This document shows, in pieces, positions 1 to 53,160 of a stretch of 53,160 bases of DNA. The notes beneath the pieces were generated by a model. It was not told the origin of the DNA, did no database searches, and worked only from the letters and a program-made list of their open reading frames with translations. Each line of letters starts with the position of its first letter. Within the stretch, counting starts at the first letter, position 1. This DNA is from Bacilli bacterium (lineage in GTDB: Bacteria; Bacillota_I; Bacilli_A; ML615J-28; CAG-313), in NCBI GenBank assembly GCA_017409905.1, contig JAFQRV010000018.1:1-53160 (forward strand), in the 5' to 3' direction. The translations under genes were made by a program, and so were the position numbers.

Positions 1-1437
1 AAAGATGCTGGTAAAATTGCTGGTTTAGAAGTTAAACGTATTATCAATGAACCAACAGCTGCAGCTTTAGCATATGGTTTAGACAAAAAAGATAAAGAAC
101 AAACTATTTTAGTATATGACTTAGGTGGAGGTACATTTGACGTATCTATCCTACAACTTGCGGATGGTACATTTGAAGTATTATCAACTGCAGGTAACAA
201 CCATTTAGGTGGTGATGATTTCGATAATATTGTTGCGAAACATTTAATGGATGAATTCTTTGTTGCTACTGGTGTTGATCTATCTAAAGTTAGATCATCT
301 GCTTACCGTGTAAGAGAAGCTGCAGAAAAAGCTAAAAAAGAATTAAGTGGTGTTACAAAAACAGATATTAACTTACCATTTATTGGTATGAGTGCAACTG
401 GTGAACCAGTTCACCTACAAACAAGTTTAACTAGAGCTAAATTTGATGAATTAACAAGAAGTCTTGTTGAATCTACTGTTCAAGCTGTTCGTCAAGCTTT
501 AAGAGATGCAAAATTATCAGCTAGTGATTTAGACCAAGTATTATTAGTTGGTGGATCATCTAGAATTCCAGCTGTTCAAGAATTAGTTCGTAAAGAATTA
601 GGTAAAGAACCAAATAGAAGTATTAACCCTGATGAAGTAGTTGCTATGGGTGCTGCTATTCAAGGTGGTGTATTAGCAGGGGACGTTAAAGATGTATTAT
701 TATTAGACGTTACACCATTATCACTTGGTATTGAAACTTTAGGTGGAGTATGCACAAGACTTATTGAAAGAAATACTACAATTCCTACATCTAAATCTCA
801 AATTTTCTCTACAGCTGTAGATAATCAACCAGGTGTTGAAATCCATGTATTACAAGGTGAAAGACCAATGGCTAATGATAATAAGACATTAGGTCGTTTC
901 CAATTAACAGGAATTCCTGCTGCTCCTCGTGGTGTTCCACAAATCGAAGTTAAATTTGATATTGATGCAAACGGTATTGTTCACGTTAGTGCTAAAGATT
1001 TAGGTACTGGTAAATCACAAACTATTACAATTAATGATAATAATGGTTTAAGTGAAGAAGAAATTGAAAGAATGGTAAAAGAAGCAGAAGATAATGCGGA
1101 AGCTGATAAAAAACGTAAAGAAGAAGCTGACTTACGTAATGAATGTGATCAATTAATGTTTAGTGCGAAAAAATCAATTGAAGATTTGGGCGCTGAAGTT
1201 ACTGAAGATGAAAAAGCACAAGTTGAAGCTGCAAGTAAAAAATTAGAAGAAGCTTTACAAGGTAGTGATATTGAAGCAATCAAGACTGCTAAATCTGAAC
1301 TTGAAAAAGCTGCTCAATCAATTGCAATTAAAGCTTATGAAAAAGTTCAAAGAGAACAACAAGCTCAAGCTGGTCAAACAGAAGGCACACAAACTGATGA
1401 TAATACAGTAAATGCCGATTACGAAGATATTAAATAA
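1..1437 (+). CDS. dnaK: Molecular chaperone DnaK (Hsp70), 5' end missing
   Basis: Cytosolic Hsp70 chaperone that binds unfolded peptides in an ATP cycle driven by DnaJ and GrpE. The frame is open from base 1 and the first visible residues align near position 155 of the E. coli protein, so about 150 N-terminal residues lie outside the window; 478 residues are seen. Visible are [11 protein letters not shown], the phosphate-binding [19 protein letters not shown], then the substrate-binding domain from TPLSLGIET and a charged helical lid with a Gln/Thr-rich tail. The frame ends in a double stop (TAATAA). dnaJ follows 35 bp later with no terminator between, so the two are probably co-transcribed. 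Identity is certain from motifs; only the start is unknown. Confidence 0.98.
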
Positions 1438-1472
1438 TAAGTAAATGAATATAATATAACAGGAGGCTTTTT

Positions 1473-2582
1473 ATGGCTGAAAGAGACTATTATGAAATAT
1501 TAGGAATAAAAAAAGATGCTACAGAAGACGAAATTAAAAAAGCGTACAGAACTTTAGCCAAAAAATATCATCCTGATATAAGCACAGAACCTAATGCGGA
1601 AGAAAAATTTAAAGAAGTTCAAAAAGCATATGACTGTTTAAGTGATCCTGAAAAAAGAAGTAACTATGATCAATTTGGTTCAGAAGAGGGTAATCCTTTT
1701 GGTCAAGGTGGTGCAGGATTTAGTGGTTTCGGAGGTTTTGAAGATATCTTCTCTTCATTCTTTGGTGGAGGAAGACAATCTAGAAGAAGCCCTAATGCTC
1801 CACAAAAAGGGCATGATTTAAGAACTAACATCACTTTAACTTTTGAAGAAGCAGCATTTGGGGTGAAAAAAGAAATTGTGGTTAATCGCTATGAAACTTG
1901 CTCTAAATGTGGTGGAAGTGGTGCACAATCTAAAAATGATGTTCAAACATGTTCAAGATGTCATGGAACAGGAACTGTAGTTGTTGAACAAAATACTATT
2001 TTAGGACGTATTCAAACACAATCTACTTGTCCTGAATGTCGTGGTAAAGGAAAGAAGATTCTAAAACACTGTACAGAATGTCATGGCGAAGGTAAAATCA
2101 GAAGAGAGGCTAGAATTAGTGTAAATGTTCCTGCTGGTATTGATGATGAACAAACATTAAGATTATCTGGTCAAGGTGAAGCTGGTATTAACGGTGGACC
2201 TAATGGTGATCTATTCATTAATATTAGAGTAAAAGAACATGAATTCTTTGTAAGAGATGGTAATGATATTTATATTGAATTACCAGTAACGTTTAGCCAA
2301 GTTGCTCTTGGATGTACTATGGAAGTTGAAACTTTAAATGGTAAGGTTGCTTTAAAGATTCCTGCCGGTACTCAAACAGGTACAAAATTCAAGATGGCTG
2401 GACGTGGTATTCAAAATCAAACAAGTGGTAGAAGTGGTAACCAATATGTTACGGTAAAAGTTATTACACCAACTAAATTATCAGGAGAACAAAAAGATTT
2501 ATTTGAAAAATTAAGTAAAACTAATGAAACAGCATCAAGCTCAATATTTGAAAAGTTTAAAAAGTTTTTCACAAAGAAATAA
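1473..2582 (+). CDS. dnaJ: Co-chaperone DnaJ (Hsp40)
   Basis: Delivers unfolded substrates to DnaK and stimulates its ATPase. The 369-residue protein has the full type I layout: an N-terminal J domain with the HPD motif (near residue 33), a Gly/Phe-rich linker (about 70-105), a zinc-binding region with four CxxCxGxG repeats (CSKCGGSG, CSRCHGTG, CPECRGKG, CTECHGEG), and the C-terminal beta-sandwich domains. The start is fixed by AGGAGG at 1461-1466, six bases before the ATG. It lies 35 bp after dnaK and ends at a strong bidirectional terminator. Length and motifs match the family; nothing is unusual. Confidence 0.98.
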   Translation: MAERDYYEILGIKKDATEDEIKKAYRTLAKKYHPDISTEPNAEEKFKEVQKAYDCLSDPEKRSNYDQFGSEEGNPFGQGGAGFSGFGGFEDIFSSFFGGGRQSRRSPNAPQKGHDLRTNITLTFEEAAFGVKKEIVVNRYETCSKCGGSGAQSKNDVQTCSRCHGTGTVVVEQNTILGRIQTQSTCPECRGKGKKILKHCTECHGEGKIRREARISVNVPAGIDDEQTLRLSGQGEAGINGGPNGDLFINIRVKEHEFFVRDGNDIYIELPVTFSQVALGCTMEVETLNGKVALKIPAGTQTGTKFKMAGRGIQNQTSGRSGNQYVTVKVITPTKLSGEQKDLFEKLSKTNETASSSIFEKFKKFFTKK

Positions 2583-2583
2583 T

Positions 2584-2613
2584 AAAAACACTGGAATTAT
2601 TCCAGTGTTTTTT
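2584..2613. terminator. Bidirectional intrinsic terminator between dnaJ and the MBL hydrolase
   Basis: Near-perfect hairpin: 13-nt arms at 2584-2596 and 2600-2612 with loop TTA, A-rich on the left and T-rich on the right, so it works for both convergent genes. The stop codon of the minus-strand gene lies inside it. Confidence 0.9.
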
Positions 2614-3544
2614 AATCTTTCTTTAAAGTAATAAATAGTGATTCTTCTTTGATTTCTTGATAAGTAATAGTATCACTAATATTAAAAATAAACTTTTGAT
2701 AGTCAGTAACTAAAATCTTTGAGTTAGGACTTGCTTCTTTTAAATTAGAAAAAGTATCATAAGTATCTAGCCATCTAGCAGTATTTGTAATAATAGTATA
2801 TTTTGGTTTTAAAAGTTTACAAAGAGGAAGAGTATTTGTTCCCCCACCACCATGATGACATGATTTATAAATGTCAATATAATCAATATTGTGTTTTTGA
2901 TAAATCTTATTGATCATTTTAATGGATAATTCTTTTAATTCTACAATATCCGTACTAGAACATGTTACATCAGCACCTAAAAAGATATTAAACTGATTTA
3001 GTTTAATAAAGATTCCTAAACAGTTAAAGTTTTCATTAAATCTTTTTACTTGGTAAAATGGACTTGAAATATCAGTATACATATTATTTAATTGATTATG
3101 AACATCATATAGTTCTAGTGTTATATTATTTAAATTAATTTCTAAATAGTCACTTCCAAATTCATCAATAAAAACAACTTCAGTATTATTCTTTTTAGCT
3201 GATTCTAATATTTCATAATAGTTTTTAAACTCATTTTCAATATATTCTTCATTTGAAGAATAACCACTTGATGTTGTACCATCTAGTCCATAGTATCTTT
3301 TTAAATATAATTTAGAAACATTATAATCATTAATTATTTTACTAACATTACCATAATGGTCATTATGAAAATGTGTTAATAAAATAAAATCAAGTTTTTT
3401 TATTTTAAAGTCATTTAAATGTTTACTAACCATTGGATAATAAAAACTACTACCAGTATCAACCATAGCGTAATGATTATCGGATTCTAAGAGGATTGCA
3501 TCACTCCAAATTGTATTTAAAAAATGAATTCTTAAGTTTTTCAT
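2612..3544 (-). CDS. Metallo-beta-lactamase-fold hydrolase (ComEC C-domain-like)
   Basis: A 310-residue soluble enzyme of the metallo-beta-lactamase superfamily. The metal-binding motif is HFHNDH at residues 58-63 (HxHxDH), preceded by the VDTGSS strand typical of the fold. Further along are GADVTCSS and HHGGGGTNT, which resemble the C-terminal hydrolase domain of the DNA-uptake protein ComEC. There is no signal peptide or membrane segment and no ComEC channel domain, so a free-standing intracellular phosphodiesterase or nuclease-like hydrolase is likelier than a competence protein. The start is supported by GGTGAT just upstream. It is monocistronic between two terminators. The substrate cannot be told from the sequence. 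Confidence 0.8.
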   Translation of the reverse strand: MKNLRIHFLNTIWSDAILLESDNHYAMVDTGSSFYYPMVSKHLNDFKIKKLDFILLTHFHNDHYGNVSKIINDYNVSKLYLKRYYGLDGTTSSGYSSNEEYIENEFKNYYEILESAKKNNTEVVFIDEFGSDYLEINLNNITLELYDVHNQLNNMYTDISSPFYQVKRFNENFNCLGIFIKLNQFNIFLGADVTCSSTDIVELKELSIKMINKIYQKHNIDYIDIYKSCHHGGGGTNTLPLCKLLKPKYTIITNTARWLDTYDTFSNLKEASPNSKILVTDYQKFIFNISDTITYQEIKEESLFITLKKD

Positions 3545-3585
3545 ATTATCACCAATAAATATTATAACAAAAAATTAAATATTTG

Positions 3586-3632
3586 TAATAAAAAAGCTAT
3601 GAAAATGATCAAATCATTAGTCATAGCTTTTA
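3586..3632 (-). terminator. Terminator of the tldD-tldE operon
   Basis: Long hairpin with outer arms 3591-3602 and 3621-3631 and an inner AATGAT/ATCATT stem; on the minus strand the outer arm runs into TTTTTT. It lies just after the tldE stop. Confidence 0.85.
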
Positions 3633-3635
3633 TTA

Positions 3636-4958
3636 TTATTTACCTGAAATTTGAACTTCTTTAATTTTTAAACTAGGAGATGCAATTCCATCAAAGTTAG
3701 GTTCAGTATTGTTTGCGATAGCTTCAACATTATTTAACATTTCATAGAAGTTACTAGATAGTACAAATAATGTTACAGGTTTAGTCTTTTTACCATTTTC
3801 AATTAAATAACCAGAACTTTGAACGTTAAAGTTACCAGAAATTGGATTAAGACCAGCATGTAAGCCATTTACTTCAGTGATATAAATACCATTTTCAATA
3901 GTCGCAATAATTTCATCTTCTGTTTGATTACCTTCTTGAACATGTAGGTTAACAGGTGAAACACTTGTGCTTGCACCACGTCTAAAACCATTTCCAGTAG
4001 GAGATTGTTTAAAGAAGTTTGCAGAACGAAGATTATGGAAGAATCCTGTGAATACCCCATTTTTAACTACTTCAATAGTTTGACAAGGAACACCTTCATC
4101 ATCGAATGATTCTTTGAATAAAGCTTTATCAGTAAATGGATCATTAATAATTGTGATGTTTTCTCCAAATACTTGTTGGTTTACTTTGTCTACTAAAATA
4201 GACATTTTACGCATTGCAGATTCACCAGAAAAAACTGATGAGAAAGCACTAACGATACTTGATGCAACATCTCTTGATAAAACAACAGGATATTTTCCAG
4301 ATTGAACAAATCCTGCACCTAAACTATTAATAACATTTTCAGTTAATTTATTAAATACTTTATCTGCATCTAATTCAGAGAATTTAGTATTAACATCAGC
4401 TTCAAATTTTGCAGCACTTTGGTCACCATCAACAGCTAATGCTTCAGCATAGAATACCATATAAGAATATTCTTTTGCTAAATTAATGCCATGAGAATTA
4501 ATTAAACGAGTTTTTGATGCTCTTTCCATATAAGTTAATTCAACATTGACAATACGTTTATCAAAGTTAACTAAACGAGATTCCAATTTAGATAAGAAGT
4601 TGACTTTTTCTTCAAAACTTACTTCTTCATAATCAGCTACAGGGTTTTCTACTTTTACATATTCAGCATTACCATCAAACATATAGTCTACATCAGTAGA
4701 AGATAAGTATTTAGCATTTTGAATTAATGTTTCTAAACATTGGTTAATACCTTCTTCATCAAATGATTCAGTACTAGCATAGCCCATTTGACCATTATAT
4801 TTACCTCTCATTGATAATGATTTAGTATTGTTTAAAGTGTAAGTATTTACTTTACCTTGGAAAAGAGTGATTTTGTTAGAAACAGAACTACTTTCATAAA
4901 GTTCGATTTCAGAAAGACCAAGACTAAGTCCTTTTTCAATAATATTTTGATAATTCAT
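3636..4958 (-). CDS. tldE: TldE/PmbA, non-catalytic partner of the TldD protease
   Basis: Forms a heterodimer with TldD that degrades or matures peptides; in E. coli TldD/E processes microcin B17 and degrades CcdA. The 440-residue protein has the PmbA fold and family segments such as the RRGAS glycine-rich stretch and the SPVNLHV segment, but lacks the HExxxH zinc motif, as expected for the inactive subunit. It follows tldD with a one-base overlap (TAATG), so translation is coupled. No peptide precursor gene is seen next to it, so the substrate here is unknown. A strong terminator follows. Confidence 0.93.
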   Translation of the reverse strand: MNYQNIIEKGLSLGLSEIELYESSSVSNKITLFQGKVNTYTLNNTKSLSMRGKYNGQMGYASTESFDEEGINQCLETLIQNAKYLSSTDVDYMFDGNAEYVKVENPVADYEEVSFEEKVNFLSKLESRLVNFDKRIVNVELTYMERASKTRLINSHGINLAKEYSYMVFYAEALAVDGDQSAAKFEADVNTKFSELDADKVFNKLTENVINSLGAGFVQSGKYPVVLSRDVASSIVSAFSSVFSGESAMRKMSILVDKVNQQVFGENITIINDPFTDKALFKESFDDEGVPCQTIEVVKNGVFTGFFHNLRSANFFKQSPTGNGFRRGASTSVSPVNLHVQEGNQTEDEIIATIENGIYITEVNGLHAGLNPISGNFNVQSSGYLIENGKKTKPVTLFVLSSNFYEMLNNVEAIANNTEPNFDGIASPSLKIKEVQISGK

Positions 4959-6373
4959 TAGTTTTTGCCTCCTTTTCCACCAACAGTCATATTAGATACT
5001 CTGATAGTAGGTTGACCAACGTTAGTTGGAATACTACCACTTAAAGATCCACACATACCTTGAGAACAAGATAAGTTATTTGCAATCATATCGATACGTA
5101 GTAAAACATCTTTACCAGAACCAACAAGAGTAGCACCTTTTACAGGTCTTGTAATTTTACCATCTTCAATTAAGTAACCAACATTAACGGCAAAGTTAAA
5201 TTCACCAGTTGCTGGATTTACTGATCCTCCACCCATGCTCTTTGCAAAAAGACCATATTTAGTAGCAGCAATAATTTCTTCAAAAGTAGAAGTACCATTT
5301 AAGAAATAAGTGTTACGCATTCTTGAAGTAGTTTGGTTTTTATAAGATTCTCTTCTAGAAGAACCTGTTACAGGGTGATTCATAATTCTTGAATTACGTT
5401 TATCAACTAAGTATGATTTTAAAATACCATTTTCAATTAAAACAGTTCTTTGTGAAGGAGTACCTTCATCATCAACATTAATTGAACCCCATTCGTTTTC
5501 ATCAACCCCAGTATCAACTGCGTTTACGATATCACTCGCAATTTTTTGACCTAGTTTACCACAGAATACTGATTGACCTTTTGCAACACTTGTGGCTTCT
5601 AGACCATGAACACAAGCTTCATGTAAGATAACTCCACCAAAACCATTGTTGATAACAACAGGAATATCTCCACCAACCATATCTTCAGCATGTAACATTT
5701 CTACTGCATCGTGTGCAGCTTCTCTTGCGATAGCTTCAATATCAATATTATCAAACATTTCCATACCTTGGTTCATACCCCAACCAGAAGAGGCATTTTG
5801 CATTGTTTTTCCATCACTTGCGATTGCTTGAACAACAAAACGAGTATTATCTCTAGTATCACCTTGCCAAGTACCATCACTTGCGAAAACAAACATTTCT
5901 TGGATTTTTTTCCAAACTAAAACCATAACCTGAACGATTTCAGAACTATATTCAACAACTACTTTTGTAGCGTTGTTAATAGCTTCAACTTCAAAGTCAT
6001 AGTTATCATATCTTGGAGTAATTGTTTTAGTAACTTGTTTTACTTCCTTTTCAACAAATGGTAAAACTTCAGTTGTCTTATCCCCATTAATACTTTCAGC
6101 AAGCTTAGCCGCAACCTTCTTTAAGTTTTCAACACTACAATCAGTAACAGAAGCACTAACTTCCATATCATCTTTGATAATACGTACAGCAGCTCCTTTT
6201 ACTCTACTAGAACTAATATTGTCAATTTTACCTGACATTGCTCTAATAGTTTCATTTAAAGTAGAGTCCATATAAACTTCGGCGAAGTCACCACCAGTTG
6301 CTAAAGCAATTTCTAATATTTCTTTAGCATTAGTTTCACTAATGCCAAATTTATTAATTCTTTCATTAGCCAT
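4958..6373 (-). CDS. tldD: TldD zinc metalloprotease subunit
   Basis: Catalytic subunit of the TldD/TldE peptidase. The 471-residue protein carries the zinc motif HEACVH (HExxxH) at residues 251-256 and the conserved C-terminal region around IANNLSCSQGMCGSLSG, which supplies the Cys ligand region in this family. The start is supported by AAAGGAAG upstream. First gene of the two-gene tldD-tldE operon. In the family the enzyme trims unfolded or modified peptides inside the cell. Nothing in the flanks names a substrate. Confidence 0.95.
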   Translation of the reverse strand: MANERINKFGISETNAKEILEIALATGGDFAEVYMDSTLNETIRAMSGKIDNISSSRVKGAAVRIIKDDMEVSASVTDCSVENLKKVAAKLAESINGDKTTEVLPFVEKEVKQVTKTITPRYDNYDFEVEAINNATKVVVEYSSEIVQVMVLVWKKIQEMFVFASDGTWQGDTRDNTRFVVQAIASDGKTMQNASSGWGMNQGMEMFDNIDIEAIAREAAHDAVEMLHAEDMVGGDIPVVINNGFGGVILHEACVHGLEATSVAKGQSVFCGKLGQKIASDIVNAVDTGVDENEWGSINVDDEGTPSQRTVLIENGILKSYLVDKRNSRIMNHPVTGSSRRESYKNQTTSRMRNTYFLNGTSTFEEIIAATKYGLFAKSMGGGSVNPATGEFNFAVNVGYLIEDGKITRPVKGATLVGSGKDVLLRIDMIANNLSCSQGMCGSLSGSIPTNVGQPTIRVSNMTVGGKGGKN

Positions 6374-6533
6374 AATTATACTTCCTTTCTTTGATTTTAT
6401 TATATAATAATTTAGATATTAACAAATTAAAATAATTAATGAAAACATTTTCATAACGATAAAATAATTCAATTACAATAATAGAACCAAAAAAAATAAA
6501 AATATGATAAAATATTTAAAAAAGAGGTGTCAT

Positions 6534-7274
6534 ATGCAAAGATATTTTGTTGATAAAAGTACAATTGATTACCAAAGTAAAAATGTTGTTTTAAGTGGTA
6601 ATGATGCATATCATATTCGTGTAGTAATGAGAATGAAAATTAATGATTTAATATATCTTTGTGATAATGAAAAATCATATATTGGAAAAATTACTGATAT
6701 TAATGAAGAACAAGTAACAGCTATGCTTACTGAAGAACTAGATAGTAATCCAGAATTAGATATTGAAGTAACAATAGCTCATGGTTTAGTATGTCGTGAA
6801 AAGAAAGAAGATACGATTCAAAAGATTACACAACTTGGAGCTGTTAAATATATTCCTGTTCAAATGAAAAAATCTGTTGTGAAGATTATTAAAGAAAAAG
6901 AACAAAAACAAACTGAAAGATTACAAAAGATTGCTAAAGAAGCATCTGAACAGTCTCATCGCATTAAAGAATTAGAAGTTGTTAATCCGATTTTATTTAA
7001 TGAACTTTTAAAATTAAAGGATAGTTATGATGCTTGTTTATATGCATCTACTGTGGAGGATAGTAATAGCGTTACATTTAAAAAGATTATTAAAGATGTA
7101 AATATTAAAAAGATCTTAGTTCTTGTAGGTCCAGAAGCAGGAATTGATAAGAGTGAAATTGAATTACTTAATGGTTGGATTCCAATATCATTAGGACCTA
7201 GAATCTTAAGAACTGAAGTAGCTCCATTATATATTATGAGTGCAATTAGCTATGAAAGAGAGTTAGGTGAATAG
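6534..7274 (+). CDS. rsmE: 16S rRNA m3U1498 methyltransferase RsmE
   Basis: SAM-dependent SPOUT methyltransferase that methylates N3 of U1498 in 16S rRNA. The C-terminal SPOUT knot shows VLVGPEAGIDKSEIELL and the SAM-binding LGPRILRTEVAPLY; the N-terminal PUA-like domain covers about residues 1-70. I place the start at 6534, giving 246 residues, because GAGGTG at 6524-6529 lies directly before it; an in-frame ATG 30 bases upstream has no ribosome site. It begins a run of overlapping or abutting genes (mtaB, helicase, nfo). The partner gene prmA, often adjacent in Bacillota, is absent here. Confidence 0.94.
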   Translation: MQRYFVDKSTIDYQSKNVVLSGNDAYHIRVVMRMKINDLIYLCDNEKSYIGKITDINEEQVTAMLTEELDSNPELDIEVTIAHGLVCREKKEDTIQKITQLGAVKYIPVQMKKSVVKIIKEKEQKQTERLQKIAKEASEQSHRIKELEVVNPILFNELLKLKDSYDACLYASTVEDSNSVTFKKIIKDVNIKKILVLVGPEAGIDKSEIELLNGWIPISLGPRILRTEVAPLYIMSAISYERELGE

Positions 7275-7275
7275 T

Positions 7276-8574
7276 ATGAGATTTGTTATTGCTACTCTCG
7301 GATGTAAGGTAAATATTTATGAATCAGAAGCAGTCGTGTTTGATTTGAAAAGTAAAGGATGGGTTATAGATGAAATAGACCCTCAAGTTGTAATCATTAA
7401 TACATGTACTGTTACTAATATGAGTGATTCAAAATCAAGAAAACTAATAAGACAATATAAAAGAATGTATCCTAATGCTATCATGGTTGTTATGGGTTGT
7501 TATGCTCAATTAAATGCTCAAAGTTTACTAGATATGGGATGTGTAGATGTTGTAATCGGAACGAACAATCGTAAAAAGATATATGACTATGTAATTAGAT
7601 ATTGGTTATTCAAAAAACCAATTAATAAAGTAGCAGATTCAAAAGAATACAAGAAATTTGAAGATTTATGTTTAACTGAATTAAATATTCATACCAGAGG
7701 ATTTGTAAAAGTTCAAGATGGTTGTGAAAACTTCTGTAGTTATTGTGCTATTCCATATTCTAGAGGTCCAATTAAATCAAGACCAATGGAATCTATCTTA
7801 AAAGATATCTTAGAACTTGTATATACAAATGATGTTAAAGAAATTGTTCTTGCGGGGATTAATACAGGTACTTATGGCAAAGATTTAGGTGATATTACAC
7901 TAGCTGAATTAATTGAAACAATAATGGTAAGTGTACCAGATTTATATCGATTAAGATTATCGTCAATTGAATTAATGGAAATTACTGATGAATTATTAAG
8001 TGTTTTAAAGAAATACGAAAACCGTATTGCAAATCATTTACATATACCTTTGCAGTCTGGTTGTGATGAAACATTAATTAGAATGAACAGAAAATATTTA
8101 ATGAATGAATATTTTAGTAAGATAGAAAAGATTCGTTCAATGTTTAAAGACATCGCAATTACTGCTGATTGTTTGGCAGGATTTGTAGGTGAAACAGAAG
8201 AAGAATTTGAAACAACATATAAAAATATTGAAAAATTAGAATATGCTGATTTACATATCTTCCCATATTCTAGAAGACCTAATACATTAGCTGATAGTAT
8301 GCCTAATCATTTGAATCCAATCGTCATTAAAGAAAGAGCACATAAGTTACAAGAACTTGCAAAAAGATCTAAATTAAAATATTATCAAAAGTTTATCAAT
8401 ACTAATATGGAAGTTTTAATTGAACAAAAGAAAAATGGTTATTGGTATGGTCATACATCTAACTATTTAGAAGTTAAAATTCCAGATAGAGATATTGATT
8501 TAACTAATAAAATTGTAAATGTCAAATTAGTAAAAATAGTTAATAATTGTATACTAGGAGAGGAAGTGGCATAA
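7276..8574 (+). CDS. mtaB: tRNA t6A37 methylthiotransferase MtaB
   Basis: Radical SAM enzyme that converts t6A to ms2t6A at position 37 of tRNAs reading ANN codons. It has the N-terminal MTTase domain with three cluster cysteines (ATLGCKVN, INTCTVTN, MGCYAQ), a radical SAM domain with CENFCSYC (CxxxCxxC), and a short C-terminal TRAM domain. ATG 7276 is preferred (432 residues), one base after the rsmE stop, with AGGTGA upstream; a GTG nine bases earlier is the alternative start. It overlaps the helicase start by one base. The LGCKVN signature favours MtaB over MiaB or RimO. Confidence 0.93.
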   Translation: MRFVIATLGCKVNIYESEAVVFDLKSKGWVIDEIDPQVVIINTCTVTNMSDSKSRKLIRQYKRMYPNAIMVVMGCYAQLNAQSLLDMGCVDVVIGTNNRKKIYDYVIRYWLFKKPINKVADSKEYKKFEDLCLTELNIHTRGFVKVQDGCENFCSYCAIPYSRGPIKSRPMESILKDILELVYTNDVKEIVLAGINTGTYGKDLGDITLAELIETIMVSVPDLYRLRLSSIELMEITDELLSVLKKYENRIANHLHIPLQSGCDETLIRMNRKYLMNEYFSKIEKIRSMFKDIAITADCLAGFVGETEEEFETTYKNIEKLEYADLHIFPYSRRPNTLADSMPNHLNPIVIKERAHKLQELAKRSKLKYYQKFINTNMEVLIEQKKNGYWYGHTSNYLEVKIPDRDIDLTNKIVNVKLVKIVNNCILGEEVA

Positions 8575-9890
8575 TGCTATTTAGTGAATTAAATTTTAAG
8601 AAATATATTATGGATGCACTAGAAGAATTAGGATTTGTGAAAGCCACTAGTGTACAAGAAAAAGTTTTTAAACAATTAAAAAGTAATAACAATATTATTG
8701 TTCAAAGTGCTACAGGTACAGGTAAAACCCATGCTTTCTTATTACCAGTATTTAATCGTTTAGATGTTGATGCAAAAGTAGTTCAAGCCGTAATCATTGC
8801 ACCTACTAGAGAACTTGCTACTCAATTATTTAATGTTGCATCACAAATAGGTAAATTTGCTAATATTGATATTAGATTGTATATTGGTGGTGCTAATCGT
8901 GAAGATGAAATTAGAAGATTAAATAATTCTCAACCACAAGTAGTTATTGGAACAATTGGAAGAATTCATGATTTAGCAATTACTCAAAATGCTTTAAAAA
9001 TCTATTCAGCAAAAGATTTAGTAATTGATGAAGCTGATATGGTTTTTGAAGAAAAAGAAATCATTGAAGTTGATAAAGTTTTAGGAGTAATTGTGGATAA
9101 TCCAAAATTTTGGTTGTTTTCCGCAACTCTTACTAAAGGATTAAGAAACTTTATTAATAAATATTTAAGTGGAACAGAAGAAATTATTTTAGAAGAAAAA
9201 GAATTAACAAAATCTTCAATCGAACATATTTTTATTCCATGTAAAGCTAAACAAAAAGAAAATGTATTAATGGAATTATTAAAAGTTATTCAACCATATC
9301 TTGCATTAATTTTTGTTAATACTAAAGAAAAAGTATTAGAGCTCATTAAAACTTTAGCAGCTAATAATATTAAAGTAGCGACACTTCATGGTGATTTAGA
9401 TGATAGAACTAGAAGACAAACATTAAAAAGAATTCAAGATATGCAGTATCAATATATTGTAGCTAGTGATATTGCCTCACGTGGTATTGATCTGCAAGGT
9501 GTAAGTCATGTTATTAATTTTGAGTTACCGAAAGATATTGAATTCTATATTCACAGAACTGGTCGTACCGCAAGACATGATGCAACAGGTAATGCGATTG
9601 CGTTATATGATTATGATGATGAAAAATATGTTGAAGTATTAAGAACTAAGGGACTAAATGTTAAATTTAAAAAGATTGTAAATAATGAATTAGTTCCAAC
9701 AAAACTACCTAAACCAAATGGTAGTAAAATGATGAAAGAAAAAAAGGATGCTATACATGCAAAGCATCCTGTGCCTAAAAAAGTAAAACCTGGTTATAAA
9801 AAGAAACGAATGGAAAAGATTAATAAAGAAATTCGAAAACTTGAACGTGAAAGAATTGAAAATATTTATAGAAAGAAGAATAAAAAGTAA
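8574..9890 (+). CDS. DEAD-box RNA helicase (CshB-like)
   Basis: ATP-dependent RNA helicase, 438 residues. Motifs in order: an N-terminal Q-motif region (FSELNFKKYIMDALEELGF), Walker A ATGTGKT, PTRELA, VIDEAD, SAT, ASRGID and HRTGRTAR. A Lys/Arg-rich tail of about 60 residues follows, as in CshB-type helicases acting in cold adaptation, ribosome assembly or RNA decay. ATG 8574 overlaps the mtaB stop by one base, with AGGAGAGGAAG at 8556-8566; the upstream in-frame start has no such site. Its own stop overlaps the nfo start by one base. The subfamily call (CshB rather than CshA) rests on length and the basic tail only. Confidence 0.92.
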   Translation: MLFSELNFKKYIMDALEELGFVKATSVQEKVFKQLKSNNNIIVQSATGTGKTHAFLLPVFNRLDVDAKVVQAVIIAPTRELATQLFNVASQIGKFANIDIRLYIGGANREDEIRRLNNSQPQVVIGTIGRIHDLAITQNALKIYSAKDLVIDEADMVFEEKEIIEVDKVLGVIVDNPKFWLFSATLTKGLRNFINKYLSGTEEIILEEKELTKSSIEHIFIPCKAKQKENVLMELLKVIQPYLALIFVNTKEKVLELIKTLAANNIKVATLHGDLDDRTRRQTLKRIQDMQYQYIVASDIASRGIDLQGVSHVINFELPKDIEFYIHRTGRTARHDATGNAIALYDYDDEKYVEVLRTKGLNVKFKKIVNNELVPTKLPKPNGSKMMKEKKDAIHAKHPVPKKVKPGYKKKRMEKINKEIRKLERERIENIYRKKNKK

Positions 9891-10798
9891 TGAAACTAGG
9901 ATGTCACGTTAGTAACAATGGTATTACAATGTTAGAAGGTGCAGCAAAAACAGCCGTATCTTATAATGCAAATTGTTTTATGGTTTATATGGGAGCCCCA
10001 CAAAATACCTTTCGAAAACCAATTGATTCAATGAATATTAAAGAAATGCATCAAGTATTAATGATAAATGATATTTTACCAGAAGATGTAATTGTTCATG
10101 CTCCATATATTGTAAATCTTGGACAAATTGATGATAATAAGTTTAATTATGCGATTGACTTTTTAACAAATGAAGTTTTATTAGTACATGCTGCAGGACT
10201 TAAAATAATGGTATTGCATCCAGGAGCTCATGTTGGAGCAGGATTTGAATATGCAGTAGAAAGAATTGCAAGTGGAATAAGACAAATTTTAAAAAGAACT
10301 GAACACACAGATGTATTAATTGCATTAGAAACAATGGCCGGAAAAGGAACAGAAGTAGGAAGAACATTTGAACAAATCCAAAGAATTATTGAACTAGTTG
10401 ATAATCCAAGAGTCGGTGTTTGTTTAGATACATGCCATATCCATGATGCCGGTTATGATATTGTAAATTGTTATGATGATGTAATTAAAGAATTTGATCG
10501 AATTATTGGTTTGGAACACTTAAAAGTATTACATGTTAATGATTCAAAGAATCTTTGTGGAACTCATAAAGATCGTCATGAAAACTTTGGTTTTGGATAC
10601 ATTGGTTTTGATACATTAATGAAATTTATTAACGATGAAAGATTTAATGATATTCCTAAAATATTAGAAACTCCATATATTAATAGTCCTACTATGAAAG
10701 ATCGTAGTTATGAACCATATTATTTTGAAATAGAAATGATTAAAAATCAAGTTTTTGATCCTCTTTTAAAAGATAAAATTATTAATGATAATGAATAA
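9890..10798 (+). CDS. nfo: Endonuclease IV (AP endonuclease Nfo)
   Basis: Cuts DNA 5' of abasic sites and removes 3'-blocking groups in base-excision repair. The 302-residue TIM-barrel enzyme shows metal-ligand segments VHAPY, LHPGAHVG, ALETMAGKG, CLDTCHIHDAG, HVNDSKN and the DRHENFGFG motif, and ends as the family does. It starts at ATG 9890, overlapping the helicase stop (TAATG), so it is translated by coupling. Placing a DNA repair enzyme behind RNA-modification genes is a common Bacillota arrangement. Terminator follows at once. Confidence 0.97.
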   Translation: MKLGCHVSNNGITMLEGAAKTAVSYNANCFMVYMGAPQNTFRKPIDSMNIKEMHQVLMINDILPEDVIVHAPYIVNLGQIDDNKFNYAIDFLTNEVLLVHAAGLKIMVLHPGAHVGAGFEYAVERIASGIRQILKRTEHTDVLIALETMAGKGTEVGRTFEQIQRIIELVDNPRVGVCLDTCHIHDAGYDIVNCYDDVIKEFDRIIGLEHLKVLHVNDSKNLCGTHKDRHENFGFGYIGFDTLMKFINDERFNDIPKILETPYINSPTMKDRSYEPYYFEIEMIKNQVFDPLLKDKIINDNE

Positions 10799-10830
10799 AA
10801 AAAACTCTAACAATTAGTTAGAGTTTTTTT
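10799..10830. terminator. Bidirectional terminator after nfo
   Basis: Stem CTCTAAC (10805-10811) with GTTAGAG (10817-10823), loop AATTA, extended by A-run/T-run pairs; serves nfo and the convergent hypothetical gene. Confidence 0.88.
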
Positions 10831-12115
10831 ATAAGTAGTAGTCATTTATACATTTTAGTTTAATAACATTATCATCATCTAAATATTTTATTTTTTTCTT
10901 TATAAATGTAAAACTAAAATTACGAACAAAACAATCAATATCTATTCCACATATTTGATTATTTTCATCAAATTTAAATGTTTCATTGATGATTTCTTTG
11001 CCTATAAGACTAAATATTGAGTAAGTCTCGTATTTTACTAATAAGTTTCCTTGAAAAATCATATTTTGAATTCTATCTATTAGCCATTTATTATTATAGT
11101 TAATAAACCTGATTAATTTAATATTGTCAATGTCTTCCATAATAAATGTGAAATTATTACCAAAGAGGTTATTATCATTATCAAATAAATATTCATTATG
11201 TTCTTCATATCCAATGACTTTATTATCTTTATTATAGTGTACTTTTACTAAATTATAATCATTTGATAACATATTAGTCATTAGAGTTGTTTGACTTAGG
11301 TATTTATATAGTAAGTCAGTATCTTTACCATATTTAATAGATACACTATTGGAGAATAGTTCATCAAAAAAAGATTCAAAATATTCAGTATAATTATTAA
11401 AAATACTTAGACCTTTATCTAGAATTTTATTGTATTTAAGTTCGATATCAGAAGAAAAATCTTTTATGTAATCTCTTGTTGATATGCATAAACTATCAAT
11501 TGTTGTTAAATCAATAGTTTTGTATATTTTCAAATTACCTTTATCTGTTAACTTATATTTGTATAGGTTATTAATTACAGGATCTGTCTTTAAATTATCA
11601 ATATATTTCTTAAAATAAGAATGAGTTAGTAGATTATTTTCATAAATGTATTTTTCAACAGAAATAGATACACAATCAACATAATTATCTGATGGTCGAA
11701 TGGTGGAAAAATAAACAACTTTATTTGATAAGTTATTAATTGTTTCTTTTATTGAAAAATTAAGCAGACTAGGATAGTCATTTATATAAGTGTATTCTAA
11801 TGTTAACTCATAATTGTCATAATGTCTAATAATACCGTATAATCCTGGTTCATTGTCATGATAGGCAATATATCCTAATAATTGATCATTACAGAAGAAA
11901 TATTCATAGTCGAAATTTTTGTTAGGTTTTTTTATGAATTTACCACGAATATTATTTTTATTAGATTTTACAGATATAAAATGTGAATAAATGCCCCTAT
12001 GAATTTTTTTTGCTCCTTGATAATATTCTTTTCTAGTTATTTTGCATTCTAAAGATGAATATAAGGCATCAAAAGAGTTTTTGAAGCAATCGTAAATGTT
12101 TTTAATTGGATACAT
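10829..12115 (-). CDS. Hypothetical protein, 428 residues, no recognised domain
   Basis: I do not recognise this protein. It is soluble-looking: no signal peptide, no long hydrophobic segment and no obvious catalytic motif. It is rich in Asn, Asp, Tyr, Lys and Ile, with many short YxxxNNK and DNDN stretches, and has evenly scattered single cysteines. The start is supported by AGGGGAG before ATG 12115. It has its own promoter (12199-12227) and a 5' leader of roughly 75 bases, and is flanked by terminators, so it is expressed alone. The long intact frame with matched promoter, ribosome site and terminator supports a real gene. Confidence 0.75.
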   Translation of the reverse strand: MYPIKNIYDCFKNSFDALYSSLECKITRKEYYQGAKKIHRGIYSHFISVKSNKNNIRGKFIKKPNKNFDYEYFFCNDQLLGYIAYHDNEPGLYGIIRHYDNYELTLEYTYINDYPSLLNFSIKETINNLSNKVVYFSTIRPSDNYVDCVSISVEKYIYENNLLTHSYFKKYIDNLKTDPVINNLYKYKLTDKGNLKIYKTIDLTTIDSLCISTRDYIKDFSSDIELKYNKILDKGLSIFNNYTEYFESFFDELFSNSVSIKYGKDTDLLYKYLSQTTLMTNMLSNDYNLVKVHYNKDNKVIGYEEHNEYLFDNDNNLFGNNFTFIMEDIDNIKLIRFINYNNKWLIDRIQNMIFQGNLLVKYETYSIFSLIGKEIINETFKFDENNQICGIDIDCFVRNFSFTFIKKKIKYLDDDNVIKLKCINDYYL

Positions 12116-12198
12116 ATCTCCCCTATAAATTAATTATAAGAATTAATCCCCTTTCTCCTTTTTTAAAATGTAGCATCCATAGATTGGACACTCAATTA

Positions 12199-12227
12199 AT
12201 TATATCAAAATAAATTTTGTTATACAA
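12199..12227 (-). promoter_or_regulatory. Sigma-A-type promoter of the 428-residue hypothetical
   Basis: On the minus strand TTGTAT (12227-12222), a 17-base spacer, then TATAAT (12204-12199). It lies between the permease terminator and the hypothetical gene. Confidence 0.65.
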
Positions 12228-12238
12228 GTTTTTTAGAT

Positions 12239-12272
12239 AAAAAAAGTTAGTTTATTAAATAAACTAACCTTT
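12239..12272 (-). terminator. Terminator after the amino-acid permease
   Basis: Nine-base-pair stem GTTAGTTTA (12246-12254) with TAAACTAAC (12260-12268), loop TTAAA; on the minus strand it runs into a T tract. Confidence 0.85.
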
Positions 12273-12278
12273 TAAATA

Positions 12279-13700
12279 TTATTCTTCTTCATCATCAGAT
12301 AATTTAATGCTGTTTTCTTCTTTATAGAAGAAGATGCAAGGGAACATTAATAGAACAAATAAACCCATAAATACTAAGAATGCGATTAAACTACTAGTAT
12401 CATGAGAAAAAATTAATTGATATAAACCTGTACCACATATTACAAAGAATACAGACCCGATGATTGCGATAATAGGCATAACATATCTTGTAAAGATGTT
12501 ACAATCTTTAAAGTTCTTGATAATGTAGATATACATAGTAATATATACACCATAAATAATGGCACAAACAATTTCATCCATACTTCCTAAATGTTTAAAA
12601 ATCCATACTCCATGCATTGCAAGATACCAAACAAGTAACATTAGTAACATACAACCAAAACCATATAAACATGATAATAAAGATACACTTTGATTTTTAC
12701 CAAGTTTAGAGAATTTTTCAGGGCAGATACCTTGGCCTCTACAAGACATAGTATACATTCCTCTACAACAACTAATAGCTACACCATTAACTGTACCTAA
12801 ACATGAAATCATGATGAATACAGTGAATAAAGAACTACCAAAAGAACCCATAATTTTTTCAAATACAGCAATTGGCGCGTTAGCATCTTGAATGATTGTT
12901 CCAGCATTACCCAAGAAAGCAGATAATGAGATGTAATAAATCAAGTAGAATACTAAAATCGCAATTGTTCCAAAGACAAGTGACTTTGGTAAGTTTTTCT
13001 TTGAATCTTTTAATTCAGCATTAATAGCGGTAGCGCATACCCAACCTTCATAAGCAAATGCTGTTTTCTTAACTGCTTCCCCAAAGTTTACTTCTAATAA
13101 ACCAAGTCCTCCATCAGCAGGTTTTTGGAAAGCATTGATGATACCAAAATCACTACCAACGATTAATGATGCAAATAAACTTGCGATTGCGATAACAGCA
13201 ATAGGGATCAACTTAATAACTGTTGCAGAAACTTGAAATTTTGCAGAAAGCATTGGTGATAAGTAATTTAATGCGACAGTAATTGCTAAAATTACAAATG
13301 CAAATACAAAGTTTTGCCAATCAGTTAAACCAATGTTAGCACCAAATAATTTAAAGAAATAAGAACCTGCAAATAAAGCTACAACTGATGCAATAATTGG
13401 ATAATAGAATGTTGTCATTAACCAAGCTAAACCATATCCAAGTTTCTTATTTGTTGATACTTCAACGTAGTCAACTACGCCATTGTATCTTCTAATACGT
13501 GTTGCGAAAACCGCAAAACAAAATCCAGAAGCTACCATGATAATACCACCAATAAACCATGCAAGAAGTGATATTTTTAAATCTCCTCCAGATAACTTAA
13601 GTACTCCACCAGCTTTTAGGAATACTCCTGAACCAATAACGATACCTATAACCATTGCGATGCCGGTCCATAGGCCATACTGTTTTTTTACTTTTTCCAT
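12279..13700 (-). CDS. APC-family amino-acid permease
   Basis: A 473-residue cytoplasmic-membrane transporter of the amino acid-polyamine-organocation superfamily with about 12 hydrophobic segments. Residues 11-35 hold the family's first helix with the unwound IGSGVF substrate-binding motif; the TM6 region around KTAFAYEGWVCATAINAE also fits APC/LAT-type exchangers. It ends with an acidic cytoplasmic tail. AGGAG lies just before the start. It begins 11 bp after the upstream reductase gene and shares its transcript, which suggests but does not prove a link to methionine or a related amino acid. The substrate cannot be assigned from sequence alone. Confidence 0.88.
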   Translation of the reverse strand: MEKVKKQYGLWTGIAMVIGIVIGSGVFLKAGGVLKLSGGDLKISLLAWFIGGIIMVASGFCFAVFATRIRRYNGVVDYVEVSTNKKLGYGLAWLMTTFYYPIIASVVALFAGSYFFKLFGANIGLTDWQNFVFAFVILAITVALNYLSPMLSAKFQVSATVIKLIPIAVIAIASLFASLIVGSDFGIINAFQKPADGGLGLLEVNFGEAVKKTAFAYEGWVCATAINAELKDSKKNLPKSLVFGTIAILVFYLIYYISLSAFLGNAGTIIQDANAPIAVFEKIMGSFGSSLFTVFIMISCLGTVNGVAISCCRGMYTMSCRGQGICPEKFSKLGKNQSVSLLSCLYGFGCMLLMLLVWYLAMHGVWIFKHLGSMDEIVCAIIYGVYITMYIYIIKNFKDCNIFTRYVMPIIAIIGSVFFVICGTGLYQLIFSHDTSSLIAFLVFMGLFVLLMFPCIFFYKEENSIKLSDDEEE

Positions 13701-13711
13701 AAAATAATCTC

Positions 13712-14179
13712 CTAATTAAATATCGTTGAAATAAGATTAGCAATATTTTCGAGCAAGAGAACATCATCATTAGTATAGTTATTAAAATTATTGCTATCAA
13801 GATCAATGACACCTAAAACTTTTGAGCCTTTCATGATCGGAATAACAACTTCAGAATTAGTAGAACTACAACAAGCAATATGACCGATAAAATTATGAAC
13901 GTTAGGAACCAATATTGATTTTTTACTAGTTACGGCTTTTCCACAAACTCCCTTAGAAAATGGAATTTCTGTGCAAGCAATTGGACCTTGGAATGGGCCT
14001 AGATACATAATATTTTTATTTTCATAACAAATATAAAATCCACACCAATTTGTACCACTAAATGAATCATAAAGTAATTTAGATAAATTAGCTAGATTAC
14101 TAACGAGGGGTAAATTTTTATCTATTAAATTAATTGTTATATCAATTAACTCATCTTTACTAATGTTAACAATATCCAT
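13712..14179 (-). CDS. Free methionine-(R)-sulfoxide reductase, GAF domain
   Basis: A 155-residue single-GAF-domain enzyme that reduces free L-methionine-(R)-sulfoxide, recycling oxidised methionine. Family hallmarks are NWCGFYI, GPFQGPIAC, KGVCGKAV and the HIACCSSTNSE segment; the cysteines in these last three match those used for catalysis and resolution in characterised fRMsr proteins. It is the first gene of a two-gene unit with the permease 11 bp downstream. Length fits the family (about 150-165). Identification is strong. Confidence 0.9.
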   Translation of the reverse strand: MDIVNISKDELIDITINLIDKNLPLVSNLANLSKLLYDSFSGTNWCGFYICYENKNIMYLGPFQGPIACTEIPFSKGVCGKAVTSKKSILVPNVHNFIGHIACCSSTNSEVVIPIMKGSKVLGVIDLDSNNFNNYTNDDVLLLENIANLISTIFN

Positions 14180-14283
14180 TTTTTACTCCTTTTTATTAGT
14201 ATAACATATGCTATATAAAAAATTATCTATAATAATAAAAAAAATACATTTTTTGATATAATATTAACAAATAGGAGTAAATT

Positions 14284-14826
14284 ATGAAAAGAAATAGACT
14301 GTTAAATAATATGATTTTTGCATCTTTATTTATAGCAATTGCTTTTGTCTTACCTTTTTTAACTGGCCAAATTCCAGAAATCGGCTCAATGTTATGCCCT
14401 ATGCATGTACCAATTTTAATATGTGGATTTATTTGTGGATGGAAGTGGGGGTTACTAGTTGGTTTAGTATCACCTTTATTAAGATCATTAATACTAGGTA
14501 TGCCAACGTTATTTCCAACTGCAATTTGTATGGCAATCGAACTTGGAGTATATGGTTTATTAACAGGAATCTTTTATAATATTTTACCAAAGAAGAAGAT
14601 TTGGATATATTTAAGCTTGATTATTTCAATGATTATTGGTAGAATAGTATGGGGTTTTGTGATGTTAGTTGTTATGAATATAACAGGAGATGTTTTTACC
14701 TTTAATATGTTTATTGCATCAACTATAATTAATTCATTACCTGGAATCATACTTCAAATTATACTGGTACCCATTTTAGTAATGTTATTAGAAAAAGTAG
14801 AAATTGTAAAAAAAAAGTTTAATTAA
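14284..14826 (+). CDS. ECF transporter S component (substrate unknown)
   Basis: A 180-residue membrane protein with about six hydrophobic segments, resembling the substrate-binding S subunit of energy-coupling factor importers for vitamins and other micronutrients. The start has GGAG eight bases upstream, and TATAAT lies at 14256-14261. The FLTGQIPEIGSMLCPMHVP segment and GWKWGLLVGL are typical of the PF12822-type S components. No EcfA/EcfT genes are nearby, so it probably shares a general ECF module elsewhere. The vitamin cannot be told; no riboswitch was seen in the short 5' region. Confidence 0.75.
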   Translation: MKRNRLLNNMIFASLFIAIAFVLPFLTGQIPEIGSMLCPMHVPILICGFICGWKWGLLVGLVSPLLRSLILGMPTLFPTAICMAIELGVYGLLTGIFYNILPKKKIWIYLSLIISMIIGRIVWGFVMLVVMNITGDVFTFNMFIASTIINSLPGIILQIILVPILVMLLEKVEIVKKKFN

Positions 14827-14830
14827 AAAA

Positions 14831-14854
14831 TGAAATAGTCAAGTAAATGTATAC
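14831..14854. repeat. Probable terminal end of an IS3-family element
   Basis: The segment after the transposase remnant reads, on the minus strand, as a TATACATTTACTTGACTA-type end like those of IS3-family elements (from memory). The partner end is not present. Confidence 0.35.
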
Positions 14855-14863
14855 AATAAAATA

Positions 14864-15000
14864 TTAATTAAACCCCCGTTCAGTATAGAACTGAACGGGG
14901 GTTTTATATTTTAATGAGTATGCTAATCTTTGTGTGTTAAAATATTTAATATAATCTTTTATTGCTATATTAATATCCTCTGCTAAATATATTTTAAATA
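14864..15000 (-). pseudogene. 3' remnant of an IS3-family transposase (OrfB integrase core)
   Basis: Reading the minus strand upstream of the stop at 14866-14864 gives about 45 codons whose product has DYIKYFNTQRLAYSLKYKTP, the C-terminal end of IS3-type OrfB transposases (pattern YIxYxNxxR...L.YKTPxQ). Everything N-terminal, including the DDE core, is missing; the frame breaks at a stop near 15014 where the dispersed repeat begins. So this is a decayed insertion sequence, not a functional gene. Its final codons overlap a strong GC-rich hairpin. Confidence 0.65.
14870..14905. terminator. GC-rich hairpin ending the ECF gene (inside the IS remnant)
   Basis: Perfect stem AAACCCCCGTTCAG / CTGAACGGGGGTTT with loop TATAGAA, followed by TTTTA. 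It is far more GC-rich than its surroundings because it belongs to the IS remnant, yet lies where it would stop transcription from the ECF gene. Confidence 0.8.
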
Positions 15001-15043
15001 AAAAAATAAGCCATCATAGATGACTTATAGATTTCAAAAAATG
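14999..15043. repeat. Dispersed repeat, copy D (short)
   Basis: About 45 bp matching the right end of copies A-C: the AAATAAGCC arm, a GACTTATAGATTTCA core and AAAATG. On the minus strand it forms AAGTCATC/GATGGCTT with a U tract, a terminator-like hairpin placed downstream of the RelE-type toxin gene. Its stem differs from that of copy C by a compensating A-T/T-A swap. Confidence 0.6.
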
Positions 15044-15098
15044 CCTAACTGCTACGATATCTATTTTTTTATATGGTGTATGGTATGATAAGTCTTTT

Positions 15099-15362
15099 TT
15101 AAAATTTCTTTAATATATTATGGTGACCGATATCAACTAAAATAATTAGTTCTTCATTTTCAAAATACCATATAATTCTTATATCCATATTAATACTACT
15201 TTCATAAAGATCTTTTTGACCTTTTATCTTTTTTGTTCTTAATGATGGATGTAATACATTTTCCACAAACAACTTCATTTTATTTTGAAACTGAATTTGT
15301 TCATTATTAGTAAGATTATTAAAAGCTCTTTTAAATCTTTCAGTATATGCTAATTTATACAT
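15099..15362 (-). CDS. RelE/YafQ-type toxin
   Basis: An 87-residue basic protein of the RelE/ParE toxin superfamily, which as a class cut mRNA on the ribosome. Typical features are YTERFKRAFNNL near the N-terminus, the GQKDLYESSI strand, DIRIIWYF and a C-terminal DIGHHNILKKF with histidines in the place used for catalysis. It starts three bases after the antitoxin stop, with GGAG inside the antitoxin's end, so the two are one transcript. Size and gene order (antitoxin first) fit a type II system. The exact subfamily (YafQ, YoeB, HigB-like) is not certain. Confidence 0.85.
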   Translation of the reverse strand: MYKLAYTERFKRAFNNLTNNEQIQFQNKMKLFVENVLHPSLRTKKIKGQKDLYESSINMDIRIIWYFENEELIILVDIGHHNILKKF

Positions 15363-15365
15363 AAC

Positions 15366-15632
15366 CTACTCCTTACTATCATCTTTAAGACTCTTTAATA
15401 AATCATCTACATTATTAAATGTATTATATTCGAATTTTACATCCTCTCTCAATACTTGGATTTCTTCTGCTAATTTTAATATATATTCCTTAGGGTATAC
15501 AGCAACAGGTTCAAGCTTAATAGTACCATTTTCAATTGATACTTCAAATTTATCCCCTTCTTGTAAATTTAAATTTTTTACAATTTCCTTTGGCAACGTG
15601 ATTTGTGATTTCTTTCTTAATTCAATAATCAT
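15366..15632 (-). CDS. AbrB/MazE-fold antitoxin
   Basis: An 88-residue protein with an N-terminal swapped-hairpin AbrB domain (residues 1-45, KKSQITLPKEIVKNLNLQEG pattern) that binds DNA, followed by an acidic C-terminal half (ending LLKSLKDDSKE) of the kind that wraps the partner toxin. GGAGG precedes the ATG. It leads the two-gene toxin-antitoxin operon and probably represses it, since tandem TTCCTACT repeats lie between promoter and start. The AbrB-type antitoxin joined to a RelE-type toxin is a mixed pairing known in Bacillota. Confidence 0.87.
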   Translation of the reverse strand: MIIELRKKSQITLPKEIVKNLNLQEGDKFEVSIENGTIKLEPVAVYPKEYILKLAEEIQVLREDVKFEYNTFNNVDDLLKSLKDDSKE

Positions 15633-15652
15633 AATATCCTCCTTGTTAGAAA

Positions 15653-15699
15653 TTCCTACTTTCCTACTACATTATATCATACTTAAATAAAATTATCAA
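15653..15699 (-). promoter_or_regulatory. Toxin-antitoxin promoter and candidate operator
   Basis: Consensus promoter on the minus strand: TTGATA (15699-15694), 17-base spacer, TATAAT (15676-15671). Just downstream are two exact tandem octamers TTCCTACT on the plus strand (15653-15660, 15661-15668), well placed for binding by the AbrB-type antitoxin. The repressor role is inference. Confidence 0.65.
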
Positions 15700-15815
15700 C
15701 TATATTAAATAAAAAAGAATTTAAATCCTATTGGTTAAAAAAAACTATAAATATCATTATAAAATAAACAATAGCATCCATTAGGATACAAAATCTTTTA
15801 AATAGGTAAACCTAA

Positions 15816-15944
15816 AAGGTTTTAACCTCTAAATTTGAACAAGTAATACAAGAAATGAAGCGTCGTTCTAATGTATTATACGATGAATATGGTAAGGCAC
15901 ATGGGGAAGACAGTAAATATTTGAGTAAAGTAAAAGACCATTAA
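15816..15944 (+). pseudogene. Gene fragment, 3' end only, followed by a terminator
   Basis: A plus-strand frame of 42 codons, without a start that has a good ribosome site, encodes a hydrophilic peptide containing QEMKRRSNVLYDEYG and ending LSKVKDH. It ends in a TAA within the left arm of a strong hairpin, as a real gene's 3' end would. I do not recognise the family. It looks like the tail of a deleted gene; a very short real protein starting at the internal ATG is the alternative. The rest of 15700-15815 shows nothing I can name. Confidence 0.4.
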
Positions 15945-15978
15945 GGCTAATGTTAGCTTTAGTGGTCTTTCGTTTTAT
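15933..15978. terminator. Bidirectional hairpin terminator before ktrA's end
   Basis: Arms 15933-15949 and 15954-15970 pair over 17 positions with a few wobbles or mismatches, with T-rich flanks on both strands. Serves ktrA on the minus strand and the plus-strand fragment. Confidence 0.8.
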
Positions 15979-15987
15979 TATTTATAA

Positions 15988-16647
15988 TTATCTTAAATTT
16001 TTTATTTTCAATATTTTATTTTTATTACCAATGACAATTAATTTCATGTTTTCATTTAAAGGTATATTAGGATCTATATTAATATTGATTTTTTCATTTT
16101 CTTTAATTGCAATAATATTCAATGAATATTTTTTTCTAAAATTTAGTTCAAGTAAATTTTTTCCTATCCAATCTTTTTTCATATCTAGTTCAACCATCGA
16201 AACATCATTTGACAATTCTATAGAATCTAAAAGTCCTGAACTTAATAAATTTTTAGCCATTCTGATTCCTGAATCTTTTTCTGGAAATACTACCTTATCT
16301 GCCCCAACTTTAGTTAAAATTTTAAAATGCATTTCATTTGAACATTTAGCAATTACTGTTGGAACATTTAATTCTTTACACTGCATTACCGTCATAACAC
16401 TTGATTCAATATTTCCTGCCATAGCTACAATAACAATATCAACATTTGAAATACCTAATCTCTTTAACACTTCAGCATCAGTTGTATCTGCGCATTTACA
16501 AAAAGGAAGTTCAGTAGAAACAGTATTTACTATACTTTCATTTGAGTCTACTGCAATTACTTCAGCTCCATTATTTACTAATTCTTTTGCAACAGATAAT
16601 CCATATCTTCCAAGTCCAAAAACGGCATATGTTTTATTTATACTCAT
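15988..16647 (-). CDS. ktrA: KtrA/TrkA-type potassium channel regulatory subunit
   Basis: A 219-residue cytosolic RCK protein that gates the KtrB potassium channel by binding nucleotides. Residues 7-30 give the Rossmann AVFGLGRYGLSVAKEL motif with the acidic AVDSNE at the end of strand 2; the C-terminal third is an RCK_C domain, which in Bacillota KtrA binds c-di-AMP. It follows ktrB at 12 bp. A plus-strand frame spans this gene and ktrB antisense; it has no ribosome site and is not a gene. Confidence 0.93.
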   Translation of the reverse strand: MSINKTYAVFGLGRYGLSVAKELVNNGAEVIAVDSNESIVNTVSTELPFCKCADTTDAEVLKRLGISNVDIVIVAMAGNIESSVMTVMQCKELNVPTVIAKCSNEMHFKILTKVGADKVVFPEKDSGIRMAKNLLSSGLLDSIELSNDVSMVELDMKKDWIGKNLLELNFRKKYSLNIIAIKENEKININIDPNIPLNENMKLIVIGNKNKILKIKNLR

Positions 16648-16659
16648 TATTTTTTCCTC

Positions 16660-18015
16660 CTATCCAATACTTACTTCTTCAGTAGGGTTTAATATTATAT
16701 TGCTTGATTCTTTTTTAGACTTAAATGCGATAGCTAATGATATTGGACCTACTCGTCCTAAATACATTGTTATAATAACAATAATCTTTCCAACACTATT
16801 TAAAGAAGGAGTTAAGTTTCTTGATAAACCAACAGTAGCTGTTGCACTAACAGTTTCGTATAAAATATCCACTATTGATCTATCAATTGTTAAACTTAAT
16901 AATATGGTTGAAATCATAACTATCATAAAAGACATTGCAGTAACAGCAACTGCTTTTCTTGTAATTTCACTTGATAAATTTCTATTAAATAATGCAACTT
17001 CTTTTTTATTTCTTATTGATGCAATCGCAATAGCTAATAAAGATACTGCAGTAATTGTTTTTATACCACCTGCAGTTCCTACAGGAGAACCACCTATAAA
17101 CATTAGAATTAAACATATAATTACAGATTGATCTGTAAGATTTTCTTGAGGTATCGTTGCAAATCCTGCGGTTCTTGTAGTAATTGATTGAAAGATAGAA
17201 ATTTGAATTTTATCAAAAATATTATAAACACCAATGGTATTCACATTATTATATTCAAATAAAAATATTAGTAATGCGCCTCCAAAAATAAGAACTAAAG
17301 TTGAACTAATTACAATTTTACTATGTAATGTTAATGATTTAAAACAATTAAATTTTTTATTTTTAAATTGCTTCATTACCCTTAAAATATCCCACCAAAC
17401 AATAAATCCTAGCCCTCCTAGAACTATTAACAATGATGTAGTAACATTAACTAATGGATTTGTAGCATATTCGAATAAACTAACTTCGCCTATTACGTCA
17501 ATTCCAGCATTACAAAAAGCAGAAACTGAATTAAAAATAGAAATCCAAATTCCTTTTGTACCATAATCAGGTATGAAAACAAACATATATAAAATTGCAC
17601 CTATGACCTCAATTAATAGAGTACATAAAAATACATGTTTTATAAATTGTTTTAAACCCGACATAGTATTAAGATTGAATGCGTCTTGGATCAATTGATA
17701 ATCTTTAAATTTTAGTTTTTTATTTATAATTATCATAAATGCAGACATAAATGCAACTACTCCTAATCCACCAATTTGAATTAGAATAAGAATAACAATT
17801 TGACCAAACATACTCCATGTAGAATATGTAGGTACAGTAACAAGTCCCGTTACGCATGTGGATGTAGTAGCCGTAAATAAAGCATCAATGTAATTAACGC
17901 TAATTCCATTTTTCGAACTAATCGGTAATACTAATAAGACACTACCAATGAATATGACTATTATAAAACTTATTAATATGACGTGGGTTGTAGAAAGAGA
18001 TAATTTTTTATTCAC
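16660..18015 (-). CDS. ktrB: KtrB/TrkH-type potassium uptake channel subunit
   Basis: Membrane channel subunit for Na+- or K+-driven potassium uptake, 451 residues with about ten hydrophobic segments in four pore-loop repeats. Filter-like loops are seen as STCVTGLV, SAFCNAGIDV, TRTAGFATI and TATVGLS, each with the single Gly expected for KtrB/TrkH. The start is GTG at 18015, with GGAGA seven bases upstream; no in-frame ATG fits. The leader of about 95 bases holds a hairpin-like GTCTA...TAGAC ending in TTTTTT and a 19-codon mini-frame, a possible attenuator. No c-di-AMP riboswitch was recognisable. Operon with ktrA. Confidence 0.93.
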   Translation of the reverse strand: MNKKLSLSTTHVILISFIIVIFIGSVLLVLPISSKNGISVNYIDALFTATTSTCVTGLVTVPTYSTWSMFGQIVILILIQIGGLGVVAFMSAFMIIINKKLKFKDYQLIQDAFNLNTMSGLKQFIKHVFLCTLLIEVIGAILYMFVFIPDYGTKGIWISIFNSVSAFCNAGIDVIGEVSLFEYATNPLVNVTTSLLIVLGGLGFIVWWDILRVMKQFKNKKFNCFKSLTLHSKIVISSTLVLIFGGALLIFLFEYNNVNTIGVYNIFDKIQISIFQSITTRTAGFATIPQENLTDQSVIICLILMFIGGSPVGTAGGIKTITAVSLLAIAIASIRNKKEVALFNRNLSSEITRKAVAVTAMSFMIVMISTILLSLTIDRSIVDILYETVSATATVGLSRNLTPSLNSVGKIIVIITMYLGRVGPISLAIAFKSKKESSNIILNPTEEVSIG

Positions 18016-18117
18016 ATTGAATCTCCAATCTTTAATTAAAACAAATAAAAAAGTCGTCTAAACACTCTTTTAAAATGCTGATAGACTCCACCAATTTCAA
18101 TACATTAAATTTACTAC

Positions 18118-18146
18118 ATTTTAGCATATTTCTTAAAAAAAATCAA
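18118..18146 (-). promoter_or_regulatory. ktrBA promoter
   Basis: Minus strand TTGATT (18146-18141), 17-base spacer, TAAAAT (18123-18118), giving a leader of about 95 bases before the GTG start. Confidence 0.6.
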
Positions 18147-18201
18147 TAATAATGATAGTTACAAATTTTATGTTATCAAAATTTATTTAATATTAAAGTC
18201 T

Positions 18202-18407
18202 TAATGGTTCGAGTCCGTGGTCAGTCTCCAATAGTTGTATTTACAACTATTAGTCATTAAATCTAAATGTTTCATAAATGTAAAAAAAAGAGGATATTCT
18301 AACCATTATTTGCTAAAATACCCTATATAATTAAAAAATAGATCCTCTTTAAGAGAAACTAGTTTCTCTAGAAGACCTACAGATTTCAGAAAATGTGTCA
18401 TTACGAC
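18202..18407. repeat. Dispersed repeat, copy A (long)
   Basis: Starts with a tRNA T-arm-like GGTTCGAGTCC and GTCAGTCTCCA, continues with a perfect palindrome AATAGTTGTA-TT-TACAACTATT (18230-18251), a conserved TAAATCTAAATGTTTCATAAAT block, an AAAGAGGAT/ATCCTCTTT inverted repeat around an 18-bp palindrome at 18352-18369, and the AGAAGACCTACAGATTTCA core. Copies B (20681) and C (22108) match in the same orientation. It separates ktrB from the Fic gene; nothing else lies in 18016-18525 beyond the ktrB leader and the 30-bp units. Confidence 0.75.
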
Positions 18408-18497
18408 GAAAGTGTTTTTTTAACATTTTACAAATCAGAAAGTGCTTTTTCTTTAATTTATAAAACAAAAAGTGTCAAATGTATCTTTTTGTAGTAA
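18408..18497. repeat. Array of three degenerate 30-bp units (A array)
   Basis: Three contiguous units of exactly 30 bases (18408-18437, 18438-18467, 18468-18497) each begin with (G/A)AAAGTG; a truncated 20-base unit precedes at 18388-18407. The array ends in TTTTTGTAGTAAT, close to the end of the B array. Multiple ordered transposase-binding repeats at the tips of IS21-like elements look like this, but no transposase gene is present. Confidence 0.6.
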
Positions 18498-18525
18498 TAA
18501 CCAATTTTAGCAACTGAATAAAAAG

Positions 18526-19422
18526 TTATTTATCATACTCAATTCTAAAATAATCAAGATATACTTTAAATTGATCTTGAGCTGCAAGACACGTATCAAT
18601 CAAGTATCCTTTCTCTTGTTTCCATTCTTTTAACCCTCTATAATAGAACATCTTTAATTTTTCATCTATTATAAAAGGAACTATATTATATTTAAGACAT
18701 TCCTTAAACATTAAAAGTCTGCCCACTCTACCATTACCATCTTGAAATGGATGAATGGATTCAAATCTATAATGAAACTCGATTATATCATTTAATGTTT
18801 TATTTTTAATATTATTATACCATTCTATTAAAGATTTTACTTCATCTTTCACTTTTTCTGGACTTGTTGTAACTCTTCCACCAACTTCATTTGGAAATTT
18901 TTTATAATAACCTACAACAAACCAATTTTTTCTACTATCAGTTGTCCCGTTTTTTAAAATCAAGTGTAGTTGTTTTATTAAATTTTCAGTAACATTAAGA
19001 TTAGCTTTATCTATGATTAAATCTATACATCTAAAGTGATTAGCAGTTTCAACAATATCATCAACATTAATAACTTCATCAGTTAAACCTATTGTATTAG
19101 TTTCATATATGTATCTAGTTTGATCATGTGTAAGACGACTTCCTTCTATATGGTTAGAGTTATATGTCAGTTCTATTTGAACCTTGTAATATATTCCGCC
19201 ATTAATTTTAGATTCTTTTTCTAATTTTAAAATATCAAGTAATGTTTTATTATTATTACTAACTCTTGCTTTTCTATCAGGTTTAACTGCATCGCTAGGT
19301 ATCATCCAAGTTTTACCAACAATATAAGCACCAGGGATTCTTCCTTCTGCACAATAATTTCTAACACTTCGTTCTGACAGATTCCATAGTTTTGCAATTT
19401 CAGATACGCTTAAAAAATTCAT
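18526..19422 (-). CDS. Fic/DOC-family protein with N-terminal HTH domain
   Basis: A 298-residue AMP-transferase-type enzyme that would transfer a nucleotide to a protein target. Residues 1-45 form a MerR/excisionase-like helix-turn-helix (SVSEIAKLWNLSERSVRNYC). The inhibitory helix motif S89-NHI-E93-G94, matching (S/T)xxxE(G/N), is followed by the Fic core with HPFQDGNGRVGR at 224-235. All catalytic residues look intact, so it should be an auto-inhibited Fic enzyme. GAGGTG precedes the start. Its promoter spacer is covered by one arm of a perfect inverted repeat, suggesting autoregulation by the HTH domain. It sits between repeat copies A and B. Confidence 0.9.
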   Translation of the reverse strand: MNFLSVSEIAKLWNLSERSVRNYCAEGRIPGAYIVGKTWMIPSDAVKPDRKARVSNNNKTLLDILKLEKESKINGGIYYKVQIELTYNSNHIEGSRLTHDQTRYIYETNTIGLTDEVINVDDIVETANHFRCIDLIIDKANLNVTENLIKQLHLILKNGTTDSRKNWFVVGYYKKFPNEVGGRVTTSPEKVKDEVKSLIEWYNNIKNKTLNDIIEFHYRFESIHPFQDGNGRVGRLLMFKECLKYNIVPFIIDEKLKMFYYRGLKEWKQEKGYLIDTCLAAQDQFKVYLDYFRIEYDK

Positions 19423-19444
19423 AATAACACCTCAAGTTACTATT

Positions 19445-19473
19445 ATTATATCACAATATCGGCAAAATATCAA
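19445..19473 (-). promoter_or_regulatory. Promoter of the Fic gene
   Basis: Minus strand TTGATA (19473-19468), exactly 17 bases, TATAAT (19450-19445). One operator arm lies in the spacer. Confidence 0.75.
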
Positions 19474-19511
19474 ATAATAAAATTATATTTTTGAGTAATA
19501 TTTTGCCGATA
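19457..19511. promoter_or_regulatory. Perfect 14-bp inverted repeat, candidate Fic-HTH operator
   Basis: TATCGGCAAAATAT at 19457-19470 and its exact reverse complement at 19498-19511, 27 bp apart. The first arm overlaps the -35/-10 spacer of the Fic promoter; the second lies upstream. A dimeric repressor bridging the two arms would block the promoter. Role is inference from position. Confidence 0.65.
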
Positions 19512-19615
19512 AAGGAAAATTCATCATTAAAAAATAATTATAATCAGGCTATGATTACTTATCATTACATAAACAATAATACTCTTTATTATATGATAAA
19601 ATAAGAATTTATCTA

Positions 19616-20596
19616 TTAGATTAATGATTCTACAATATTTTTTTCTATATATTCAATTCTATCAAAAATCATGGGTTTAAAATATCCTGTAACTGCTACA
19701 ACAATATTATATTTTCTATTTATATAAATAACATTGCCACCATCACCTATAGCCGCTATAACATCTACACTTCTATGTGGTAACCACCATAAATATCCAT
19801 AATCTTGATTACCAAATTTATAGTCTAATGATACATACGATTGAGTCATTTCTTTTATATATTCTTCGCTAATAACTCTTACGTTATTATAAACTCCATT
19901 ATTTAAAACTAATAAACCTATTTGTGCCATTTCATATGCTGATAATGATAATCCCCATCCAGCAGTAGGCATATCAGTTGGATCCATAAACCAAACTTTT
20001 CCATGAGGATTTTTATTCATTAAATAATTAAATTGATCTTCTTTAGATGTACAATTAGCATTTGCTCTTGGTTCAATTCCTAAAGGTTTTAATAAATATT
20101 CATTTGCAAATTCCAATACATTCATTCCACTTGCCTGTTTAATTATTCCTAATAATATTTGAGTGCCTAATGTGTGATATCTAAATTCATTTGTAATGCC
20201 AATTCTGCCTCCAAGTGAATCAAGAATTGAAATTGACCAATCCTTTGATGTACATACTTTTTTCCAAGGCTCACTTTTTCCTTTATAAGGAGCTAGCATT
20301 GTTAATAAATGCTTAATTGTTACTTCATAAATAGTTTTTTCACCTCTTTTTGGAGTATAAATATCTTTATAATAGTTCATTACAAAATCATCAACACTTT
20401 TAATGTATCCTTTATCAATAGCAATACCAACTAATAAAGAAGTTACAGATTTAGTAACACTCATTACATTCATTGTGTCTTCTCTAGTAAATCCTTCTCT
20501 ATATTCTTCAATTTCTAATACATTATCTTTATATGCAATAATTTGCCTAATATTAACGTCATTTTTACTTGAGTAATTATTTAAAACTTTCTTCAT
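19616..20596 (-). CDS. Beta-lactamase-family serine hydrolase
   Basis: A 326-residue protein of the class C beta-lactamase/esterase superfamily. The active-site motif SVTK is at residues 46-49 (SxxK), followed by helix VTSLLVGIAID, and the central region TAGWGLSLSAYEMAQIGLL is characteristic of this family. No signal peptide is present, so it is cytoplasmic and more likely an esterase or peptide hydrolase than a resistance enzyme. AAAGGAACC lies before the start and TATAAT about 45 bases upstream. It lies between repeat copies A and B with the Fic gene. Substrate unknown. Confidence 0.83.
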   Translation of the reverse strand: MKKVLNNYSSKNDVNIRQIIAYKDNVLEIEEYREGFTREDTMNVMSVTKSVTSLLVGIAIDKGYIKSVDDFVMNYYKDIYTPKRGEKTIYEVTIKHLLTMLAPYKGKSEPWKKVCTSKDWSISILDSLGGRIGITNEFRYHTLGTQILLGIIKQASGMNVLEFANEYLLKPLGIEPRANANCTSKEDQFNYLMNKNPHGKVWFMDPTDMPTAGWGLSLSAYEMAQIGLLVLNNGVYNNVRVISEEYIKEMTQSYVSLDYKFGNQDYGYLWWLPHRSVDVIAAIGDGGNVIYINRKYNIVVAVTGYFKPMIFDRIEYIEKNIVESLI

Positions 20597-20680
20597 TAAA
20601 GGTTCCTTTCTAATTTATAAATTCTAATTTATCTAACATTATTATACCACAATTTCATCTATATTTCTACCACTATCTCT

Positions 20681-20850
20681 TATTGGTTCGAGTCCGTGGT
20701 CAGTCTCCAATAGTTGTATTTACAACTATTAATTATTAAATCTAAATGTTGCATAAACAGGTAAAAAAAGACTATTTCACTATATTTCAAGCAAAACAGC
20801 CTACATAAATAAAAAAATAAGCCTTCATTCAGAAGACCTATAGATTTCAC
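20681..20850. repeat. Dispersed repeat, copy B (long)
   Basis: Same order as copy A: GGTTCGAGTCC, GTCAGTCTCCA, the AATAGTTGTA palindrome, the AAATCTAAATGTT block, then a terminator-like hairpin (AAGCCTTC / GAAGACCT) and the TATAGATTTCA core. The left 75 bases are nearly identical to copy A; the right half is closer to copy C. A minus-strand 63-codon frame across it is not a gene. It fills most of the 386-base gap between the hydrolase and DUF3800 genes. Confidence 0.75.
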
Positions 20851-20940
20851 AGAATGTTTCATTTTGAGCATTTACACTACAAAATGTTTCATATTCGAGT
20901 TTTACGCTACAAAAAGTTTCACAATGCAACTTTTAGTAGT
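20851..20940. repeat. Array of three degenerate 30-bp units (B array)
   Basis: Three contiguous 30-base units (20851-20880, 20881-20910, 20911-20940), each with AATGTTTCA or AAGTTTCA near its start; the first two end in ACACTAC and ACGCTAC and the third in AGTAGT. The period equals that of the A array but the conserved heptamer differs (GTTTCA against AAAGTG). Confidence 0.6.
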
Positions 20941-20983
20941 AATATAAAATTATTAAACAATACAAAAAGATTCATACAAGAAT

Positions 20984-21646
20984 TTACTTCTTTAAAACTT
21001 TTTTGTTAATCCCTTTAATATAATTTTTCTTTAAATGGTATACATTAACAAATTTTAATTCTGAATTAGATAATTCATTTTTATTTAGTTTCATTTCTAA
21101 AAGTTTTACTGTTGATACAAAATCTGCAACCTGAAATAATCTATATGATCCAGGAACAACTTCTTTTTTAAACTCATAATTCAAACCAGAAATTGCAAAC
21201 GCACCATTTAATATCTTAGTTATCAAATTTTGGCCATTATCATAATATATTATTATTTCATTAAATGAATTTAAATAATCGAAATTTTCTAATAAGAAAT
21301 TATAAACATCCTTTGTTATTTTAGCTTGCATTTTTAACAAGTCACTACTAAAGTCTTTCTTTTCATAACAAAAAGAAAAAAACTTTATTGGTAATGATAA
21401 TGTAAACAAAAAAATAGATTGAAATATTTTCTTTCTATCTTTCATTTCCATATTATCAAATGGGTACTCTCTTCTAATTATAGGACCAGCATGAAATATA
21501 GGATAGTCTTTAATTTTTTCAATATTACTCTTTATATCATCATTTTGATTATGCATTACAAAAGTAATAATATAATATTTTGATGCATCTTTAATAAATC
21601 CAACATCACCTGATTCATCAATAAAAATGCTTAAGACTTTCCCCAT
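20984..21646 (-). CDS. DUF3800 domain protein
   Basis: A 220-residue protein of the DUF3800 family, recognised by the N-terminal FIDESGDVG (Asp-Glu-Ser-Gly-Asp at 10-14) and by QVADFV in the C-terminal third; these acidic residues suggest an RNase H-like metal-dependent nuclease fold (inference). It is predicted cytosolic with a Lys-rich end. AGGAAGG precedes the start. It has a consensus promoter and a leader of about 100 bases with stable hairpins. DUF3800 genes are often found in mobile or defence-rich regions, which fits its setting between repeat copies B and C. Confidence 0.88.
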   Translation of the reverse strand: MGKVLSIFIDESGDVGFIKDASKYYIITFVMHNQNDDIKSNIEKIKDYPIFHAGPIIRREYPFDNMEMKDRKKIFQSIFLFTLSLPIKFFSFCYEKKDFSSDLLKMQAKITKDVYNFLLENFDYLNSFNEIIIYYDNGQNLITKILNGAFAISGLNYEFKKEVVPGSYRLFQVADFVSTVKLLEMKLNKNELSNSELKFVNVYHLKKNYIKGINKKVLKK

Positions 21647-21654
21647 AATTAATC

Positions 21655-21752
21655 CTTCCTATAAAAAATGGCAGGACTATTTCCTGCCGTTGGTGGACCA
21701 AGGCATACGCCAGCCCAAGTCATATGACAATAATATCATATGCATTTTTTAC
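21655..21752 (-). ncRNA. Structured RNA leader of the DUF3800 gene
   Basis: Read on the minus strand from the promoter: a CATATGA/TCATATG hairpin (21743-21722), a TTGG...CCAA helix enclosing a GGC-GTAT-GCC hairpin (21711-21702), then a 7-bp GGCAGGA/TCCTGCC hairpin (21688-21670, loop AATAG) followed by ATTTTTT, and then the ribosome site. The last hairpin plus U run looks like an intrinsic terminator placed before the gene. GC content is well above its surroundings. Several structured RNA motif classes upstream of DUF3800 genes have been described; which one this matches cannot be told here. Confidence 0.65.
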
Positions 21753-21758
21753 ATTTAT

Positions 21759-21787
21759 ATTCTATCAAAAAATATTTTATTTGTCAA
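21759..21787 (-). promoter_or_regulatory. Promoter of the DUF3800 leader
   Basis: Minus strand TTGACA (21787-21782), 17-base spacer, TAGAAT (21764-21759). Confidence 0.75.
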
Positions 21788-21952
21788 TAGTATAGACTGT
21801 TTAATAACTGGAAAAAGATTATCTAACTATATATTATTATATGCTTATTTTATACAAAGAAACACATTTTGTTGTGCGAACAAGTGTCATTACATCATAA
21901 ATGATACTTATATTTAATAAAAATTTAACTTCTTAGAGTCTATTTAAGAAAC

Positions 21953-22027
21953 TTATTTAATATCTAAAATTTTTAATCCCTCATCTAAAGCTTGGCCGTA
22001 CTTAGTTAAAAAGATCCCAGTTTTATA
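21953..22027 (-). pseudogene. Fragment of a winged-helix regulator (3' end)
   Basis: The minus strand holds about 24 codons bounded by stops whose product reads YKTGIFLTKYGQALDEG and ends GLKILDIK. The pattern (LTxxGxxL, then Leu-rich helix) matches the end of HxlR-like winged-helix regulators. No start or upstream part exists, so it is a relic. The rest of 21790-22107 shows only an ACTGAAT/ATTCAGT palindrome next to a TATAAT near 22040, perhaps an old operator. Confidence 0.35.
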
Positions 22028-22107
22028 TTAGAAATAATAAACTGAATCATTCAGTATAATAATTGGAATAAAAAATTTTTTATATTTATAAGATTTTGTC
22101 TGAGTAT

Positions 22108-22253
22108 CGGTAATTGTATTTACAACTATTAGTTATTAAATCTAAATGTTTCATAAATAGGTAAAAAAAAGACTATTTTACTATATTTCAAGCAAAATAT
22201 CCTACATAAATAAAAAAATAAGCCTTCATTCAGAAGACTTATAGATTTCAAAA
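22108..22253. repeat. Dispersed repeat, copy C, abutting tRNA-Glu
   Basis: Matches copies A and B from the palindrome region onward (here its left arm is mutated to ATTGTA) through TTTCATAAATAGG to the TATAGATTTCAAAAAATG core, and ends exactly at the CCA end of tRNA-Glu. It lacks the T-arm-like start and the 30-bp units. Confidence 0.72.
22208..22239 (-). terminator. tRNA-Glu terminator (part of repeat copy C)
   Basis: Stem 22218-22225 with 22231-22238 (eight pairs, one wobble), loop ATTCA; on the minus strand the run of Ts follows. The same hairpin recurs in copies B and D. Confidence 0.75.
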
Positions 22254-22330
22254 AATGGTGATCCGTACGAGATTCGAACTCGTGAATGCATGCGTGAAAG
22301 GCATGTGAGTTAAGCCACTTCTCCAACGGA
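22254..22330 (-). tRNA. tRNA-Glu (anticodon UUC)
   Basis: 77 bases on the minus strand with encoded CCA. Acceptor GGTCCGT pairs with ACGGATC (one G-U); D arm GAG/CTC; anticodon stem CATGC/GCATG around loop CTTTCAC, anticodon TTC at 22296-22294; T arm ACGAG-TTCGAAT-CTCGT. All arms pair, so the gene looks functional. It has its own promoter and its terminator lies in repeat copy C. Confidence 0.96.
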
Positions 22331-22347
22331 CCATTTATTTTACCTTT

Positions 22348-22376
22348 TAATTATACTCCTTTTTAAATGAAATAGC
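22348..22376 (-). promoter_or_regulatory. tRNA-Glu promoter
   Basis: Minus strand TTGCTA (22376-22371), 17 bases, TATAAT (22353-22348). Confidence 0.7.
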
Positions 22377-22396
22377 AAGTAATATGATAAAAAAAT

Positions 22397-22468
22397 GTAA
22401 TGTAAACCAAAAAGATACAAAATGTAAAGTAAAAAAGTATTTATTTTTTTGGAATAATATGGTATAAT
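22397..22468 (+). promoter_or_regulatory. Promoter and candidate operator of the XRE operon
   Basis: TATAAT at 22463-22468 with a weak -35. Upstream lie AATGTAAA twice (at about 22399 and 22421) around AAAAAGATACAAA (22409-22421). The same 13-mer and an AATGTAAA recur before the gene at 24287, which suggests shared control by the XRE protein. Confidence 0.5.
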
Positions 22469-22492
22469 AGATTGTATTTTTAGAGGTGCTTT

Positions 22493-23080
22493 ATGGAACT
22501 TTATGAAAAAATCGTATATTTAAGAAGAAAAAAAGGATTAAGTCAACAAGAACTAGCTGATAAGTTAGATATCTCTAGACAATCAGTTTATAAGTGGGAA
22601 CAAGGTATTAGTTATCCTGAAATTACAAAATTACCTGAACTTGCTAAACTATTTGATGTAACTGTTGATGATTTATTAAATGATTCTATAGATTTAACAG
22701 TTATTAAAGAAGAACCTGTTAAAAAAGAACAAATAGTGAATAGAAGAAGTATGTTAGACTATTTATTAATGATACCAATTGGGTTATTCTTTGGTATTTT
22801 ATTATTTATGTTCTATGTATTTGGTTTTATGAGTGTCGGCTTTATGTTTTTCTTTTTAACATCGACTATTATTGGACCATTATTTGGAGTATTTACTTTA
22901 TTTATCCAAGATGTTTTATCATTTAATTATGTCTTAATGTCAATAGTTATAATTATTGGATCACTTGGTTTAATATACCCAACATTTTTATTAACTTTTA
23001 AATGGAAAGATAAATACTTAGAATTAGTAAAGAAAGTAACTAAATGGTTAAAAAATTATAATTGGAAGAAGGTATTATAA
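22493..23080 (+). CDS. XRE-family regulator with C-terminal membrane domain
   Basis: A 195-residue protein: residues 1-65 are a Cro/C1-type helix-turn-helix (LSQQELADKLDISRQSVYKW), a type common in Bacillota; the C-terminal half has three to four hydrophobic segments, so the DNA-binding domain is probably tethered to the membrane. GAGGTG precedes the start. It is followed at once by two more membrane-protein genes, making a small operon. Such regulators often sense membrane or envelope state and repress their neighbours; here that is inference, supported by shared motifs in two promoters. Confidence 0.85.
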   Translation: MELYEKIVYLRRKKGLSQQELADKLDISRQSVYKWEQGISYPEITKLPELAKLFDVTVDDLLNDSIDLTVIKEEPVKKEQIVNRRSMLDYLLMIPIGLFFGILLFMFYVFGFMSVGFMFFFLTSTIIGPLFGVFTLFIQDVLSFNYVLMSIVIIIGSLGLIYPTFLLTFKWKDKYLELVKKVTKWLKNYNWKKVL

Positions 23081-23081
23081 T

Positions 23082-23192
23082 ATGAAGAAAACACTATTTA
23101 TTACATCATTAATATTTATAGGTATTGCGTTAGTATTATTTGGAATTATCTTATTAAATAAAGGAATAGCAGGATTTAAGATTTGGTTCTAA
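23082..23192 (+). CDS. Small single-pass membrane protein, 36 residues
   Basis: Short frame starting one base after the XRE stop and ending one base before the next gene, so it sits snugly in the operon. The product is MKK followed by one strongly hydrophobic helix (LFITSLIFIGIALVLFGIIL) and a short tail ending GFKIWF. Tight spacing on both sides supports that it is translated; the ribosome site would be GAAGAAGG inside the XRE gene. No family recognised. Confidence 0.55.
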   Translation: MKKTLFITSLIFIGIALVLFGIILLNKGIAGFKIWF

Positions 23193-23193
23193 T

Positions 23194-24144
23194 ATGAAAA
23201 AAGGTATAATTAATAAAATAATTAGTAAATATAAAAGTTTATCTTTTGAAGATAGAACTATCTTTATGACTAAGTTTTCAATTGGCTGGAATGTAATACT
23301 TGGAGTTGGGAAATTTATTTTAGCAATTTTTAGTGGATTATATTTTGTGGTAGCAGGAATTATCAATATTATTATTTCTGCTTTAAAAGCTGAATGTTAT
23401 TTTGGAATGGCTCAAAAAAAAGGGCGTTCATTTGAAAAAAGAAATATGATTATTTCTATTTTGATGTTTTTATCGGGGTTACAATATACTATCTATATGG
23501 TTATTCTCTTAGTTGGTGGAAGAGGAACAAGTAACTTTGGGGAAATTATTGGTATATGTATAGCATTAGTAGCTTTTGTCGAATTAGGTATTTCAATTTA
23601 TGGTTTAGTTAAAGTTAAATCTAAAGGGCATTATTACCGTAATATTAAAATTATTAATTTTTGTAGTGCTTTAACAGCTATTGCGTTAACCGAAAATGCT
23701 TTAATGAGTTTTGCGGGTGATGAACCTCATAATATATTAAGTGGAATCTTTGGGATTGTTGTAGGCTCAATTATTATGATACTTAGTATCTTTGTTTATT
23801 TTGCTCCTAAATATAGTATAGTTGATAAAGAACATCATGTTTATAAAACAAATAAGACAGATCAAGAAAACTTTGAGATTATGCTTAAGTATAGTAAATT
23901 TTATGGGGGATATAAATACTATGCAAACATTAAAGATGGTATATGTGATGGACATATTGTTAGAACTAAAGGAGAATTGTTTAAAGTTCATTGGAGTGTT
24001 TTAACAATTATGATAATCTTATCAGAAATTTTAATATTCCCATATGCTATTGGAGCAATCGTTAATTATTTTAAATGTTTTCACTTAATTGAAAAATTAG
24101 ATGAAATAATGGAAAAAGAAGGTTTTATAAAAATCGAAGAATAG
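23194..24144 (+). CDS. Multi-pass membrane protein, function unknown
   Basis: A 316-residue protein with about seven hydrophobic segments: a pair near residues 25-65, two around 85-145, two around 160-205, and one near 265-290, with a soluble loop of roughly 60 residues (DKEHHVYKTNKTDQENFE...) before the last. The cytosolic N-terminus is basic. I do not recognise a family. It is the third gene of the XRE unit and is followed by a strong terminator, so it may be the main target of the regulator. Confidence 0.7.
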   Translation: MKKGIINKIISKYKSLSFEDRTIFMTKFSIGWNVILGVGKFILAIFSGLYFVVAGIINIIISALKAECYFGMAQKKGRSFEKRNMIISILMFLSGLQYTIYMVILLVGGRGTSNFGEIIGICIALVAFVELGISIYGLVKVKSKGHYYRNIKIINFCSALTAIALTENALMSFAGDEPHNILSGIFGIVVGSIIMILSIFVYFAPKYSIVDKEHHVYKTNKTDQENFEIMLKYSKFYGGYKYYANIKDGICDGHIVRTKGELFKVHWSVLTIMIILSEILIFPYAIGAIVNYFKCFHLIEKLDEIMEKEGFIKIEE

Positions 24145-24168
24145 TTTTTTAACTATTCTTTTTTATTT
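24139..24168 (+). terminator. Terminator of the XRE operon
   Basis: Stem GAATAGTT (24139-24146) with AACTATTC (24151-24158), loop TTTT, then a T-rich run. Confidence 0.85.
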
Positions 24169-24183
24169 TTACTAATGTTAACT

Positions 24184-24233
24184 AAAAAGATACAAATATA
24201 TACTAATAGGTACTTACAATGTAAACAGGCTTT
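24184..24233 (+). promoter_or_regulatory. Candidate XRE operator upstream of the 24287 gene
   Basis: AAAAAGATACAAA at 24184-24196 is identical to 22409-22421, and AATGTAAA recurs near 24218. A TATAAT box about 24238 with TTACAA 18 bases upstream gives the promoter. Confidence 0.45.
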
Positions 24234-24286
24234 TTAGTATAATGAAGGGGTAAAAAAGTTTATGATAAATTTAAGGAGGAAAAAAT

Positions 24287-24781
24287 ATGGAAAAATTATC
24301 AATGACTTATGATTACTTAACAGTACAAGTAACACATTCTACAAAGGAGTTAGTTCAAGATGTTTATGAAAATCTTGGATGGGAGGTAACTTCTAAAGGA
24401 ATTGGAACAATCAATTTTAAAAGAAATCGTAAAATTAATAATAAGAAAGAATTAAAAGAAATTGAAGATGAAATTAAAACTTCAATTGATAATATTTGTA
24501 GATTAGAAAAAGCAAAAACTAATAAGGGTATTATTACTTCATTATGCTTTGGTATTATTGGTACAATCATTTTTGGTGCAGGACTAAGTTTAGCTTTAGA
24601 GTTTAGTTTATACATTATGGGGATTATTTTAGGTGTTGTAGGTATTGTTATTGCTTTACCGGCTTATCCTATTTACACAAAAATTTGTAAAAAGCAAACA
24701 AATAAAGCTCTACCTTTAATTGATGAAGAATTTGATAAAATTTCAGAATTATGTGATAAAGCTCTTCAATTACAAAAATAA
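24287..24781 (+). CDS. Small membrane protein with N-terminal soluble domain
   Basis: A 164-residue protein: residues 1-55 look like a soluble alpha/beta domain (TYDYLTVQVTHSTKELVQD), then a charged coiled-coil-like stretch, two hydrophobic segments at about 85-130 and a helical C-terminus. AAGGAGG precedes the ATG. I do not recognise a family. The promoter shares a 13-mer with that of the XRE operon just upstream, so the two may respond to the same signal. It lies before a cardiolipin synthase gene, 44 bp away. Confidence 0.7.
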   Translation: MEKLSMTYDYLTVQVTHSTKELVQDVYENLGWEVTSKGIGTINFKRNRKINNKKELKEIEDEIKTSIDNICRLEKAKTNKGIITSLCFGIIGTIIFGAGLSLALEFSLYIMGIILGVVGIVIALPAYPIYTKICKKQTNKALPLIDEEFDKISELCDKALQLQK

Positions 24782-24825
24782 TAATAAAAAGTAGTATTAT
24801 GTAAATACTAACATTAGGTGAATAT

Positions 24826-26388
24826 ATGAAAAGAAAAATCGAAATAGTTACTAATGGTAAAAAAGAAGAAAGAGAAATCAATTATATTCCTGTTAGATAC
24901 ATATTTGCGATATTATTTACACTTATTGAAACCTTAATGGTTGTAGGAGTAGTTTTCCTATTAGCTTATTATGTGAAGTATTTTTATATTGCATTATATA
25001 TTACCGTAATTGTTGTTGTTATTACTATTGTAGTTAAGAATGAAAACCCTGATTATAAAGTACCATGGATATTATTTGTTATAGGATTACCAATAGTAGG
25101 AGTAATGCTTTATTTTATGTATAATAAAAGGGTTTTACCTAAAAAGATTATTAAGAAGTTGAATAGTTACAAACACTCTGTACCTCATGATGATCAAAAG
25201 AACTTTGAAGAACTGAAAGAAGAAAAACCATATTTAGCAAGTCAAGCAAATAATTTATGTAAGATAAGTGATACCCATTTATATAAAGGGAGTAATTTAA
25301 AATATTATTCTTTAGGCGAAAAAATGTTTAAAGATATGTTAGAAGATTTAAAAAAAGCCAAGAAGTTTATCTTTTTAGAGTATTTTATAATTGAAGAAGG
25401 AATCTTTTGGAATAGTATTTTAGATATTTTAAAAGAAAAAGCAAGTATTGGTGTTGAAGTAAAAGTTTTATATGATGATATAGGTTGTATGAGTAAACTT
25501 CCTGGTAATTATTATAAACAACTAAGAAAATACAATATTGACGCAATTCCTTTTTCAAAATTAAAAGGACAAGCTGATGGAGAATTTAATAATCGAAGTC
25601 ATAGAAAAATCTTAGTTATCGATGGAGTTATTTGTTATACTGGTGGAGTAAATATCGCAGATGAATATATAAATGAAATTGAAGTATATGGTCATTGGAA
25701 AGATACTGGTATAAGATTTACAGGAGATGCTGTAAATGAATATACAAAGTTATTTTTAGTTGATTTTCATTTGAACGTAAAAAAAGAACAAGAAGTAGAT
25801 TTTAATAAGTATTATATTAAGTCTAATATAACAGGAAGTAATTATTTAGTTCCTTTTGGCGATGGGCCTAATCCAATATATGAAAAAAATGTTTGTAAGA
25901 TAAGTATTATGAATTTAATTAATCAAGCAGTTAATTATGTTTATATTACTTCTCCTTATTTAATAGTAGATAATGAAATGATGCGTTGTATTGAAAATGC
26001 TGCACTAAGAGGAGTAGATGTAAGATTAATAGTTCCCCATATTCCGGATAAGAAGATGGTCTTTGAACAAACTAAAGCATATTACCAAGTATTAATGAAA
26101 TCTAATGTTTTGGTATATGAGTATACTTTAGGATTTATTCATGCAAAAAGTTATATTGCAGATGACGAAGTAGGAATTATTGGTACAATGAATTTAGATT
26201 ATCGCAGTCTTACTCATCATTTTGAAAATGGAGTATGGGTATATGATCAAAAGTTTATTAAAGAAATGAAAGAAGACTTTTTGGAAACAATAGAAAAGTC
26301 AGAAAAAATGAATGGGGTTAAACAAAAACCAAATTTATTGAAGAAAATATTAGGAAGTATTGTAAGAATCTTTTCTCCGTTGTTATAA
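24826..26388 (+). CDS. cls: Cardiolipin synthase
   Basis: Membrane enzyme that condenses two phosphatidylglycerols (or PG with another donor) into cardiolipin. The 520-residue protein has three N-terminal hydrophobic segments, then two phospholipase D domains: H259-R-K261-x4-D266 (SHRKILVID) and the second HxK at FIHAKSYIADD. Both catalytic motifs are complete. AGGTGA lies before the start. The neighbouring XRE and small membrane-protein genes suggest an envelope-related region, but no shared operon is shown. Confidence 0.93.
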   Translation: MKRKIEIVTNGKKEEREINYIPVRYIFAILFTLIETLMVVGVVFLLAYYVKYFYIALYITVIVVVITIVVKNENPDYKVPWILFVIGLPIVGVMLYFMYNKRVLPKKIIKKLNSYKHSVPHDDQKNFEELKEEKPYLASQANNLCKISDTHLYKGSNLKYYSLGEKMFKDMLEDLKKAKKFIFLEYFIIEEGIFWNSILDILKEKASIGVEVKVLYDDIGCMSKLPGNYYKQLRKYNIDAIPFSKLKGQADGEFNNRSHRKILVIDGVICYTGGVNIADEYINEIEVYGHWKDTGIRFTGDAVNEYTKLFLVDFHLNVKKEQEVDFNKYYIKSNITGSNYLVPFGDGPNPIYEKNVCKISIMNLINQAVNYVYITSPYLIVDNEMMRCIENAALRGVDVRLIVPHIPDKKMVFEQTKAYYQVLMKSNVLVYEYTLGFIHAKSYIADDEVGIIGTMNLDYRSLTHHFENGVWVYDQKFIKEMKEDFLETIEKSEKMNGVKQKPNLLKKILGSIVRIFSPLL

Positions 26389-26394
26389 TTTAAT

Positions 26395-26423
26395 TGATAA
26401 AATAATTAAATAATGATATAATA
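26395..26423 (+). promoter_or_regulatory. Promoter of the membrane pyrophosphatase
   Basis: TTGATA (26395-26400), 17 bases, TATAAT (26418-26423); GGAGGAG follows before the start. Confidence 0.75.
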
Positions 26424-26446
26424 TTAAGGAAACGGAGGAGAAATAT

Positions 26447-28609
26447 ATGAGTAATACTTTATTATTTATTGTTTTAGGCATTTGTATATTAGCAATGTTA
26501 TATGTAATGTATAACTATATCAAGATCAAACGTATGCCAGAAGGAACTGACAGAATGGTTAAGATGAGTGGAATCATTCGTGAAGGTGCTAATGTATTTA
26601 TTAAAAAAGAATTTACAACAATCGCAATTGTTGTTGCAGTATTAGCTGTATTATTTACTTTATTTATTGAAAAATTCAGTGGATTAACTTACCTTTTTGG
26701 TGCGTTAATGTCAAGCTTAGTTTGTATTTTAGGGATGAAGAGTGCAACTTATGCGAATGTTCGTACTGCTAATCAAGCTAAAGAAACTTTATCTGTTGGA
26801 AAAACTGTTAAAGTTGCTTTAGAAGGTGGTTCAATTAGTGGTATTAGTGTTCAAGCATTAGGTTTACTAGGTTTAGTAATTATTTTAATTATTAGTGGTA
26901 TAGGCCCACAAGAAACTATTATCGCAAATCTATTAGGTCTTGAAGCTTATGAAGGTAATGGATTAATTAATATCAAAGCTTTATTAACTAATACATCAAT
27001 TATGCGTATTACAACTTATTCATTAGGTTGTTCTACAGTTGCAATGTTTAACCGTGTTGCTGGTGGTAACTATACTAAAGCTGCGGACATTTCTGCTGAT
27101 ATCTTAGGTAAGATTAGAAATGATTTACCTGAAGATGATAGTCGTGTACCAAATGTAATTGCGGACTTTATTGGTGATAATGTTAATGATATTGCTGGTA
27201 ACTGTTCTGACTTATTAGAAAGTTTTGTTGCAACTTTATCGGCAATTATTATTGTTGCTGTAGGTTTCTTAGGAAATATCTCTTTAGGTATGACTAAAGA
27301 ATTATTCCAAGCAACTTATCTATATCCTATTTTATTAGTAGGTGGTGGATTATTTGGTTGTGTATTAAGTATCATTATTGTTTCAATTAGAAAAATGAGT
27401 GATAACCCATCTAAAGAATTAAATCTTGCAACTTATTTATCAGCTGGATTTATTATTATAATTTCTGGTGTTTTAGCATTTGTAGCATTTAAAAATCAAG
27501 ATTTAAGTAATTTTGGTTGGAAATTAGGTTGGGCAACTCCTTGGGTATGTTCAGTATTAGGTATCATTAGTGGTGTTGCTATTGGTATAATTACAGAATA
27601 CTATACTAGTGCATCATTTAGACCAACTAAAGAAATTGCTGAATACGCAATTGAAGGTGAAGCCTTTGTTGTAACAAAAGGTGATGCTGTTGGTTCTAAA
27701 TCTTGTATGTTACCTATTGCAGTAATTGGTATTTCATTAGTTGTATCTGGTATGCTTTGTGGATTATATGGTATTGCGATTGCTGCTGTTGGTATGTTAT
27801 CATTTGTTGGTACAACTGTATCAATTGATGCCTTTGGCCCAATTGCTGATAATGCTGGTGGTTTAGCTGAATCTTGCCATTTAGATCACAGCGTACGTGA
27901 AATTACAGATAAACTAGATTCAGTTGGTAATACAACTGCAGCTATTGGTAAAGGTTTTGCAATTGGGGCAGCTGCTTTTGCTACTGTATCATTAATTTGT
28001 GCATTTGTAAGTAATATTACACCTGTTCCACAAATTAATAGTTTCCTAATTATTGCGGGATGTATTATTGGTGGTGCTTTAATTGAATTCTTCTCTGCTA
28101 TCTTAACAGATAATACAATTAAATCTGCTAAAGAATTAGCAGTTGTTGGTGATCGTCAATTATCAGACCCTGAAATTATGGCTGGAACTAAAGAACCTGA
28201 TTATAATGAATTAGTCTCACTTGCAACTAAAGCTGCATTAAAGAGAATGTTATTACCATCAATTATTGCTTTAGCAGTACCATTTGTTTGTGGTTCTTTA
28301 TTAGGTCCTGAATTTGTTATTGGTATTTTATTAGGTGCAACAATTGTTGCTATTCCAAGAGCTATTTTTATGGGTAACTCTGGTGGTGCATTTGATAACG
28401 CTAAAAAATATATCGAATCAGGTGCAATTGAAGGTCATGGTAAAGGTAGTGCTGCTCATAAAGCTGCTGTAACTGGTGATACAATTGGTGATACTAGAAA
28501 AGACGTTGTTGGCGTTGCATTAGATATTTTCATTAAAATGATGTCTACAGTTGCAACTACTTTATTTGTGGTAATTAACGCAATTTACTTATTTATCTCA
28601 AATCTATAA
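26447..28609 (+). CDS. hppA: Membrane-bound ion-pumping pyrophosphatase
   Basis: Integral membrane enzyme, 720 residues and about 16 hydrophobic segments, that couples pyrophosphate hydrolysis to Na+ and/or H+ export. Recognised by ADNAGGLAE, VREITDKLDSVGNTTAAIGKG and FDNAKKYIE. Ala after GNTTA (where K+-independent enzymes have Lys) indicates the K+-dependent group. Several otherwise invariant spots are changed: ADISADILGK instead of ADVGADLVGK, DNVNDIAGN instead of DNVGDxAGM, and DTRKD instead of DPFKD. The core acidic residues remain. It may be a divergent subgroup. Pyrophosphate made in biosynthesis would supply the ion gradient. Confidence 0.93.
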   Translation: MSNTLLFIVLGICILAMLYVMYNYIKIKRMPEGTDRMVKMSGIIREGANVFIKKEFTTIAIVVAVLAVLFTLFIEKFSGLTYLFGALMSSLVCILGMKSATYANVRTANQAKETLSVGKTVKVALEGGSISGISVQALGLLGLVIILIISGIGPQETIIANLLGLEAYEGNGLINIKALLTNTSIMRITTYSLGCSTVAMFNRVAGGNYTKAADISADILGKIRNDLPEDDSRVPNVIADFIGDNVNDIAGNCSDLLESFVATLSAIIIVAVGFLGNISLGMTKELFQATYLYPILLVGGGLFGCVLSIIIVSIRKMSDNPSKELNLATYLSAGFIIIISGVLAFVAFKNQDLSNFGWKLGWATPWVCSVLGIISGVAIGIITEYYTSASFRPTKEIAEYAIEGEAFVVTKGDAVGSKSCMLPIAVIGISLVVSGMLCGLYGIAIAAVGMLSFVGTTVSIDAFGPIADNAGGLAESCHLDHSVREITDKLDSVGNTTAAIGKGFAIGAAAFATVSLICAFVSNITPVPQINSFLIIAGCIIGGALIEFFSAILTDNTIKSAKELAVVGDRQLSDPEIMAGTKEPDYNELVSLATKAALKRMLLPSIIALAVPFVCGSLLGPEFVIGILLGATIVAIPRAIFMGNSGGAFDNAKKYIESGAIEGHGKGSAAHKAAVTGDTIGDTRKDVVGVALDIFIKMMSTVATTLFVVINAIYLFISNL

Positions 28610-28614
28610 AATTT

Positions 28615-28640
28615 AAAAAAGAAGCTTTGCTTCTTTTTTT
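28615..28640 (+). terminator. Terminator after the pyrophosphatase
   Basis: Stem GAAGC/GCTTC with A-run/T-run extension, loop TTT. Confidence 0.85.
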
Positions 28641-28641
28641 A

Positions 28642-28670
28642 TTTACAAATGTGACACAATGTGATAAAAT
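28642..28670 (+). promoter_or_regulatory. Promoter of the GH18 lipoprotein
   Basis: TTTACA (28642-28647), 17 bases, TAAAAT (28665-28670). The predicted transcript start is only about ten bases before the ATG, so the 5' leader is nearly absent. Confidence 0.6.
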
Positions 28671-28686
28671 AATACAAGGTGATAAT

Positions 28687-30474
28687 ATGAAACAAATAAT
28701 TAAACTATTAATACTAATATTAATTATTCCACTTTTTTTAGTTAGTGGTTGTACTGAAAAAGAGTATGATAATATAGTGATTGAAAAAACCTCAATAAAA
28801 GAAAAGTATGGCAAAGGTGATTTTAATATTAATGATATAGTAATCAATGTTCGAAACAAAGAGGATATAGTTAAAACAATAAGTGCTACAAAAAATAATA
28901 TTAGTGAAGATGATTTAGAAAAATTAAATAAAATAGGAATTCATGAAATTACTATCTTTTATGAGTCATTAGAAACGAAAGTAACTATTAATATTGTAAA
29001 TACTTATAATGTCTTTTTTTATGTTGGTAATAAATTAGTTGAACGAAAAAAAGTTCTTAGTGGTGATGACTTGGTTGATATTCCGAATGTTCCTAGTAAA
29101 TTGGAATATGAGGGGAAATGGGATACAAGTGATTTTAACAATATAACAAGTGATATGGATGTTTTTGCAATCTATATTAAAAATCCTGATTTTTCAATAG
29201 AAGAAGTTGTTAATAATTTAGATGAAACTTATAAAAATTATGTAGTTGATGATAATTTTATTGTTGAAAAATATATGGGAGATTGTACAATAACTTGGAG
29301 TACAAGTAGTGGTTATTTATTAGAAGATGGAATATATGATAGACCATATACTGATGAAGAAGGTATAATTTCATTTGTTATAAGTGATGGTATAACAATA
29401 GTATCTAAAGATTACAATGTGACTTTTAAAGGATATAGGTCTTTGAATGAAGGTATTGCATCTGGATATGTATACAGTAATTATCCAACACTAACCGATG
29501 AATTTTTTGATACAATGGATATTATTTATTGTGCTTTTGTAATGGTAGATGTTAATGGTGACTTTGTAGGTCTAGATACATCTAATACATCTGTTTATAA
29601 TAGCAATGAAGCAACACTTGCTAAAATCAAAGCTTATGTATCTCCTAAAGCTAAAAGAAGAGGATCATACGTGGTTGCATCTTTAGCAGGTGGTGGCTCT
29701 GTAATGGCAGAAACTATGGACATAATTGCCGCTAGTGATACATTAAGAAAGAATTTTGCTAAAAATATAGTTGATTTAATTAATAAATATGATTTAGATG
29801 GTGTAGATGTAGATTGGGAAACACCAAGTTATAGTAAGCGTACAAATTTCACAAAACTAATTAAAGAGATTTATACTGCAGTGAAAGCTAATAATCCTAA
29901 CCATTTGGTAACTTCTGCTATTGGTGGAGGAGGATGGCAACCTCAATTATATGATTTAGAAAATTCAATAGAGTATTTAGATTATGTTAATGTTATGAGT
30001 TATAGTATGTATAGTAATTCTGGTTATTATCATAGTCCTTTGTATTCATATAGTTCATATTATAATACGACATATAATGTTGGAAGAAGCAGCGAATCTG
30101 TAGATAGTTCTATAGGACATTATAATGATTTGGGAGTTAGTAACGAAAAACTAATTATTGGTGCTGCTTTCTATGGTAAAAGACAAATCAAGAATAATGG
30201 CAGATGGTCTAGTAATGGATCTATAAATTATGATGTAATTAAGAGATATCGTGAAAGTGGTGACTATTATTCTTTCTATGATGAAAGAGCAGAAGCACCA
30301 TTCTTGTTAAAAAAAGATGGAACAATCTTTATTTCTTTTGATGATGATAGATCAATAATAGCTAAATGTAAATATGTATTTGAAAAGAAATTAGCAGGTA
30401 TAATGTATTGGGAAAATGGGTGTGATCCTACAGGTGACCTTGTTAAAGCTATTAAAGAGGGAATGAAAAAATAA
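28687..30474 (+). CDS. GH18 glycosidase lipoprotein
   Basis: Exported, lipid-anchored glycoside hydrolase family 18 protein (chitinase or endo-N-acetylglucosaminidase type), 595 residues. The signal peptide ends in lipobox LVSGC (Cys about residue 21). Two beta-sandwich domains follow: one like the Listeria-Bacteroides repeat (FFYVGNKLVERKKV) and one Ig-like (DFSIEEVVNNLDETYKNYV). The catalytic barrel holds DLDGVDVDWE, with the acid Glu at residue 378, and an intact C-terminus. ATG 28687 has GGTGAT before it; the earlier in-frame ATG has none. Substrate is not given by sequence; host glycans or peptidoglycan-like polymers are possible. Confidence 0.9.
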   Translation: MKQIIKLLILILIIPLFLVSGCTEKEYDNIVIEKTSIKEKYGKGDFNINDIVINVRNKEDIVKTISATKNNISEDDLEKLNKIGIHEITIFYESLETKVTINIVNTYNVFFYVGNKLVERKKVLSGDDLVDIPNVPSKLEYEGKWDTSDFNNITSDMDVFAIYIKNPDFSIEEVVNNLDETYKNYVVDDNFIVEKYMGDCTITWSTSSGYLLEDGIYDRPYTDEEGIISFVISDGITIVSKDYNVTFKGYRSLNEGIASGYVYSNYPTLTDEFFDTMDIIYCAFVMVDVNGDFVGLDTSNTSVYNSNEATLAKIKAYVSPKAKRRGSYVVASLAGGGSVMAETMDIIAASDTLRKNFAKNIVDLINKYDLDGVDVDWETPSYSKRTNFTKLIKEIYTAVKANNPNHLVTSAIGGGGWQPQLYDLENSIEYLDYVNVMSYSMYSNSGYYHSPLYSYSSYYNTTYNVGRSSESVDSSIGHYNDLGVSNEKLIIGAAFYGKRQIKNNGRWSSNGSINYDVIKRYRESGDYYSFYDERAEAPFLLKKDGTIFISFDDDRSIIAKCKYVFEKKLAGIMYWENGCDPTGDLVKAIKEGMKK

Positions 30475-30498
30475 AAAGGAAGCTTATGCTTCCTTTTG
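30474..30498. terminator. Bidirectional terminator between the GH18 gene and plsX
   Basis: Ten-base arms 30474-30483 and 30488-30497, loop TTAT, with A and T tails on the two sides. The plsX stop lies within it. Confidence 0.88.
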
Positions 30499-31509
30499 TT
30501 CATTTAATTTAGTAATTTCTTCGGAGATTACTTCACAAAGTTTATTATTTTCCATATTATAAGCTTGTTTAATACAGTGATAAATAGCTTTAGCTTTACT
30601 ACTACCATGTCCTTTAACTACAGTTTTTTTGATTCCTAGCATTACTGCTCCACCATAGTTATTATAGTCCATCATATCTTTAATTTCATAGACAGATTTT
30701 TTAAGAAGTAAAGCACCAATTTTATTTTTTAAATTTTTTGTGAAAGCTTTTTTAATTAGTTTTAAAACTTCTAAGCAAGAACCTTCAGTAGTTTTAATTA
30801 AGACATTTCCACTAAATCCATCACAAACAACTAAATCATAGCTACCACTTAGTAAGTCTCTACTTTCCATATTACCAACAAAATTAATTGATGGAGTACT
30901 ATTTTTTAATAATTGGAAAGTTTCTTTTCTTAAAGCATCACCTTTTTCTTCTTCAGTACCAATGTTTAATAAAGCAACTCTAGGGTTTTGAACATTGAAT
31001 GCTTTTTGAAGATATAAACTAGCCATAATCGCAAATTGTTGAAGGTGTTGTGGATCGCAGTCAACGTTTGCTCCACTATCACAAATACCAACAATTCCTC
31101 CAGTCATTGTAGGAAGAATTGGACAAAATGCTGGACGTTTAACTCCTAGGATTCTACCAACTTTCATTACACAACCGGCTAAGATTGCTCCTGTTGAACC
31201 AACACTTACAAGACCTCTTACTTCAGGATCATTTCTTAATAACTCAAATCCTTTAACCAAAGAACTTTCTTTCTTTTGTCTAATAGCTTCAGTTGGAGTA
31301 TCATTACAAGATATTACGTCTGGAGCGTGAAGAATAGTTAAACGTTCTTTATCATATTCATATTGTTTTAATTCTTCAGATAGAATATTTTCATCACCTG
31401 TAAGAATTAAATATAAGTCTTTAATTTCATTTAATGCTTTGATAGCTCCTTCTACATTTGCTTTGGGACTTCTATCTCCGCCAAAACAATCGACTACTAA
31501 TTTAATCAT
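30484..31509 (-). CDS. plsX: Phosphate acyltransferase PlsX
   Basis: Makes acyl-phosphate from acyl-ACP, the first step of phospholipid synthesis through PlsY. The 341-residue peripheral membrane protein shows DCFGGD near the N-terminus, SVGSTGAIL, CDSGANVDC and CDGFSGNVLIKTTEG. AGAGGTG precedes the start. It is monocistronic here; the usual partner fapR, fabD or fabG is absent from this flank. Length and motifs match the family. Confidence 0.96.
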   Translation of the reverse strand: MIKLVVDCFGGDRSPKANVEGAIKALNEIKDLYLILTGDENILSEELKQYEYDKERLTILHAPDVISCNDTPTEAIRQKKESSLVKGFELLRNDPEVRGLVSVGSTGAILAGCVMKVGRILGVKRPAFCPILPTMTGGIVGICDSGANVDCDPQHLQQFAIMASLYLQKAFNVQNPRVALLNIGTEEEKGDALRKETFQLLKNSTPSINFVGNMESRDLLSGSYDLVVCDGFSGNVLIKTTEGSCLEVLKLIKKAFTKNLKNKIGALLLKKSVYEIKDMMDYNNYGGAVMLGIKKTVVKGHGSSKAKAIYHCIKQAYNMENNKLCEVISEEITKLNEQKEA

Positions 31510-31587
31510 AATTATGCACCTCTTGGTAAAATTATAACATAATTAATCATTTTTTTCAATAAAAGAAAGATTAAAACGACCTCTAAT

Positions 31588-31616
31588 TTGACAAATCGTT
31601 AAAAAAATGGTATATT
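31588..31616 (+). promoter_or_regulatory. Promoter of the DegV-family gene
   Basis: TTGACA (31588-31593), 17 bases, TATATT (31611-31616). Confidence 0.75.
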
Positions 31617-31658
31617 AGTGGGGTATTTATATACAATTTTAAAAAAGGAAATAGAATT

Positions 31659-32528
31659 ATGTTTGTTTTATATACAGATACAGATTGTGATGTCACACCA
31701 GCAATCGCAAAAGAATTTGGTTACAAACTAATTAGTATGCCATATTCAATTGGAGATACTACTTATTATCCACATGTAACAGAAAATGAACCAAACTCAA
31801 AAGATTTTTATGATACGCTAAGAAAAGGAATTGTTCCTAAGACTTCAGCAGTTAATCCATATGAATATATTAATTATTTTGAACCAGAATTTCAAAAGGG
31901 GAATGATATTTTATATGTACATTTTTCCAAAGAAATGAGTGGAACATTTAATGCGTTAAGTATTGCTTTAGCAGAATTAAAAGATAAATATCCTGAAAGA
32001 ACTTGTCATTTAATTGATACAGGAACAATTAGTTTAGGTGGTTTATATGCTGTTAGGGAAATTGGTAAATTATATAAAGAAGGTAAAACCTTAGAAGAAA
32101 TTTATGCTTGGGCAGAAAATAATTTACAAAAGATAGCTTTATATTTCTTCGCAAGTGATCTTAAGTTTTTCCAAAAAAGTGGAAGAGTTAATGGTTTATC
32201 TGCTTTTTTTGGTTCTTTAATTGGAATTCATCCAATAATTTATATGAATCAAGAAGGTAAATTAGTTACTTTATCAACTGTTCGTGGTAAACATATGGCT
32301 ATTAAAAAACTTGTGAGTTTTGTTAGTGAATTAGGTGATGATGTTAAGAATTATCAATTTTTAATTGGTCATTGTGATGCTTTAGAGATTGCGGAAAAAT
32401 TAGGAGAAGCAATCAAAGAAGAACTTGGAGAAGATTTAAACATTGAATATATTCCAATTAATCATACAATTGGAAGTCATTGTGGTCCTTCTACAGTAGG
32501 AGTTTGCTTTAACGCAATTCATCGATAA
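31659..32528 (+). CDS. DegV-family fatty-acid-binding protein
   Basis: A 289-residue cytosolic protein of the DegV/FakB family, which binds fatty acids and presents them to the kinase FakA for phosphorylation, feeding lipid synthesis downstream of PlsX. Features are the TDTDCDVTP start, KTSAVNPYEYINYF, the SxxMSGTFNA loop and ISLGGLYAVREIGKL. AGGAAAT is the weak ribosome site. It is divergent from plsX with separate promoters. No fakA is seen in the window. Confidence 0.9.
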   Translation: MFVLYTDTDCDVTPAIAKEFGYKLISMPYSIGDTTYYPHVTENEPNSKDFYDTLRKGIVPKTSAVNPYEYINYFEPEFQKGNDILYVHFSKEMSGTFNALSIALAELKDKYPERTCHLIDTGTISLGGLYAVREIGKLYKEGKTLEEIYAWAENNLQKIALYFFASDLKFFQKSGRVNGLSAFFGSLIGIHPIIYMNQEGKLVTLSTVRGKHMAIKKLVSFVSELGDDVKNYQFLIGHCDALEIAEKLGEAIKEELGEDLNIEYIPINHTIGSHCGPSTVGVCFNAIHR

Positions 32529-32530
32529 GA

Positions 32531-32557
32531 AAAAATAACCATATTGGTTATTTTTTT
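32531..32557 (+). terminator. Terminator after the DegV gene
   Basis: Stem AAAAATAACCA / TGGTTATTTTT, loop TAT, followed by Ts. Confidence 0.87.
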
Positions 32558-32608
32558 ATTACTTTATTTTAACTAAATATGATATAATATATTAGTAAGA
32601 GGTATTGT

Positions 32609-33451
32609 ATGAATAAACTAGTTAATCAACGTTATAGAGAAGAAAGAAGTTTATTTGGGTATTCAGATATAGAACTATATGATTGTTTATTTGAAAGTTC
32701 TGTTGGTGAGTCACCAATAAAAGAATCAAATAATGTTATAATTCGTAATTCTCAATTTTCAATGCGTTATCCAATATGGCATTCTACTAATATAAAAATA
32801 TATAATACATTATTTGATATTGCTAGTAGAGCTCCATTTTGGTATACGTTTAATTTGAATATTTATGATTCTAAGATTGAATCTCCTAAAGCTTTAAGAG
32901 AATGTGTAGATGGCTTAATTAGTAATACCAGTGTTGAAAGTGCTGAATTTGGTTGGAAGATTAAAAAGTTTAGTTTTATTGATAGTACAATAGAAGGTGA
33001 ATATGCATTCTTTGAAAGTTCAGAGTTAGATTTAAATAATATTAAATTTAGTGGTAAGTATTCTTTTCAATATGTTAAAAATACCACAATTAGAGATTCT
33101 ATTTTAGATACTAAAGATGCTTTTTGGCATAGTGAGAATGTAACTGTTATTAATAGTATTGTAAAGGGTGAATATTTGGGGTGGTATTCTAAAGGTTTAC
33201 ATTTGATTAATTGTAAAATTATCGGTACTCAACCTCTTTGTTATTGTGAGAATCTTAAGTTAACAAATTGTACAATGGAAGAATGTGATCTTGCTTTTGA
33301 ATATAGTAGTATTGATTGTGATGTAAATAGCACAATAGATAGTATTAAGAATCCTTTATCAGGAAAAATTAGTTCTTTAGGAATTAAAGAAATTATAATA
33401 GATGAAAATAATAGAGCACTTGAAGAGGTTGTAATAGAAATAAAAGAATAG
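32609..33451 (+). CDS. DUF3737 protein, right-handed beta-helix type
   Basis: A 280-residue protein of the DUF3737 family, recognised by the start QRYREERSLFGYSDIEL and by repeated short turns (IRNSQF, IYNTLF, IYDSKI, FIDSTI, IRDSIL, VINSIV, LINCKI, LTNCTM) spaced about 20 residues apart, as in a right-handed parallel beta-helix. It is cytosolic with no signal. It lies 10 bp before coaX, so it is probably co-transcribed. No biochemical role is known for the family. Confidence 0.85.
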   Translation: MNKLVNQRYREERSLFGYSDIELYDCLFESSVGESPIKESNNVIIRNSQFSMRYPIWHSTNIKIYNTLFDIASRAPFWYTFNLNIYDSKIESPKALRECVDGLISNTSVESAEFGWKIKKFSFIDSTIEGEYAFFESSELDLNNIKFSGKYSFQYVKNTTIRDSILDTKDAFWHSENVTVINSIVKGEYLGWYSKGLHLINCKIIGTQPLCYCENLKLTNCTMEECDLAFEYSSIDCDVNSTIDSIKNPLSGKISSLGIKEIIIDENNRALEEVVIEIKE

Positions 33452-33461
33452 GAGTGATATT

Positions 33462-34184
33462 ATGCTTTTATGTTTAGATGTTGGTAATACGAGTATAGTA
33501 GTAGCTGAATATGATGGCAGAATAACTAATAGTTTTAGATTAGATACTACAAGTAGTATTAGTAAAGAAGATTTTTTAAATAATATCAAAAGTAATAATT
33601 TTGATGATGTTATTATATCTTCGGTTGTTCCATCATTAAATGATTTATTAACTAATATTATTTATGAATTATATGGATTAAAACCTATTTTTGTGAATGT
33701 TAATATGAAGACAAATATCAATATTTGTATTGATAATCCTTTGGAATTGGGTAGCGATTTATTGATTGCGGGAGTGGCTGCTAGTAAAAGAAAAGGTGAA
33801 AATCATTTAATTATTGATATGGGAACTGCTACTAAGTTTTTAGTAGTTAAAGGTAATTCATTCTTGGGGGGTGCTATAGCTCCTGGATTTATGACCTCAT
33901 TTGAGAGTTTATTTAAAGAAGCCGAATTATTAAATAAAATTGAATTAGTAACTCCTGAAAAAGTAGTTGGTAGTAATACAATAGAATGTATTCAAAGTGG
34001 AACTATCATAGGTTGTATCTCAATGATTAAAGGAATGGTTGAAAGAATTAAAAAAGAAATTGGCGATTTAGAAGTAGTATTAACTGGTGGTAATGCATTG
34101 TTTGTGAAAGATTCCTTGGAATATGAGTATTGTCCTAATTTATTAATAGATGGATTAATCGAGGTTTATAATTTAAATAAATGA
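33462..34184 (+). CDS. coaX: Type III pantothenate kinase CoaX
   Basis: Phosphorylates pantothenate in the first step of coenzyme A synthesis; type III enzymes need a monovalent cation and are not feedback-inhibited by CoA. The 240-residue protein shows DVGNTSIVVA near the N-terminus, IDMGTATKF and GGAIAPGF, the ASKHA-fold marks. GGAGTG precedes the start. Its TGA overlaps the next gene's ATG (ATGA). Its operon partner on the left is the DUF3737 gene, a less usual neighbour. Confidence 0.95.
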   Translation: MLLCLDVGNTSIVVAEYDGRITNSFRLDTTSSISKEDFLNNIKSNNFDDVIISSVVPSLNDLLTNIIYELYGLKPIFVNVNMKTNINICIDNPLELGSDLLIAGVAASKRKGENHLIIDMGTATKFLVVKGNSFLGGAIAPGFMTSFESLFKEAELLNKIELVTPEKVVGSNTIECIQSGTIIGCISMIKGMVERIKKEIGDLEVVLTGGNALFVKDSLEYEYCPNLLIDGLIEVYNLNK

Positions 34185-34696
34185 AAAGAATAGTTATATT
34201 AGGCTGCGCAGGTTGTGGTAAATCAACACTTGCTAAAGAATTAGGTGCTATTCTTAATTTACCAGTTATTCATTTAGATCGATATTATTGGAAACCTGGA
34301 TGGGTAGAAGAATCTGCTGATGTATTTCAACGTTTTCAACAAGAAGTAATAAGAGAAGATGAATGGATAATAGATGGTAACTATCGTAATAGTTTAGATT
34401 TAAGATTATCTAGATGTGATACAGTTATTTATTTAGATTTTAAAAGAATAGTAGCTTTAAGAGGAATTTTTAAAAGATATCACCAATATAAAAATAAAGA
34501 AAGAGATTCAATAGGAGTAGGATGTCCAGAAAGAATTGATAAGTCTTTCTTTAAATGGGTTTGGAATTTTAGAAAGAATGCTAGACCTATCTTATTAAAT
34601 AAAGTAAAAGAATATCCACATATTAATTATATGTTATTTAAAAATCGTCGTAGTTTATATAAGTTTGTAGAGAGTTTAAGAAAAGAAAGTAATTAG
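34181..34696 (+). CDS. P-loop kinase-like protein (FlaR/topology-modulation family)
   Basis: A 171-residue P-loop NTPase of the family annotated as DNA topology modulation protein FlaR or adenylate-kinase-like. Walker A is GCAGCGKST (8-16); the HLDRYYWKPGW segment and the DGNYRNSLDLRLSRCDT stretch are family marks. It resembles small-molecule kinases; the name FlaR comes from an old phenotype and does not define the reaction. Four-base ATGA overlap with coaX shows translational coupling. A terminator follows. Confidence 0.85.
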   Translation: MKRIVILGCAGCGKSTLAKELGAILNLPVIHLDRYYWKPGWVEESADVFQRFQQEVIREDEWIIDGNYRNSLDLRLSRCDTVIYLDFKRIVALRGIFKRYHQYKNKERDSIGVGCPERIDKSFFKWVWNFRKNARPILLNKVKEYPHINYMLFKNRRSLYKFVESLRKESN

Positions 34697-34717
34697 TTTA
34701 TTACTTTCTTTTTTTTG
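34681..34717 (+). terminator. Terminator after the P-loop gene
   Basis: Arms 34681-34693 and 34700-34712 (AAAAGAAAGTAAT / ATTACTTTCTTTT) then a T run. Confidence 0.85.
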
Positions 34718-34756
34718 TTAAAAATAGTATAATTAATATGATTAGGAAGTATTAAT

Positions 34757-35569
34757 ATGAGTAAACCAAGATTTCAACAAATATATATTGAAATAACAAA
34801 TATTTGTAATTTAAATTGTCCATTTTGTGTAGATACTAATAGAGTAAAAGAGTATATGTCAATTAGTAATTTTAAAACTATAATTGATAAAATAAAAGAT
34901 TATACTCATAGTATCTATTTACATGTAAAAGGTGAACCTCTAATTCACCCAAATTTCGAAGAGTTGTTAGAGATACTAATAAATACTAACATTAACACGA
35001 AAATTACGACTAATGGCACAAAATTGGACAAATTTGGCGATTTAATAATCAATAATCCAAATATTCATAAAGTTAACATATCATTACAATCTGTTATATA
35101 TTTAGATGAAAATAAACAAAAAGAATATTTTAAGAATTTAAAAAAGTTTTTAAGTAAAGTAAGAAATACTCATATCTATTTAAGAAATTGGGCTTTAGAT
35201 AATAAAGAAGATGAGATATTAAAAAAATACTTACTAAAGTTATATCCTAATAGTAAATTTATTGATGAAGAATTACTTAGTCCATTTATCCATTATTCTA
35301 AACAAGAGAAATTTGATTGGCCATCTATTAATAATGATGACCAAATTAATACTACTTGTTTAGGTGGAAAGAATCAATTAGGTATATTAGTAGATGGAAG
35401 TGTAGTACTTTGTTGTTTAGATAATAATGGGGATACCATTATAGGAAATATTTTTAAAGATCAAATGGTAGATATTTTAAATAGTGAATTATATCTTAAT
35501 GCAGTTAGAAAGATGCCATATTTTGAATTGTGTAAAAAATGCACGTATCGGTTGAAATTTAAAAAGTAA
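34757..35569 (+). CDS. Radical SAM protein with SPASM-like C-terminus
   Basis: A 270-residue iron-sulfur enzyme. CNLNCPFC at 17-24 (CxxxCxxC) binds the catalytic 4Fe-4S cluster and SAM; the C-terminal third has LGILVDGSVVLCCLDNNGD and ELCKKCTYR, as in SPASM-type auxiliary-cluster domains. This family includes peptide-modifying enzymes, tRNA and sugar enzymes; no precursor peptide gene is visible beside it. It lies 12 bp before the LytTR gene and has no terminator between, so they may share a transcript. Substrate unknown. Confidence 0.85.
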   Translation: MSKPRFQQIYIEITNICNLNCPFCVDTNRVKEYMSISNFKTIIDKIKDYTHSIYLHVKGEPLIHPNFEELLEILINTNINTKITTNGTKLDKFGDLIINNPNIHKVNISLQSVIYLDENKQKEYFKNLKKFLSKVRNTHIYLRNWALDNKEDEILKKYLLKLYPNSKFIDEELLSPFIHYSKQEKFDWPSINNDDQINTTCLGGKNQLGILVDGSVVLCCLDNNGDTIIGNIFKDQMVDILNSELYLNAVRKMPYFELCKKCTYRLKFKK

Positions 35570-35581
35570 GGAGGTACGCTT

Positions 35582-36028
35582 ATGAAGATAGAGATAATTA
35601 CTGAAGATACTAATGAAGAACTGACAATAAAGATTCATTGTAAGGAAGTGAATGAAGAAGTTGAAAGAATAATCAATTCACTTAAAAATTCTTCTATTAG
35701 TTTAATGGGTAAACTAGATGGCGAAAAAGTTGTAATAGACTTAAGAGACATCTATTATTTTGAAGCAGTAGAAAACAAAGTATTTGCTTATCTAGAAACT
35801 CAAGTATATGAAGTAGATTATAAGATTGCTGAATTAAATGATCTTCTTAAGAGTACTTCATTTATTCAAATAGCAAGAACAGTTGTATTAAATGTTGATA
35901 AAATTAAGAAAATTAAGACTATGGTAAATGGTCGTATATTAGCTGAACTTAATAATGAAGAAAAAATTATTATTACAAGAGTTTATGCTAATGACTTTAA
36001 AAAGAAAATTAGAGGAGGAAAGCGATAA
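35582..36028 (+). CDS. LytTR-domain transcriptional regulator
   Basis: A 148-residue protein with a LytTR DNA-binding domain in its C-terminal two thirds (IYYFEAVENKVFAYLE and FIQIARTVVLNVDKIKKI), preceded by a short N-terminal part and no receiver domain. Single-domain LytTR proteins paired with DUF3021 membrane proteins form a small regulatory unit (LytTR regulatory system type) that controls its own operon. AAGGAGG precedes the ATG. It overlaps the DUF3021 gene by one base. Confidence 0.9.
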   Translation: MKIEIITEDTNEELTIKIHCKEVNEEVERIINSLKNSSISLMGKLDGEKVVIDLRDIYYFEAVENKVFAYLETQVYEVDYKIAELNDLLKSTSFIQIARTVVLNVDKIKKIKTMVNGRILAELNNEEKIIITRVYANDFKKKIRGGKR

Positions 36029-36471
36029 TGAAAAAGATTTCAAGATTTTTAGTAAGTTTTTTAATTACTTTCATGATTATGTTTGCGATTGTATTTTTCG
36101 CGAAAATGTTAATTGACGCTTTAGTCTTCTCACAAAGAGCTATTAATTATACTTATATTTATTTAGAATTAGTAATAGTAGTAATATCTAGTTTATTATT
36201 AACTTTATTTTATCAGATTAATACAATTAATATTGTTGTTCAAATACTAGTTACATTTATTACAATCCAAATGGTTATTTATGGTTTTGGTATTATAACT
36301 GGTTGGTTCTCTTTTGAAAACTGGTTATTTGCTTTAATTACTGTATTATTTAGTGTATTAGGTTTAGTTTTTGTTGGATTCTTGATTTTATATTTAAGAA
36401 AGAGACAAATGAAAAATCTAAATAATCAATTGAATAGTTATAAGGAGCGTGACAATCATGAAAAAAATTAG
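36028..36471 (+). CDS. DUF3021 membrane protein, partner of LytTR
   Basis: A 147-residue protein with four hydrophobic segments (about 8-30, 40-65, 70-92 and 98-122) and a basic cytosolic tail. DUF3021 proteins are commonly encoded directly after LytTR genes and are thought to hold the regulator inactive at the membrane. The gene starts inside the LytTR stop (TAATG) and overlaps the next gene's start region by 14 bases. Function is from family context, not shown by the sequence itself. Confidence 0.85.
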   Translation: MKKISRFLVSFLITFMIMFAIVFFAKMLIDALVFSQRAINYTYIYLELVIVVISSLLLTLFYQINTINIVVQILVTFITIQMVIYGFGIITGWFSFENWLFALITVLFSVLGLVFVGFLILYLRKRQMKNLNNQLNSYKERDNHEKN

Positions 36472-37015
36472 CTTCTTATTAGTGTTATTGGTAATGTTAT
36501 TTACTTTTAAGGTACCTGTACTTGGTAAAAACATATCAACAATTGATTTAGAAAATTTAAATGTTCATATTACAGGAAGTAGTACATCAGTAATTGAATT
36601 ATCTTTTGAAACAGAAGAACCATTAATTAATTTGGTAATTTGGATGAATTATCAAATTGGTGATAATGATGTTAGAGATTTAATTTATGCTGAAAGAAAA
36701 GAACAAAGTAGTAGATGTGAAGTAATTTCTCGAGGGGAATTAAAAGATAATGGCCATTATTATTATTGTTTCAAATTAACATCTGTTGAGAAGATTAGTA
36801 CATTTGATTTTATTTTTAATTATGAGGTTGAAGGGGATTCAATTTCTCAAAAAGTTTATGTAACTAACGGTAATCCTAATTTTGAATCTGCGGTATTCTC
36901 TCCACTTAATGCGGTTATTATTGGTTTTACCGCAACTTTAGCTGCTGCTCTTGGAACATATGCCATAGTTAAAATGAGTGAAAAGAATGTTCAAATAAGT
37001 GACGAAGAGGAATAA
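36458..37015 (+). CDS. Exported protein with C-terminal membrane anchor
   Basis: A 185-residue protein with a signal peptide (KKISFLLVLLVMLFTF), an extracellular beta-rich domain of about 110 residues and a C-terminal hydrophobic segment (NAVIIGFTATLAAALGTYAIV) followed by a short charged tail, so most of it faces outside. AAGGAG at 36442-36447 fits ATG 36458 better than the upstream in-frame GTG. I do not recognise the outer domain. It follows the LytTR-DUF3021 pair in one unit, so it may be their output or sensor. Confidence 0.75.
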   Translation: MKKISFLLVLLVMLFTFKVPVLGKNISTIDLENLNVHITGSSTSVIELSFETEEPLINLVIWMNYQIGDNDVRDLIYAERKEQSSRCEVISRGELKDNGHYYYCFKLTSVEKISTFDFIFNYEVEGDSISQKVYVTNGNPNFESAVFSPLNAVIIGFTATLAAALGTYAIVKMSEKNVQISDEEE

Positions 37016-37016
37016 C

Positions 37017-38948
37017 ATGGGATACGCTTATTTAGAAGATTACCAAGAGATTAAAGTAATTAGTGAAAATTATAAAAAGAATACAATAGTTTCTATTAAA
37101 GATTTAGATATTAATTTAAAATTAATAAATAAGTATAGTGAAGGTAAATCAACACATTTAATTTATACATTAGACAGACCTTTAAAAACAAACATCGATT
37201 ATACAGTTTTAGTTGATAATGAAGAAATACCTTTATTCTTAGGAAGGGTAACTAGAAGTAAAAAATTTGAAGAAGAAAATAGTTACGATGGACCATTAGG
37301 AATTGAATATCATAAAAGATATACAATCTTTAGAATATGGTCTCCAGTTTGTAAAGAGGTAAAAGTTGTTTTCCCTACCATTAATCAAATATATGATTTA
37401 ACTTATATTGATAAAGGCCTTTGGGAAGTAAAAGTTAATAAAAAATTAGATAAAGTAGCTTATTATTTTCTTTCAAGAATAGATAATAATTACTTTAGAA
37501 CATTAGATCCATATGGAGTTTCAAGTTCATTAACTGATCAAGTGAACTATGTTATTGATCTAAAGAAAACTTATCAATTTAAACATAAAAGACCTATATT
37601 TAGTGGTGACTTAAACGATGCAATTATTTTAGAGGCTCATTTAAAAGATTTTACTTATAATATCGAAGGAAATGAAAGTCCATTTAGAAAAGCTATTAAA
37701 AAAGATTTATATGGTTTAAATTATGTAAAAGACTTAGGGATAACACATTTACAATTATTACCAATAAATAGTTTTTATGGTGTTGATGAAATCCAAAAAG
37801 ATAAACTATATAACTGGGGATATAACCCATTAGAGTATATGTCTTTAACAGGATGGTATTCAACTAGTCCAAATGATCCATATAATAAAATTAATGAATT
37901 TAAAGAACTAATAGATGTCTATCATCAAAATAATATTTGTATTAATTTAGATGTTGTATTTAATCATGTATATCAACACAATATGTTTTCTTATGGTAAA
38001 TTAGTGCCTGGTTATTCTTTTAGATGTGATGAAATAGGATATATGACTAATGGATCATATTGTGGTAATGATTTAGCAACAGAGCATTATATGATAAGAA
38101 GATTAATTGTTGATACTTGTCAGTTTTTTACAGAGTTTTATAATGTTGATGGTTTTAGATTTGATTTAATGGGTTTAATAGACGTTCAAACAATGAAAGA
38201 AATTGAAAAAGTCTTAAAAGAATTAAATAATCAAGTAGTATTATATGGTGAAGGTTGGTATATGAATACAGGCCTAAATCAACAATATCTTGCATCTAAT
38301 AAAACTGAATTACCAAATATTGGTTATTTTAGTGATACATTTAGAGATTATTTAAGAGGAAATCCATTTAAACTAGATAAATGTTTATTAACTGGAACCC
38401 CCCTTAATAAAGAAAAACTATTTAGTATTATTAAAGGTAGTGGTAATCCAAAACAATTAATTAATTATATTGAATGCCATGATAACTATACTTTAAATGA
38501 TCAATTAGATAAAGTAACAAAATTTACTTTAGAACAAAAAAAAGACTATCTAAAACTAGGATTAGCTTTAGTAGTCTTAAGTCAAGGTATTCCATTTATT
38601 CATTTAGGAATGGAATTTGGAAGAACTAAAAATGGTATTGATAATTCATATAAATCAAGTATTGAAATTAATCAAATTAATTGGAAAGAAACCAAAGAAT
38701 ATCAAGATGTAATTAGTTACTTAATTAAACTTATTAAAATTCGTAAAGAAAACAAGATATTTAGATTATCTAATAATAATATTATAGAAGAAGAATATCA
38801 ATTAATTAATAATAAAGAAAATTATTTGCTGTATAAAGTAAGTGATTATGAAGTTATTGTTACTAATACTTATGAAGAGTTTAATTATAATGAAGTCTTA
38901 ATTAATAAACCTGGTTTATATTTATTTAAAAATAAAACCCTTATTTAA
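37017..38948 (+). CDS. pulA: Type I pullulanase
   Basis: Debranching glucanase (GH13) that cuts alpha-1,6 links in glycogen, pullulan or limit dextrins. 643 residues: an N-terminal sandwich domain, CBM48 (HKRYTIFRIWSP), then the barrel with the YNWGYNPLEYM signature, nucleophile D383 in GFRFDLMG, acid/base E412 in YGEGW and H488-D489 in ECHDN. No signal peptide, so it acts on internal glycogen. ATG 37017 lies one base after the preceding stop with GAGG upstream; the earlier in-frame ATG has no better site. A bidirectional terminator follows. Confidence 0.95.
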   Translation: MGYAYLEDYQEIKVISENYKKNTIVSIKDLDINLKLINKYSEGKSTHLIYTLDRPLKTNIDYTVLVDNEEIPLFLGRVTRSKKFEEENSYDGPLGIEYHKRYTIFRIWSPVCKEVKVVFPTINQIYDLTYIDKGLWEVKVNKKLDKVAYYFLSRIDNNYFRTLDPYGVSSSLTDQVNYVIDLKKTYQFKHKRPIFSGDLNDAIILEAHLKDFTYNIEGNESPFRKAIKKDLYGLNYVKDLGITHLQLLPINSFYGVDEIQKDKLYNWGYNPLEYMSLTGWYSTSPNDPYNKINEFKELIDVYHQNNICINLDVVFNHVYQHNMFSYGKLVPGYSFRCDEIGYMTNGSYCGNDLATEHYMIRRLIVDTCQFFTEFYNVDGFRFDLMGLIDVQTMKEIEKVLKELNNQVVLYGEGWYMNTGLNQQYLASNKTELPNIGYFSDTFRDYLRGNPFKLDKCLLTGTPLNKEKLFSIIKGSGNPKQLINYIECHDNYTLNDQLDKVTKFTLEQKKDYLKLGLALVVLSQGIPFIHLGMEFGRTKNGIDNSYKSSIEINQINWKETKEYQDVISYLIKLIKIRKENKIFRLSNNNIIEEEYQLINNKENYLLYKVSDYEVIVTNTYEEFNYNEVLINKPGLYLFKNKTLI

Positions 38949-38974
38949 CATTTGTTAAATAAGGGTATTTTTTA
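38936..38974. terminator. Bidirectional terminator between pulA and the ABC operon
   Basis: Thirteen-base arms CCCTTATTTAACA / TGTTAAATAAGGG (38938-38950, 38953-38965), loop TT, T run on one side and A/T-rich on the other. Confidence 0.9.
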
Positions 38975-41551
38975 TTATAATTCTCCTCTTTCATTAATAA
39001 CATCAATAATCTTTTGACGCATAATCTTAAATAAAGGTAAAAATAAAGCTAAGAATGCGATTACAATTACAAAGACAACTAAGAAGATAGGTGAACGATA
39101 AGTCATCATATACATCGATAAATGAATTACATTCAAACTATCAAAGATTGTCTGGTCGTATAATTGAATTGCGATATTACCTAAAATTAAAGCAATTATA
39201 TAAGATAAAGTACAAATCATTAATGTTTGGAAAATAAAGATTAAAGAAACTTCAAATCCAGATAAACCGATAGATCTAAATGTACCTATCTCTTTTCTAG
39301 CATCTACGATATCTAAAGAGATAATTGTCCATAAGATACCAATAGTAAATACTGCAAATACAAATACACCCGCTTTAGATAATAAGTTAACAAATGGAGA
39401 TATTTCATAAGTATCAATATCTTCACGATATTTGAATAGGTCAATTATATAGCCATTATCATAAGCTGTTTTAAATTGTTCATAAGCTTTTTCTTCAAAT
39501 TGAGGCATTTCCGCAAGCAAAAATGAATTATTTTTAGGACCATTATTAAAGATGAATTCCATTACTGGTTGTGATATACCAATAGTCATACCATTAATAC
39601 CAGTAATACCAACTATTTGGGCATTTAATTCATAAATTTGACCGTTATTATTAATTTCAATAACAACATTTTTATTTCTTCTATCAAAAGTTCTATAGTA
39701 ATCTGAATAAGAAGTAGGTTCCCCAGGATCGCTATTAGTTAACTTAGAGAAAATAGAATAAGGAACAACAATTTGAGCAACTGAATTATCTACATTAGTA
39801 CCAATAGGGCTAGAATCACTTATATCAGTTTTAAATGATTTAAGATTAACCTTATTAGTAGTAACAGTATAAGAACTAATGTCTGTAGTCTTTGAATATC
39901 TAGGTGAACGAATAGAAATATTTAAAGTTGTTTGAGAACAATCAATTTTTGCCATCAATACACTTGTTTCTTTAATATAACTATCTTTATTAAGATATAC
40001 GGTATTAATTGTTTTATATTCATTTAAAAATGCATAATATAATTTATTTTCAGTATCAATGTTATTATCCAAAGCAAAACCAGCATATTTTTCATAATTG
40101 GTATTTATAATACCACATATTGTATATTCTTCTTTACTAGATAAAGTAATTTTTTTGCCAATATATTTATATAAATCAAGATTTTCTTGGAAATTGTCAA
40201 AGTGTTCATACATTTTAATAATATAATCGGTAACCATTACTTCGTTTTTACCATCTATAGGTTCTCTACCTGCAATTATATTATATTCATTTGAACTATC
40301 ATATTTTGTAAGATATTGAATTTCTCCCGTATAGAAAGAATTAATTAATCTACTTTCAGTATCTTCAATTAAAGGAATAGAAACACTTTGGTATTCATGA
40401 AGATTTAAATCAGGTATAGCTTCTTTTACTTTATCATAACTTCCCGATAGTAAAGTAGTACCGGCATAATCATCATAAATTGATGTTTTAACATAATCTT
40501 CAGGAAGTTCAACTTTATCTAATAAGTCTGCATATAAATAACCATTGTCAATAGATGTATATACATTTTGTCTAATTGTATCGTTATTTAATTCTATCGT
40601 AAAACTAAAAAAAGCAAGGCTAAGAGCGCAAATAAGCATCATTAGTATAAATCTAAACTTTTTGTTGTTAATATTTTTTAACGCAAGTTTTAATATAGTC
40701 ATAACAGGAGCAGTAACTTTAGTTAAAGTTAAGTTATCAGACTCTTCAATGTTTTTTAACTTTTTAGAAACAACTTTAACAGTTTCGATTGATTCATCAA
40801 TAGTATTAGGCAATAACGGATTGTGATCATTTTCCGTAAATGGAGCATTAGTATCTTGAACTAAAGCGCCATCTTCAATTTTAATAATACGATCACCATA
40901 TTTGTAAGCTGATTCTTCATCATGAGTAACAACTAAGATTAAACGATCTTTGGATAATTCTTTTAATAAATCAAAGATTGTTGCGCCTGTAACACTATCT
41001 AAATTACCTGTAGGTTCATCAGCAATAATTAATTTTGGATTCTTAATTAAAGCTCTAGCAATCGCAATTCTTTGTCTTTGACCACCTGATAATTGATTAA
41101 TCTTTCTTTTCTTTAATTGAGATAAGCCAACTAAATCAATAATCTCATTTGTACGTCTTTTAATTTCTTTTCTATTAACATTTTGCATTTCTAAAGGTAA
41201 TGCAATATTGTCAAATAAGTTTAAATCTTTTAAAATATTATATTCTTGGAAAACAAATCCTAGATAACTATTTAAATAGTTGTTATGTTCAGCAGAAGTG
41301 AATTTACCAAAGTCAGCACCTTCAATTAAAATTCTACCAACTTCTGGTTTATCTAATCCACCTAATATATTTAATAGAGTAGATTTACCACATCCTGATT
41401 GACCTAAAACAAATACTAATCCTTGATATGGCAATTCTAAAGAGATGTTCTTTAAAGCATGAACTTTTTCATCACCTGATTGATAGTATTTATTAATGTT
41501 TTCTAATTTAATCATAATATTTTGTTCTTTTAAAGATGTTTTATTATTCAT
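38975..41551 (-). CDS. ABC transporter, fused ATPase-permease (MacB/FtsX type)
   Basis: An 858-residue fusion: N-terminal ABC ATPase (Walker A GQSGCGKST, signature LSGGQRQR, IIADEPTGNLDS) and a C-terminal FtsX-like permease with one hydrophobic segment near 305, a large extracytoplasmic region of about 350 residues, and three more segments near 735, 790 and 830. AGAGGTG precedes ATG 41551; a second in-frame ATG (MIKLENINKYY) is 36 bases downstream. This order is typical of MacB/LolCD-like mechanotransmission transporters. It is the last gene of an operon with a sister fusion and a WG-repeat lipoprotein. The cargo is unknown. Confidence 0.9.
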   Translation of the reverse strand: MNNKTSLKEQNIMIKLENINKYYQSGDEKVHALKNISLELPYQGLVFVLGQSGCGKSTLLNILGGLDKPEVGRILIEGADFGKFTSAEHNNYLNSYLGFVFQEYNILKDLNLFDNIALPLEMQNVNRKEIKRRTNEIIDLVGLSQLKKRKINQLSGGQRQRIAIARALIKNPKLIIADEPTGNLDSVTGATIFDLLKELSKDRLILVVTHDEESAYKYGDRIIKIEDGALVQDTNAPFTENDHNPLLPNTIDESIETVKVVSKKLKNIEESDNLTLTKVTAPVMTILKLALKNINNKKFRFILMMLICALSLAFFSFTIELNNDTIRQNVYTSIDNGYLYADLLDKVELPEDYVKTSIYDDYAGTTLLSGSYDKVKEAIPDLNLHEYQSVSIPLIEDTESRLINSFYTGEIQYLTKYDSSNEYNIIAGREPIDGKNEVMVTDYIIKMYEHFDNFQENLDLYKYIGKKITLSSKEEYTICGIINTNYEKYAGFALDNNIDTENKLYYAFLNEYKTINTVYLNKDSYIKETSVLMAKIDCSQTTLNISIRSPRYSKTTDISSYTVTTNKVNLKSFKTDISDSSPIGTNVDNSVAQIVVPYSIFSKLTNSDPGEPTSYSDYYRTFDRRNKNVVIEINNNGQIYELNAQIVGITGINGMTIGISQPVMEFIFNNGPKNNSFLLAEMPQFEEKAYEQFKTAYDNGYIIDLFKYREDIDTYEISPFVNLLSKAGVFVFAVFTIGILWTIISLDIVDARKEIGTFRSIGLSGFEVSLIFIFQTLMICTLSYIIALILGNIAIQLYDQTIFDSLNVIHLSMYMMTYRSPIFLVVFVIVIAFLALFLPLFKIMRQKIIDVINERGEL

Positions 41552-41560
41552 GGTACACCT

Positions 41561-44134
41561 CTAAATTGTCTTAATAACATCAACCGGATTTTTACGGCTA
41601 AGGTTAATAAGAGGAATAATTACAGAAATTATTGGTGTGAGTAATGCAATTAAAAGCACAATCAAAGAACCAACAATTGACATTTTAATAATGGATAAGT
41701 TAACTGCAGCAAGTGATGTAAAGTGAGCATCTAATACTAGTAAGAATACACCTGTACCAATTAAACTTATTAAGAATGCTACAACACCAAGTATAATTAC
41801 TTGGAACAAGTAAATTAATGATATTTTCCAACCACTAAATCCTAGTGACATGTAAATACCAATATCCCTTGTGCTATTTTTAATATTAATAATAACAAAA
41901 TTAAATATTAATAATACACTAAATAAAGCAAATACAAAGAATACCGCAATAAATAAAGCTAAATTGTTTTTAATAAAGTTATCAACAAGAAGAACTTTAC
42001 TAAAACTTGTATTAGTGATATTCATTTCATTATTAATAAATTCACGATATAAATTTGAATTAACTTCTAAATACTCATTTTTACTGAAATCTGTTTTTCT
42101 TAAATTTTGATATTTTTCAATATATAAGTTAATAAATCCACCATCTAGGAAAGTTGATTTTAAAATTTTGTTAAAGTCTGTATCTTGTTTACCAGTAGAT
42201 GCATTTATTGGGAAGTCCTCATTAGGTGCAAAATAAACAATTGCCTCATCATCATTATCAATTACAGAAGTAATATTAAAGATAAAATTAGAAGGGATAT
42301 ATCTAGTAAATGATACGAAGTTTGATGCATAAACCGGTTGCATAACATATTCAGTCATTGTATTGTCTGTATGAATAGGTATTTCATAGTAAACTTTATT
42401 AAATAATAAGTCACATTTGGAATCTGTTTCACTTGATAAACCTTCATCAATCGTAATATTTAAAATCTTCTTGAAGAATCCACTTGTAACCGCAACTTGA
42501 GTAGGTTCACCTTCAGCATGTATTGTTGGTGCTTTACCATTTTTATTGATAACAAAATTATTTTCTGTAGGCCAAGTAGTAAATAAAATATCACTACCAG
42601 TACCTTCATCAGCGACCATATTATAAACTACATCGTTTCTAAAATATTTAATGTTTTCATAACTGAAGAAGGTAATGTAATCATTTGTATCCATAAAAAT
42701 GGCATTATAAAATGGAGTATTATCAAAGAAAGCATTTTGAGCTTTACTATCATTGGTAGCTGAATCATTAAAATATGTAAAACTATTCTTATGGACTTCA
42801 TAATCTGTTTTTAAGATACCAGTAATAACTAATTCATATTTAATAGAATCAAAAGTGAGTTTTTGTCCTAATAAACTACGGATATTTTTTACTGAAGTTC
42901 CAAAGAAGTTTTGAAATAATAAATTTTCAGCTAAATAGTCAGTAATAAAGACTTTAATTTGACCCTCTTCTTTTTCAATATTTTGAGTATATAAATAACC
43001 AATGCTATCAGGTAAAGTATTTATATCATAAATATAACTAATAGAATTTAAATAAAATTCTTCTTCAGTAACACTATTTACATCAATTGGTAAATCAAAA
43101 GTCATACCTTTTAATACGGAAATCATATTTTCAACATCTTTATTTATATAATTTTGATTAAATAAAGAAAATTGGAATTCGTAGAAAGCTGAATCAGATG
43201 TATAACCACGAGATTTATATTTATTTTTTAAAGTTACAACATTATTGTTAAACTCATCTTGATATTTTGCGTAAGTTAAAGTTGTATCAGCTAAAGACAT
43301 ATTGATAACAACTCCTGCGAATATTAAAGCAATAGAGAATAGCAAAATCATAAAGACAAATCTTTTAATGTTTTTAAAGATTGACTTAATTGATAAATTT
43401 AAACTTGTTTTAGTTGAAACAGAAATTGGTGTTAAAGTATATTCAGTTTCAACTAGTTCTTCAGAAAGTGTATCTTTAGTAACAACACCATCTTTAATTT
43501 CAATTGTTCGATCAGAATAATCTTTTGCTAGTTGATCATTATGAGTAACGATTATTACTAAATGATCAAGAGATAACTCTTTTAATAAATCCATGATGAT
43601 TTTACTGTTTTTACTATCTAAGTTACCAGTAGGTTCATCAGCAATAATAACTCTTGGATTTTTAATTAAACTTCTTGCAATCGCAACTCTTTGTCTTTGA
43701 CCGCCAGATAATTGGTTCATCATCCGGTTTTCTAGTCCGGTCAAACCAACTTTATCAATAATATTTTGAATCTTATCCGCATTAGCTTTTAAATCTTGAT
43801 GTTGAAGTTCTAAGCTAATCGCAATGTTTTCATAAACGCTTAAACCTTTTAATACATTAAATTCTTGGAAAATAAATCCAATGTAAGTATTTCGATAAGT
43901 ATTATATTTTTGTTTGTTATATTCTTTAGTATTAACACCATCAATAATTAACTCACCACTATCATATGAATCAATACCACCAATAACATTTAGAAGTGTT
44001 GATTTACCACTACCACTCTTACCTAAGATGAAGTTCATTCCTTTTTCGCCAAACTTTAAATTAACATCTTTTAAAGCGTGAAAATTTTGACCACCTGATT
44101 TGTAAAATTTATTTATGTTTTTTAATACAATCAT
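41561..44134 (-). CDS. ABC transporter, fused ATPase-permease (sister of the 38975 gene)
   Basis: An 857-residue fusion with the same plan: ATPase with GKSGSGKST, LSGGQRQR and IIADEPTGNLDS, then a FtsX-like permease with one segment near 275, an extracytoplasmic loop of over 400 residues, and three C-terminal segments near 755, 800 and 835. The two outer domains are not closely alike in sequence, so the pair may act as a heterodimer exposing two different periplasmic faces. AGAGGTG precedes the start. It begins 9 bp after the WG-repeat gene, and its sister follows 9 bp later. Confidence 0.9.
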   Translation of the reverse strand: MIVLKNINKFYKSGGQNFHALKDVNLKFGEKGMNFILGKSGSGKSTLLNVIGGIDSYDSGELIIDGVNTKEYNKQKYNTYRNTYIGFIFQEFNVLKGLSVYENIAISLELQHQDLKANADKIQNIIDKVGLTGLENRMMNQLSGGQRQRVAIARSLIKNPRVIIADEPTGNLDSKNSKIIMDLLKELSLDHLVIIVTHNDQLAKDYSDRTIEIKDGVVTKDTLSEELVETEYTLTPISVSTKTSLNLSIKSIFKNIKRFVFMILLFSIALIFAGVVINMSLADTTLTYAKYQDEFNNNVVTLKNKYKSRGYTSDSAFYEFQFSLFNQNYINKDVENMISVLKGMTFDLPIDVNSVTEEEFYLNSISYIYDINTLPDSIGYLYTQNIEKEEGQIKVFITDYLAENLLFQNFFGTSVKNIRSLLGQKLTFDSIKYELVITGILKTDYEVHKNSFTYFNDSATNDSKAQNAFFDNTPFYNAIFMDTNDYITFFSYENIKYFRNDVVYNMVADEGTGSDILFTTWPTENNFVINKNGKAPTIHAEGEPTQVAVTSGFFKKILNITIDEGLSSETDSKCDLLFNKVYYEIPIHTDNTMTEYVMQPVYASNFVSFTRYIPSNFIFNITSVIDNDDEAIVYFAPNEDFPINASTGKQDTDFNKILKSTFLDGGFINLYIEKYQNLRKTDFSKNEYLEVNSNLYREFINNEMNITNTSFSKVLLVDNFIKNNLALFIAVFFVFALFSVLLIFNFVIINIKNSTRDIGIYMSLGFSGWKISLIYLFQVIILGVVAFLISLIGTGVFLLVLDAHFTSLAAVNLSIIKMSIVGSLIVLLIALLTPIISVIIPLINLSRKNPVDVIKTI

Positions 44135-44143
44135 AATTCACCT

Positions 44144-45391
44144 CTATAGAACTACTCTATCATAGATGGCAGGAGTTAGATAGTTACCATCACTATCAAT
44201 AATACCACAGTAGTTGGTTTGAATTCTAACAACCATTAACACAGTTTCATTTTCGCCATAAAATGGTGTATTTCTCATAGCTACTAATTCATAAGGTGTT
44301 GGATAGTATGTTAATTCATTTTGATTAACTTGAATATTAGTTGTTTTTAGTACTATTTCTACTAAAGAATTTCCTGATTTTTTAAAGAAAGTTAAGAATC
44401 CAGCACCACTATTATAATAATGTTTAGCAGTTAGATTACCTACAAAATCGTGAAAGTATAGTTTTGGATTAATACTATCTTCTAATGCTTCTATTTCAAC
44501 AAAATAGTTTAAATAAGTTCCATTAGTTAATAAATATTGATAGAAGTGAAAAGAACTAATTACTTGACTAGGATCTAAAGAACTATATTTAAAATGAGAA
44601 GGAGCCCCTGTATAAATCAAAGCAGCACCATTGCTAAAGTTTCTCGCAATTTTAAATAAATAATTATCATTAGAATCTTTTAATAATTCGCCTTTAGAGT
44701 TAATATATGAATAATAATATTCACTACCGACAAATCTACCAACTTTTGCGTAACCATCATAAAAAGATTCTACAGAATCATATTCTTTTATTTTATCTTC
44801 AGTAAATAAATTATTAAAGTTTTTATCTAAAAAATTAAAGCGTTTAACTTTGTTACTATCATAATAATGGTATAAAGCATAACCACTACTAAAGTTTTCT
44901 AAACCTTCATAATAAGTATTGTGTAAATAAAAATCACTAATTCTTAAGAAAGAATATAAACCATCTTTTTCTACTCTTAAGTGTCCATCAATAATATAGT
45001 CATATGATCTAACACCATCAGGAAAAGTATAAACAACTTTATTTGAAGTATTGATTAGTTTATAAACTCCCTTTTCTACTACTACAGCATAACCTTCACT
45101 AAAAGGATAAGCTTGTTCATATTTAGGTTTAATTACTTCTTTACCATCTCGGTTAATATATCCACAAACAAGTTTTTGGTTTTTAAATTTTTTAACTATG
45201 ATATAGTCATCAAATCTTTCACCAACTTCTTCATATTTGCTTAAGTCAAAAGTTTCATTTTTGTTGTTTAAAAGGTAGGGTACACCATCTTGATAAACGA
45301 TAGCATATCCATTTTTAAAAGCTTTATTACTATTACATCCAGTAAGAATGAGTAGTAAAAAAACTAAAGTTATTAGAATTCTTTTAGTCAT
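44144..45391 (-). CDS. WG-repeat lipoprotein
   Basis: A 415-residue exported lipoprotein with signal peptide and lipobox LILTGC (Cys about residue 19). Several WG-like repeats of about 50 residues are seen, such as CGYINRDGKEVIKPKYEQAY, each with a G-Y/F-A-x(3)-G core, forming a beta-propeller-like surface. It is first in an operon with two MacB-like ABC fusions, so it may be a binding or docking subunit for them. AAGAGGTG precedes the start and the promoter is close to consensus. Confidence 0.85.
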   Translation of the reverse strand: MTKRILITLVFLLLILTGCNSNKAFKNGYAIVYQDGVPYLLNNKNETFDLSKYEEVGERFDDYIIVKKFKNQKLVCGYINRDGKEVIKPKYEQAYPFSEGYAVVVEKGVYKLINTSNKVVYTFPDGVRSYDYIIDGHLRVEKDGLYSFLRISDFYLHNTYYEGLENFSSGYALYHYYDSNKVKRFNFLDKNFNNLFTEDKIKEYDSVESFYDGYAKVGRFVGSEYYYSYINSKGELLKDSNDNYLFKIARNFSNGAALIYTGAPSHFKYSSLDPSQVISSFHFYQYLLTNGTYLNYFVEIEALEDSINPKLYFHDFVGNLTAKHYYNSGAGFLTFFKKSGNSLVEIVLKTTNIQVNQNELTYYPTPYELVAMRNTPFYGENETVLMVVRIQTNYCGIIDSDGNYLTPAIYDRVVL

Positions 45392-45413
45392 ATTACACCT
45401 CTTTATTCAATAT

Positions 45414-45442
45414 ATTATAACAAATCTTCATTGATTATGCAA
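45414..45442 (-). promoter_or_regulatory. Promoter of the lipoprotein-ABC operon
   Basis: Minus strand TTGCAT (45442-45437), 17 bases, TATAAT (45419-45414). It lies 23 bp before the lipoprotein start. Confidence 0.7.
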
Positions 45443-45469
45443 TAAAAAAAAGAAATAGGAGGTAAAAAA

Positions 45470-46198
45470 ATGGAGTCAATTATTTTAGCTGGTGGAAAAG
45501 GAAAAAGAATGAAAGGGAATACACCTAAGGTATTAATTGAAGTAGAAGGGATACCTATAGTTAAAAGAGTATTAAATGCATTAAGTAATGAATACATCAA
45601 TAGGACGATAATAGTTGTTGGCGATAATTTTGAAGATATTCAAAAAGAGTTAAATGGTAATATTACTTATGCATATCAAAGAATACCTTTAGGTACGATG
45701 GATGCTTATGTTCAAGCACTACCGTATGTATCAAAAAAATGTGTGATCGTAGCTCCTGCTGATATTCCATATTTAGATAAAGACATAATTAAAGATATTA
45801 TTGAATATTATTACCATAATAATATGAGAAATTTACTTATAGGAATGAGAGTTATCAATCCATATGGTTATGGTAGAGTTATAGTAAGTAATAAAAGAAT
45901 AAAAATAGTAGAAGAAAAAGATTGTACAGATGAAGAGAAAAAGCAAAACATTATAAATACTGGTATTTATATATTTAATGTGGAAGATGTTTATCCTTAC
46001 TTAGGACAATTACAAAATAAAAATAATAATCAAGAATATTATTTAACGGATTTTATTAATTATTTATCAGAAAATAAGTTATTAGGTTCCTTGGTTTTCC
46101 CAGAAAATTATCATTTGAAAGGGGCAAATGACTTGGAAACTTTAAAGATTTTAAGTTATGAAAATGATAATGAAAACACTTTCAAAAAAAATTATTAA
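45470..46198 (+). CDS. Sugar-phosphate nucleotidyltransferase (GlmU N-domain-like)
   Basis: A 242-residue protein of the nucleotidyltransferase superfamily: the ILAGGKGKRMKGNTPK signature at the N-terminus, a PLGTMDAYVQA segment corresponding to the GlmU sugar-binding loop, and APADIPYLD carrying the metal-binding Asp. It lacks the C-terminal left-handed beta-helix acetyltransferase of full-length GlmU, so it is a stand-alone uridylyltransferase-like enzyme; UDP-GlcNAc pyrophosphorylase is the best guess. AGGAGG precedes the start. It is divergent from the lipoprotein operon. Confidence 0.83.
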   Translation: MESIILAGGKGKRMKGNTPKVLIEVEGIPIVKRVLNALSNEYINRTIIVVGDNFEDIQKELNGNITYAYQRIPLGTMDAYVQALPYVSKKCVIVAPADIPYLDKDIIKDIIEYYYHNNMRNLLIGMRVINPYGYGRVIVSNKRIKIVEEKDCTDEEKKQNIINTGIYIFNVEDVYPYLGQLQNKNNNQEYYLTDFINYLSENKLLGSLVFPENYHLKGANDLETLKILSYENDNENTFKKNY

Positions 46199-46307
46199 AA
46201 TAAAGACAAAGAAATAAAGAATGTAGTATAATATAAATGCGTGGTTTTTATTTGATAAACAAACATTATTAAATCGAAACTCTTAGAATTTATATTAGGA
46301 GGAATTT

Positions 46308-48359
46308 ATGAAAGAATATTTAGGTAGTCAAATCCGTAACGTGGCTTTATTAGGACACATGGGTTGTGGTAAAACAAGTCTTGCGGAATCAATGCTTTTT
46401 TTAGGTAAAGGGATTGCTAAAAAAGGTGAAGTTGAAAGAAAGAATACGGTTTCTGACTATTTAACAGAAGAACAAGCTAGACAAACTTCATTATCAACTT
46501 CTTTAATTCCTGTTGAATGGAATGGTTGTAAAATTAACATTCTTGATACTCCAGGTTCAGAAGAATTCATTGGGGAAATTGACAATGATTTATCAGTAGT
46601 TGACGGTGCTATCGTAGTTATTGATTCTACTAAAGGTGTAGAAGTTGGTACAGAAAGAGTTTGGGAAGCTTTAAGAGAAAGAAATATCCCTACAATTATT
46701 TTATTAAATAAATTTGATAAAGAAAATGTTAAACCAGGACAAGTATTAGAATCTGTTAAAGGTTTAAGTAAAGCAGCTGTTCCTGTATGTTTACCAATTG
46801 GTGCTGAAGCATCATTTAGAGGCTATTTAGATGTAGTTGGCAAAAAAGCTTATATCGAAGGTAAAGAAGCTCCAGTTCCTGCTGAATATGCATCTAAATT
46901 AGATGATTATATTATGGAAGTTAGCGAAGTTGTTGCGGAAACTAGTGAAGAATTATTAGATAAATTCTTTGGTGGTGAAGAATTAACAACTGAAGAAATC
47001 CGTGAAGGTTTAAAAAATGGTGTTGCATCATGTGATGTATTCCCAATCGTTGTTGGTTCTGCTATTAAAGATTTAGGTGTTGAAAATTTATTACAACTTA
47101 TTTGTGATTTATTACCAGCAGCTGATGCTAAAAAGACTATTAAAGGTCAAAATTTAAAAACTAATGCTGAAGAACAAAGACCAGTAAGTGATGATCAACC
47201 TTTCTCTGCATTCGTATTTAAAACTATTATTGACCCATTCCTAGGTACAATTAACTTCTTAAGAGTTAATAGTGGTACTACTAAAGGTATTAGTGAAGCC
47301 TTTGTTCCAAATTCAGATGCAACTGCAAAAATTGGTCAATTTATCACTTTAGCTGGTAAAAACCAAATTAACGTTGATTGCTTCCATGCTGGTGACATTT
47401 GTGCTGTTACAAAAGTTGGTGAATTAGCTACTAGCTATTCATTATGTGATCGTAAATCTCCAATTAAATATCCTGTTGTAGAATTACCAACTCCTATCCT
47501 ATATGTTGCGGTTGTTGCTAAAACTAAACAAGATGAAGATAAGATTTCAGGTGCTTTACAAAAACTTAATATTGAAGACCCATCATTTGAAATTAGACGT
47601 AATCCAGAAACTACTCAATTATTAATTGGTGGTCAAGGATCAACTCACTTAGGATACATTTTAGAAAAAATGAAAAATATGTTTAAAGTAGAAGTTGAAA
47701 CTTCTGATCCTAAGATTGTTTATCGTGAAACTATTCGTAAGACTGGTTCAGCTCAAGGTCGTCACAAGAAACAATCTGGTGGTGCTGGTCAATTCGGTGA
47801 TGTTTGGATTCGTTTCGAACCAACTGAAGAAGTATTTGAATTTGCATCAGAAGTAGTTGGTGGATCTGTTCCTAAAAACTATTTCCCAGCTGTTGAAAAA
47901 GGTTTACAAGACTGCTTAGAACATGGTCCATTAGCTGGATTCCCAGTTATTGGTGTTCGTGCTGTATTATATGATGGAAGTTACCACCCAGTTGACTCTA
48001 ACGAAATTTCATTCAAGATTGCAGCTTCACTTGCATTCAAGAATGCTGTTCCAGTAATCAAACCAACTATCTTAGAACCAATTATGGAAGTTAAAGTAGT
48101 TGTTAAATCTGATTATGTTGGTGACGTTATGGGTGATATGAACAAACGTCGTGGACAAGTTATGGGTATTGACCCACTTCCAAATGGAAAACAACAAATT
48201 ACTGCAACAGTTCCAGAATCTGAAATTACTAAGTATGCTACTGACTTAAAAGCAATGACTCAAGGTAGTGGTCGTTTCGAACGTCATTTTGTAAGATACG
48301 ATGAAGTTCCAGAATTCTTAATTGATAAGATTATTGCAGAATATAAGAAAGAAAATTAG
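46308..48359 (+). CDS. Elongation factor G-like GTPase (paralogue type)
   Basis: A 683-residue translational GTPase with EF-G order: GTPase domain, domain II (about 300-390), III, IV and V. Its G1 motif is GHMGCGKT (16-23) rather than the AHIDAGKTT of canonical EF-G; G3 is DTPGSEEF rather than DTPGHVDF, so the catalytic His is replaced; G4 is NKFD. Domain IV begins with GGAGQFGDVW. This matches the EF-G-2 or EF-G-like group seen in many Bacillota. Role is unknown; it may act under stress. The GGAGG ribosome site is clear and a leader of about 70 bases precedes it. Confidence 0.9.
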   Translation: MKEYLGSQIRNVALLGHMGCGKTSLAESMLFLGKGIAKKGEVERKNTVSDYLTEEQARQTSLSTSLIPVEWNGCKINILDTPGSEEFIGEIDNDLSVVDGAIVVIDSTKGVEVGTERVWEALRERNIPTIILLNKFDKENVKPGQVLESVKGLSKAAVPVCLPIGAEASFRGYLDVVGKKAYIEGKEAPVPAEYASKLDDYIMEVSEVVAETSEELLDKFFGGEELTTEEIREGLKNGVASCDVFPIVVGSAIKDLGVENLLQLICDLLPAADAKKTIKGQNLKTNAEEQRPVSDDQPFSAFVFKTIIDPFLGTINFLRVNSGTTKGISEAFVPNSDATAKIGQFITLAGKNQINVDCFHAGDICAVTKVGELATSYSLCDRKSPIKYPVVELPTPILYVAVVAKTKQDEDKISGALQKLNIEDPSFEIRRNPETTQLLIGGQGSTHLGYILEKMKNMFKVEVETSDPKIVYRETIRKTGSAQGRHKKQSGGAGQFGDVWIRFEPTEEVFEFASEVVGGSVPKNYFPAVEKGLQDCLEHGPLAGFPVIGVRAVLYDGSYHPVDSNEISFKIAASLAFKNAVPVIKPTILEPIMEVKVVVKSDYVGDVMGDMNKRRGQVMGIDPLPNGKQQITATVPESEITKYATDLKAMTQGSGRFERHFVRYDEVPEFLIDKIIAEYKKEN

Positions 48360-48364
48360 TAAAG

Positions 48365-48402
48365 AAAAACTCCTAACATTTGTTTGTTAGGAGTTATTTT
48401 TT
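48365..48402. terminator. Bidirectional terminator after the EF-G-like gene
   Basis: Stem AACTCCTAAC / GTTAGGAGTT (48368-48377, 48386-48395) with T run; convergent with the NUDIX gene. Confidence 0.88.
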
Positions 48403-48909
48403 TATATTTAGTAAGTAATATTGGAAGGCTATAATAGTTTTCATATTAAATAAAGAATTTACTTTGTTTAATTCATCCTTTATTTCTTCAAAAGTATACC
48501 AGACTAATTCAATCTTTTCATCTTCATCTTGTTCTAAAGGATCAACTATTAAATCAGTTGCATAGAAGAAGTGAACAACTTCATCACAATAAGCAGGTAC
48601 TGGATATAATGAATAAAATAAATCAAGTTTTTTAGCTTTAAATCCTGTTTCTTCTCTTAATTCTCTATTTGCGGCATCAAGGGGAGTTTCTGCTTCGTCT
48701 ATTAAACCTGCTGGAACTTCTAAGGTTTCTTTCATTATACCATATCTTAATTGTTTTACTAAAAGAAACTTATTGTCTTTTTCCACAATTATACATACTG
48801 CTGGAGCATGTTTTAAAACATCTCTTTTGTATGTCTTATCATTAATCTCTATTTCAAATTGATTAAGAGAAAAAATTGGTCCATTATATAAAGTTTTATT
48901 GTTTTTCAT
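48394..48909 (-). CDS. NUDIX hydrolase, ADP-ribose pyrophosphatase-like
   Basis: A 171-residue hydrolase of nucleoside diphosphate derivatives. The Nudix box GLIDEAETPLDAANRELREE (then TGF) carries the metal-binding glutamates; the context KRDVLKHAPAVCII fits ADP-ribose pyrophosphatases (NudF/YqkG type). The start at 48909 overlaps the upstream amidotransferase gene by 14 bases, so it is translated by coupling; an upstream in-frame ATG at 48945 would give 12 extra residues but lies deeper in that gene. Substrate range cannot be fixed from sequence. Confidence 0.88.
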   Translation of the reverse strand: MKNNKTLYNGPIFSLNQFEIEINDKTYKRDVLKHAPAVCIIVEKDNKFLLVKQLRYGIMKETLEVPAGLIDEAETPLDAANRELREETGFKAKKLDLFYSLYPVPAYCDEVVHFFYATDLIVDPLEQDEDEKIELVWYTFEEIKDELNKVNSLFNMKTIIAFQYYLLNIKK

Positions 48910-49582
48910 TATGATATTTCTTTGCTTCAAGACAGAAGTAATCAAAAATAATATTAGATTCTTCAGTAAATAATCTTTCTGGATGCCATTGAAGAGCTAA
49001 GATTGGTAATTCTTTATGCATAATAGCTTCAATGATTTCATGATGTTTAAATAAGACTACAAAATCTTCAGGAATTTTGTTTGCTGCTTGATGGTGATAA
49101 GAATTAATAACAAAATTATCTTTAAAATTTTTACAAAATTCATGAGTCATTTCATTATGAACTAAATGAGTATGTTCATATTCGTCATGTTGAAGTCCAG
49201 CTTTTTTAATATCTTGGTGAAGAGATCCACCTAAAAAAACAGTAATTGATTGTAAACCACGACAAATACCTAAAAGCGGTTTTTTGTATTTTAAAGCATG
49301 CTTAATTACTTTTTCATCTAGTTCATCTACACTTGCATCAATTCCTTTACTATCAGTATTTTCTTCATTATAATACTTAGGATCGATATCGTCGCCTCCT
49401 GGAATTAGAAATGCATCACATTCATAAAGTAATTGTTGTAAATTAGCATCTTTTAAAGGTAAAATAATAGTACTTACACCTCTTTCAATAAATGGTGTAA
49501 TATAATTATAGTTTACCTGCACTTTATAATTACTGCCAACAAACTCTGTTCTTGGCACAATTCCTATTAATGTAGTTTTCAT
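48896..49582 (-). CDS. Class I glutamine amidotransferase-like hydrolase (PuuD type)
   Basis: A 228-residue peptidase C26-family enzyme, like gamma-glutamyl-gamma-aminobutyrate hydrolase PuuD. Motifs are PGGDDIDPKYY, nucleophile Cys in LGICRGLQ, and LQWHPERLF with the catalytic His and Glu. The start at 49582 is chosen because GGAGG lies just before it; the longer frame from 49666 adds a hydrophobic stretch without a ribosome site and is unlikely. It is followed by an overlapping NUDIX gene. No putrescine-pathway genes are next to it, so the substrate may be another gamma-glutamyl compound. Confidence 0.85.
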   Translation of the reverse strand: MKTTLIGIVPRTEFVGSNYKVQVNYNYITPFIERGVSTIILPLKDANLQQLLYECDAFLIPGGDDIDPKYYNEENTDSKGIDASVDELDEKVIKHALKYKKPLLGICRGLQSITVFLGGSLHQDIKKAGLQHDEYEHTHLVHNEMTHEFCKNFKDNFVINSYHHQAANKIPEDFVVLFKHHEIIEAIMHKELPILALQWHPERLFTEESNIIFDYFCLEAKKYHNEKQ

Positions 49583-49660
49583 ATAAGCCTCCAATAAAAA
49601 TGATAATATATTATAACATATTATTAATTTTTTTTCAAAAATAAAACTATATAAGAAGAG

Positions 49661-49689
49661 TTGCAAAAAAAAGAAAGTTATAGTATAAT
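49661..49689 (+). promoter_or_regulatory. Promoter of the P-type ATPase gene
   Basis: TTGCAA (49661-49666), 17 bases, TATAAT (49684-49689). Confidence 0.7.
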
Positions 49690-49731
49690 AGATATAATGA
49701 AAAAATATAAAAATATCAAGAGGTCAAAGAC

Positions 49732-52293
49732 ATGGCTAAAAATAATAAATATTTGAATGAAGAGGTTGTTATCGAAAGATTTCACCCAGATTTTGAAACG
49801 GGTTTAACTAATACACAAGTAGAAGAAAGAAAGAATCAAGGGCTTGTTAATAAAGTTAGTTCAGGAAGTAATAAAACAATACTATCAATATTTGTTAAGA
49901 ATATTTTTACGTTCTTTAACATTATGTTTGTATTTATTTCTATTCTTTTGCTTAGTGCTAAAGCTCCTTTAACAAATTTCTCATTTTTAATTATAATTAC
50001 AGTAAATACAGTAATTGGAATTATTCAAGAAATTAGAACTAAATTAACGATAGATAAATTATCATTAGAAGCAGCACCAAATGCTACAGTTGTTCGTGAA
50101 GGTGAAAAACTAGAAGTTAAATTAGGAGAAGTAGTATTAGATGATATTATCTTTTTGTCTCCTGGTAAAGCTGTGCCAACAGATTCAATTTTAGAGTTTG
50201 GTGAAGTGGAAGTAAATGAGTCACAACTTACAGGTGAATCTATACCTGTTCGTAAAAATGTAGGTGATACACTTTATTCAGGAAGTTTTGTTGTTTCTGG
50301 TAATTGTTATGCATATGTTGAGCGTGTTGGTAAAGATAATAGTATTGAAAAAATTGCTTCTGCTGCAAAAGAATATAGTAAACCTAAATCAGAGATTATG
50401 AAGTCTTTAGGTTATTTGCTAAAGTTTGTAAGTATTATCTTTGTACCAGTTGCGGTAATATTATATTCACAAAATGAAGCTCACAATTGGAGTAGTGGAT
50501 TCTTCCCAAAAATTGGTGATTTCTTTAATAGTTTTGTTAATCATAGCACAACTTATTCTCAATCAATTTTATCAACATCAAGTGCATTACTTGGAATGAT
50601 TCCTTCAGGTTTAATTCTTTTAACAACTGTAGCTTTAGCAGTAGGTGTTAGAAGACTTGCTAAACATAATACTTTAGTGCAAGATATTTATTGTATTGAA
50701 ATGTTGGCCCATGTTGATGTTTTATGTTTAGATAAGACTGGTACTATTACAGATGGAACAATGACTGTTACAAGATTTATTGAAATGAAACGAAATGAAT
50801 ATAATGTTTCAGACATTGTTAGTTCAATGAATAGTGCTTTACAAGAATCTAATTCAACATCTAAAGCATTAGAAGCTTATTTTGGTTTTGGTAAGAAATA
50901 TACACCAGTAGAAATTTTAGCATTTTCATCTGAAAACAAGTATAGTGCTGTAACTTTTGAAGAAGTTGGAACATTCATTCTAGGGGCACCAGAATTTGTC
51001 TTAAAAGGGCATTTTGATAAAGTCGCAGAACAAGTAAATGAATATGCTAACCAAGGTCTAAGAGTTTTAGCACTTGCTCATAGTGCTTTACCACTTAAAG
51101 ATGGTAAAATTCAAAAAGCCGCAAAATTAGTAGCTTTAATCTTAATTGAAGACCAAATCAGAAAAGAGGCCTATGATACTATTAAATACTTTAGAGAAAA
51201 TGGCGTTCAAGTTAAAGTAATTTCTGGTGATAACCCAGTAACTGTATCTGAAGTTGCAAGAAGAGTTGGCATTCAAGATGCTGAAGATTATATTAGTTTA
51301 GAAGGTTTAACTGATGAAGAAGTAGCGCAAGTTGCGAATACTTATACAGTATTTGGTCGTGTTAAACCAAATCAAAAGAAGATTTTAGTAGAAGCTTTAA
51401 AGAAGTGTAAACATACTGTTGCGATGACAGGTGATGGTGTTAACGATATTTTAGCATTAAAAGAAGCAGATTGCTCAATCGCTATGGCATCTGGTTGTGA
51501 TGCTGTAAAGAATGTAGCACAACTTGTACTATTAGATTCTAACTTTGCATCAATGCCTAAAGTTGTAGGTGAAGGTAGAAGAGTTATTAATAATATTCAA
51601 CAAACTGCATCTTTATATCTTGTTAAAACATTATTTACAATGATTATCGCAATTCTTACTATGTCAGGATTCTTAAGAGCATTTTCCGGAAGCAATGCAT
51701 ATCCATTCTATCCATCTCAATTAATGTTAATTGAAATGTTTGCGATTGGTATTCCAAGTTTTATTCTTGCATTACAACCTAATAAAAAACGCGTTGAGGG
51801 TAATTTTTTAATTAACGTTATTCGTAAATCTTTACCGGGTGCACTAACTATCGGTATTCAAGTATGTATTACATATGTAGTGTCACGTGCTTTAGGATTT
51901 AGTAGAGATGAAATTTCAACAGTAATCATTTTCTCCGCAACATGTACATGCTTATTAGTACTTTATATGGCATGTCTTCCATTTAATAAGTGGAAGGTTG
52001 CAATGTATGCTTTCTTAGTAATTTGTTGCGTGAGTTTATTTACTTTATCTTCAACTGGTGTTCAAATTAAAGATTTATTTGGAACTGGATTTAATTATAA
52101 TTTCCAAGAAGAATTTAGTTTTATGCCATTAATCAAAAAGATTACAGTGGATGGTAAATCATATTATGATGCTAATGCATTACTACTTGCAATGTCATTA
52201 TCAGCCATCTCTTATGTAATAATTATTGTTATCAATTCTATTCTTTCTGTAATTGATAATATCTTTAAACGCAAAAAAGAATCATTTAAATAA
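49732..52293 (+). CDS. P-type cation-transporting ATPase (CtpE-like)
   Basis: An 853-residue membrane ion pump. Phosphorylation Asp 334 lies in DKTGTITDG; TGES at 167-170 is the actuator loop; TGDGVND and the hinge follow. Membrane helix 4 reads GMIPSGLILLTT, with Ser in place of the Glu of the PEGL motif that binds Ca2+ in SERCA-type pumps. Ten hydrophobic segments are visible. No N-terminal metal-binding Cys domain is present, so it is not a heavy-metal pump. Substrate could be Ca2+, Mg2+ or another cation. It is monocistronic with its own promoter and terminator. Confidence 0.9.
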   Translation: MAKNNKYLNEEVVIERFHPDFETGLTNTQVEERKNQGLVNKVSSGSNKTILSIFVKNIFTFFNIMFVFISILLLSAKAPLTNFSFLIIITVNTVIGIIQEIRTKLTIDKLSLEAAPNATVVREGEKLEVKLGEVVLDDIIFLSPGKAVPTDSILEFGEVEVNESQLTGESIPVRKNVGDTLYSGSFVVSGNCYAYVERVGKDNSIEKIASAAKEYSKPKSEIMKSLGYLLKFVSIIFVPVAVILYSQNEAHNWSSGFFPKIGDFFNSFVNHSTTYSQSILSTSSALLGMIPSGLILLTTVALAVGVRRLAKHNTLVQDIYCIEMLAHVDVLCLDKTGTITDGTMTVTRFIEMKRNEYNVSDIVSSMNSALQESNSTSKALEAYFGFGKKYTPVEILAFSSENKYSAVTFEEVGTFILGAPEFVLKGHFDKVAEQVNEYANQGLRVLALAHSALPLKDGKIQKAAKLVALILIEDQIRKEAYDTIKYFRENGVQVKVISGDNPVTVSEVARRVGIQDAEDYISLEGLTDEEVAQVANTYTVFGRVKPNQKKILVEALKKCKHTVAMTGDGVNDILALKEADCSIAMASGCDAVKNVAQLVLLDSNFASMPKVVGEGRRVINNIQQTASLYLVKTLFTMIIAILTMSGFLRAFSGSNAYPFYPSQLMLIEMFAIGIPSFILALQPNKKRVEGNFLINVIRKSLPGALTIGIQVCITYVVSRALGFSRDEISTVIIFSATCTCLLVLYMACLPFNKWKVAMYAFLVICCVSLFTLSSTGVQIKDLFGTGFNYNFQEEFSFMPLIKKITVDGKSYYDANALLLAMSLSAISYVIIIVINSILSVIDNIFKRKKESFK

Positions 52294-52319
52294 AAAGAAC
52301 CATTTGGTTCTTTTTTTTG
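52291..52319 (+). terminator. Terminator after the P-type ATPase
   Basis: Stem AAAGAACCA / TGGTTCTTT with T run of eight. Confidence 0.85.
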
Positions 52320-52382
52320 TGTTTTTATCTAAACAAATAATAAATTATTACGTATTATAAAATAGATTAAGGAGGGGAATGA

Positions 52383-53126
52383 ATGGAAGTAATTAAACTT
52401 AATCATATTTATAAAACATTTTATAATGAACAAGGTTCGTTAAATGTTATTGAAGACTTTAATCTTATTGGTAATAGTGGAGAGATCATAGGAATAGTTG
52501 GCCCATCTGGTAGTGGTAAATCTACGATATTAAACATTATATCTGGATTACTTAAAGTAACCAAAGGTGAAGTACTTTTGAAAGGTAAAGTAGGCTATAT
52601 GTTTCAAAAAGACTTATTGATGGAATGGCGGAATATTTATAATAATTTATTAATTGGTTTAGAACTTAATAAGACTAAAAGTCCCTACGCAATTAATAAA
52701 ATGGTAAATTTAGTGGAAAAATACGGTTTGAAAGAGTTTTTATATAGTTATCCTAAAGAATTATCGGGCGGAATGAGACAAAGGATTTCTTTAATAAGAA
52801 CACTTTGTGTAGAACCAGATATTTTACTATTAGATGAGCCATTTTCTGCTCTTGATTATCAAACAAGACTTTCAGTTTGTGAAGATGTTTATAAAATTAT
52901 TAAGGATCAGAATACTTGTTCAATACTAGTTACTCATGATATTGGGGAAGCTTTATCAATGTGTGATAAAGTAATAGTATTATCTAATAGACCTGCAAAA
53001 GTAAAAAAGATTTATGATGTTAAGGACATCTTTAAAGATATAAATTCTCCAATTAAAAGAAGAAGTCATCCCCTTTTTAGTCAATATTTTAATGAAATAT
53101 GGCAGGAAATGCGAGGTAATCAATGA
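52383..53126 (+). CDS. ABC importer ATPase (nitrate/sulfonate/taurine or thiamine-precursor type)
   Basis: A 247-residue ATPase: Walker A GPSGSGKST (40-48), Q-loop VGYMFQKD, signature LSGGMRQR, Walker B ILLLDEPFSALD and the switch VTHDIGEAL. The short form with MFQKDLLMEWRN and the C-terminal HPLFSQYFNEIW match the SsuB/TauB/ThiZ group. GGAGGGG precedes ATG 52383; an overlapping ATG at 52379 is closed at once. Its TGA overlaps the ATG of the next gene (ATGA). The substrate (aliphatic sulfonate, taurine, nitrate or HMP) cannot be fixed without the binding protein, which lies outside. Confidence 0.88.
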   Translation: MEVIKLNHIYKTFYNEQGSLNVIEDFNLIGNSGEIIGIVGPSGSGKSTILNIISGLLKVTKGEVLLKGKVGYMFQKDLLMEWRNIYNNLLIGLELNKTKSPYAINKMVNLVEKYGLKEFLYSYPKELSGGMRQRISLIRTLCVEPDILLLDEPFSALDYQTRLSVCEDVYKIIKDQNTCSILVTHDIGEALSMCDKVIVLSNRPAKVKKIYDVKDIFKDINSPIKRRSHPLFSQYFNEIWQEMRGNQ

Positions 53127-53160
53127 ATCCTTATTTAGAAAATAAAAAGAAAACTAATAG
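53123..53160 (+). CDS. Start of a following gene, probable ABC permease, cut by window end
   Basis: ATG 53123 overlaps the ATPase stop by four bases (ATGA). Twelve residues are visible, beginning MNPYLENKKKTN, a basic N-terminus as found before the first membrane helix of importer permeases. The identity is inference from position. Confidence 0.55.
   Translation, partial: MNPYLENKKKTN

Follow-up and report, generated by a model that had tools for sequence, protein, structure and literature searches.

The sequence preceding the DUF3800 gene in the window (the whole 53,160-nt stretch of Bacilli DNA analyzed here) is a genuine and conserved RNA gene. Its class, DUF3800-XI, is already known, and it is ordinary as a member of that class. 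The DUF3800 protein of this clade was not seen on its own, whereas the RNA persists in genomes where the protein is gone. The layout of the locus and this asymmetry are observed directly; toxicity of the protein and its neutralization by the RNA are inferred. The two may form a small mobile module of RNA and nuclease, with the DUF3800 protein kept in check by the RNA and its transcription also limited by P2, the last hairpin of the RNA, a reading we hold at a probability of about one half. The locus lies where an earlier note on this DNA had placed it and is on the minus strand; its features are as follows.

21782-21787, minus strand: -35 hexamer, TTGACA (promoter scan)
21759-21764, minus strand: -10 hexamer, TAGAAT, TG-extended (promoter scan)
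21663-21752, minus strand: predicted terminated small RNA of about 90 nt, ends predicted from sequence
21721-21742, minus strand: P0, variable 5' hairpin of 9 bp, CAUAUGAUA/UGUCAUAUG, optional across the family
21694-21717, minus strand: P1, conserved stem of 9 bp with a 2-nt bulge, UGGGCUGGC-GUAU-GCC-UU-GGUCCA (Rfam match, covariation)
21670-21688, minus strand: P2, conserved, terminator-like stem of 7 bp with a loop of 5, GGCAGGA/UCCUGCC (covariation, terminator scan)
21663-21668, minus strand: run of six U past P2 (sequence, terminator scan)
21653-21660, minus strand: ribosome binding site, AGGAAGGA (sequence)
20984-21646, minus strand: DUF3800 gene, 220 aa, predicted RNase H-like fold (Pfam, AlphaFold2, alignment)

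The leader has the consensus promoter that the earlier note had described, with a spacer of 17 nt and 11 of 12 matches. Between 20900 and 22250 there are 10 promoter-like sites, of which TTGACA-17-TAGAAT scores highest; shuffles of this stretch average 13.0 such sites, so that only the quality and position of the leader promoter are informative. Among homologous leaders, a promoter with at least 10/12 matches is present in 57 of 77, against 0 of 77 control stretches taken 500 nt upstream and 3.8% of shuffles; these 77 were retained from 93 leaders once near-duplicates, weak matches and leaders with short upstream sequence had been removed by hand. The start of the small RNA was inferred at about 7 nt past the -10 box and its end placed at the U run, which ends 17 nt upstream of the DUF3800 ATG at 21646. 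Two terminator-like sites occur in 20900-22250 where 0.2 are expected, namely P2 and another directly 3' of tRNA-Glu. The three hairpins of the earlier note correspond to P0, P1 and P2, the last with its 7 bp and six U before the ribosome binding site; its description of the leader as GC-rich holds for P1 and P2 and fails for the rest.

The distance from the -10 box to P1 is bimodal among the 57 strongly promoted leaders, being 4-11 nt in 17 and 21-50 nt in 40, the group to which the window leader belongs. In 34 of the 40 long gaps there is a stem of at least 6 pairs, against 31% of shuffles. As a short-gap group exists and stems fill most long gaps, P0 is an optional 5' hairpin. Judged from sequence, the DUF3800-XI RNA appears to be nearly all structure from its start to the U run. 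This bears on the ligand control proposed in the earlier note. In a riboswitch of this kind, a metabolite bound to the leader would choose between terminator and antiterminator. The folded leader and the terminator-like hairpin that precedes the ribosome binding site would suit such a switch, but a -10/P1 gap that is either short or mostly filled by the variable P0 leaves little room for an aptamer. Moreover, P1 and P2 do not overlap, the consensus fold of 69 leaders shows no conserved antiterminator or alternative helix, and the downstream gene is DUF3800 or absent rather than metabolic; that solitary RNAs without the DUF3800 gene exist also speaks against ligand control, which we regard as very improbable. 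The DUF3800 protein may itself process the leader, as the earlier note also suggested.

Both folding and comparison of sequences bear out the claim of a structured, terminator-ended leader. The predicted folding energy of the 90-nt RNA is -33.1 kcal/mol (z = -4.33), a value that none of 200 shuffles equaled, and a 122-nt version of the leader gives z = -4.14. P1 folded alone reaches only z = -1.83, and its support is therefore comparative. From 69 leaders aligned by MAFFT, an alignment not fitted to structure, RNAalifold recovered P1 and P2 unaided. In that alignment 95.0% of P1 and P2 cells are paired, and the compensatory changes to which the earlier note had pointed are present, with two-sided changes at 14 of the 17 pairs (6.9 in shuffles) and in 88 cells (15.0 in shuffles). 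None of 500 shuffles reached the observed values for pairing, covarying pairs or changed cells, and sliding the partners by one column lowered pairing to 54-64%. The comparative evidence thus sets the leader far beyond chance. Chance hairpins were ruled out, as was an ordinary terminator, by the covariation and by the covariance-model match given below.

The conserved part of the RNA consists of P1, a linker and P2, and a variable guide segment is absent. One pair of P1, at alignment columns 7-26, has letters in 68 sequences and is a U-G in all but one of them (67); this near-invariant wobble suggests recognition by a protein. The P2 part carries no pairs in the Rfam alignment of RF02975 but is a covarying helix among the 69 leaders. 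Since it is kept by paired changes, P2 belongs to the motif though Rfam models no helix there. The possibility of P2 being a mere generic terminator was set aside, its sequence being conserved and paired with two-sided changes. In some relatives the U tract past P2 is interrupted in the leader alignment, and termination there may therefore be weak.

The DUF3800-XI motif reportedly comes from the Weinberg 2017 set. At its own cut-offs, Rfam finds only a tRNA in the window. When matches are selected by E-value instead, DUF3800-XI (RF02975) is found in the leader at 21717-21673 with 26.0 bits (E 4e-4), below the gathering cut-off of 37.8 bits, which is an annotation threshold and no biological feature of the family. 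Two covariance models were built. The first, R1, came from 11 RNAs including the window, and its training rows share leaders with three (L153, L155 and L203) of the 80 loci discussed below. The second, R2, came from 43 homologous leaders; the window and its nearest relatives were kept out of it, as were L153, L155 and all solitary RNAs. With R2 the window leader scores 52.0 bits (E 8.3e-15) and is the sole match at E <= 1 in 53 kb. Of 12 homologues chosen for low R1 scores, 7 pass Rfam's RF02975 cut-off. Given the R2 match and these low-scoring homologues, the leader is a divergent DUF3800-XI RNA, and the earlier note's suggestion that it might belong to a published DUF3800 RNA class is upheld by both the Rfam and R2 models. 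We read the missed cut-off as a likely limit of the published model.

The window leader has the P1 feature of the class (a UGGGCU...GGUCCA stem, an inner helix and a conserved flank) and lies directly upstream of a DUF3800 gene. It resembles RF02975 in the sequence and shape of P1, in the linker, in the first part of P2 and in its position before DUF3800, and differs in scoring below the cut-off, in having a P1 inner helix of 3 bp, and in having a paired P2 and a P0 where the Rfam model has P2 without pairs and no P0. With R1 at E <= 0.01, 96 of 392 genomes match, of which only 8 reach 37 bits; hits scoring less than about 30 bits resemble generic terminators.

The gene product belongs to PF12686 (DUF3800, E = 1.5e-9), the only Pfam family matched at E <= 1, with no match to ToxN/AbiQ, CptN, TenpN or Abi_2, and PADLOC has no model matching the protein. 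Its predicted RNase H-like fold is unlike that of ToxN, which is not RNase H-like. Residues D10, E11, H32, H52, R58, R71, D136, Q172 and D175, among others, are invariant in 58 relatives, and D10, E11, D136 and D175 probably form the active site. For the AlphaFold2 model (pLDDT 94.5, pTM 0.91), the top matches among solved structures are RNase HII (Foldseek E 4.1e-5), with a superposition of Z 9.0 and an rmsd of 3.9 A over 166 aligned residues. RNase HII has in common with the predicted DUF3800 protein the RNase H fold, a DE(S/A/V)G-like start and conserved acidic residues, but the residues conserved elsewhere differ and hhalign gave a probability of 0.3% (58 sequences of the DUF3800 clade against 8 of RNase HII). 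Because the profile comparison shows no sequence link, we claim the fold and not the RNase HII family. The predicted fold agrees with the literature, where DUF3800 is described as an RNase H fold whose catalytic site is rearranged (PMC10910872; also PMC12669027). In two loci (L016 and L023) a DUF3800 domain is C-terminal in proteins of 370-385 aa, another architecture that lacks the DUF3800-XI RNA.

Five DUF3800 proteins served as queries against species genomes and yielded 471 relatives; the 80 best were retained. With R1 the RNA was found directly upstream in all 80 of these best-scoring relatives, 79 times at 30 bits or more. Of 14 viral loci, 13 likewise have it upstream by R1, 11 of them with at least 30 bits, and in the sole viral locus without it the protein match spans just 43 residues; a scan of viral contigs with one DUF3800 protein gave no match. 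This obligate pairing in the best 80 of 471 relatives, together with the predicted RNase H fold, would fit an RNA that is an activating cofactor rather than an inhibitor, the P1-P2 RNA and the protein making up a ribonucleoprotein that cleaves nucleic acids. DUF3800 proteins have been described as accessories of Cas12a2 and VI-F loci (PMC10910872, PMC12669027), which favors the same reading. However, the conserved P1-linker-P2 lacks a variable guide segment, and a cofactor does not readily account for the 8 genomes that have a solitary RNA and no such protein, so we consider a cofactor role unlikely.

In the same best 80 of 471 relatives, the median distance from RNA end to protein match is 22 nt, leaving little room for a second promoter. 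That spacing, the leader position, and P2 with its U run before the ribosome binding site would also suit a purely cis-acting autoregulation, in which the protein binds P1 of its own leader and tunes read-through of P2 and the RNA does nothing in trans. Against this reading stand the solitary RNA units, which keep their structure although the gene is missing, and we find it rather improbable.

Solitary copies of DUF3800-XI are common in the Bacilli searched (395 genomes). RF02975 was matched at E <= 0.02 in 14 of the 395, of which two doubtful matches were set aside, one in G346 and one in G128 that we take to be 16S rRNA. The RNA has a DUF3800 gene directly downstream in five (G000, G010, G036, G219 and G383) and none in seven (G002, G004, G009, G047, G238, G326 and G374); a further genome, G506, also has the RNA without DUF3800 downstream. 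A whole-genome profile search found no DUF3800 protein of this clade in these 8 genomes, which had been chosen for their solitary RNA, and found one in 4 of 4 linked genomes; incompleteness of metagenome-assembled genomes (G009 is 88% complete) and binning errors limit how far such proteins can be called absent. Nor was any DUF3800 remnant found within 9-16 kb around each of the 8 solitary RNAs. Two of the genomes, G002 and G009, have a DUF3800 of another subfamily elsewhere.

A second set was reached through linked loci, where R1 found 36 RNAs in 20 genomes. Of the 30 examined, 21 precede an intact gene and 3 a shortened or broken one, 5 have no gene, and 1 is truncated at the end of its contig. 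In three of the five geneless loci (L321, L322 and L337), a ribosome binding site and the first DUF3800-like codons are kept before the sequence diverges, and the solitary RNA of L003 has lost one P1 pair; some solitary RNAs may thus be recent remnants. All 13 solitary RNAs match R2, in whose training none took part, at 32.8-77.4 bits. The DUF3800 gene is damaged beside an intact RNA in L200, L211, L334, L341 and L344 (the broken genes of L200 and L211 stand beside RNAs of 39.1 and 42.7 bits), a state that fits decay of a cis element equally and therefore does not discriminate.

An RNA found without the protein and a protein never found without the RNA are the pattern expected of an antidote. 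The persistence of the RNA alone suggests that it acts as partner to the protein, perhaps as its antidote; a more modest alternative for the solitary RNAs is that a cis element decays more slowly. In Legionella, a DUF3800 gene, its subfamily not given, is listed among strain-specific essential genes by Tn-seq (PMC7811196), which is a poor fit to a plain toxin. That essentiality, like the predicted RNase H-like fold, would suit a reversed pair, in which the RNA is harmful and destroyed by the nuclease. But structurally intact RNA occurs in genomes without the protein, which makes a reversed pair so unlikely that we give it almost no credence.

The solitary RNAs have varied surroundings. The one at L281 (G326) is near a relaxase (PF03432) and a DUF3991/Toprim protein, and this stretch is probably on an integrative conjugative element. 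In L342 (1501-2238), a frame-broken stretch, which we take to be nucleotidyltransferase-like, and a HepT-like gene occupy the expected place of DUF3800 after the RNA. Those of L277 and L278 follow RhuM-family genes on the same strand, L278 being judged by its near-identity to L277, and that of L283 follows a Bro-N/Fic gene on the same strand.

The RNA and its gene appear to be one small, horizontally mobile module. Window positions 20736-21815 are 88.9% identical over 1,085 bp to a locus from another genus of the family (L153, genome G010), and this block comprises just the promoter, RNA, gene and repeat. The surrounding genes differ in L153, where the block is near what is presumably a ribosomal protein gene, and the similarity runs from about 30 nt ahead of the promoter to a point within the downstream repeat. 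Phylum labels mapped on a tree of 80 proteins require 9 changes, the minimum possible being 4, and well-supported branches force at least 5 changes for Spirochaetota; binning of metagenome-assembled genomes may add noise to this mixing, though Treponema bryantii NK4A124 and Butyrivibrio sp. MB2005, both with linked loci, are named strains.

Conserved partner genes were not found: among the 139 nearest neighbor proteins, no Pfam family occurs more than 3 times and no PADLOC family more than twice, AbiEi-like proteins occurring in 2. The neighbors seem to be mostly ordinary and diverse genes. Ten large proteins were left out of the 139-protein scan, and eight of them, scanned separately with PADLOC, gave Cas9 once and primase-helicase-like proteins twice. 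In a Spirochaetaceae bin (L221, 2516-5860), the RNA lies some 60 nt past the end of a Cas9 gene. Plasmids or phages as the main vehicle were considered and found unsupported, as tblastn with the L218 protein as the only query matched a single record among 72,556 from plasmids and a single one among 50,697 from phages. On a plasmid of Collinsella aerofaciens (NZ_OY725717.1; L363, 2900-3680), a DUF3800 gene with an internal stop is three genes past brxL of a BREX system. Its leader has promoter-like boxes, a GC-rich hairpin and a U run and is unmatched by R2; it possibly represents another DUF3800 RNA class.

The block ends in a repeat of about 133 bp with several copies in the window.

20711-20856, no strand assigned: copy downstream of the DUF3800 gene, 93-94% identical to the copy beside tRNA-Glu; also delimited as 20718-20849
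22118-22250: another copy
18239-18338: another copy
14995-15036: another copy

The repeat follows successive minus-strand genes (Fic, beta-lactamase-like, DUF3800 and one more) and also stands beside tRNA-Glu; one of the repeat-flanked minus-strand genes is presumably potassium transporter-like. Short stretches at 20685-20708 and 18206-18229 (GGTTCGAGTCC...), which we take to be tRNA 3'-end-like, precede two of the copies, as if left by insertions into tRNA genes. There are 9 matches to the repeat in this genome, 6 in a genus mate, 7 in G002 and 5 in G010, several of them near contig ends and after tRNA-like stretches, and the repeat may mark a tRNA-linked cassette hotspot. The scan found a terminator-like hairpin on its minus strand. 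An integron-like array was considered and is not favored, as the fold of the repeat is not beyond chance (z -1.16), its copies lie beside tRNA genes and the hairpin is terminator-like.

The nearest experimental precedent, as far as the published accounts consulted extend, is AbiF in C. difficile. There a SigA promoter is followed by an RNA of about 100 nt with structured motifs, a terminator, a ribosome binding site and abiF, with no promoter predicted between the RNA and abiF, and the RNA, RCd22, lowers abiF transcription in cis and neutralizes the toxin in trans (PMC12373285). The window has the same order of promoter, RNA, terminator, ribosome binding site and protein gene. However, RCd22 (RF03085) is another RNA family with two motif copies, its protein is of another family (Abi_2 rather than DUF3800), and toxicity is proven for AbiF only; Rfam and Pfam gave no match in the window to RF03085 (the abiF motif) or to Abi_2. 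Type III toxin-antitoxin operons are described as having one promoter, the RNA first, a Rho-independent terminator and then the nuclease gene (PMC5086642), a gene order that ToxIN, CptIN and TenpIN share with the window as far as sequence tells. The type III antitoxin is a tandem-repeat array, whereas the window has a single P1-P2 unit with one R2 match. By analogy, the window locus may work like AbiF/RCd22 and the type III operons, but it is a member of neither, having a different protein and an RNA from another family that comes as a single unit.

Under the preferred reading of a restraining RNA, the strong promoter would yield a short, almost wholly structured RNA ending at P2. If P2 acts as an intrinsic terminator, the RNA would be in excess and the DUF3800 message would be made only on read-through. 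P1, with its U-G wobble, and the linker would likely be the docking site for the predicted RNase H-fold nuclease, which the RNA in trans most likely would hold inactive, as RCd22 does AbiF and ToxI does ToxN. Free DUF3800 protein would then harm the cell or an invading phage.

The DUF3800-associated RNAs are candidate structured RNAs without known function. In the literature on DUF3800 and toxin-antitoxin systems that was searched, with subscription journals mostly outside its scope, no published statement that these RNAs are antitoxins was found, nor any paper naming DUF3800-XI, RF02975, a DUF3800 motif or a DUF3800 RNA. Tentatively, this could be a further RNA-antidote system, in which an RNase H-fold killer or anti-phage nuclease is held by a tiny RNA whose P2 is at once part of the antidote and a metering terminator, and in which solitary RNAs, such as the one beside a relaxase gene (L281), are stand-alone antidotes or counter-defence against foreign DUF3800 modules. 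The extended motif, with a covarying P2 and an optional P0, provides a more sensitive model for finding further cases. The interest of the locus is moderate and lies in its comparative pattern, from which a mechanism that can be tested emerges for RNAs whose function is not known. The asymmetry between a protein unseen without its RNA and an RNA that is often alone makes the role of the RNA testable by toxicity and rescue, and suggests that this RNase H-fold family relies on an RNA partner in the manner of AbiF and ToxIN.
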